In this document: piece by piece, positions 1-36,376 of the stretch | How the letters are laid out: the number at the start of each line of letters is the position of its first letter | Numbering within the stretch: position 1 is the stretch's first letter | Source of the DNA: Syntrophobacteraceae bacterium | Lineage (GTDB): Bacteria > Desulfobacterota > Syntrophobacteria > Syntrophobacterales > Syntrophobacteraceae | Length of the DNA stretch: 36,376 bases | NCBI GenBank assembly: GCA_013314815.1 | Contig: JABUEY010000029.1 | Span: forward strand, 1-36,376 | Reading direction: 5' to 3' | Notes under the pieces: generated by a model | The model's input: the letters and a program-made list of their open reading frames with translations, nothing else | The model's database searches: none | Told to the model about the DNA's origin: nothing | Translations under genes and position numbers: made by a program

Positions 1-2511
1 TATACGGTGCTCAACCTCGGGCTGAACGACCACACCGTTCAGGGACTTGCGAATGAAACCGGGGACGAGCGGTTTGCCTACGACTGCTACCGCCGTTTCA
101 TAGCCATGTATGGTGACGTGGTGCTCGGGTTGAAGCCGGAGAACAAGGACGAGCACGATCCTTTCGACGAGATTCTCGATGAGATGAAGAAGAAGCGGGG
201 AGTGGAGTTTGACAGCCAGTTGCCTGCATCGGACCTGAAGGAACTGGTGGATCGCTACAAGGCACTCATCCGGATGCGAAAGAAGGTCGAATTTCGCCAG
301 AATCCCATGGATCAGCTCTGGGGGGCCATAGCCGCGGTCTTTATGTCCTGGAACAATCCGAGAGCCATTGCCTACAGGGAATTGAACGATATCCCGTCCG
401 ATATGGGCACGGCGGTGAGCGTGCAGGCCATGGTTTTCGGCAACATGGGAGAAGACTGTGGAACGGGGGTGGCGTTTACCCGCAACCCGGCCACCGGCGA
501 AAACGTCTTCTACGGGGAGTACCTCATCAATGCCCAGGGAGAGGATGTGGTTGCAGGCATCAGGACTCCTCAGCCCATCAATAAGATTCAGAAAAGTGAT
601 CCATCCACCCTTTCGCTGGAAGAGACCATGCCGGAGGTCTACAAGGAACTCGAGCGCATCCGCAGTATTCTCGACCGGCACTACCGGGACATGCAGGACA
701 TCGAGTTCACGATCCAGAAAGGCAAACTGTGGATGCTCCAGACCCGTTCCGGGAAGCGTACGGGTTTTGCCTCGTTCAAGATCGCCGTAGATATGGTTCG
801 GGAAGGAATTCTCAGCAAGGAGGAGGCCCTGATGCGGGTGACCTCCGATCACCTCAACCAGCTGCTGCGGCCGACCTTTGATCCCAAGGCCAAGGAGGAA
901 GCCGTCAGGGACGGCGCTTTCCTGGCCAGAGGCCTCAATGCGGGACCGGGAGCGGCGACGGGCAGAGTGGTGTTCAACGCCCAGGACGCCGAAGAATGGG
1001 CGAGGAGAGGGGAAGTGGTCATACTGGTCCGCATCGAAACCTCTCCCGAGGATATTCGAGGCATGCACGCTTCGCGCGGCATTCTGACGGCCCGGGGAGG
1101 AATGACCTCCCACGCCGCACTCGTTGCCAGGCAGATGGGGAAGGTCTGCGTGGTGGGCTGTGCGGACCTCGAGATCGACTACCAGAAGCGGCGTATGGTG
1201 GTTGGAGACCGCGTCATTCGTGAGGGCAACTATATATCCCTGGATGGAACGGCGGGAGAAGTCTATGCCGGGCAGATTCCGACGCGGCCTTCGGAGATCC
1301 TTCGAGTCATTATCGATAAGAGTCTTTCTCCTAAAAAATCATCTATTTATAATGACTTCATGTCATTGATGGGCTGGGCGGACGAGTTCCGACGGCTCGG
1401 AGTCTGGGCTAATGCAGACCAGCCCAACCAGGCCGAGGAAGCTATCGCTTTTGGTGCCGAGGGCATCGGGCTTACCCGGACCGAGCATATGTTTTTTGAC
1501 GGCGATCGCATCGACGCCGTGCGCGAGATGATCCTGGCGGAAGACCTCGAAGGCAGGGAAAAGGCGTTAAGCAAGCTTCTTCCGATGCAGAGAGAAGACT
1601 TCAAGGGGCTGTTCCGGGTTATGAAAGAGAGGCCTGTGACCATCAGGACCCTGGACCCGCCGCTTCACGAGTTCCTGCCGCACGACGAAAAAGATATCCA
1701 GAAGCTCGCAACCCGGCTGGGTGTCAGCGTGGAACACCTCAGCGCAAAGGTGCAGAGCCTGCACGAAGCCAACCCGATGCTCGGGCATCGTGGGTGCCGC
1801 CTTGGAATCGTTTACCCGGAAATTACGGCCATGCAGGCGCGTGCCATTATCGAAGCCGCGTGCGAGGTCAAACGCGAGGGGATCGAGGTTCGTCCCGAGA
1901 TCATGATTCCCCTGGTCGGCCACGTGGCCGAACTGAGGAACCAGAGAAAGGTGGTCGACGATGTTGCCGAGGAGGTGATGACGAACAGCGGGTGTGCCGT
2001 AAGGTACAGCGTAGGAACGATGATCGAGGTGCCGCGGGGAGCGCTGACGGCCGATGAGATTGCGACAGAGGCCGAGTTCTTCTCGTTTGGAACCAACGAT
2101 CTCACCCAGACCGTCTTCGGCATAAGCCGTGACGATGCGGGAAAGTTTCTGCCTCCCTACCTGGCATCTCGCATCTGGGAACACGACCCCTTCCACAGGC
2201 TGGACCAGGTGGGAGTCGGCGGATTGATGGAAATAGCGGTGAACAAAGGCCGATCGACCAGGCCGAAGATCAAGATCGGGATCTGTGGGGAACATGGCGG
2301 AGAGGCTACGTCCATCGATTTCTGTCACCGGATTGGCCTGGACTACGTGAGCTGTTCTCCCTACCGTGTGCCGGCTGCCCGGCTGTCGGCCGCGCAGGCT
2401 GCCATCAGGGAAAAGATGGCGAAAAAGGAAGCCATGCAGCCGGAGGTCCGCGTTTCGAAAAAGGAGCCGGCGGCTGCAACTGCGGCTGTGGCTGCTGCAA
2501 AGAAGAAATAA
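1..2511 (+). CDS. ppdK: Pyruvate, phosphate dikinase (5' end cut by window)
   Basis: Interconverts pyruvate + ATP + Pi and PEP + AMP + PPi in the cytoplasm, giving an anaerobe a gluconeogenic or glycolytic PEP step. The frame is open from base 1. The first visible residues (YTVLNLGLND) match the part of the ATP-grasp domain that normally follows roughly 95 N-terminal residues, so the true start lies upstream; the GTG at position 7 is not the start. Numbering from position 7, the swivelling phosphohistidine domain has GGMTSHAA with the phosphorylated His at 369. The C-terminal PEP/pyruvate TIM barrel has GICGEHGG with the catalytic Cys at 760 and SCSPYRVPAARLSAAQA near the end. The protein ends in a lineage-like Ala/Lys tail (AAATAAVAAAKKK) beyond the usual family end. 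A malyl-CoA-lyase-like gene follows about 110 bases downstream. Identity is very secure. Confidence 0.97.
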   Translation, partial: YTVLNLGLNDHTVQGLANETGDERFAYDCYRRFIAMYGDVVLGLKPENKDEHDPFDEILDEMKKKRGVEFDSQLPASDLKELVDRYKALIRMRKKVEFRQNPMDQLWGAIAAVFMSWNNPRAIAYRELNDIPSDMGTAVSVQAMVFGNMGEDCGTGVAFTRNPATGENVFYGEYLINAQGEDVVAGIRTPQPINKIQKSDPSTLSLEETMPEVYKELERIRSILDRHYRDMQDIEFTIQKGKLWMLQTRSGKRTGFASFKIAVDMVREGILSKEEALMRVTSDHLNQLLRPTFDPKAKEEAVRDGAFLARGLNAGPGAATGRVVFNAQDAEEWARRGEVVILVRIETSPEDIRGMHASRGILTARGGMTSHAALVARQMGKVCVVGCADLEIDYQKRRMVVGDRVIREGNYISLDGTAGEVYAGQIPTRPSEILRVIIDKSLSPKKSSIYNDFMSLMGWADEFRRLGVWANADQPNQAEEAIAFGAEGIGLTRTEHMFFDGDRIDAVREMILAEDLEGREKALSKLLPMQREDFKGLFRVMKERPVTIRTLDPPLHEFLPHDEKDIQKLATRLGVSVEHLSAKVQSLHEANPMLGHRGCRLGIVYPEITAMQARAIIEAACEVKREGIEVRPEIMIPLVGHVAELRNQRKVVDDVAEEVMTNSGCAVRYSVGTMIEVPRGALTADEIATEAEFFSFGTNDLTQTVFGISRDDAGKFLPPYLASRIWEHDPFHRLDQVGVGGLMEIAVNKGRSTRPKIKIGICGEHGGEATSIDFCHRIGLDYVSCSPYRVPAARLSAAQAAIREKMAKKEAMQPEVRVSKKEPAAATAAVAAAKKK

Positions 2512-2533
2512 CGGCTTTGGCGGGTCATGTGGA

Positions 2534-2554
2534 GGGGGCATGGTGTGTGCCCCC
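2534..2554 (+). terminator. Hairpin after ppdK, possible weak terminator
   Basis: A perfect 7-bp stem GGGGGCA/TGCCCCC with a 7-base loop starts 22 bases after the ppdK stop codon. No T-run follows, so it may only stabilise the 3' end or partly uncouple ppdK from the next gene. Confidence 0.35.
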
Positions 2555-2621
2555 GAACAGGTACAGCGGTATTCGAGCCTGAAGTCCTTTCCCTCAACCT
2601 CGAGAAATCAAGGAGACTCCA

Positions 2622-3551
2622 GTGGAAGATACCTTTCGTTTGCGTCGATCGATCATTTCCGTACCGGCCAACCGCGAAAAAATGGTCCTCAAGTCCTTCA
2701 CTCTCGCCGCCGACATGATCATGCTCGATCTGGAGGACAGTGTCCCCGTTCCGGAAAAGGAAGAGGCCCGAAGTAAGGTTGTCGCGGCCTTCCGCGAGCA
2801 GGACTGGAAAGACAAGGTACGGGCTTACAGAATCAACGGCATGGATACTCCCTTCGCCTACAGGGATATCATCGATGTGGTGGAGCCTGCAGGCGAGTAT
2901 ATCGATGTGATCGTTATTCCCAAGGTCAATGATGCCAGCGAGGTCAAAGCCATCGACCTGCTGCTTACTCAGATCGAGATGCGTATGGGCATAAAGAAGC
3001 GCATCGGGCTCGAAGCCTCCATCGAAACCGCTGAAGGCATGCTCCGAGTGGAAGAAATCGCCTTCAGTTCTCCCCGCCTGGAGGCGCTGGTTTTCGGAGT
3101 GGCGGATTATGGAGCGTCCATGACGATGATGAGCAAGGGAATCAGCGGTCATGGGGATAAGGAGGATTTCTATCCCGGACACCGATGGCATTTCCCCCTC
3201 AGCAGAATGGCCATGGCGGCCAAGGCTGCCGGACTGGCCGCCATTGACGCTCCCTACGGCGACTACAGGGATCCCGAAGGACTTCGGAAGTCATGCATCC
3301 TGAGCGCGGCTCTCGGGTATGACGGCAAATGGGTCATTCATCCGGATCAGATCGAAATCATCAACAGCGTCTACAGCCCTTCGCAGGAAGACGTGGAACG
3401 TTCCCGACGGATCCTGGAAGCCTACAGGCAGGCTCAACTCGAAGGCTGCGGCTCACTGGCCATCGACGGCAAGATGGTGGATGCGGCCTCAATCCGGGTT
3501 GCAAAGGTTGTCGCCGCCCAGTGGGATGCCATTGCGAAAGCGAAATGTTAA
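2622..3551 (+). CDS. HpcH/HpaI-CitE family lyase, malyl-CoA / beta-methylmalyl-CoA lyase-like
   Basis: A 309-residue TIM-barrel C-C lyase. The family cleaves or forms beta-hydroxyacyl-CoA esters such as malyl-CoA (glyoxylate + acetyl-CoA) or beta-methylmalyl-CoA (glyoxylate + propionyl-CoA). Visible motifs are MLDLEDSVP at 34-42, RINGMDTPF from Arg70, SIETAEG with Glu135, and FGVADYGAS with Asp162; the last two match the Mg2+-binding Glu and Asp of the family. The RINGMDTPFAYRD and KWVIHPDQ segments resemble MclA-type malyl-CoA lyases more than the citrate lyase beta subunit, and no citrate lyase alpha or gamma gene lies nearby. Start is GTG at 2622, with AAGGAG six bases upstream. It lies in the same direction as ppdK. 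The substrate is inferred; citramalyl-CoA lyase is an alternative. Confidence 0.85.
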   Translation: MEDTFRLRRSIISVPANREKMVLKSFTLAADMIMLDLEDSVPVPEKEEARSKVVAAFREQDWKDKVRAYRINGMDTPFAYRDIIDVVEPAGEYIDVIVIPKVNDASEVKAIDLLLTQIEMRMGIKKRIGLEASIETAEGMLRVEEIAFSSPRLEALVFGVADYGASMTMMSKGISGHGDKEDFYPGHRWHFPLSRMAMAAKAAGLAAIDAPYGDYRDPEGLRKSCILSAALGYDGKWVIHPDQIEIINSVYSPSQEDVERSRRILEAYRQAQLEGCGSLAIDGKMVDAASIRVAKVVAAQWDAIAKAKC

Positions 3552-3744
3552 GTATCGAGAAAGAGGGAACTCGAAAAACGGTTGACAAGGATGCAGGTGG
3601 TGTACGGGAATCGCAACGGGATCGACCCGGGCGGCGGGGATCATCCGGTTCTGCCTCGCCATGAAAGCGGAGTCCGCACTCCTGTGCACTGAACCATGAG
3701 AACCGCCAATCTGAGCCGTTCGATCGGCAGCTGCAGACAGTCCG

Positions 3745-5526
3745 ATGGAAAGGCTGGAGGTCATTGTCTCGTTGAATCCCATGGAGCACAGAGACCCCAA
3801 ACTACTTGCCGGTCCCGGGGATAGCCGGGAGGAATACCTGAGGCAGAGCAATGAGCTGCGGATCCTCCTGAATATATCCACGGCCCTGCACAGTTCTCCT
3901 CAACCGCCCGACATCATGCCCGAATGGTGTGACGATCCCTATTATCCACCGGATGTCATCCATTATTCGTCATATCTCCAGGATGTTCTTCAAAGGGCAC
4001 TGATGGGCATCCTGGATACGCTCAAGTTCAAGATGGGAGCACTCTACCTGGCAAGGGAGATTTCCGAGGACCAGTGGCACCTCGAACTGGCCGCCCATTA
4101 CGGCTTTTCAACGGATCTTCTCAACTGCATCCAGTTCTTTTCCGTGCCTTCCGGGATCATGGACAGGAACAATTATCAACAGCCTGTCCGGTGGTTTCCC
4201 GTCAGCAAGATCACCTTTGCCGAACTTCGGGACCGTATGCGCGAGGAGGGGATCGACGAGATTATCTGCATCCCCCTCATGTCCCAGAAAAAGGTACTGG
4301 GTCTGCTCTACGTGAGCAACGACGGAGCCCGGCGTCTCAAGCCCGAAAGAAGCGAATTCCTCACCACCATCGGGCACCAGCTGGGAGTCGCCGTCGAGAA
4401 CGCGCAGCTTTTCGATTCGGTGGAAAGAGCCAAGATCGAGCTGGAGATAAGCTTCGACGCCATACAGCACAGCATTTTCCTGGTGGACAGAAAGATGCGC
4501 ATCTATCGGGTAAACCGTAAGAGCGAGATGGTCTACGGGAAAAAGGAAACACTCATCGGCGTGAAGTACACCCAGGTTCTCTACGGCATGGAGCAGCCGC
4601 ACCTGGAGTGTCCCATATGGGCATGCCTGTGGGGGGCGCAACCCGTCCAGCGCGAGGGGCCTCATCCCCGGTGGGGAGGATATTACCAGTATTTTGCGTT
4701 TCCTGTCTTCAATCCCACGGGGTCGCTGGAGAGGGTGGTGTACTACGAAAAGGACGCCACGGAGGCCAGAAGGCTTGAGCAGCGTCTGCAGCAAAGCGAA
4801 CGGCTGAAGGCTCTCGGCACCCTGGCGGCAGGCATTGCTCATGAAATCCGCAATCCACTCGCCACCATAAACTTCAATGCCCAGATGCTTCAAAGAGAAC
4901 TTGCCCTGGATGTGACTCAGCAGCAGATGTTCAACGACATCCTGCAGGAAATCAAAAAGATGGACAGGATCGTTCAGCAGGTGCTCCATTTTGCACGGCC
5001 CAGGGAGCCCCAGTTCCTGCCCAACCAGCTGAACGAAGTGGTTCGTTACTGCCATGACATGGCCAAGGTCTATCTTCTCAAGGCCGGCGTGGAAGTCTGC
5101 CTGGACCTGGCCGACAACGTGCCTCTGATTGTGATGGACTTCAGCCAGATATGCCAGGTGGTCATGAATGTGATTATCAATGCCATCGAAGCGATGCCGG
5201 ATGGTGGAAAGCTGACGCTGCAGACGGCCATGCGGGAAGATCCGCCCTCGCTTGTCCTCCAGGTAACCGACACCGGTACCGGCATTATGGAGGAGGACCG
5301 GGATCGGATCTTTGACCCGTTTTTCACTCGAAAGCCGGACGGCACAGGAATGGGACTCAGCATCTCCCGGCAGATCCTTGAAAAACACGGAGCTTATGTC
5401 GATGTGGATACGGCCCCCGGCGCAGGGACGTCGTTTTACATCATCTTTCCGCTTCCAAACGAATCTTACGTTCTTTCCCCGGAGCCCCAGGTGCCAAAGA
5501 ATGTGCGCTCCGATGTTCCATCATGA
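3745..5526 (+). CDS. Orphan sensor histidine kinase (GAF-PAS-HisKA-HATPase)
   Basis: A 593-residue cytoplasmic two-component sensor kinase with no predicted membrane segments. A GAF domain spans about 35-220 (GLLYVSNDGARRLKPER near its end) and a PAS domain about 232-345. The HisKA H-box GIAHEIRNPL has the phosphoaccepting His at 366. The HATPase has an N-box near 473-485 (NVIINAIEAMPDGG), a G1 box from 509 (DTGTGI), the F-box FDPFFTRKPDG and the G2 box GTGMGLSIS. The PAS domain carries a Cys289-x4-Cys294 pair (ECPIWAC) in an unusual loop. No response regulator is adjacent, so its partner is elsewhere. The start is uncertain: ATG 3745 has no good ribosome site and ATG 3781 is an alternative. 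It converges on the minor pilin operon; a link to pilus control is only positional. Confidence 0.93.
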   Translation: MERLEVIVSLNPMEHRDPKLLAGPGDSREEYLRQSNELRILLNISTALHSSPQPPDIMPEWCDDPYYPPDVIHYSSYLQDVLQRALMGILDTLKFKMGALYLAREISEDQWHLELAAHYGFSTDLLNCIQFFSVPSGIMDRNNYQQPVRWFPVSKITFAELRDRMREEGIDEIICIPLMSQKKVLGLLYVSNDGARRLKPERSEFLTTIGHQLGVAVENAQLFDSVERAKIELEISFDAIQHSIFLVDRKMRIYRVNRKSEMVYGKKETLIGVKYTQVLYGMEQPHLECPIWACLWGAQPVQREGPHPRWGGYYQYFAFPVFNPTGSLERVVYYEKDATEARRLEQRLQQSERLKALGTLAAGIAHEIRNPLATINFNAQMLQRELALDVTQQQMFNDILQEIKKMDRIVQQVLHFARPREPQFLPNQLNEVVRYCHDMAKVYLLKAGVEVCLDLADNVPLIVMDFSQICQVVMNVIINAIEAMPDGGKLTLQTAMREDPPSLVLQVTDTGTGIMEEDRDRIFDPFFTRKPDGTGMGLSISRQILEKHGAYVDVDTAPGAGTSFYIIFPLPNESYVLSPEPQVPKNVRSDVPS

Positions 5527-5527
5527 T

Positions 5528-5566
5528 CCCGGCGGACATCGGGGGACTGTCGCGGAGTCCGCCGGG
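5528..5566. terminator. Bidirectional hairpin between kinase and pilE
   Basis: A perfect 10-bp inverted repeat CCCGGCGGAC / GTCCGCCGGG with a 19-base loop sits in the 88-base gap between two convergent genes, just after the kinase stop codon. It is well placed to end transcription from both sides, although the T-tract on either side is poor. Confidence 0.5.
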
Positions 5567-5614
5567 GGATTCTCTCGGAATACAGGAGACCGAAGGGAAG
5601 ACGGCCGGGGGAAA

Positions 5615-6067
5615 CTAATTGAACAGCCAGTCGAAAACGGAAAACTTCAGGGCCGCTGGATTCAAAACTCGAGGGTACTTGTCTGCGTCGGATGTCGTAA
5701 TGGTTACCGTATCGGTTGATGCGGTTACGGAGATGTATCTTCTGGCGGTTATGGTTTTGACCGTTGCGCCGCCGGCAACGGAGAGCAGATAGCTTTTGGC
5801 CGTATCGCTTCCGGTGAGGCAGAAGTTGGGGCCTCCTGCGGAATTACCGAAAGAATAGAGGCGGGTGATCGTGTCCGCGTAGCGGTTGTTTTCCGCCCAG
5901 AAGGCTTCCTGGTCCATTTTAGCCCTCAGCACCGCCTCGATGGCTTCAGTCTGCTTTCCGCGATTCTGGTAGTTGATGTAGGCGGGAACCGCTACCGCGG
6001 CGAGTATCGCCACTATGGCGGTGACGACCATGAGTTCGACGAGGGTAAAGCCAGATTCCCTGTCCAT
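5615..6067 (-). CDS. pilE: Type IV pilin-like protein, PilE/PilA type
   Basis: A prepilin of about 150 residues. Prepilin peptidase would cleave the Gly-Phe bond in ESG^FTLVELMVV, and mature Glu5 is present. The hydrophobic helix ([20 protein letters not shown]) anchors it in the inner membrane before assembly. It is the last gene of the minor pilin operon, the position PilE holds in Pseudomonas aeruginosa, and starts 46-56 bases after pilY1. I prefer ATG 6067 because GAGG lies nine bases upstream and gives a 6-residue leader; ATG 6076 has its purines touching the codon. The globular domain has one cysteine (NFCLTG), so the usual C-terminal disulfide loop is absent. It could be a minor pilin or a major-pilin paralogue; the operon favours a minor pilin. 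Confidence 0.88.
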
Positions 6068-6122
6068 ATTCTCCATCCTCTATATGTAAGGCTGCTTCCG
6101 CGCGGAGCCTGTCCGCCCTTTC

Positions 6123-9100
6123 CTACCACTCTTCCCAGGACGCCTTGCCGCTTTTCACCGTTCCCGGATTCTGCTGGTCGATCTGCAGAATGGTTCCCGT
6201 ACTGGTCTGAACGAAGACACTCGACCCTTCCTGCCTCCCCGTGTGGATATTGGGAGTCAGGGTGAGTCCCTTGCCGAGGGATACAGACTTCAGGACTTCG
6301 TATTTTGTACTGGCATTTTCGCCTTCCCCTTCGATCACGCTTGTACTGCCGAGCCCGATGATCGGGCTGCTGTAGGCCGTGCCGGTGGCGTAATAGAGTG
6401 CATACAGGTTGCTGTACCCTTCGAATTCACAGGGATCGACGGAGGGGATATAGCTGGTGAACGTCAGGATATTGCCCAGTATGGTTGCCTGGCCCAGGTT
6501 TCTTTCCTTTTCCGTGGTGAGATCGAGGTACCAGCCCTTCTTTGTGGAGACAAGGGCCTTGAGTTCGTTGAAGGTCATGTTGCCCGCTTCGACCCCCTGC
6601 ACGGTGTTGCCCCCCTCGAACACCATCGCATCCGTGACATCCAGCAGGTCGTCCCTGAAGACTTCCTGCCACGTGAACCCACTGGAATTCCTGGGTTCCT
6701 TGATGCCGTAGAAGGTCTGAGTCTGGACGGAAGTCGGGTGATGAGTCGCATCGGACCGGTTAAAGAATCTTCCTGTCCCGAAGTAGACCCAGCCATTGCC
6801 CGATGAATCCTTCGCGGCGGAGGGCGCTGCAGTGATGGGCTGGCCGTGGTCGAAGGCCGAGACTTCCGTCAGATCGATCAAGGTGGTGTCCTTATCCCAG
6901 GATCCTGTTTCGACGAGATTCTTTATGGCGATTCGTTTGAGCTTTCCTCCCCATCCCGTATCGAGGCTGCCCGAGACGGTTCCGAAGTAGACGGCGTCGG
7001 TCTTGTAATCAAGTTCGTAGTCCACGGCGACGGGGTCGGATACGAAGGCAGGAATGCCCGGATCGAGGGTAGCGAAGACCTTCAGTTGACCGGGGTTCGA
7101 GAGGGTATTGGTGGTGCCGTCGACGGATCTCAAGACGCCGTTTGTACCCAGTTCCTTGAGATCCACCAGGAAGATTTTGGCCGGCTGGTTGCTCGATGCA
7201 TTCTGCATGGCGGTGGAATCCGCTCCCTCCGCCCCCCGAGGACCGGAACCGAACACCAGGTACCACAGATTGGGATCGCTCGTATTCGCCTTCAGCGTAA
7301 TCACGGCGGGGTAGCACGTCGTAAAACCCAGGGCGTCTGCAAAGCTCGAGTCGGAAATTTCGGCCAGGAGTTTCGGAGGCTGTTCGGGGTCGGTGATATC
7401 CATGATGATGAATCCCGAAGACATGGTCCGGTCGGCGTTGTCGAAGATGTTGTTCTTGTTGAGGTCCGCTCGAATCTTGCCTCCTCCGAACCGCATTCCG
7501 CAGACCAGAACGGTGCCCCAGCCGTTGGGGTGCGTGTCGTCCGGTGCAAAGATTTTGGCGTCGAAAACCCTCGGTTTGAGGTCGACATAGGCAATGTGGC
7601 TTTCATGAGTATAGCTGGGGTCGGTCAGCCAGTAAAGGTGAGGCAGCAGGTTGTAGGGAACATAGGCCCAAAGTTCCGAGCCGAGTTCCCGGCCCGTATC
7701 GCTGTACCTGGACGCGTAGTCGGCAGCCGCCGGATTATACCCCTTCCAGAACTTCTTCCCAGCCGAATCGTAGAACCCCCCGTTAAACGCATGAAGCATG
7801 CCTCCATTGCTTCCCGCGTAGATGACCGTTCTTCTCTGGCGGTATTTGCGATAGAAGTCGATATAGGAACTGTCCCTGTAGAGGAGATCGAAGTCTTCGG
7901 CCGGCGCCGACACGATGGTGGGAGTCGAATGAACGATGTCGCTCAGTCTCCACGTTTCCACCGCCCCGTCTTCGTCGTAATCCGCCTGCCTGCTGCGGAA
8001 AGCGGGAATGGTGTAAGACGGACTGGTCGAGGATGTGTATGAAGGCTGATCGGCGCCTCGTATGAAATTGATCACCCTCTTATGCTGCCGCTCCAGGAAA
8101 TCGTTGTAAGGCGCCTGGTTGGTGGCAATCCTCAATGGTTCGATAAATTCGGGAGCCTGAACGCCGAAAGGGGGAAAGGGGTGGAGGAATGGATGGATGT
8201 CGCCGTTGTAGTCCACGAAATCGACGATTTCTCCCTGCCCTGCATCGGGAACCATGTTGAGGAATGCGGTCCCGGCCCTGCCGTCCAGAAAAGTGAAGAT
8301 ATGTCTGCTGTTGTCGATGTCGGTAAAGGCACGTTGAGTCACGATGCCTGCGGCGGGCAGTTCGTTGAGCGTGGCGCCCGAGGACCAGAGGTAGGAGATG
8401 CAGTTGCGCTGCTGGACATCGGTTTCGTTCGCTCTGCATGGTCTCATGCTTGTGAGCACGATGGGTTCGGCAAGCTCTTCCGCGTCGATCCTGCTGTTTG
8501 CATTGATGTCTTTGTACTTGTAGATGGTGCCGACGGAATCGGAACTGAACCGGATGAAATAGTCGTCCGCCGGGTCGAGTTTCCCGTTGCGGTTCGTGTC
8601 TTCTCTCATATTTCCGTAGGCATCCACCAGGAAGGCGTGCACTTCCCCTACCCAGTGGACCGTGTTGCCCTGCCAATCTTTGTACTCGGGGTAGAAAACC
8701 GCCTGGTAAACCGCCCCCTCTCCCGAACGCGTACTCGATATCACCGACGCCGCAGTGCCTGACGCCGAGCGCCTGAGGATGTCCGCGAAGGACTTGTTGA
8801 GTTGTTCTTCAAGTTTCAGGGGGTTGGTGACGTAGAAGTAGGTGTCCGGGATGCCGTTTCCGTCCTTGTCCCATTCCGTCGAAATGTCGGGCAGGGCGTT
8901 GTCGTTCGAGTCCTCGAACCCGCCCCATTTGGCGGCGTACCAGAGAGGATCCTGGAGCAGGGATGCCCCCGATGTGGTGCCGACAGTAAAGGTCCTTTCC
9001 GCCACGAGAGGAAGCGGGCTGGGCTGCGTATCGAGGAAATAGCTGACATCACTGCCTGCGGCCGTGTCGGCGTCTCTCACCTCCAGGTACGTGCCGTCAC

Positions 9101-11597
9101 TGGTTGTTCCGGAGATGATATATCCCATGTGCTGTACGATGCTTCCTGCGGCATATTCCGAGGTGAGCTTTATTCTGAGAGTGTTGGCCCCCGTTTTCCA
9201 GTATTCATAGATAACAATGGCGTCCATGTCGTGGTCCGCGCCCTGCTCGACGTCCTCGAAATTGATGCGGAACTTCCCATACGTTTCGCTGATGGTCTCC
9301 ACGTAGAAATCGACAATTGTGTTGGTGGGCTGAAACTGCCCCTGGTTCTTGTTGATATTGTAGCCTGCCACGGACTTGGCGAAGGGCACCAGTGTGACCT
9401 TGTGATTCTGGCCGAAGGGGATCTCGATGCGCGGCAGAGGAGAAGCCAGGGCGACGGCATAGGTGGTGACATTCTGCAGCCCCGCGGCCGCGCTGGCATC
9501 TTCCTTCAGACCGTGATAGGCAACGGAAGCGGAGTAATAACCGCCCTGCTTGGTGGGTTCTTCCGGGCACAGCCCGCGGATGGTTCCGAAGCCGGATACG
9601 CCCTTGGGAGTGCAGGCGCTGTCGGAAGCGGGGTTGTTGCTCATGCTGTGACCGATGTAATAATCGCCGGATGAAGAGGTAATGCCTTCGTAGCCGGAGA
9701 TGATGTTCGCCAGGTTTTGTACGTTGAGGTTACCGAGGCTGCCGCTGAAAGAGGAGAAGGCGCTTCCCGGAAGCTGGTCGGTGTCAAACGAGGGGTTGAT
9801 GTCGCTGATGACCAGCATGAACGGCTTGGCGCAGTGGGAATAACCGCCGTTGGCCGTATCGTAGGGGTTGATCCAGGCGGGTTTGGGGAGGCCCAGCGAA
9901 CTGTCGTCCGTCGACCCGCTGTAATCGAATGCGGAGGTCTTCCCGGCTCCGGCGAAGTATCTGAGGGTTTCATACATCATTTCCGCAACGGGATTTCCCC
10001 ACATGCGGCACTGCCCTTCCACGATGGGCGACGTGGCGATCCACCCGCAGTTGACGTTGTATGAATAATCCGAATAACTGAACCCGACGATTTTGAGTTT
10101 GTTGATGGTCTGGATGATGCCGTTGACCGAGGTGAACTGGCCGGTGTCGGGGTTGATTTCATCCCTTATGGTGCCGACGTTTTTTCTGAGGACTCCTCCC
10201 GAGGTGTTTTTCGTGTAAGACCCTGTAAGCAGACCGAAATACATCCGGTCGGATTCGCCGTGTTTCTGCAGGATCCCGATGGGCTTCCATGTGCCGTTAG
10301 GATACAGCTTGCAGTTGCTTTCCGCCTTTCCGGGCACTCCCACCTGGACCCTCACCACGTAGTCGGTAATGAGGGACGGAGGATTGTAGAGGCTGTAATA
10401 CCTGCGGGTGAGGTTGCGAAGCCCCTGTATCGATCCCTGGGACGCCGGGACGACCTCGAACTTGTTGCCTGACCCCGGGGTACTCCAGTAAAGGTAGCAG
10501 CTGTCCTGGCCGACTCCTTCCTGATGATGGAATCGAATATTATACACTCCTGCCGCAAGCGAGACGGTTCCGTAATGATCCCGGCAGTTGCACACGGAAT
10601 GAGATCCGTACCAGCCTGCCACCACCTGGTCGTTGATGAGAAATTCCACGGCGTCATCACCGTCGACGGCGAACCTGTAGCTTCCATTTTGAGTGATCAC
10701 CAGCTCACCCTCGATCAGGGTCATGTACCGGTCACCCCGGTTCGGCGCATCGGAAATGATGGAAATCGGCCCTTCTTCCTGCAGGTTGCCGGGGTGTGAA
10801 TAGGTATCGATGAGTGCCTGGAATTCGGTTCGATTCTGCGGGTGACCGGTGTAATATCCTCCCTGGATTTCAAGAGAATTGTCCGCAACGGGGCGTTCCT
10901 TGGAAACCCATTCCCAGATCCTGGCGGGGTTGTCGGGCAGGACGCGCAGAAGGGGATTGCCGTTGAGGGCGACGGTGGTGGACGCGAAGAGATGCCTTCT
11001 GCCCTGAACGGGCAAGGCGAGTGGAGAATACAGGCTGACGTCGTAGCCGTCGTGAGCGACACTCGTGTATTCTTTGCCCCAGGAGTGGGCGTCCTGTGGG
11101 ATGAAGACGCGTTCTAGCACGGTTTCCGAGGCAGTGTCGACGGACCGGTATCCACCGTACAGGACCTTTCGCAACGCATCCATTCTGGACGTGGTCAGGT
11201 AATTGAGAAAATTCCCGCTCCACCGGCCCTGTTTGCCCGCTCCACAGCTCCTGTTTTCGCCGCAGTTTTCCCTGGGTTCAAACCTGCTGCTTCCGGTCAC
11301 GTATTCGTAGCAGCGATTTGCGTCGAAATATCCATAATATTCAATTGCAGGTTTGAAACCGATATCGAGATTTCCGTCTCCATCGATGTCTGAAGCGTCG
11401 TTGTAGGCCTCGTAATACAGCTTATGGTCCCGGCCGAGGACAAGCATGACAAGGGGCGGAACGCCGGCGGTCACAAAAGGAGGCACCAGGCTGTAGTCCG
11501 CAGCGGATTCGGCTCCTGCCCTGTTGCACGGCGATATTTGAATCATCAGGGTGAACAGGCATCCCACGGAAACAGCGGCGAAGATTCTTTTCAACAT
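6123..11597 (-). CDS. pilY1: PilY1/PilC-family type IV pilus tip adhesin with a PA14-like domain
   Basis: About 1824 residues, long for PilY1. ATG 11597 is preferred: AGGA lies eight bases upstream and it gives a Sec signal peptide (MLKRIFAAVSVGCLFTLMIQI). The in-frame upstream ATG 11681 would overlap pilX. Typical PilY1 marks are WSGNFLNYLTTSR near 126, WDKDGNGIPD near 910 followed by the helix before SGTAASV, and a C-terminal beta-propeller about 1217-1620 beginning at DIVHSTP and GSNGGMLHAFNGG. Likely Ca2+ loops are DIDGDGNLD near 70-78 and DLNKNNIFD near 1378-1386; the latter resembles the PilY1 calcium site that controls pilus retraction. Residues about 277-384 look like a PA14 carbohydrate-binding domain (YRFAVDGDDAVEFLINDQ, HHQEGVGQDSCYLYW). 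The expected vWA metal site (DxSxS) is not seen: the segment reads VMLVLGRDHKL. It probably caps the pilus and acts in adhesion and assembly. Confidence 0.93.
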   Translation of the reverse strand: MLKRIFAAVSVGCLFTLMIQISPCNRAGAESAADYSLVPPFVTAGVPPLVMLVLGRDHKLYYEAYNDASDIDGDGNLDIGFKPAIEYYGYFDANRCYEYVTGSSRFEPRENCGENRSCGAGKQGRWSGNFLNYLTTSRMDALRKVLYGGYRSVDTASETVLERVFIPQDAHSWGKEYTSVAHDGYDVSLYSPLALPVQGRRHLFASTTVALNGNPLLRVLPDNPARIWEWVSKERPVADNSLEIQGGYYTGHPQNRTEFQALIDTYSHPGNLQEEGPISIISDAPNRGDRYMTLIEGELVITQNGSYRFAVDGDDAVEFLINDQVVAGWYGSHSVCNCRDHYGTVSLAAGVYNIRFHHQEGVGQDSCYLYWSTPGSGNKFEVVPASQGSIQGLRNLTRRYYSLYNPPSLITDYVVRVQVGVPGKAESNCKLYPNGTWKPIGILQKHGESDRMYFGLLTGSYTKNTSGGVLRKNVGTIRDEINPDTGQFTSVNGIIQTINKLKIVGFSYSDYSYNVNCGWIATSPIVEGQCRMWGNPVAEMMYETLRYFAGAGKTSAFDYSGSTDDSSLGLPKPAWINPYDTANGGYSHCAKPFMLVISDINPSFDTDQLPGSAFSSFSGSLGNLNVQNLANIISGYEGITSSSGDYYIGHSMSNNPASDSACTPKGVSGFGTIRGLCPEEPTKQGGYYSASVAYHGLKEDASAAAGLQNVTTYAVALASPLPRIEIPFGQNHKVTLVPFAKSVAGYNINKNQGQFQPTNTIVDFYVETISETYGKFRINFEDVEQGADHDMDAIVIYEYWKTGANTLRIKLTSEYAAGSIVQHMGYIISGTTSDGTYLEVRDADTAAGSDVSYFLDTQPSPLPLVAERTFTVGTTSGASLLQDPLWYAAKWGGFEDSNDNALPDISTEWDKDGNGIPDTYFYVTNPLKLEEQLNKSFADILRRSASGTAASVISSTRSGEGAVYQAVFYPEYKDWQGNTVHWVGEVHAFLVDAYGNMREDTNRNGKLDPADDYFIRFSSDSVGTIYKYKDINANSRIDAEELAEPIVLTSMRPCRANETDVQQRNCISYLWSSGATLNELPAAGIVTQRAFTDIDNSRHIFTFLDGRAGTAFLNMVPDAGQGEIVDFVDYNGDIHPFLHPFPPFGVQAPEFIEPLRIATNQAPYNDFLERQHKRVINFIRGADQPSYTSSTSPSYTIPAFRSRQADYDEDGAVETWRLSDIVHSTPTIVSAPAEDFDLLYRDSSYIDFYRKYRQRRTVIYAGSNGGMLHAFNGGFYDSAGKKFWKGYNPAAADYASRYSDTGRELGSELWAYVPYNLLPHLYWLTDPSYTHESHIAYVDLKPRVFDAKIFAPDDTHPNGWGTVLVCGMRFGGGKIRADLNKNNIFDNADRTMSSGFIIMDITDPEQPPKLLAEISDSSFADALGFTTCYPAVITLKANTSDPNLWYLVFGSGPRGAEGADSTAMQNASSNQPAKIFLVDLKELGTNGVLRSVDGTTNTLSNPGQLKVFATLDPGIPAFVSDPVAVDYELDYKTDAVYFGTVSGSLDTGWGGKLKRIAIKNLVETGSWDKDTTLIDLTEVSAFDHGQPITAAPSAAKDSSGNGWVYFGTGRFFNRSDATHHPTSVQTQTFYGIKEPRNSSGFTWQEVFRDDLLDVTDAMVFEGGNTVQGVEAGNMTFNELKALVSTKKGWYLDLTTEKERNLGQATILGNILTFTSYIPSVDPCEFEGYSNLYALYYATGTAYSSPIIGLGSTSVIEGEGENASTKYEVLKSVSLGKGLTLTPNIHTGRQEGSSVFVQTSTGTILQIDQQNPGTVKSGKASWEEW

Positions 11598-11662
11598 CGG
11601 CTCGTTCCTGTTTTGAAGAATGAACGCAACGAGTGCCTTCTGCGTAACAGCTGCCGGCATCC

Positions 11663-12250
11663 TTACATGACGTGCTTCCACTGAACTTCGACAACGGAAT
11701 CACTGCCGTCGAATCCCATGTGCCTGGAACGGATATGGTACAGAACCCAGGCTCCGCCTCCCGCCGCCCCCTTGCCCTTGCCTTCGTAACCCGCGATCAT
11801 CTGAACAGCGCCTCCAATGGCCAGCGAAGTGGTACCTCCAACTTTCACCGCCGTTACCGGAGGTGTGCAGGAAACGTTGGACGCAGGGTAATACAGGTCG
11901 AATTCGGGGGATGCCGCGTCGCAGTCGGGCCTGACCCGCCCCACAGGCGTCGGGTTCATATAAAAACTTGGAGACATACCCAGCGGGTTGATGCCGACGT
12001 TTCCAACAGTGATGACTCCTGCCGAAGATCCGAATCCTCTCTCATCGATATTGCGTTCAAGCAGTTCGATGCTCATCTCCCCGCCTCCGTCCGCCTGATG
12101 GAAAGCTGTTTTGTAGAGTCTTTCGTTTCGTGCGATGCGGGTTTCCACCGTGGTTGTCTGGGTGGCGTAGATGCCGATGACCGCAAGCAGACCGATCATC
12201 AACATGGCGAGAATCAGCGCGGATCCCTTTTCGGTTTCCATCGTCTTCAC
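11663..12250 (-). CDS. pilX: Minor pilin PilX-like
   Basis: A 195-residue protein with a PilX N-terminal helix: KG^SALILAMLMIGLLAVIGIYA. It has the Gly before the cleavage site but Leu, not Glu, at mature position 5. This is common in PilX/GspK-type tip pilins, which sit at the top of the initiating complex. The remainder (TTVETRIARNERLYKTAFHQADGG) is the usual PilX continuation, with Ala/Asp around the EAGxE-like segment reduced to QADGGGEMSIE. ATG 12250 or ATG 12241 could start it. It lies between pilV and pilY1 as in known minor pilin operons. The leftover C-terminal domain is Gly/Val rich and not recognisable on its own. Confidence 0.85.
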   Translation of the reverse strand: MKTMETEKGSALILAMLMIGLLAVIGIYATQTTTVETRIARNERLYKTAFHQADGGGEMSIELLERNIDERGFGSSAGVITVGNVGINPLGMSPSFYMNPTPVGRVRPDCDAASPEFDLYYPASNVSCTPPVTAVKVGGTTSLAIGGAVQMIAGYEGKGKGAAGGGAWVLYHIRSRHMGFDGSDSVVEVQWKHVM

Positions 12251-12341
12251 GGTGGCGTCTCCTGTTTACGTTCCGTCACAATGATCCGCAATGGCCGGCG
12301 GGACTAGCTCGAACAAAGGAAAAAACGCCGGGCGGCATGCC

Positions 12342-12797
12342 TCAAATGCCTCTGCATTTCATACTCTCCAGGGCGACGCGGTGCACGCCGCCCCCGGCGT
12401 CAGCCCACGTCACAATCACCCTGATCCTTTTCGTGTCGGCGATGGGATCGTCCCCGACGACATTCCAGAATATCCTGTACGGACTGTCCGGGTCTGTGCC
12501 ATCGCTCCATTCCTTCGTGCCGGCCATTACGTTTCCACTGGCATCGACGGTGTAGTCGATGCCTGAATCGTCCCCGTTGGGACCATCGAGATCATTGTGG
12601 TCGTAGTCAAGGGCTGAAAGCCTTTCCAGTTGAGTGTGAGCCACACTTGTGGAGCGGGTGATGTGATGGGAAAAGGAGTTATTCTGAATATCGGCGGCCT
12701 GGAGTCTATACAGGGCGAGTACTCCGAACGCGAACACCATGATTCCCGCGAATACCTCGACCAGGGTAAATCCTCTGCGGTCTCTTCGTATGCGCAT
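12342..12797 (-). CDS. pilV: Minor pilin PilV-like
   Basis: A prepilin of about 151 residues: RRDRRG^FTLVEVFAGIMVFAFGVLAL, with mature Glu5. The VFAFGVLALYRLQA pattern is typical of PilV. I choose ATG 12797 because it leaves an 8-residue basic leader and begins two bases after the pilW stop; ATG 12821 would overlap pilW and lengthen the leader. Two cysteine-free Asp/Gly-rich segments (DHNDLDGPNGDDSG) suggest a loop-rich globular head. It would form part of the tip complex that primes pilus assembly with PilW, PilX, FimT and PilY1. Here pilV follows pilW, reversed from the Pseudomonas order. Confidence 0.85.
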   Translation of the reverse strand: MRIRRDRRGFTLVEVFAGIMVFAFGVLALYRLQAADIQNNSFSHHITRSTSVAHTQLERLSALDYDHNDLDGPNGDDSGIDYTVDASGNVMAGTKEWSDGTDPDSPYRIFWNVVGDDPIADTKRIRVIVTWADAGGGVHRVALESMKCRGI

Positions 12798-12799
12798 AT

Positions 12800-13474
12800 C
12801 TACGTTCCCAAATTCCTGCATCTTACAGCGGTGCGGAGGACGCGCCTCCTGCAGCCGTCATTTTGCGGCTGAAGGATCCTGGTACCCGAAAGGTTGAAAT
12901 ACTCTGCCGAATGGATGAAATCCTTGTCGATCCTTGCCGAACGGGCCACGATGGCAATCTCCACGGTTCGTATCCTGTCCAGTTCCTCCTGGGTGTTTAC
13001 GGGTGTGGGGATGGAATTGCCGTTTGCGTCGAGATAGACAAAATCGAGAACGTCGATGTTTTCGGCGACCAACTGCTGCAGCCCTGCTGTAAGACCGGAT
13101 TGAGGGCTGGACCAGGTCTGCCTCACAATCTGCCCGTTCGAGAGAAAGTAGGTTATGCTTCCTTCCGGATCGTCGGTTTGAGTGAAAACGGCGTTTCCGT
13201 CGGGATTCCAGGTGAAGGTGATGGCCGTATCCTCAGCCCTTGTGATGCCGAGGGATCCCGCGCCACCGGGATCATACCCCGCCATCCTGATTTCCCTCGC
13301 CATGATGTCCATCGAGGCCCTGACCTCCTGCAGGGCTTCCACGGCCTGTTCCTGGATGATGAAGATCTTCTGCTGCGAAGTGAAGGTCTTGTAGACGGCC
13401 GCCATGACGATACCCGTCAGGGCAAGTGCAACGAGCAGTTCGACGATGGTGAAGCCTTTGTGTCCGTTTGACAT
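12800..13474 (-). CDS. pilW: Minor pilin PilW-like
   Basis: A 224-residue prepilin with leader MSNGHKG^FTIVELLVALAL and mature Glu5. SMDIMAREIRMAGYDPGG is the PilW/GspJ-type signature after the helix. The head contains YFLSNGQIVRQ and a late EIAIVARS strand as in PilW relatives. It lies between fimT (32-base gap) and pilV (stop and start two bases apart), so translation is probably coupled. The C-terminal 25 residues are Arg/Cys rich and may be unstructured. It is a component of the pilus-initiating tip complex in the inner membrane and pilus tip. Confidence 0.86.
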   Translation of the reverse strand: MSNGHKGFTIVELLVALALTGIVMAAVYKTFTSQQKIFIIQEQAVEALQEVRASMDIMAREIRMAGYDPGGAGSLGITRAEDTAITFTWNPDGNAVFTQTDDPEGSITYFLSNGQIVRQTWSSPQSGLTAGLQQLVAENIDVLDFVYLDANGNSIPTPVNTQEELDRIRTVEIAIVARSARIDKDFIHSAEYFNLSGTRILQPQNDGCRRRVLRTAVRCRNLGT

Positions 13475-13506
13475 GGCATTATCCGCTCTTTCGACGGCAC
13501 CGGATT

Positions 13507-14124
13507 CTACCTCCAGGCTCCTCCGCCCCAGGTCCTGATCCTGATGGAGCCCGCAAGGGACGCACCGACGGCGAGGACGGTTCCGGAGTCGTTGGTCAGG
13601 TAGCAGAAGGGCACGGTGCCGGCGTTTGAAACGGGAGGCGATGCCTGAAACCCTCTCTGGTTGAACACGGCCTGCTGAGAATCAAACGTGACCGCCGCCG
13701 GGATGCCTTCACCCGCCGCCCCGACCGCCACGGATCCGAACCCGTAGGCGATCCCGCTCCTGTAGTCTGCCAGGCGGACGGTTTCCACCAGGACATTGTC
13801 GGGACGGGTTGCGTCCCAGTCGCTGTGGAGACCACTGTTCCAGACCTGGTAGGTTCCTGCCGCCAAATCGAACACGATGACCCAGGGCCGGTTTTCCTTG
13901 ACGGCATTCATCCGTGCCTTCTGCATGTTCGATGCAAGATCCCTGGCAGCCCCCTTCAGCCGGTAATGAGCCAGCCAGTTGCTGGTCTGGAACGTCTTGG
14001 CGGCTGCGAGGGCAAAGAAGGCCAGCAGGCTCACCGTCACCATGAGTTCGAGAAGGGTGAACCCGCGGGGGCGTGGGTCTCCGCCGCCCCGTAATATTAT
14101 TTTTGACGTAAATATTGCCATCAT
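13507..14124 (-). CDS. fimT: FimT/FimU-type (GspH family) minor pilin
   Basis: First gene of the minor pilin operon, 205 residues. The cleavage motif is RPRG^FTLLELMVTVSLLAFFALAA with mature Glu5, followed by the GspH/FimT pattern: AARDLASNMQKARMNAVKENRP, then WVIVFD and YQVW strands. The leader is long (21 residues from ATG 14124). AGGA lies about ten bases upstream of this ATG, so the long leader may be real; no closer in-frame ATG exists before the cleavage site. FimT-like proteins prime pilus assembly and in some bacteria bind DNA during uptake; no DNA-binding claim can be made from sequence alone. Confidence 0.86.
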   Translation of the reverse strand: MMAIFTSKIILRGGGDPRPRGFTLLELMVTVSLLAFFALAAAKTFQTSNWLAHYRLKGAARDLASNMQKARMNAVKENRPWVIVFDLAAGTYQVWNSGLHSDWDATRPDNVLVETVRLADYRSGIAYGFGSVAVGAAGEGIPAAVTFDSQQAVFNQRGFQASPPVSNAGTVPFCYLTNDSGTVLAVGASLAGSIRIRTWGGGAWR

Positions 14125-14558
14125 ATGGAACAGGTCCTATTTTCTGGGATATGAAAACGAACACGATTCCAGGAAACTCTGAACCGGGTACGATTTCAAA
14201 AAGCCGGCCGGGCAGCGAGAGAAACGAACGACCGGTATGGGTATGGATATAAGGGCCGTTCTTGTAAAGGCATCTGTGTGCCCTTTGTAAACAACATACT
14301 GAAAGTGAAGAATTCATAATCCGGTCGCCCGGTCGATGCTGTTTTCACAAGGAAGGAGGAACAGGCTGCATGCCTTCGATTGAATGAATTCCGAGATCGC
14401 ATAATGAGTTGCATATACGTACGATGTGTACCCCTTCAACTTCTTGTTCACCTTCCCGCGCAACCTCCCCTGCATTCGACATCTCTCATATCTATTATCG
14501 GGATAGGGTAACTGAAGGGTTAATACTTTTTGCATAGAGTTCCAAAGAGGAGTAGGCC
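14125..14558. other. Divergent intergenic region, fimT operon / ferritin-like gene
   Basis: 434 bases with no convincing gene. On the minus strand a TTGAAG (14439-14434) and TATATG (14417-14412) pair, 16 bases apart, is a weak candidate promoter for the pilin operon, leaving a leader of about 280 bases. On the plus strand TATTAT at 14493-14498 could be a -10 for the ferritin-like gene, but no -35 is visible. I looked for a -24/-12 sigma-54 element upstream of fimT and found none with correct spacing. Confidence 0.4.
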
Positions 14559-15104
14559 ATGAAAAAGGAACAGAATGAGACTCTGGAGATGTTCTGTGCA
14601 GCGATAGAACTCAAGGAGAAAAAGAAGGCTTTGTATGCGGATGCAATGAAGAGCTGCCCGGACCGCGTGGGTGTGGAGACTTTCAAGATGCTGATGGAGG
14701 CCGAGGACGACCACATCAAGCGCGTTCAGGAGGTTTACGAAGAGCTCAAGAAAGGCAAGGTATCCCTGGATGCCTGCCAGTTCCACAGGTTCGAGAGCGC
14801 GGACAAGAAGTCGGTGTTGAGAAAGATTGCGTCCCAGCATGGAAAGATGCCGAAGGCATGTCTCGACGATGTTGCGGCTATCGAGAGGGGTATGCAGCTC
14901 GAAGACGCCGGCATCCAGTTTTTCGAGAAACAGCTCCAGAAAGCCGGGGAACCGGAAGAGAAGGAATTCCTGAGCCGCCTCATCGCCGAGGAACGGGAAC
15001 ATTACATCCTTCTTGCCGACCTCAAATTCTACTACGTCGATCCGGAGCACTGGTTTATGGAAAAGAGCAAGGCCAGGCTGGATGGTGCGGGAGCGGTCAC
15101 CTGA
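14559..15104 (+). CDS. Rubrerythrin-like ferritin-family di-iron protein (no rubredoxin domain)
   Basis: A 181-residue four-helix protein. The likely di-iron ligands are Glu17 (AAIELKEKKK), Glu49/His52 (MEAEDDHIKRV), a Glu in AIERGMQLED (109 or 115) and Glu145/His148 (IAEEREHYILL), giving two ExxH pairs as in the rubrerythrin ferritin-like domain. The rubredoxin domain of classical rubrerythrin is absent, so electrons would come from another protein. Its role is inferred as peroxide reduction or iron handling in an anaerobe. GAGGAG lies upstream of ATG 14559 with good spacing. It is the only gene between the divergent region and a terminator and appears monocistronic. Confidence 0.88.
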   Translation: MKKEQNETLEMFCAAIELKEKKKALYADAMKSCPDRVGVETFKMLMEAEDDHIKRVQEVYEELKKGKVSLDACQFHRFESADKKSVLRKIASQHGKMPKACLDDVAAIERGMQLEDAGIQFFEKQLQKAGEPEEKEFLSRLIAEEREHYILLADLKFYYVDPEHWFMEKSKARLDGAGAVT

Positions 15105-15147
15105 TGCACTTGCCAACCTCGTTACGACGTGCTAAGTAACTTCCATT

Positions 15148-15187
15148 GCAGGGCAGTCTGCGGGCTGCCCTGCGGCAGTTCTTTTCC
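15148..15187 (+). terminator. Intrinsic terminator after the ferritin-like gene
   Basis: A perfect 9-bp stem GCAGGGCAG/CTGCCCTGC with an 8-base loop starts 44 bases after the stop codon and is followed by a T-rich stretch (GTTCTTTTCC). It separates the ferritin-like gene from the thioredoxin-fold gene. Confidence 0.65.
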
Positions 15188-15367
15188 TCCCTGTCTTGTT
15201 GACCACTCTTCATACGAATGCCGGGCAATTCCGGATGTCGTTGTGGTTCGGACCACGATCGGCAAGTCGGTGCGGGCGCGGCGACTCGTGATGTGTCGAG
15301 CGACGATGTCACCATAAGCCGTATAGGGTGCTGTACGGACACCTAAAACCGCGGGGCAGCGAATACC

Positions 15368-15961
15368 ATGAGAAATCGAACCGTCGTGCTTTTGATCCTG
15401 TCTTTCATGATTTCCTGTTTCACCCTGTATGCCGGTGCCGCCCGGGCGTCGGGACTCCCTCCCGCCGAGGGGGACACATTCCCTGAAATCCTTCTCCCGT
15501 CCCCTCAGAAATGGAGTGAACGGGAATACCTGGGCCTCGATCATGTCGGACCTTTCAAAATATCTCAGGTGAAGGCCGATACGTTGATCATCGAGATCTT
15601 CAGCATGTACTGTCCATACTGCCAAAAAGAGGCTCCGGTCGTGAATGAACTCCACCAGATGATTCTGAGTCGTCCGGACCTCAGGAACAAGATCAAGATG
15701 ATCGGTATTGGGGCAGGGAATTCTCAGTTCGAGGTGAATGCCTTCAGAAACCTTTACGGGATAGCATTCCCCCTGTTCCCCGATCCGGAGTTTTCTTTGC
15801 ACAAGGCTTTGGGGGATGTGAGAACGCCTTATTTTATCGTTGTGAATCTCAAGGGGAGCGGTTCGCACAAGGTGATTTATTCTCGAGTGGGAAGTTTCGG
15901 GGACCCCAGACAATTCCTCGAGTCGATCTCCAGGAAGTCGGGACCGAGAAAGGGAGCTTGA
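15368..15961 (+). CDS. Exported thioredoxin-fold protein, TlpA-like
   Basis: A 197-residue protein with an N-terminal signal peptide (LLILSFMISCFTLYAGAARA, cleavage likely after ARA-28) and a thioredoxin fold carrying C82-P-Y-C85 in SMYCPYCQKEAP. RTPYF supplies the cis-Pro-like position. It probably works in the periplasm as a thiol-disulfide reductant or oxidant. The CPYC centre resembles glutaredoxin and some DsbA/TlpA relatives, so the redox direction cannot be told. The peroxiredoxin gene begins three bases after its stop, and the pair is very likely an operon. The ribosome site before ATG 15368 is weak (GGGGC). Confidence 0.85.
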   Translation: MRNRTVVLLILSFMISCFTLYAGAARASGLPPAEGDTFPEILLPSPQKWSEREYLGLDHVGPFKISQVKADTLIIEIFSMYCPYCQKEAPVVNELHQMILSRPDLRNKIKMIGIGAGNSQFEVNAFRNLYGIAFPLFPDPEFSLHKALGDVRTPYFIVVNLKGSGSHKVIYSRVGSFGDPRQFLESISRKSGPRKGA

Positions 15962-15964
15962 TCC

Positions 15965-16570
15965 ATGTCCAGGCGGATATCGTATTTGATTGTCCTCACG
16001 ATTTGTGTGGGTTGTCTCTTGTCCATGCGGACTCCATTGCCGGCTGCATCCGAGCAGTTCAGAGGGAAGATCTTTTCCACGGGGGAGATGCCTCCCGTGG
16101 ACAGTCGAACCGAACTCAAGCCGGGAGACAAGGCCCCCGATTTTACACTCCCGTCCATTTCGGGTGAAAGCGTATCGTTAAGCCGGTTTCTGGGCACGAA
16201 GAATGTCGTGATCTCGTTTGTGCCCGCAGCGTGGACTCCTGTATGTTCCGATCAATGGCCGGGCTATAATGTGGTCAAGAGCATGTTCGATGAGCGGGAT
16301 ACGGTCATGCTCGGCATCACCGTGGACAACATCCCCACCTTGTATGCGTGGACCGAGGAAATGGGAGGAGTATGGTTCCCGGTGCTGTCGGATTTCTGGC
16401 CTCACGGCGCGGTGGCCCGCAAATACGGCGTACTGCGTTCGGACGGCACTACCGAAAGGGCCCTGTTTGTCGTCGATAAGCAGGGAATGATCCGGTATAT
16501 TGATGTGCACAACATCAATGAAAGGCCAAAACTCGAAGTCCTGATGCAGGAACTCGACAGTCTCAAGTAA
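15965..16570 (+). CDS. Exported AhpC/TSA-type peroxiredoxin (1-Cys)
   Basis: A 201-residue protein with a signal or anchor sequence (YLIVLTICVGCLLSM; Cys17 could be a weak lipobox) and a peroxiredoxin domain from about 50. The peroxidatic motif is P87-A-A-W-T91-P-V-C94, the family PxxxTxxC, with a conserved Arg in TERALFVVD. No second cysteine follows, so this is a 1-Cys type that must be reduced by another thiol protein, plausibly the CPYC protein encoded immediately upstream. It is predicted to reduce peroxides outside the cytoplasm. GGGAG lies nine bases before ATG 15965. Confidence 0.9.
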   Translation: MSRRISYLIVLTICVGCLLSMRTPLPAASEQFRGKIFSTGEMPPVDSRTELKPGDKAPDFTLPSISGESVSLSRFLGTKNVVISFVPAAWTPVCSDQWPGYNVVKSMFDERDTVMLGITVDNIPTLYAWTEEMGGVWFPVLSDFWPHGAVARKYGVLRSDGTTERALFVVDKQGMIRYIDVHNINERPKLEVLMQELDSLK

Positions 16571-16770
16571 GCCGGCGCCGTCGTCTTCTGTTGCCGTGAT
16601 GGCTGGGAGTGCCGGCAGTCGGCCCGTCAGGTGCACCGCCTCGAATTCAGTTTCAGTATGAATCGAGGGAGGCCGGAGGGTGAAGTGTTTTCTGCGGGAC
16701 AGTTGCGGCCACGGCTGCACATGCCGTGGTGAAGGTGGAAGGTGGGATTCAAAGTCTCAAGGAGTGGCGA

Positions 16771-16956
16771 ATGGAGAAGAAGAAGAAAAGGCATCTCGTG
16801 AGAGGAGAATGCCCGCAATGCGCATGTGGTGATGTTTCCTTTGTCCCTTCGGATGCCATGAAAGAGAAGTACATCGGTTCCGAGGAGGAGATTGAAATTC
16901 TGTGTCCGAGCTGTGGCACGAAGCACAAAGGGAAGCTGGTGGTCGAGGAAGAATAG
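16771..16956 (+). CDS. Small zinc-ribbon protein
   Basis: A 61-residue protein with two Cys pairs, CPQC and CPSCG, spaced about 36 apart, forming a likely single zinc ribbon, with a basic N-terminus (MEKKKKRHLVRG) and an acidic tail (VVEEE). I choose ATG 16771 because AAGGAG lies six bases upstream; the longer in-frame ATG 16726 has none. Function is unknown: such mini-ribbons may bind nucleic acid or serve as protein adaptors. It is followed by a second small zinc ribbon and then the DUF255 gene. Confidence 0.75.
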   Translation: MEKKKKRHLVRGECPQCACGDVSFVPSDAMKEKYIGSEEEIEILCPSCGTKHKGKLVVEEE

Positions 16957-17052
16957 CCTCGGCCCGGCAACTGTCGACGGGCCGGAAGCCGACCGTTCCG
17001 GCCCGGATAGCTTGGAGGTTATACATCCATCAGATCATGAAGGAGGGAAGTC

Positions 17053-17256
17053 ATGAAGACACCTCGACACTGTCCGGGATTCGAAAGCTTCAAACACCTC
17101 AGCTCCTTCGAATGCAAGTGCCCGGAATGCGGTAAGGTCCTTGAAATCTTCTCCGATGAATTCAACAGACCTCATACCTGCCCGGGATGCAGGAAGGAAG
17201 TCGATTTTTCCAAATGCTCCCTGTCCGCGTCGGCGGGAGCCCAAGTGCCACGATAA
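17053..17256 (+). CDS. Small cysteine-rich zinc-ribbon protein
   Basis: 67 residues with CKCPECG (19-26) and CPGC, giving a zinc ribbon, plus extra cysteines at CPGF and KCS. AAGGAGGG precedes ATG 17053 by about five bases, a strong site, which supports it as a real gene despite its size. Function is not recognisable. It is the second of two adjacent small zinc ribbons; their sequences differ, so they are not a recent duplication. Confidence 0.72.
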   Translation: MKTPRHCPGFESFKHLSSFECKCPECGKVLEIFSDEFNRPHTCPGCRKEVDFSKCSLSASAGAQVPR

Positions 17257-17342
17257 AATAAGGGTCATCATGGTCATTGTTCCGGTCTGCTGCGGTTTCT
17301 CTGAATCCTTCTGACTTCCTTCCCCGGCTGAAATTCGGCGCG

Positions 17343-17365
17343 GGGGGAGCGGTTTCCGTTCCCCC
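17343..17365 (+). terminator. Hairpin upstream of the DUF255 gene
   Basis: A 10-bp stem GGGGGAGCGG/CCGTTCCCCC (one G-U pair) with a TTT loop, 87 bases after the zinc-ribbon stop codon and 51 bases before the next start. The downstream T content is modest, so it may be a terminator for the small genes or a leader structure of the DUF255 gene. Confidence 0.45.
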
Positions 17366-17416
17366 TCGATCATCCTGAATAAGCTGCATCCTTCAAATCT
17401 TTCGCAGGGAGACAAG

Positions 17417-19489
17417 ATGCCCAATCGCCTGGAAAGGGAGAAAAGTCCCTATCTTCAGCAGCATGCCCAGAACCCCGTGGACTGGTTCCCCTGGGGAGAG
17501 GAAGCGTTTGCCAGGGCGGCGGAGGAAAACAAGCCGGTGTTCCTGTCCATTGGATATGCGACCTGTCACTGGTGTCATGTGATGGAGCGCGAATCCTTCG
17601 AAGACCGGGAAGTCGCGGATCTTCTGAACGAACATTTCATCTCCGTCAAGGTGGACCGCGAGGAAAGGCCCGATGTGGACCGGGTCTACATGACGGTCTG
17701 CCAGGTTCTGACCGGAAGGGGCGGATGGCCGCTGTCCATCTTTATGACCCCCGACGGGAAGGCTTTCTACGCAGGCAGCTACTTTCCCAAGTCCGCCCGC
17801 ATGGGCATGCCGGGTTTTATGGATATCGCCCGGCAGGTGGCCGAATTGTGGAGGAACGACCGTGAACGCCTTCAAACGGCGGGCAACGAGATTGCCAGGG
17901 CGATCCAGCCCGGCGGTCCGGCATCATCGGCGGGTGTTCCGGGTGTCGAGATGCTCGGGACAGCGTGGCGCCAGTTGAGGCAGTCCTACGACGCCAAATG
18001 GGGCGGCTTCGGAACGGCTCCGAAATTCCCCACCCCTCACCACCTGACCTTTCTCTTGAGGTGGCATTGGAGGGACCCGGGGACGGACGCGCTTTTCATG
18101 GTCGAAAAGACCCTCGATGCCATGCGGGATGGAGGAATCTTCGATCACGTGGGCTTCGGATTTCACAGGTATTCCGTCGACCGGAGGTGGCTTGTTCCCC
18201 ATTTTGAAAAGATGCTCTACGACCAGGCCATGCTCGCCGTCGCTTACACGGAAGCCTTTCAGGTGACCGGAAAGGCTGTTTACGCCGATGTGGCGGGTGA
18301 AATCTTCGAATACGTCCTGCGGGATATGCAGGATGCCGGGGGAGGCTTCTATTCCGCTGAAGATGCCGACAGCGAAGGCAGAGAAGGACTCTTTTACGTC
18401 TGGACTCCGGAGCAGGTAAGACAGGTTCTCGGCGAGGAGGATGGCGACATCTTCTGCCGCTTTTACGACATCGGCTCCCCAGGCAACTTCGAAGACGGGT
18501 TCAGCATACCTCACGTCCCCCGCCCACTGGCGTTCATGGCCGACCGGCTGGGCCTCGATGCGGCGCGGCTCAGGGTATCCCTCGATTCCGCAAGAAAAAA
18601 GCTTTTCTCCGCACGCACGAAGCGTATCCCTCCCCTTAAGGACGACAAGATCCTGACCTCCTGGAATGGCCTCATGATTGCCGCCCTGGCCAAAGGGTTT
18701 CAGGCGCTGCGCAATCCGCGGTACGTTCGCGCAGCTTCACGGGCGGCCGCGTTCATCCTGGAAAACCTGAAAGGCCCGTCGGGGAGGCTCAGCCGGCGCT
18801 ACAGGCACGCAGAAACCGCCCATCCGGGCTATGCCGACGACTATGCGTTCCTGATCTGGGGACTCATCGAACTGTACGAATCCACCTTCGACGTCGGCTG
18901 GCTCGAACAGGCTTTGGCTCTCCAGGACACCATGCTCGATCTCTTCTGGGACGACGAAGACGGAGGCTTCTTCTACACGCCCAAAGACGGAGAAAGTCTC
19001 ATTGTAAGAGACAAGGAAATCTATGACGGAGCCGTCCCTTCGAGCAACTCCGTCGGCGCGCTGAACCTCCTGCGCCTTGGCCGGATGACGGGAAACCCCG
19101 CGTTTGAACAGAATGCGGGACGCCTGATGGAAGCCTTCTCGGGCATGGTTGCCGAGTATCCTTCCGCCTATACTCAGTTCCTCAACGCAGTGGATTTTGC
19201 CTTGGGTCCCGGGCGGGAGATCGTGATTTGTGGAGATTCCCGCCTTGAAGAAACCCGGTATATGCTGGAAATGGTGCACAAGACCTTCCACCCCAACCAG
19301 GTTCTCCTTTTCAAGGACGAAGGAGCGGAAGGCGAACGCCTGGGCAGGATTTGCAAATTCGTCCAGCCTCTCCACCCGTCCGACGGCGGACCGGCCGCCT
19401 ACATCTGTGAAGGCTTTGCATGCAGGCAACCCATTACGGACGTCTCTGAGCTCGAGAAGGCCCTGGCTCCTGAAGACCCGAACCCGTAA
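17417..19489 (+). CDS. DUF255 thioredoxin-domain protein (YyaL / SSP411 family)
   Basis: A 690-residue protein of the family with an N-terminal thioredoxin-like DUF255 domain and an (alpha/alpha)6 barrel like N-acylglucosamine epimerase/glycosidases. Signature features are [20 protein letters not shown]50-H-W-C53-[19 protein letters not shown] and [23 protein letters not shown]. The length is normal for the family (about 680-700). AGGGAG precedes ATG 17417. It is cytoplasmic with no signal peptide. The substrate is unknown in bacteria; human SPATA20 belongs to the same family. It follows two small zinc-ribbon genes but has its own upstream hairpin. Confidence 0.95.
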
Positions 19490-19531
19490 ATTGAACCAGC
19501 CCCGGATCAGCCTGCCTCTGAAACATGGCAC

Positions 19532-19582
19532 GATTGAGGCGTGATTGTGGCGCGATTATCCGGGTTTGGCGGGATTGAGGCG
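19532..19582 (+). repeat. Degenerate direct repeats GATT-n-GGCG
   Basis: GATTGAGGCG (19532), GATTGTGGCG (19543), GATTATCCGG (19554) and GATTGAGGCG (19573). The first three are spaced 11 bases apart, one helical turn. The array ends about 100 bases before the candidate -24 element, the distance expected of an enhancer for a sigma-54 activator. Function is inferred only. Confidence 0.4.
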
Positions 19583-19726
19583 CCAAAGCATCGAGTCCAG
19601 GAAGCCGGTCTTCCATGCCGTCTGGATGCGAATGCCGCACTGATCGCAGACAAAACAAAAAGAGAACCAGTCGGAGTGATTTTGGCATTGGTATTGCACA
19701 TCAAGAAACACTGCAAGAGAAACCAA
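19556..19726 (-). CDS. Possible small cysteine-containing ORF (competes with the RNA at 19709-19777)
   Basis: 56 residues from TTG 19726, with a perfect GAGGAGG six bases upstream. It contains FVCDQCGIRI, a CxxC pair, plus another Cys; the second half uses mostly G/C third positions, as genes here do. Against it: the start is TTG, a strong hairpin lies directly upstream, no promoter is visible, and no known domain fits. It might be a remnant of a zinc-ribbon gene. The same GAGGAGG reads CCTCCTC on the other strand, within the candidate RNA. Confidence 0.28.
   Translation of the reverse strand: MVSLAVFLDVQYQCQNHSDWFSFCFVCDQCGIRIQTAWKTGFLDSMLWRLNPAKPG
19683..19698 (+). promoter_or_regulatory. 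Near-consensus sigma-54 (-24/-12) promoter
   Basis: TGGCATTGGTATTGCA matches the consensus TGGCAY-RN4-TTGCW at every fixed base except the R. GG and GC have the required spacing of ten bases. The predicted start is near 19709. A matching sequence in an intergenic region, followed by a strong terminator, makes it more than a chance hit, but no activator gene is in the window. Confidence 0.45.
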
Positions 19727-19777
19727 CTCTTTCCTCCTCAAAAGCTAACCGGCCCTAGCCCCTCCGGTTAGCTTTTT
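19709..19777 (+). ncRNA. Candidate small RNA or attenuated leader
   Basis: About 69 bases from the predicted sigma-54 start to the end of the terminator. A weak 5' stem (AAGAG/CTCTT) is followed by an unpaired TTTCCTCCTC stretch complementary to Shine-Dalgarno sequences, then a 13-bp terminator. This layout is typical of sRNAs that block ribosome binding. It could equally be the leader of the flavodoxin gene that begins 64 bases later. No known RNA family is recognised. Confidence 0.35.
19740..19777 (+). terminator. Strong intrinsic terminator
   Basis: A perfect 13-bp stem AAAAGCTAACCGG/CCGGTTAGCTTTT with an 11-base loop, followed by TTTTTCATTTTT on the plus strand. It is the best terminator in the window, yet lies 250 bases after the nearest plus-strand stop codon, suggesting that it ends a separate short transcript. 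Confidence 0.85.
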
Positions 19778-19841
19778 CATTTTTGGAACATTTGGTGACA
19801 CCTGAACGGCATGCCCCGGCATGGATGGAGGACAAACCGCG

Positions 19842-20699
19842 GTGGAAAAGACTCTGCTCGGAATCATCGGTTCACCCAGAAAACAGGGCAATTGCGAAGT
19901 CTTCGTAAAGGCGGTCTTTCGGCGGCTCAGGGGCCCCTGGCAACTGAGGCTGATGAGGCTGCCCGAACTGGATATCCGCCCATGCAGGGCATGCTATGCA
20001 TGTTTGTTCGAACCGATGAAATGCGTTCAGGATGACGACTTCAACATGGCCCTGCAGGCCTTTGTGGAAGCAGACGCCTGGGTCGTGGCGGCTCCAGCGT
20101 ATCTTCTCGGTGCCAATTCGAGCCTCAAGCGTTTTTTGGATCGAGGTTTGAGCTTCTACGCCCACGTCGATCGGCTGTGGGGGAAGCCTGCGGCAGGTGT
20201 GGCCGTTGCCGGCATCGAGGGAAAGGAAGGCTACACGAAGCTGTCGGTGGAAAGCTTCATCAGGCTGGCTCTGGGTGACCTTCGAGCATCGGCGGTGATT
20301 TACGGGGCGCTTCCGGGGGAGGTCCTGCTGGGCGAAAACGCCGCGGACACAGCCGCGCAAATGGCCGCGGCCCTGGAATCTCCGGACGAGAGGCACATGC
20401 CTGGTTCCCCCTCTTGTCCTGTGTGTGGAGGCGATACCTTTCGGTTTCTGGGTGGAGGCAGGGTGCGTTGCATGCTTTGCAGCAGTGCGGGAGACTATGA
20501 AGTGACGGGGGGAGAGATATGCTTCCGAACCGCGGCGGACGATCACCCCCTGTTCCTCACCCTCGATGCTGTCAGGCGCCATGCCCAGTGGCTGCGCGCA
20601 ATGAAGGAACGGTACCTGTTCCAGCGCAGAGAACTCAGAGCCGTCGTCCGGGAGTACTCCGGCATCGGAACATGGGTGCATTCCGAAAAGGGACAATAA
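19842..20699 (+). CDS. Flavodoxin-fold NAD(P)H:FMN reductase-like protein with a C-terminal zinc ribbon
   Basis: About 285 residues. The N-terminal half is a flavodoxin-like FMN-binding domain: LLGIIGSPRKQGNCE is the phosphate loop, CRACYACL follows at about 48-55, and AAPAYLLGANSSLKRFLDR forms the second flavin loop. The C-terminal half adds a zinc ribbon with C192-x2-C195 and C210-x2-C213 and a basic helical tail (RHAQWLRAMKERYLFQRRELR). I prefer GTG 19842, with GGAGG ten bases upstream; ATG 19821 is in frame but lacks a ribosome site. Such flavoproteins (iron-sulfur flavoprotein/WrbA relatives) reduce quinones, oxygen or iron. The electron acceptor is unknown. It is convergent with the YkgJ-type gene 30 bases away. 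Confidence 0.85.
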   Translation: MEKTLLGIIGSPRKQGNCEVFVKAVFRRLRGPWQLRLMRLPELDIRPCRACYACLFEPMKCVQDDDFNMALQAFVEADAWVVAAPAYLLGANSSLKRFLDRGLSFYAHVDRLWGKPAAGVAVAGIEGKEGYTKLSVESFIRLALGDLRASAVIYGALPGEVLLGENAADTAAQMAAALESPDERHMPGSPSCPVCGGDTFRFLGGGRVRCMLCSSAGDYEVTGGEICFRTAADDHPLFLTLDAVRRHAQWLRAMKERYLFQRRELRAVVREYSGIGTWVHSEKGQ

Positions 20700-20729
20700 A
20701 GCAGGCGAAGCGGTTTCGATTGACGCGAA

Positions 20730-21659
20730 TCAGGATCGATCGGGAACCAGGACGCGGGTTCCACCGGGTTCTTCGATGATCTTGAATCCGAAAATCACGA
20801 TCAGGTCGGAGAAGCTTCTTCCGAAGACCAGGTCGAGCAGGTTGTCCGGGATGTTCAGTTTTTCCGCCAGAAAATGCCGGAAATGGTCTTCATAGCTCAG
20901 CATCTCCAGGACTTCGTCGACGCTTTCCCCTTTTGTTTCTTCGAGGTGTTGAAAGGCCTGCCGAAACGATTCGAAAGAACATCGCCTTCCGTGCTCGCCC
21001 ATCATTTCCAGCAGCAGATCGATTCCTTCGAAGATGTCGCTTCGGGTTAGATAAGGAAGCTTCGCCAGTTCCCTGGCGGGTTCAGGGTCCCAGCACGCCT
21101 GTGCCCGGCATTGTATGGGGCGGTCGACATAGATGGAGCAGAGGTTTGTTTCGCCGTTGAAGAAAACGCAATCCCTTGTTCCCGCCTTTTCGCGGATCTT
21201 GATCCGTTCATCGAGCAGAAAGAAGAGTTCTTTCTCGAAGGGCGAATGGACCGGTTCTCCGCGCCTGATGGTAAACAACTGATGCCAGGGGATCCTGCCG
21301 TGGCGAAGCAGCTCGAGGTCTTCGAGCTGAAGGGTGGGGCTTCCTTCCCGGCAGCAGTCTCCGCACTGCACGCAGACCGGAAGGACATCCCCCATTACCT
21401 TCTCGCCGATATCCAGAAGTCTTCGCCATGAATCTATGCGTTGTGAGCCGTTCAAGGCATCCCATCGCTTCAAGATCTCCTGGTAAACCGCATTCTCTTC
21501 CATCTGGTACTGCAGTCGCTTGAGAGGTACGGACGTTTCGTTTTCCTCCTTCAGGGAGGCCAGAAAGCGGGAACAGTTGCGCTTGAGCGCCTCCGTATCC
21601 CAGTCGGAGGGATGGCTGTCGATGACCGTATGGTCTAGATTCTGCTTGGAAGGCATCAT
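20730..21659 (-). CDS. YkgJ-family zinc/iron-chelating cysteine-cluster protein
   Basis: A 309-residue protein with the YkgJ cysteine cluster: CVQCGDCC near the centre, then DCVFF, LCSIYVDRPIQCRAQACW, supplying about eight cysteines for metal binding (Fe-S or zinc). The N-terminal 100 residues and the C-terminal 110 are family-specific helices. The role is uncertain: related proteins may act as metal-binding accessory factors. The start is ATG 21659 or the adjacent ATG 21656; the ribosome site is weak. Confidence 0.85.
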   Translation of the reverse strand: MMPSKQNLDHTVIDSHPSDWDTEALKRNCSRFLASLKEENETSVPLKRLQYQMEENAVYQEILKRWDALNGSQRIDSWRRLLDIGEKVMGDVLPVCVQCGDCCREGSPTLQLEDLELLRHGRIPWHQLFTIRRGEPVHSPFEKELFFLLDERIKIREKAGTRDCVFFNGETNLCSIYVDRPIQCRAQACWDPEPARELAKLPYLTRSDIFEGIDLLLEMMGEHGRRCSFESFRQAFQHLEETKGESVDEVLEMLSYEDHFRHFLAEKLNIPDNLLDLVFGRSFSDLIVIFGFKIIEEPGGTRVLVPDRS

Positions 21660-22038
21660 CGGGACTCGGATTCTCCACTCAGGGGGAAAAGGGTTTCATC
21701 CATGGGTAAAAACAGAACAGCACAATAATCGAGTTTCTATAGTATCCGATTATACCCGCAAGATAAACCTCTTGTGCGTCTCGTGCGTCGATTCCCGCAC
21801 AGCCGCCGTCCACAGGTCGGTGCTCCTCGTGGAAGACCTTGCTCTGTCAACGTTACGCTCCAAGCTCCTTCCCATTACTTGAAACTGTTTCCTTATGCAC
21901 ACGAGGAGGAGTCCGCTCCTGAAGCAGGCGCCGCGGTCCCGGTGTTCCGGGGGGGCGAGCCCGATTGACAGACCCGGCGCCATTTGTTACATATCCGCCA
22001 GGCCTTTGAAAAGCACGTGCAACAGCAGAGGAGAAGTC
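21660..22038. other. Divergent intergenic region, ykgJ-like / fmdB-like
   Basis: 379 bases with no convincing gene. On the minus strand a perfect TATAAT (21754-21749) could serve the ykgJ-like gene, though no -35 is visible. On the plus strand, a promoter for the fmdB-like gene lies at 21965-21993. A short direct repeat GTGCGTC occurs at 21774 and 21783. No RNA gene or repeat element was recognised. Confidence 0.4.
21965..21993 (+). promoter_or_regulatory. Sigma-70-type promoter for the fmdB-like gene
   Basis: Perfect TTGACA (21965-21970), 17-base spacer, then TACATA (21988-21993). The predicted start is about 40 bases before ATG 22039. The -10 is only partial. Confidence 0.5.
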
Positions 22039-22296
22039 ATGCCCATATACGAATTTCGCTGTACGGGATGCGGGCAGATTCAGGAGTTTCTGCTCACGCG
22101 TTCTTCCGAGCAGATGGAGATGGTATGCCGGCAGTGTGGAGGAGATGAGATGGAGCGGGTGATGAGCCAGGTGAATTATGCCATGGGGGAATCGGCGTCA
22201 TCTTCCGCGGCGGCTGCCGGTCCCAGCGCCACAACCAGGAGCTGCGGACCGGGCAACAGCTGTACGACCATCGAGTTGCCCGGCCACACCAGGTAG
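22039..22296 (+). CDS. FmdB-family zinc-ribbon protein
   Basis: 85 residues starting MPIYEFRCTGCGQIQEF, the FmdB/CxxC_CXXC_SSSS signature, with the second pair CRQCGG. The rest is Ser/Ala and Gly rich (SASSSAAAAGPSATT) and ends CGPGNSCTTIELPGH with a third Cys pair. I start at ATG 22039, with GAGGAG seven bases upstream. Family members are called regulatory proteins but have no proven general function. It is transcribed alone, convergent with ftsY. Confidence 0.85.
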   Translation: MPIYEFRCTGCGQIQEFLLTRSSEQMEMVCRQCGGDEMERVMSQVNYAMGESASSSAAAAGPSATTRSCGPGNSCTTIELPGHTR

Positions 22297-22326
22297 GAAA
22301 GAGGAGGGCTTCCGGGTTCCAGGCCC

Positions 22327-23487
22327 CTAGAACAGTGCCCGGGTGAATTCGTCGGCGTCGAACGGGCGCAGATCCCCGGGGCTTTCGCCGATCCCGATAT
22401 ATCGGACGGGCAGCTGCAGTTCATCGCATATCGCCACGATGATTCCACCCTTGGCCGTTCCGTCGAGTTTGGTCATGATCAGGCCGGTCACTCCGATCTC
22501 GTTTTTGAACATGCGAGCCTGGGATACCGCGTTCTGGCCCGTGGACGCATCGAGAACCAGGATGATTTCATGAGGGGCCGAGGGCAGTTTCCTGTTGATG
22601 ACCCGTTGGACCTTTTTCAGTTCCTCCATGAGATTCACCTTGGTGTGCATACGGCCTGCTGTATCGACGATTACAATGTCCACATCACGGGCCACGGCAG
22701 CGTCCATGGCGTCGAAGGCCACCGCGGATGGGTCGGAACCGCTTTTCTGGCGGACAACGGGGACATCCACACGCTCTCCCCAAAGAGTGAGCTGTTCCAC
22801 GGCGGCGGCACGAAAGGTGTCGGCGGCGACCAGCATCACTTTATACCCTTCCTTCTTCAGCTGGTAGGCCAGCTTGCCGATGGTCGTCGTTTTCCCCACC
22901 CCGTTGACTCCCACCATCATCATGACAAAAGGGTGATTCGCTCGGAAATCCCAGGGTTCAGAAGGCACGGCAAGGATGCGGGCGATTTCCTCTCGGAGCT
23001 GTTCCCGCAGCTTCTCCGGATCACTCAGTTCCTGCCTCCTGACCTTTTCGCTCACTTTTTCGAGCAGCACCTGTGTGGTCCGAACTCCCAGGTCGGAAGT
23101 GATGAGGATCTCTTCGAGTTCATCGAGGAGATCCATGTCGATTTTCTTCTTTCCCAGGACGAGGCGATCCACCCGGCTGACCAGCTGTTCCCGGGTCTTG
23201 TGCAGCCGCTCTCTCAGTTTCTTGAAGAAACCGCCCTTCTCCCCGGGGCTTTCCGGTTCCGCTGCATCTTCACCGCCTGCGGGGAGGGGATCTTCGACAG
23301 GGACTTCGGTGTTCTCGAACACTGAATCCTCCCGCACGCCGGATTCAAAGGGTTCGGGATCCGGAGGTGTGAATCCCGCGACGGTTTCTGACTCGAGTTC
23401 CCCGGCGGAAGACTCTTCAGGAACTTGAGGCATACCTGTTTCCGTAAGGGTTTGTTCCGGTTTCTTTCGTTTGAACCACTTGATCAT
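22327..23487 (-). CDS. ftsY: Signal recognition particle receptor FtsY
   Basis: A 386-residue SRP-receptor GTPase that docks ribosome-SRP complexes at the inner membrane. A Lys-rich N-terminus (MIKWFKRKK) and an acidic A domain (about 20-82) precede the NG domain. GTPase motifs: GVNGVGKTTT, DTFRAAAVEQL, DTAGR, TKLDGTAKGG, and the closing IGIGE. ATG 23487 fits the family; a longer open frame reaches 23793 but that part is non-coding in character. A promoter lies about 180 bases upstream. It is divergent from the class II aldolase gene. Confidence 0.97.
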   Translation of the reverse strand: MIKWFKRKKPEQTLTETGMPQVPEESSAGELESETVAGFTPPDPEPFESGVREDSVFENTEVPVEDPLPAGGEDAAEPESPGEKGGFFKKLRERLHKTREQLVSRVDRLVLGKKKIDMDLLDELEEILITSDLGVRTTQVLLEKVSEKVRRQELSDPEKLREQLREEIARILAVPSEPWDFRANHPFVMMMVGVNGVGKTTTIGKLAYQLKKEGYKVMLVAADTFRAAAVEQLTLWGERVDVPVVRQKSGSDPSAVAFDAMDAAVARDVDIVIVDTAGRMHTKVNLMEELKKVQRVINRKLPSAPHEIILVLDASTGQNAVSQARMFKNEIGVTGLIMTKLDGTAKGGIIVAICDELQLPVRYIGIGESPGDLRPFDADEFTRALF

Positions 23488-23814
23488 CGATTCCGATACT
23501 CCCGTTAAAGAGCGAATTTGATGTCCGCAAGAGTGAAGAACGTGAATCCCAGCGCCTTGTCGAATGATTCGCCGGACTTGCCTCGGGGGTTGCACTCCAC
23601 ACTTCGATCCACCCGGACGTACACGGGTCGTCACGTTCTCCTGTACTGTATGCTGGATTCCGCGAATTAAGTAATATAGAAATGATTGGTAAGAGTTTAC
23701 AAGGCAAAAAGTGAGGATAAGCCCTGGCATGCGGGGCGATTGAAGGATGCTTTCGAGGGTGCCGATCAGGATTCGGGACAATTCACGAGGCATGGAGTGA
23801 GAGGGGGGTGTGTT
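23488..23814. other. Divergent intergenic region, ftsY / class II aldolase
   Basis: 327 bases with no gene. It holds the ftsY promoter (23673-23702, minus) and a leader of about 180 bases; no plus-strand promoter was clear. The open frames here lack ribosome sites and recognisable protein character. Confidence 0.5.
23673..23702 (-). promoter_or_regulatory. Sigma-70-type promoter of ftsY
   Basis: On the minus strand TTGTAA, 18-base spacer, TATATT. The -10 matches at five of six bases and lies in an AT-rich patch, consistent with transcription toward ftsY. Confidence 0.55.
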
Positions 23815-24450
23815 GTGAGCAGCGAAGAGAGGCTCAGAAAAGAGGTCATCGAGATTTGCAGAAGAATTCAGCAGAAGGGTTTCATTGCCGCTTCAGACGG
23901 CAATGTGAGCTGCAGGCTGGATGGAAACGCCATTCTCATCACTCCCGGCGGCAGACCCAAAGGGGAACTCGAAGCCGAGGACCTGCTGCGGGTGGACATG
24001 CAGGGGCGGGTGGTCGAAGGGCGAGGGAAACCGTCGAGTGAAATCAGGATGCATCTTTGCGTGTACGGGGTGCGCAGCGACGTGGAAGCCGTCGTTCATG
24101 CGCATCCTCCCATGTTGACCGCCTTCACCGTTGCGGGCATGCCTTTCGTCTCGGGCGCCCTGCCGGAAGTCTGGCTGTCCATCGGCTCCGTCCCGACCGC
24201 TCCCTACGCCACTCCATCCACCGGGGAGGTCCCGGCATCCATCGAACCTTTCCTCGAAAACCACCAGGCGATGCTCCTCGAACGCCACGGCTCCCTGACT
24301 TTCGGTAAGGACATCCGGGAAGCCTACATGCGCCTCGAAAAGCTGGAGCACGCGGCCCACACCCTCTACTACGCGCATCTGCTGGCAGGCCGCGCCATAA
24401 GTCCTCTTCCTGAAAGCGACTTGAAAAAGCTCGATTCACTGCGCGGCTGA
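23815..24450 (+). CDS. Class II aldolase (L-fuculose-phosphate aldolase-like)
   Basis: A 211-residue class II aldolase/adducin-family enzyme, Zn2+ dependent. Glu76 (SSEIRMH), His95 and His97 (VVHAHPP) and His158 (LERHG) fall at positions matching E. coli FucA's Glu73, His92, His94 and His155, so the metal site and the catalytic acid are intact. It should cleave a sugar phosphate to dihydroxyacetone phosphate plus an aldehyde. The actual substrate (fuculose, ribulose, methylthioribulose or another phosphate) is not determined. I choose GTG 23815 with AGGGGGG upstream; an in-frame ATG upstream (23686) adds 43 non-homologous residues. Confidence 0.88.
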   Translation: MSSEERLRKEVIEICRRIQQKGFIAASDGNVSCRLDGNAILITPGGRPKGELEAEDLLRVDMQGRVVEGRGKPSSEIRMHLCVYGVRSDVEAVVHAHPPMLTAFTVAGMPFVSGALPEVWLSIGSVPTAPYATPSTGEVPASIEPFLENHQAMLLERHGSLTFGKDIREAYMRLEKLEHAAHTLYYAHLLAGRAISPLPESDLKKLDSLRG

Positions 24451-24493
24451 GCCTGCATTCTGGAGGCGCATCCTTCACGGGATCGAAGGGAGG

Positions 24494-24532
24494 CCGGAGC
24501 ATGCCGTGTCGTCCGGGATACGGCATGTCCGG
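24494..24532. terminator. Bidirectional terminator between aldolase and acyl-CoA synthetase genes
   Basis: An 8-bp stem CATGCCGT/ACGGCATG, extended by CCGG pairing past a one-base bulge, in the gap between convergent genes. There is no clear T-tract on either strand. Confidence 0.55.
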
Positions 24533-24563
24533 AGTGTCGCCAGGGCGAGGCAGGTTGTTTCTT

Positions 24564-26573
24564 TCAAGCCTTGATGATCCTGGCGTCCACCACGACCATG
24601 CCTTCAGAGTAGGCGAACACCGGGTTCAGGTCGATCTCCACGATGTCTTCATGTTCTTCGGCAATGCGTGCAAGCTTGAGAAGTCCGTCCACCAGGGCGT
24701 TTTCATCGACCGGCTTCTGCCCGCGGAATCCTTTCAGCAGTGGTGCTCCCCTGATTTCGTGAATCATTTCCAATGCTTCTTCGCGGTCAAGGGGCAGCAG
24801 CCGCATGGAAACGTCCCGCAGGAGTTCGACGGTGATGCCTCCAAGTCCGAAAATAATGATCGGACCGAACTGGGGATCCCGGTTCATGCCGAGAATCAGT
24901 TCGAGGCCGGGAGAAGCCATGGCGCTCACCACGAGGCCGGATATGGCGGCATCTGGATGATGTTGCCTGACCCGCTCCATCATTTGAGCATAGGCGATTC
25001 TCAGTTCCGCTGCAGACTGAACGTTGAGCCTGACTCCCCCGCAATCCGATTTGTGCAGGATGTCGGGAGAGTTGATCTTCAGAGCCACCGGAAATCCCAT
25101 GCGGTGCGCTTCATGAACGGCTTTCCCCGGACTGTCCGCAAACCGGCTGATGATGCAGTCAAAGCCCCTGGAATCGAGGAACTCGAGGCTTTGAAACAGG
25201 CTTAGCTGAGTCCGGCCGGTGGAGGACGGGAAGGTGTGTCGAGCTCTGGGGGCCTTCTTTTTCTGAGGCAGGAGCTGCGCCAGGGCCCTGATGCCTCGTT
25301 CGGGAGTGGGGAATACGGGGATTCCCTTCTGATGCATCTTGATCTTTTCCGACCGTTCCACTTCCGCCCCGCCAAGGAATATGACGAGTTCGTTGGCGCC
25401 TGCGGTGACCACTTCCGAGGCGTTTAGAATGGGATCTCCAAAGATGACTCCCAGAGTGTCGTAGTAGGATCGCGACCTCTGGATGACTTCCTGGAACATC
25501 TTGGCATTGGCATCGCCCGTGAGATCCAGTGGATTGGATTTGATGGCGTGGGGTGGAATGATGCCTTCGAGTTCGTCGGCCAGTTCCCGGGGAAGTGCGG
25601 AGACATCGAGTCCTTCCTGTTCAGCTGCGTCCGTGGCAAGAATGGCCGCGCCTCCCGAGGTGGTGATAAAAAGGATCCTGTTCCCCGAAGGAGGTTCGAG
25701 GTACGCGAAGGCTTTGGCAAAATCGAAGAACTCCTCGATGGTTTCCGCCCGGCAGACGCCGTGGCGTTTGAAAAGAGAGGAATAAATGGCGTCCGCGCCG
25801 GCCAGCGACTTGGTGTGGGATTCGGCGGCGACCCGCCCCCCCGGTGTACGCCCCGACTTGAGAACCACCAGGGGCTTGGAAAGGGTTTGCAGCACTTTCT
25901 GAAATCGCAGCGGGTCCTTTATGCCTTCGACGTAGGCAGCGATGACCGCCGTGGCAGGGTCTTTCTCGAAGTATTCGATCAGGTCTATTTCGTCGACGTC
26001 GGCGCGGTTGCCCAGGCTGACGAAGCTCGACAGCCCCAGTTCCTCGATGGAAAACCAGTCCATCATGGCTGCCCCTACCGTCCCGCTCTGGCTGATCACC
26101 GCCACCCGCCCTTTTCGAGTGAGGAGAGGCCACGAGGCGCACATGGGATGATGAGGATTGTTCACACCCTGGCAGTTGGGACCGATGATCCGGACTCCGT
26201 ATTCCGATGCCACACTGACGACATTTTTCTGAAGCTCCTCCCCCTCGGCCCCCGCTTCGCTGAATCCCCCCGACACAATAACCGCGCCTTTGACCCCCTT
26301 TTCCCCGCAGTCCCTCACAGCCTGGGGAACGAAGCGGGCCGGGATGATCAGCACCGCAAGGTCGACCTCGTCGGGAATGTCTTTCACGTTCTTGAAGCAG
26401 GTCAGCCCCAGGATCCGTTCACTCTTGGGATTGATGGGATAAAGAGCGCCTGGAAATCCGCCCTCGACCAAGTTCTTCAGAATCGTGTGCCCGAGCTTTT
26501 CCTCGCTGTCGGATGCCCCGATAACCGCCACACTCGATGGATGAAAAAACGACCACAAATCACTCAACGCCAT
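24564..26573 (-). CDS. ADP-forming acyl-CoA synthetase (acetate-CoA ligase type), alpha-beta fusion
   Basis: A 669-residue single-chain ACD. The N-terminal CoA-binding Rossmann domain (VAVIGASDSEEKLGHT) and ligase-CoA domain precede the ATP-grasp beta part (KAVHEAHRMGFPVALKINSPDILHKSDCGGV, about 490-530). His253 in ESHTKSLAGAD is the phosphorylated alpha-subunit His. The C-terminal segment (EIDLNPVFAYSEG) is the usual ACD end. It converts an acyl-CoA + ADP + Pi to acid + ATP + CoA, an energy-conserving step common in anaerobes. The substrate is not determined (acetate, propionate, aryl acids). GGGAGG lies five bases before ATG 26573. It lies 68 bases downstream of a thioesterase gene in the same direction. 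Confidence 0.94.
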   Translation of the reverse strand: MALSDLWSFFHPSSVAVIGASDSEEKLGHTILKNLVEGGFPGALYPINPKSERILGLTCFKNVKDIPDEVDLAVLIIPARFVPQAVRDCGEKGVKGAVIVSGGFSEAGAEGEELQKNVVSVASEYGVRIIGPNCQGVNNPHHPMCASWPLLTRKGRVAVISQSGTVGAAMMDWFSIEELGLSSFVSLGNRADVDEIDLIEYFEKDPATAVIAAYVEGIKDPLRFQKVLQTLSKPLVVLKSGRTPGGRVAAESHTKSLAGADAIYSSLFKRHGVCRAETIEEFFDFAKAFAYLEPPSGNRILFITTSGGAAILATDAAEQEGLDVSALPRELADELEGIIPPHAIKSNPLDLTGDANAKMFQEVIQRSRSYYDTLGVIFGDPILNASEVVTAGANELVIFLGGAEVERSEKIKMHQKGIPVFPTPERGIRALAQLLPQKKKAPRARHTFPSSTGRTQLSLFQSLEFLDSRGFDCIISRFADSPGKAVHEAHRMGFPVALKINSPDILHKSDCGGVRLNVQSAAELRIAYAQMMERVRQHHPDAAISGLVVSAMASPGLELILGMNRDPQFGPIIIFGLGGITVELLRDVSMRLLPLDREEALEMIHEIRGAPLLKGFRGQKPVDENALVDGLLKLARIAEEHEDIVEIDLNPVFAYSEGMVVVDARIIKA

Positions 26574-26633
26574 AATGACCTCCCTCAGGACAGGGGTCTT
26601 CGATCAAATCCGCCTCCCGCGCCGCCTATCCAG

Positions 26634-26657
26634 GGCCGGTATCAGCCCTTACCGGCC
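26634..26657 (-). other. Hairpin spanning the thioesterase stop codon
   Basis: A perfect 8-bp inverted repeat GGCCGGTA/TACCGGCC surrounds the thioesterase stop, ahead of the acyl-CoA synthetase. Without a T-run it may tune expression between the two genes rather than end transcription. Confidence 0.4.
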
Positions 26658-27055
26658 GCTTTTCGGGCCTTTTCGGCCACCCTGGCATTGAACTTGTCGG
26701 CCTGGATGATAAAGCGTTCGTGAGTGGCTTCGCCGATCTTTTCCACTTCATCGAAGGCTTCCAGCCTGAAAGTCAGCTTGCGCCCCTCGACCGCGGTGAT
26801 TTCAGTCCTGACTCGAATCTCCATGCCCAGGGGAGTCGCGGCGGAGTGCTGCAGATTCATGGAAATTCCTACGGACTGCTGCCCGGGCTCCAGATGTTCG
26901 TTGATGAGTTCGGCGGATACCCTTTCCATGAGCCCTCCCAGCATCGGGGTGGCAAAGACGTCGGGCAGGTTCGGATAGAATCTCTGAGCGGAATCCTCGG
27001 GCCTCGACTTGATTTTCAGTTCTCGACTCATTCCTGCTTGAAACGGTGTACTCAT
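26642..27055 (-). CDS. Hotdog thioesterase, FlK-like
   Basis: A 137-residue single hotdog domain. VFATPMLGGLMERVSAELI and VGISMNLQHSAATPLG match the fluoroacetyl-CoA thioesterase-like family, in which the Thr/Glu/His trio around ATPM, ME and LQHSAATP is catalytic. It should hydrolyse a small acyl-CoA; the substrate is unknown, and fluoroacetyl-CoA specificity cannot be assumed. GAGGAGG lies five bases before ATG 27055, a strong site. It precedes the ADP-forming acyl-CoA synthetase gene and is likely co-transcribed with it. Confidence 0.85.
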   Translation of the reverse strand: MSTPFQAGMSRELKIKSRPEDSAQRFYPNLPDVFATPMLGGLMERVSAELINEHLEPGQQSVGISMNLQHSAATPLGMEIRVRTEITAVEGRKLTFRLEAFDEVEKIGEATHERFIIQADKFNARVAEKARKAAGKG

Positions 27056-27490
27056 GTCGCCTCCTCATTGTGGCTGAAAAAGTTGGAATTACAACATCCC
27101 GCCATGAATCCCCGCCTTCCGGCAGGGGAACTGCCTGCAAGTGTGGTTCAACCGGGGTATCGTAAATGTCCCCTCGTCGCGGCTGGAGAAGGAGGGCTGA
27201 CAGGTATCGGCTGAGGTTCCGCTCTGCGCTGAAGCCAAGAGGGGCAGTTGCTCAACTTTGACTGGCTGAGATTACCTTATCAGGCGGTCCGCCAACAACC
27301 AAAAATGTGCGTCGATTGACTTTCTCACCTTCATTTCTTACATTGCAACTACTGTAAAACCGGGTTTTGCCTGGTTTAATGCGCACATCGATCGAAGCAA
27401 CAAATCCGTCACCGGGAATCATCGTTATCATTGCGGTGATCATGCAGCCCGAAAACCATGAAATCAAAAGTATGGAGAAAGGAGAAGAAG
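27056..27490. other. Divergent intergenic region, thioesterase / rubrerythrin
   Basis: 435 bases with no gene. It holds the rubrerythrin promoter (27316-27344), a palindrome AAAACCGGGTTTT (27356-27368) close to the predicted start, and a 7-base inverted repeat ATGTGCG (27305-27311)/CGCACAT (27382-27388) flanking the promoter. Both repeats could be operator sites. No minus-strand promoter was clear. Confidence 0.45.
27316..27344 (+). promoter_or_regulatory. Sigma-70-type promoter of rubrerythrin
   Basis: TTGACT (27316-27321), a 17-base spacer and TACATT (27339-27344). The palindrome at 27356-27368 would lie just after the transcription start, where a repressor could act. Confidence 0.55.
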
Positions 27491-27982
27491 ATGTCGAAGA
27501 CCGAGAAGAACCTGAAGGAAGCTTTTGCGGGGGAATCCCAGGCAAACCGCAAATACCTGGCCTTTGCTCAGAGGGCGGAGGACGAATTTCTGCACGGAGT
27601 GGCCAAGCTTTTTCGAGCTGTAGCGGAAGCGGAAACCGTCCATGCTCACAAGCACCTTCGAGTTTCAGGGGGAGTGAAGTCCACCCGCGAAAACCTTCAG
27701 GAAGCGCTTTCCGGTGAAATTCATGAATTCAAGAACATGTATCCCGAGATGATTGCCGCCGCAAAAGAAGAAGGGCAGAAGTCGGCTGAGATCAGCTTCC
27801 ACCACGCCAACGAAGTGGAGAAGATTCACGCCGAACTCTACAAGAAGGCACTGGAAGACCCCGATAAGTTTCCTGTCCAGGACTACTTCATCTGCAAGAT
27901 CTGTGGATACACCGTGGGCAAGGAACCTCCCGACACCTGCCCGGTGTGCGGAGCCAACCAGAAGGCCTTTTACAAGGTCTAA
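27491..27982 (+). CDS. rbr: Rubrerythrin
   Basis: 163 residues: an N-terminal ferritin-like di-iron domain (AFAGESQANRKY; AEAETVHAH with Glu48/His51; NEVEKIHAEL with Glu110/His113) and a C-terminal rubredoxin with C135-x2-C138 and C150-x2-C153 (CKICGY, CPVCGA). It reduces hydrogen peroxide with electrons from reduced rubredoxin or NAD(P)H oxidoreductases, in the cytoplasm. AAGGAG lies six bases before ATG 27491; an upstream in-frame ATG (27458) adds a Lys-rich tail without a ribosome site. It is monocistronic, with its own promoter. Confidence 0.96.
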   Translation: MSKTEKNLKEAFAGESQANRKYLAFAQRAEDEFLHGVAKLFRAVAEAETVHAHKHLRVSGGVKSTRENLQEALSGEIHEFKNMYPEMIAAAKEEGQKSAEISFHHANEVEKIHAELYKKALEDPDKFPVQDYFICKICGYTVGKEPPDTCPVCGANQKAFYKV

Positions 27983-28005
27983 CGGCTGCGGGAATGAACT
28001 CAGCG

Positions 28006-28018
28006 CGGGGTGTCCCCG
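28006..28018. terminator. Short hairpin between rubrerythrin and DUF1285-like genes
   Basis: CGGGG-TGT-CCCCG, a 5-bp stem in a 37-base convergent gap. Too short to be sure. Confidence 0.25.
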
Positions 28019-28019
28019 A

Positions 28020-28598
28020 TCAGTCAGCCAACGGGTCGGGCATGTCGATATAGTGCCTGATCCCGTTCAGCTCCAGGTAGAATTTCTCTTCACCCGCCTC
28101 TTCCTCGATCCGTTCCGCCAGCTGATAGTAGGCAGGCCGCAGGAAGCGGGCGGTGAATCGCCCTTCCCGGATACGGCAATACAGGACGTTATCCCTGTTT
28201 ACGTGAAGAGTCGAGGGATCGAGGGCCTCTTCGCCGGGCAGGTGCTTCAAAGTCAGCAGGATGACCTCTCCCGAAGCATCCACCTTCCTGTCGACCCTCG
28301 AGACCACAAAAGGAGTGTCTTCCGTATCGAGAAGGCAGAGTTTCCCTTCCCATTCGAGTCCATAGGTGTTTTCCTTCAGTACGATCACGCTTTCCAGCAG
28401 GGTCCGAAGAATGTCCGTTCTCGTGATCTCGTTTCCCTCGAAATACCAGTTGCCTTCCGCGTCCACGGAGATCTCGCAGGGAGGCACTCCTTCGAGTGCC
28501 ACGGGGGATGTCCTTGTGTCGGTCAATGTGCTGCCCTCCCCATCGGCTTCCTGTGAGCGAACGCCCGCACCTTCAAACCCTGCACCCCGGAGTTCCAT
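28020..28598 (-). CDS. DUF1285-like protein
   Basis: Up to 192 residues. ISVDAEGNWYFEGNEITRTDILRTLLESVI and LLDTEDTPFVVSRVDRK resemble DUF1285, a small two-domain beta-rich family of unknown function. ATG 28598 has a weak ribosome site. TTG 28526, inside the frame, has GGAGGG seven bases upstream and would give 168 residues without the Gly/Glu-rich N-terminus, so the start is open. It lies 32 bases after dtd and is probably in its operon. Confidence 0.7.
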   Translation of the reverse strand: MELRGAGFEGAGVRSQEADGEGSTLTDTRTSPVALEGVPPCEISVDAEGNWYFEGNEITRTDILRTLLESVIVLKENTYGLEWEGKLCLLDTEDTPFVVSRVDRKVDASGEVILLTLKHLPGEEALDPSTLHVNRDNVLYCRIREGRFTARFLRPAYYQLAERIEEEAGEEKFYLELNGIRHYIDMPDPLAD

Positions 28599-28630
28599 CG
28601 GAATTGCGCCCGGGCATCGCGGCCCGACGT

Positions 28631-29086
28631 TCAGAACTGCCTGCGGCTGTCCAGCAGCAGGGTGACCGGACCGTCATTGACCAGGTGCACGCGCATCGTC
28701 TTTTGGAATCTGCCGGTTGCCGTCAGGGGCGTGTGCTTGCGAACCTCCAGCACAAATGCCTCGTAAAGAGCCTCCGCCAGGTCGGGAGGAGCCGCCCCGG
28801 CATAGGAAGGTCTTCTGCCCTTGCGGCAGTCCCCGAACAGGGTGAACTGGGAAATGATCAGAACTCCGCCGCCGATGTCCAGCACGGAAAGATTCATCTT
28901 GTCCATCTCGTCGGGGAAAATCCTCAAATTCACTGTCTTTTCAGCCAGGTAGTAAACATCTTCCATCGTGTCGTCAGGGCCCACTCCAAGAAAAACCAGG
29001 ATGCCTCTTCCGATCCTTCCCACTTCAACGTCTTCTTCGCCGATCTTTACAGCCGCTTCGAGCACCCTCTGTACGACAGCTCGCAT
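28631..29086 (-). CDS. dtd: D-aminoacyl-tRNA deacylase
   Basis: 151 residues, the usual length. It removes D-amino acids (and glycine) mischarged on t[16 protein letters not shown] is the canonical start, ISQFTLFGD the SQFTL motif, and [12 protein letters not shown] carries the cross-subunit Gly-cisPro of the homodimer's active site. ATG 29086 has GGAG eight bases upstream; the open frame runs to 29317 but the extra part is not homologous. It is divergent from the radical SAM gene. Confidence 0.96.
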
Positions 29087-29176
29087 CTGCGATTCTCCGG
29101 AATTCACCGGGGCGGAAACCTCCCGGCACGTTTTTCGCCTTCCCGGGTCGTTGCAGAGTGTGGTTGAGGCGTTCAT

Positions 29177-29205
29177 TTGACCGGGAAGACGGAAAAGGGT
29201 ATAAA
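29177..29205 (+). promoter_or_regulatory. Sigma-70-type promoter of the radical SAM gene
   Basis: TTGACC (29177-29182), a 17-base spacer and TATAAA (29200-29205), each five of six to consensus. The predicted start gives a leader of about 100 bases to ATG 29311. It is the strongest housekeeping promoter I see in the window. Confidence 0.65.
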
Positions 29206-29310
29206 GACCCGGCACAAGGCTTCTCCTGACTCTCCTGGTGTGCGATGGACGAGCGGGGAGCCGGGAATGTCGCGGCTTGTCTTCCCCTTCATATCTCATC
29301 GCCGGGTAAT

Positions 29311-30756
29311 ATGTCAAAAGTACCGTTCATTCTTCTGGTGAATCCCTGGATCACGGATTTCGCCGCGCACGACCTGTGGGCGAAACCGATGGGGCTTCTT
29401 CTGCTCGGCGCACTGCTGAAAGACGGTGGCTGCGGGGTGGCCTTCATCGATTGCCTGGATCGTCATGATTCCTTCACAAATCGGCAGCCGGGTGTTTTGC
29501 CTTCGAAGTCGGGAGAATTCGGGACGGGTAAGTATTCGAAGATGCGCATGGACAAACCCGAGGCCTTCGCCGGGGTTCCGAGGCGTTACTACCGCCACGG
29601 CATACATCCGGAAAGCTTCACCGGGCAACTGCGGGCTCTGCCCCGTCCTGATCTCGTCTGGGTCACGTCCGCCATGACGTACTGGTATCCGGGTGTTGTC
29701 GAAACTATCGCCGTTCTGAAGGAAGCTTTCCCGGATGTTCCCGTCTGGCTTGGAGGCATCTACGCCAGGTTGTGTTCGTCCCATGCCGCGCAAAAGAGTG
29801 GCGCCGACGAGATCGTCACCTGCCCGACGGCTTTCCTTCCGCAGCGGATCGAGGCGGCAACGGGATTCAGACTGAAAAACGCTCGGCGATGGAGCAGATT
29901 TGAAGCCTGGCCGGGACCGGCTCTCGAACTGCTGCCGAGGCTGGACTATGCTCCCCTTCTTACAGGCCTGGGATGCCCCTACAGGTGCCCCTACTGTGCC
30001 TCAGCCGTGCTGAACCCGGAATGGGCAAAGCGCGGTGCCGAATCCGTTTACCAGGAGATCACCGCGCTGTGCGAAGGCGGCATGATACGCGATTTTGCCT
30101 TCTATGACGATGCTCTTCTCCTCCATGCCGAAACGAACCTCAAACCTGTTCTGTATCGCCTCGTCAAGGAGGAGCGGCCAATCAGGTTTCATACTCCCAA
30201 TGCCCTTCACGTGAGGGCTCTCGATACAGAATGGTGCGCGCTGCTCCGTGCCGCCGGATTCACGACGATCCGCCTCGGTCTTGAAACCACCCGGCAGGAC
30301 AGGCAGAAGGAGTGGGGAGGAAAGGTGGAAACGCAGATGTTTGTGAGAGCGGTGGACAACCTGCTTTCGGCCGGTTTCCCTGCCGGACGGATCGGGGCAT
30401 ATCTTCTGTGTGGTGTTCCAGGTCAACGCCCGGAAGATGTGGCCGATTCGATCCGCCTGGTAAAAAGGCTGGGGATCCGGCCTCATCTGGCCGAATACTC
30501 GCCGGTGCCCGGAACCCTCATGTGGCGGGAAGCCGTCGCAAGCTCCGCATTCGATATCGAGAACGAACCCCTTTATCACAACAACACCTTCTTTGCATGC
30601 CGTCGAACGGATTTTACATGGGAGGATTTGAGGCACCTGAAGGACCTGGCGTTGGGGAGAGTTCCCTTTGGATCAGGGGAAACCGGAGAAGGATTCCAAC
30701 CTGAGGCGGGAAAACAGGGGATGGGGGTTGAACCCGGGAAAGGCAGCCCCGGCTGA
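29311..30756 (+). CDS. Radical SAM protein with an N-terminal B12-binding-like domain
   Basis: About 481 residues. The N-terminal Rossmann-like part ([25 protein letters not shown]) resembles the domain that precedes many radical SAM enzymes, but the cobalamin motif DxHxxG is absent, so B12 binding is doubtful. The [4Fe-4S] motif is C222-x3-C226-x2-C229 (CPYRCPYC), and the barrel continues with IRLGLETT and [10 protein letters not shown], as in the Elp3/MiaB-type fold. The C-terminus is Gly/Glu rich and likely disordered. Substrate and product are unknown. I choose ATG 29311, where the domain begins; ATG 29245 is possible. Confidence 0.85.
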
Positions 30757-30812
30757 GGTTTTTGAAAACCCTGCGCCAGCCGGCGAAAGACCTTCTCGTT
30801 CCGGGAATTCCC

Positions 30813-30842
30813 GGTCCGGGTTCGAGGCGCGGGAACCGGACC
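30813..30842. terminator. Hairpin between convergent radical SAM and hypothetical genes
   Basis: A 10-bp stem GGTCCGG(G)TTC/GAACCGGACC with one bulged base and a 9-base loop. Next to it lies a perfect 14-base palindrome, CCGGGAATTCCCGG (30801-30814). It lies nine bases beyond the minus-strand stop codon. Confidence 0.45.
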
Positions 30843-30851
30843 ATGATTGGA

Positions 30852-31274
30852 CTACATGGGAATGTATCTTGTCACCTGCTTGTTGACGCAGCGATAGATG
30901 TCCTCATCCGTTCCATAAATCTCCACGATGCACTTGTGATCGATGAGCTTCTCGATAATGTAGGCGGTAACCCAGAGGCTGACGAAATGAGGGCGGGGCA
31001 CCAGGGTTCGAAGGTTGGCCGTCTGAAACTGGACGTCGAAGTCTTCGGCCGTGAGCAGGGTCTGCAGGGAAAACAGGATTTGCTGCTCCAGTTCCTGCTT
31101 GCTCGTCGTTTCCACCAGCCGGTCTTCGATGAGTTTCATGCTGATGCGGTCGCTGAGATCGTCCAGGTGCTCTCTCAGAAGATGCATGGCATTCTGCCGC
31201 TGCGATTCCTTTTCGTGGTCCAGCCTCGATATGACGGCAGACTCCCTGACATTCGGTCGATACTCTCTTGCCAC
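30852..31274 (-). CDS. Hypothetical protein, helical, function unknown
   Basis: 140 residues with no recognised domain. The N-terminal half is charged and helical (RLDHEKESQRQNAMHLLRE, LSDRISMKLIEDRLVE), the C-terminal half more hydrophobic (FVSLWVTAYIIEKLIDH), ending in VTRYIPM. I choose GTG 31274, with AAGGA six bases upstream; an in-frame TTG at 31301 lacks a site. It lies 61 bases downstream of larB and may be in its operon. Its codon use resembles its neighbours. Confidence 0.7.
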   Translation of the reverse strand: MAREYRPNVRESAVISRLDHEKESQRQNAMHLLREHLDDLSDRISMKLIEDRLVETTSKQELEQQILFSLQTLLTAEDFDVQFQTANLRTLVPRPHFVSLWVTAYIIEKLIDHKCIVEIYGTDEDIYRCVNKQVTRYIPM

Positions 31275-31335
31275 TGTGATTCCTTTCTTTACCTGCTTCA
31301 ATGCAGACCTGACAGCCAGGAAGCTGTATCATCGG

Positions 31336-32130
31336 CTATCCACCCGACGGCTGCCTGACGGGAGCAGTCGAGTTTCGTCCGGAGGCCGACTGCAGGTTGA
31401 TGATCCCCGCCAGGTAACCCGCTCCAAAACCGTTATCGATGTTCACCACGGAGACTCCGGGGGCGCAGGAATTCAGCATGCCGAGCAGGGCCGCGATTCC
31501 TCCGAAACTTGCCCCATATCCCACACTGGTGGGGACCGCGATCACGGGGCCTTTGACGAGGCCCGCCACCACGCTCGGCAAGGCTCCCTCCATTCCGGCT
31601 ACCACCACGTGAACCGTCGCTTGCTGCATCTGGTCGAATATGCCGAGAAGTCGATGCAGGCCCGCCACTCCTACGTCGAAAAAGCGTTCCACCCTGTTTC
31701 CCATGAATTCACATGTGATTGCGGCTTCTTCCGCGACCGGCACATCGGATGACCCGGCGCAGATCACCTGGATGGTTCCCTCGGACAGCCAGGGCGAGAA
31801 TTCCTGCTGCAAAGACAGCAATTTTGCCACCGGGTGGTAGACCATTCCCGGTACATCTGTCAAGATCTTTTCCGCTCTTTCCTCGCACACGCGTGTGACC
31901 AGCACGTTCGTCCCGACCGCCTCCATCGCCTGGATGATCCGGACGATCTGTTCCGGCGTCTTGCCTTCGCCGTAGATCACTTCGGGGAATCCCCTGCGCA
32001 GTCTCCTGTGATGGTCCACCCTGGCGAAAGAAAGGTCTTCGAAGGGAAGCTTTTTTAGGAACTCCATGACGTCGGACAGTTCTTTTTCCCCTGCCCTGAA
32101 GTCTTCGAGGATGGATTCAAGCTTATGCAT
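31336..32130 (-). CDS. larB: LarB, nickel-pincer cofactor biosynthesis carboxylase
   Basis: 264 residues. LarB carboxylates and hydrolyses nicotinic acid adenine dinucleotide to P2CMN, the first step to the nickel-pincer nucleotide of lactate racemase and related enzymes. It has a PurE-like C-terminal domain: SSDVPVAEEA, VGVAGLHRL, VAGMEGALPSVV, VPTSVGYGASFGG, LNSCAPGVSVVNIDNG. Glu181 and Cys222 sit where Lactobacillus LarB has Glu180 and Cys221 (from memory). The N-terminal helix-rich segment is normal. ATG 32130 overlaps the waaA stop by eight bases, suggesting translational coupling. No larC or larE lies in the window. Confidence 0.93.
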   Translation of the reverse strand: MHKLESILEDFRAGEKELSDVMEFLKKLPFEDLSFARVDHHRRLRRGFPEVIYGEGKTPEQIVRIIQAMEAVGTNVLVTRVCEERAEKILTDVPGMVYHPVAKLLSLQQEFSPWLSEGTIQVICAGSSDVPVAEEAAITCEFMGNRVERFFDVGVAGLHRLLGIFDQMQQATVHVVVAGMEGALPSVVAGLVKGPVIAVPTSVGYGASFGGIAALLGMLNSCAPGVSVVNIDNGFGAGYLAGIINLQSASGRNSTAPVRQPSGG

Positions 32131-33421
32131 GTCGGGTGAGTGCCGGGTACCTTGTTTCTGAGAGAGTGTTCATGATGAGTGCAACATGCCTCGATGCGGC
32201 CCCCGATAAGGATTCAAGAGCCCTTCCGGCGTTTTCTCCATGGATGTTCAGCTTCGGAAGATGTACGATCCAGTATTTCCAAAGGTCTAACAGATCTTCA
32301 CCGTCTCTTACCGGAAAGCTTCCCCCGAAAGCCTGGAGAATTCTATGCTCGTGCTCCACTTTTTTCAAGTAAGGACCGTAAAAAACCGGCTTTTTCCACG
32401 CTGCCGGTTCCAGAATATTATGGCCGCCGACGGGTTCAAGAGTCCCGCCGCAGAAGACGAGGCTTCCCAACCCGTACAGATCAAACAGAATGCCTATCCG
32501 GTCCACCAGGACAATCGGGGAAAGCCTTTCTTCGCTCCCTTTTTCGAGGTTCGAAAGCAGATGATATGAAATGCCCCTCTCCTGCAGCCACTCGACCATG
32601 GCGGGTATTCGATGTAGGTGCCTCGGGACGAATATGCCCACTGCTTCGGAATTCAACGCATACAGCGACCTGAAAACGCGCAGAAGTTCGATGCATTCCA
32701 TGCCCCGCAGACTGCCTCCCACCACTGCGGGACTGTGCGGGGAGATCCTCAGCTTCTCTCGCCAGTAATCGACCCTGGCGGAATTCACCCTGGAAGAAAG
32801 TCCGTCATACTTGGAGCTTCCCAGGACAAGGGTCCTGTCCGCAGGGGCTCCAAGGCTCACCGCATTCACCCTGTCCGTCTCTGCATGCATGGCCAGCCAT
32901 TGGAACTGCCTGAAAATGGGCTCGAAAAACGGCCTCAATACGCGGTACGCGGCCGCAGACCGGTCGGAGATGCGTCCGTTCAACAGCATGGCGGGTACTC
33001 CCTTCCTTTTCAGCAGGTGGAAAAGGTTCGGCCAGAACTCGCTTTCAAAAGCAGCATAAAGGTCGGGCTTTATCACTCGGAAGGTTCTTTTCAACACCCA
33101 CGGGAAATCGAGTGGAAAGGGTAGCACCTGGATATCGAGTGGCAGCTGCCTTCTCGCGAAGCGAAAGCCCTGGGGGGTCCCAACGGTGAGACAGACAGCG
33201 GCTCCGGGCAGTTCATTCTTCAAGGCATGGCAGGTGGGGATCGCACCGGTCACTTCTCCCACCGACGCGGCGTGAAACCATATCCGGGGTTTGCCCTGCC
33301 GTGGAGACCCGGCGTCGAAAAAGCCAAGCCTTCCCCTGAAGAAACCAGGATCGTCCCTCAATTTCGTCCAGAGGTACGGAACCGCTCCATATCCCAGGGA
33401 GTTCAAAAAAAGATTATACAT
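32123..33421 (-). CDS. waaA: 3-deoxy-D-manno-octulosonic acid (Kdo) transferase
   Basis: About 432 residues. Transfers Kdo from CMP-Kdo to lipid A precursor at the inner membrane, in lipopolysaccharide inner-core synthesis. An N-terminal amphipathic or membrane segment (MYNLFLNSLGYGAVPYLW) precedes FHAASVGEV with the catalytic Glu56, ESEFWPNLF, NGRISDRS, GGSLRGME (nucleotide region) and GGHNILEPAAWKKPV, all family marks. ATG 33421 gives the usual N-terminus; the open frame reaches 33493 but the added part is not homologous. Whether one or two Kdo units are added cannot be told. Confidence 0.95.
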   Translation of the reverse strand: MYNLFLNSLGYGAVPYLWTKLRDDPGFFRGRLGFFDAGSPRQGKPRIWFHAASVGEVTGAIPTCHALKNELPGAAVCLTVGTPQGFRFARRQLPLDIQVLPFPLDFPWVLKRTFRVIKPDLYAAFESEFWPNLFHLLKRKGVPAMLLNGRISDRSAAAYRVLRPFFEPIFRQFQWLAMHAETDRVNAVSLGAPADRTLVLGSSKYDGLSSRVNSARVDYWREKLRISPHSPAVVGGSLRGMECIELLRVFRSLYALNSEAVGIFVPRHLHRIPAMVEWLQERGISYHLLSNLEKGSEERLSPIVLVDRIGILFDLYGLGSLVFCGGTLEPVGGHNILEPAAWKKPVFYGPYLKKVEHEHRILQAFGGSFPVRDGEDLLDLWKYWIVHLPKLNIHGENAGRALESLSGAASRHVALIMNTLSETRYPALTRHA

Positions 33422-33648
33422 GCAGTGGCCTGCATCCAAACAGGTCCCCCCTCCAACAGAATGCGCAACGGCCTCCAAACCGTACTGCGGCACTCACCGC
33501 TGCAGCAGGAGGCAAGGCGGGTGCGGTGCACGCGCAGGATCTCGACAACAAACGGGTCCCGCGTTTTTCCCTTTGCGCAACGTTTAGAATGCTTCGAAAC
33601 TTTGTGCAAGAGAATATTTGCCTCGTTTTCATCGAGATCGTCTTTCAC
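33403..33648 (-). CDS. Possible small ORF upstream of waaA
   Basis: 81 residues from GTG 33648, with GAGGG seven bases upstream. The first half is charged (KDDLDENEANILLHKVSK) and looks protein-like; a Cys-rich patch (ASCCSGECR) follows. The end overlaps waaA's start by 19 bases, as translationally coupled genes do. The final 25 residues look non-coding, and no family fits, so it may be a chance frame in the divergent region. Confidence 0.28.
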   Translation of the reverse strand: MKDDLDENEANILLHKVSKHSKRCAKGKTRDPFVVEILRVHRTRLASCCSGECRSTVWRPLRILLEGGPVWMQATACIIFF

Positions 33649-33765
33649 ACCTTTGCCCTCTTTCCCGGATGCTGTTAGTATATCTGCAGTCAAGTTACGG
33701 TCTCGGTGGAAGTCCGGACTCTGCAGCCGGAAGCTTCATATGGAACGAACCGGAGAACATGCCGC
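33422..33765. other. Divergent intergenic region, waaA / asnS
   Basis: 344 bases. It holds the asnS promoter (33653-33681, plus) and, possibly, the small minus-strand ORF at 33403-33648. No further element is seen, and no minus-strand promoter is clear. Confidence 0.4.
33653..33681 (+). promoter_or_regulatory. Candidate sigma-70-type promoter of asnS
   Basis: TTGCCC (33653-33658), a 17-base spacer and TAGTAT (33676-33681), each four of six to consensus. The predicted start is about 75 bases before asnS. Confidence 0.4.
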
Positions 33766-35172
33766 ATGATGGAGAAATCGTCACGAATCGCCGAACTATT
33801 CGAACGCGAAGACCAATTCCTGGGCAAGACGGTGACGGTGCAGGGCTGGGTGCGCACTCGTCGGGATTCCAAAGCGGAAATCAGTTTTGTCGAAATCAAC
33901 GACGGTTCGTGTCTCAGGAACCTCCAGGTCATCGTGGAACTCAGTCGCCCGGAACTTACACGCCATCTCGATCCCGTAACCAACGGATGCAGCCTCTGCG
34001 TCAAGGGTGTGCTCCAAACTTCTCCCGGAAAAGGCCAGAACATCGAACTGCATGCAGATCAGCTGAAGATCTACGGGCTTTCCGACCCCGCCTTGTATCC
34101 CCTGCAGAAGAAAAGGCACTCGTTCGAGTTCCTGCGCAAGATCGGTCATCTTCGGCCGAGAACCAACACCATCGGGGCCGTCACACGGGTTCGCAGCAGG
34201 TTGAGCTACGCCGTTCACCAGTTCTTCCAGGAACGCGGGTTCTGTTATATTCACACGCCCATCATTACGGCAAGCGATTGTGAGGGAGCGGGCGAGACGT
34301 TCCGCGTAACGACCCTCGATCCCGGGCACCCCGTGGTGGAGGGACAGGCTGATGATCCTTTTCGGGACGATTTTTTCGGCAAAGCGGCTTATCTGACCGT
34401 AAGCGGCCAGCTGCAGGCGGAGATCTATGCGCTGGCCCTCGGCCGCGTATACACATTCGGTCCCACCTTCCGGGCGGAAAATTCCAACACCAGCAGGCAC
34501 CTGGCCGAGTTCTGGATGGTGGAACCCGAAATGGCTTTCAGCGACCTCGAGGACGATCTGGCAATGGCGGAATGCCTGGTCAAGCGGCTTATCGAAGTGG
34601 TTCTTTCCCAATGCCGGGAAGATCTGGCATTTTTTGTGCGCTTCATCGATCCCGACCTGGAAAAGAGGCTGGAAAGGGTCGTGGAGACGGCTTTCGAGAT
34701 CATCACCTACACGGAGGCTGTGCGCCTGTTGAAGCATTCGGGGGAGGATTTTGCATACCCCGTGGAATGGGGGAACGATCTGCAAGCGGAACATGAACGG
34801 TACCTGACGGAAAAGGTGTTCAGGAAACCCGCCGCCGTCATTGACTTTCCCAGGTCCCTGAAACCCTTTTACATGCGGGTGAACGACGACGGCGATACCG
34901 TTGCAGCCATGGATATCCTGGTTCCGGGGATCGGTGAAATCGTGGGAGGGTCGCAGAGAGAGGAGCGCCTGGATCTGCTTCTCGAACAGATGCGTCTCAA
35001 GGGAATATCCCCGGATGACTACAGCTGGTATGTTGAATTGAGGCAGTTCGGTTCCGTTCCACACGCGGGTTTCGGATTGGGCCTCGAACGCTTCCTTCAG
35101 TTCGTGACAGGCCTGCCCAACATCCGGGAAGTGATCCCCTTCCCGAGAAGCCCCGGGCATGCCCAGTTCTGA
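33766..35172 (+). CDS. asnS: Asparaginyl-tRNA synthetase
   Basis: 468 residues; class II synthetase that charges tRNA-Asn. The N-terminal OB-fold anticodon-binding domain (VTVQGWVRTRRDS) is followed by the catalytic domain: PIITASDCEGAGETF, motif 2 in FRAENSNTSRHLAEFWMVEPE (split here as FRAENSN / TSRHLAEF / WMVEPE), and motif 3 in GFGLGLERFL near 435. SSGQLQ-type specificity elements appear as LTVSGQLQAEIYA. ATG 33766 or ATG 33769; upstream frame to 33706 is non-homologous. Having its own asparaginyl enzyme suggests that Asn-tRNA need not rely wholly on transamidation. Confidence 0.97.
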   Translation: MMEKSSRIAELFEREDQFLGKTVTVQGWVRTRRDSKAEISFVEINDGSCLRNLQVIVELSRPELTRHLDPVTNGCSLCVKGVLQTSPGKGQNIELHADQLKIYGLSDPALYPLQKKRHSFEFLRKIGHLRPRTNTIGAVTRVRSRLSYAVHQFFQERGFCYIHTPIITASDCEGAGETFRVTTLDPGHPVVEGQADDPFRDDFFGKAAYLTVSGQLQAEIYALALGRVYTFGPTFRAENSNTSRHLAEFWMVEPEMAFSDLEDDLAMAECLVKRLIEVVLSQCREDLAFFVRFIDPDLEKRLERVVETAFEIITYTEAVRLLKHSGEDFAYPVEWGNDLQAEHERYLTEKVFRKPAAVIDFPRSLKPFYMRVNDDGDTVAAMDILVPGIGEIVGGSQREERLDLLLEQMRLKGISPDDYSWYVELRQFGSVPHAGFGLGLERFLQFVTGLPNIREVIPFPRSPGHAQF

Positions 35173-35262
35173 ATTCCCGACGAGACGGCTCGGAGCTCGT
35201 GCAATCGACTGCACGATGGTCTACCGGGGCAAGAATATGCTGAGTTCCTGCGGAGAAACAAG

Positions 35263-35469
35263 ATGGGATTGCCGGACCTGGAAGTCAAATGCTGGAAATG
35301 CTGGGGATGTGGAGTGCTCTCATTTGAGAACCACGGAGAAACCGTCGATTGCCCCGAATGCGGAGGGGTCGGGTGGATCCCGACCGAAGACGGCAAAAGG
35401 CTTCTCGAGTTTCTGCAGAGGCATCTCATACTGGGTGATGAAGAGGAGACTCCTGGGCTCGAGGTATGA
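35263..35469 (+). CDS. Small zinc-ribbon protein
   Basis: 68 residues with CWKCWGCG (10-17) and CPECGG, a likely zinc ribbon, followed by a helix (GKRLLEFLQRHLIL) and an acidic end. GGAG lies seven bases before ATG 35263. It is 90 bases downstream of asnS in the same direction. Function unknown. Confidence 0.72.
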   Translation: MGLPDLEVKCWKCWGCGVLSFENHGETVDCPECGGVGWIPTEDGKRLLEFLQRHLILGDEEETPGLEV

Positions 35470-35482
35470 ACTCGAAAATCGA

Positions 35483-35510
35483 GGACCGGAAGGGTTTTCC
35501 AAACCGGTCC
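35483..35510 (+). terminator. Hairpin after the zinc-ribbon gene
   Basis: A 7-bp stem GGACCGG/CCGGTCC with a 14-base loop starts 14 bases after the stop codon. There is no good T-run. Confidence 0.4.
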
Positions 35511-35603
35511 GTTGATCGTGCGGTTGTTCGAGAAGCCCTGGCGACGGAATGACGAACGGATGTGCCGGCTGCAACCTCCGGCCATAGGAAAAGGATAGCT
35601 TGT

Positions 35604-36110
35604 ATGAATACGAAAAGTGGGAACAAGTACTGGCTGAAGATCGGAATCCCCCTGGTGCTGATGTCGATTCTTGTCGTCAGCGTATACATGTATACCGGCG
35701 CGAACCCGCGAGAACCCGATGAGTTCAGAGGGGTTCTATGGGGGACTCCCCTCGATCAACTGCCCGGTCTCCACGTACTGGCCGAGGAAGGAGACTACAA
35801 GTTCTGCGAGAACCCATCCGACAAGACGGCGTTCGAACAGGTAGAGGTGGAAAAGATTGTCTACGGCTTCTATAAGAATCGGTTCTATAACGCCATGATT
35901 TACTTCAGGACGTCAGGTAATCTTGCCGAATTGAAGAAGGCGCTGACGCGGCGGCATGGAGACCCCATTCAGCCGGAGCAGGCGGAAAACAAGTATTTCT
36001 GGAATGGCCATACCGTCGATATTCTGATGACATTCGATGCGGGCAGCGATGCGGGAAGGATATCCTATTCGTTCAAGCCTATCCAGCTCGAGTCCGAATT
36101 GAAGAGGTAG
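35604..36110 (+). CDS. Membrane-anchored protein of unknown function
   Basis: 168 residues: one N-terminal membrane segment (WLKIGIPLVLMSILVVSVYM), then a soluble domain beginning PDEFRGVLWGTPLDQLPG. The 'FRGxxWG' opening, the IVYGFYKNRFYNAMIYF strand and the later KYFWNGHTVDILMTF recur in Deltaproteobacteria hypotheticals as I recall them. It probably faces the periplasm. AAGGA lies eight bases before ATG 35604; ATG 35562 is in frame but lacks a site. Function unknown. Confidence 0.75.
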   Translation: MNTKSGNKYWLKIGIPLVLMSILVVSVYMYTGANPREPDEFRGVLWGTPLDQLPGLHVLAEEGDYKFCENPSDKTAFEQVEVEKIVYGFYKNRFYNAMIYFRTSGNLAELKKALTRRHGDPIQPEQAENKYFWNGHTVDILMTFDAGSDAGRISYSFKPIQLESELKR

Positions 36111-36141
36111 ACTCCACGGAAAAGAGAGATCGGCCGGGCAG

Positions 36142-36376
36142 TTAGTTCATCAGGCTGTGAACAGGCGCGGGGATACGGCCTCCAAGGGAGATGAACCCCT
36201 TTGATCCATCGCCGCCCGGAACGTGAATGATCGTGGCCTCCCCCAGCAGACCGCCGAAGCTCGCCTTCTCGCCGGCAACCTTGCCGGGAACGGGAATCAG
36301 CCGGGCTGCGGTGGTCTTCTTGTTGATCACGCCGAGGGCCATCTCGTCCGCTATAATGCCCGCGATGGTTTCAGCC
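36142..36376 (-). CDS. UPF0210 (PFL/DUF711) family protein, 3' end only
   Basis: The frame runs to the window edge (reading [20 protein letters not shown] in its last visible upstream part), so the gene's start lies beyond base 36376. The visible 78 residues include [20 protein letters not shown] (then FGGLLGEA) and end [13 protein letters not shown], which match the C-terminus of UPF0210 proteins. ATG 36342 is internal, not the start. Molecular function is not settled. It converges on the gene ending at 36110. Confidence 0.85.

Follow-up and report, generated by a model that had tools for sequence, protein, structure and literature searches.

The window, that is the whole 36,376-nucleotide stretch of Syntrophobacteraceae DNA analysed here, holds a real and previously undescribed small-RNA gene, which lies on the forward strand at 19709–19784. 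The gene is very probably switched on through sigma-54 by a two-component regulator, and these bacteria probably use its product, which carries an anti-Shine-Dalgarno (anti-SD) core, to shut down outer-membrane proteins (OMPs). To our knowledge, little has been learnt about the sRNAs of syntrophic and sulfate-reducing Desulfobacterota, which hold a central place in the anaerobic cycling of carbon and sulfur; in the library searched, no paper was found on such a family in Syntrophobacterales, nor on Syntrophobacter sRNAs, and a paper on ncRNA prediction in O. alaskensis mentions neither sigma54 nor porin. The circuit proposed below may explain how the porin is adjusted in these bacteria and can be put to the test, each of its elements (sensor kinase and regulator, enhancer and sigma-54 promoter, sRNA and target) having been given a position.

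The RNA gene and its family

The initial annotation had reported four signals on one strand, namely direct repeats, a sigma-54 promoter, an anti-SD stretch and a terminator, and all of them are present in the window where it had placed them. The 5′ end of the RNA was set ~10–12 nt downstream of the −12 element, from which it is deduced, and the 3′ end is the T-run of the terminator, giving a length of about 70–76 nt. The near-invariant anti-SD core CTCTTTCCTCCTC occupies 19727–19739 (+) and is followed by the intrinsic terminator (19740–19784, +), composed of a perfect 13-bp stem (19740–19752/19764–19776), a loop containing GCCCC (19758–19762) and the tail TTTTTCATTTTT. The predicted fold of the RNA (−20.4 kcal/mol, z = −4.45 against shuffles) is dominated by this single strong stem and leaves CCUCCUC unpaired, while the core bases 19727–19731 pair weakly with AAGAG; the resulting AAGAG/CUCUU 5′ hairpin belongs to the fold of the window copy and is absent from the type II copies described below. 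The GCCCC of the loop, invariant across all aligned copies, may serve as another seed for pairing or be contacted by a protein. Elsewhere in the window, on the minus strand, pilin-like genes with prepilin-type N-termini flank a gene for a PilY1-like protein of 1852 aa (5615–14124), a gene run that looks like a minor-pilin operon.

When positions 19500–19800 were searched against 40 relatives, the match was essentially confined to 19713–19786, with 75–98% DNA identity in nearly all relatives and unconserved flanks; a second or third divergent copy was frequent. The family set comprised 54 copies studied, 53 of which were aligned, and hardly any variation is seen in the core CTCTTTCCTCCT(C) and in the loop GCCCC across the studied copies. 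The covariance model R1 scores 87.5 bits on the window at 19705–19788, and model searches placed the family in 37 of 39 genomes analysed from the order and in 41/55 of the class, with divergent copies elsewhere in the phylum. Covariation, whose search in relatives had been proposed as a check, was found in the terminator stem, where 8 of the 10 consensus pairs changed on both sides, 97.1% of cells were paired and none of 500 shuffles did equally well; slid controls collapsed. The alternative named at the outset, minus-strand conservation that follows codon positions, was not seen: the linker carries indels of 1–4 bases among copies, and minus-strand coding was ruled out by these indels together with the RNA-type covariation. 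No family of Rfam 15 exceeded its gathering threshold in the window, the best weak matches being AgrB (15 bits) and DicF (14.4 bits).

Two types of copy can be told apart by their loop, which is CTAGCCCC in type I, to which the window copy belongs, and CTGCCCCACC in the type II paralogue, present in the same genome at G000:C117:17601–17682. A further group of relatives, type III (G000:C245:42280–42364, that is L193, together with L183–L192 and L201), shows the CTCTTTCCTCCTC core after a GGAAAG complement and then a CCTCCTCCTT-like loop; these are without a sigma-54 box, most of them have a conserved TTGAC-N8/9-TATAAT block, and they are probably a differently controlled paralogue. Weak model matches in family f13 (L174, L179, L180 and L181) likewise combine the CTCTTTCCTCCTC core with a terminator, are without a sigma-54 box and have 11-bp TTTAATCTTCT-like direct repeats upstream; they may represent yet another, third mode of control over an anti-SD RNA of this kind and, being without the box, were left out of the member count.

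Promoter, enhancer and candidate activator

The sigma-54 (−24/−12) promoter TGGCATTGGTATTGCA lies at 19683–19698 (+), where it matches TGGCAY-N5-TTGCW with GG and GC 10 bp apart, and is the sole strict match of this kind in the whole window when both strands are scanned. A sigma-70 promoter was not found. A sigma-54 box occurs 21–32 nt before the core in 53/54 copies, compared with 0.03 expected and with 11 of 21,420 control windows. Further upstream, at 19526–19582 (+), an upstream activating sequence consists of TGGCGnGATTn-type half-sites at 19526, 19537 and 19548, in 11-bp tandem, and at 19567, and the GATT/GGCG repeats are spaced by 11 and then by 30. The repeats that had been placed at 19532–19582 are thus present, with the correction that their unit is TGGCGnGATTn and that they start a few bases earlier, at 19526. 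Such half-sites, ~60-fold enriched, accompany nearly every type I and type II copy, mostly between −160 and −80 from the sigma-54 box, and their spacing is most often 11 bp, or ~20 and 31 bp. In the 54 copies promoter, upstream repeats, core and stem are conserved together, which supports reading the element as a small RNA that is driven by sigma-54, has an anti-SD stretch and ends in a terminator of its own.

In the 4.06-Mb genome from which the window comes, the tandem site (≤2 mismatches) was found four times, all four at the two sigma-54 sRNA genes, and in 28 other genomes 18 of the 19 tandem-site matches were upstream of family members. Since tandem sites sit almost solely at family members, the enhancer looks, by its sequence distribution, dedicated to these RNAs, and the repeats at 19526–19582 are predicted to be bound by a response regulator of the NtrC type. 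The exception, G001:C170:20496–20516 (L312), has perfect enhancer repeats; in the downstream sequence available neither an sRNA nor a sigma-54 box nor a core could be recognised, and it is possibly a decayed copy.

A candidate for this regulator is suggested by gene order in more distant relatives. All ten divergent sigma-54 copies of f54, f39 and f72 have an NtrC-type activator gene directly upstream of the sRNA, as do the class relatives f4 and f5, and wherever the flank was read in these five groups the activator gene shares an operon with that of a histidine kinase. A Fis-type HTH in the regulator co-occurs with the palindromic enhancer GTACAAnnnnTTGTAC, and a winged-helix end with direct repeats, the f4 repeat being exactly the TGGCGCGATT of the window. 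The f4 and f5 regulators have a winged-helix-like C-terminal domain, with weak matches to DIP2311-like and DeoR HTH domains and to a Fic-family protein (E 0.039), and 38 of the 40 relatives have such a regulator end, as a rule in a single strong match. In the window's own genome there is one regulator orthologue, located at another locus than the sRNA, on contig C126 (G000:C126), where the kinase gene (L302:1713–3326) adjoins that of the regulator (about 3334–4818). The regulator, 59–65% identical to the sRNA-adjacent ones, has a receiver and a sigma-54 interaction domain (E 5.5e-74) and no HTH_8, and HisKA and HATPase_c are the only Pfam domains of the kinase. In this candidate activator the loop that is canonically GAFTGA reads GAFSGA, and several relatives (f1 relatives L277, L279, L281 and L294) likewise gave no match to a strict GAFTG. 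Because the regulator is not beside the sRNA, the link between the two in this genome is drawn from orthology and enhancer type.

The porin as predicted target and the proposed circuit

The supposition that CCTCCTC could pair with ribosome-binding sites found a specific conserved partner in the porin gene. When whole genomes were searched without bias, the element being the only query, the ribosome-binding site (RBS) of the porin came up as antisense match in G010, G009, G016, G004, G003, G013, G019, G021, G008 and the window's own genome, and in several genomes this was the best antisense partner genome-wide. The porin encoded by this gene has a signal peptide and a C-terminal Phe, and is related to DESULF_POR1 with E 8.7e-31, a score below the curated cut-off of that model. 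In the own genome (L061:3078–4733), GCTAGCTTTTGAGGAGGAGAGAG-ATG and the sRNA form 21 contiguous pairs (−39 kcal/mol), a long duplex part of which requires an opened terminator stem, the 5′ arm of the terminator extending the complementarity to the porin mRNA. In f1 the complementarity extends past the SD in either direction, and no more than 3 of the 238 control starts with an SD equal the porin duplex in strength in most f1 genomes, while in f2 and some f3 it is down to 11–13 bases at the SD and only moderately above controls (38/238 in G035, 12/238 in G036).

Core and target site diverge together, both in genus g14, where CCCTTTCC goes with GGAAAGGG (one event), and in family f54, where CCTAA goes with TTAGG. 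In f54, f39 and f72 no match to the porin family NF033939 was found at E ≤ 1e-5, and targets were located through the SD pattern instead. Genes carrying the exact complement before the ATG in 13 genomes more often encode a signal peptide than those with control SDs (17/27 against 6/28, p = 0.0026, by a simple hydropathy rule and with near-duplicate loci included). They comprise porins, OprB, LbtU, OmpA, TorF, a beta-barrel OMP and two Lpp/OprI-like lipoproteins, so that the candidate targets besides the porin are, in silico, enriched in outer-membrane proteins and lipoproteins; cytoplasmic genes, HU and glnA among them, are matched by the core as well.

The overall best explanation, which we hold with good confidence, is a circuit that runs from a two-component system through sigma-54 and the sRNA to repression of the porin and other OMPs. 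The RNA family, its promoter and enhancer, the terminator covariation, the complementarity with its co-divergence and the regulator orthologue are the parts of it that can be read from sequence. We infer that the gene is transcribed and that the histidine kinase/NtrC-type regulator pair of C126 binds the 11-bp direct repeats at 19526–19582, where it would activate sigma-54 RNA polymerase at 19683–19698. The segment 19709–19784 would then act as a trans-acting small RNA of about 70–76 nt which, once released, would expose CUCUUUCCUCCUC; this would pair with the main porin mRNA (L061:3078–4733) at its SD region and at the bases immediately ahead of the AUG, and in the same way with mRNAs of other outer-membrane proteins and lipoproteins. 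Such pairing would block ribosome binding and probably hasten mRNA decay. The type II copy (G000:C117:17601–17682), which has the same enhancer, is likely to act alongside the window copy, and the inducing signal would probably be envelope stress or a substrate/ion change.

Alternative readings and comparison with known systems

The position of the element had also allowed the idea of an attenuated leader. Its upstream neighbour, outside the RNA gene, encodes a DUF255/thioredoxin-like (Thioredox_DsbH) protein (17417–19489, +), and 64 bases 3′ of the terminator begins the gene of an NADPH-dependent FMN reductase/flavodoxin-fold protein (19841–20699, +; start probably GTG 19841). The former precedes 13 and the latter follows 14 other type I copies, as a leader or attenuator of the FMN-reductase gene would have it; however, several type I copies have one neighbour only or neither, the type II, f2 and f3 copies have neither, and RNA, promoter and enhancer remain all the same. 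At L016, L022, L024, L028 and L034 a convergent minus-strand gene follows the RNA in place of the FMN reductase, no alternative anti-terminator pairing is evident in the fold, and the core fits the ribosome-binding sites of other genes. The leader was therefore rejected on the loci without that gene, and we regard it as very improbable; a protein search of the contigs for the enzyme, which returned a single relative, was no help on this point. The element has its own promoter and terminator and, since it persists where the neighbours change, it is a free sRNA; of the two options first considered, the leader of the reductase gene falls away.

Two other readings accept the sRNA and differ from porin repression in what it does. 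Any CCUCC-bearing RNA pairs to some extent with any strong SD, and this one, driven by sigma-54, might be a general anti-SD RNA, a broad translation damper or sponge for which the porin is one of many weak partners. This reading is in line with the resemblance of the core to the anti-SD motif at the 3′ end of 16S rRNA and with its match to further genes that have a strong SD, such as those for HU, glnA and transaldolase, yet it leaves aside the f1 porin complementarity that goes past the SD on both sides and tops the antisense matches in several genomes, the change of the porin site together with the sRNA between lineages, and the enrichment of envelope proteins among the targets; we consider it unlikely. 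It is, in our estimate, also improbable that the sRNA activates or protects the porin mRNA, or that a nutrient or ion cue swaps porins, in place of repression under envelope stress. Porin exchange by sRNA is common, as with MicF/OmpF, and the kinase domains found in Pfam, HisKA and HATPase_c only, point to no particular signal, but the duplex takes in the SD and the bases close to the start codon, and such pairing is normally repressive.

Sigma-54-dependent sRNAs, often multicopy, include Qrr, GlmY/GlmZ, CrcZ and Pxr. Our RNA shares with them a −24/−12 promoter and enhancer sites for an activator of the NtrC family, and differs in having no sequence similarity at the level of Rfam and other targets. 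By function, the likeness is to sRNAs under another alternative sigma factor. MicL is a sigma-E-dependent sRNA that represses Lpp, and RybB and MicA of Salmonella and E. coli are sigma-E-dependent sRNAs that repress outer-membrane-protein mRNAs (PMC1804206). The predicted targets here are likewise porins, OmpA-like proteins and Lpp-like lipoproteins, and the U-rich terminator tail is compatible with Hfq dependence. As in the RybB/MicA class, the targets are mainly OMP mRNAs in silico; unlike in that class, the promoter is not of the sigma-E type, sigma-54 and a two-component NtrC-type activator taking its place, no sequence relation was found, and the anti-SD core pairs rather than a RybB-like 5′ end. 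The best reading of the window sRNA is, by analogy, as a putative functional analogue of RybB and MicA.

CU-rich anti-SD motifs that pair with ribosome-binding sites are also found in the alphaproteobacterial sRNAs AbcR, NfeR1 and the cuckoo RNAs (PMC7143759, PMC10746234, PMC3927594), from which our RNA differs in phylum and in the position of the motif just before the terminator hairpin, and appears to differ in promoter and structure; compared at the level of Rfam, no match links them. In D. vulgaris, the response regulator DVU0679 targets the gene of Dv_sRNA2, an sRNA of unknown function, directly downstream (PMC3333781). This gene order is that of f54, f39, f72, f4 and f5, a likeness of arrangement, while in the genome of the window regulator and sRNA are apart. 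DVU0679/Dv_sRNA2 is the closest published arrangement, and RybB/MicA the closest function. We see about equal grounds for and against the broader view that an ancient two-component/sigma-54/anti-SD-sRNA circuit, present in several classes of the phylum, does the OMP surveillance done in enterobacteria by sigma-E with RybB, MicA and MicL; the DNA-binding end of the regulator (Fis-type versus winged helix) and the enhancer (palindrome versus 11-bp direct repeats) would have been exchanged together, and the sRNA core and the porin RBS would have diverged in step. If true, evolution would have arrived independently, with this circuit, at a way to do the task that sigma-E and its sRNAs perform in enterobacteria.
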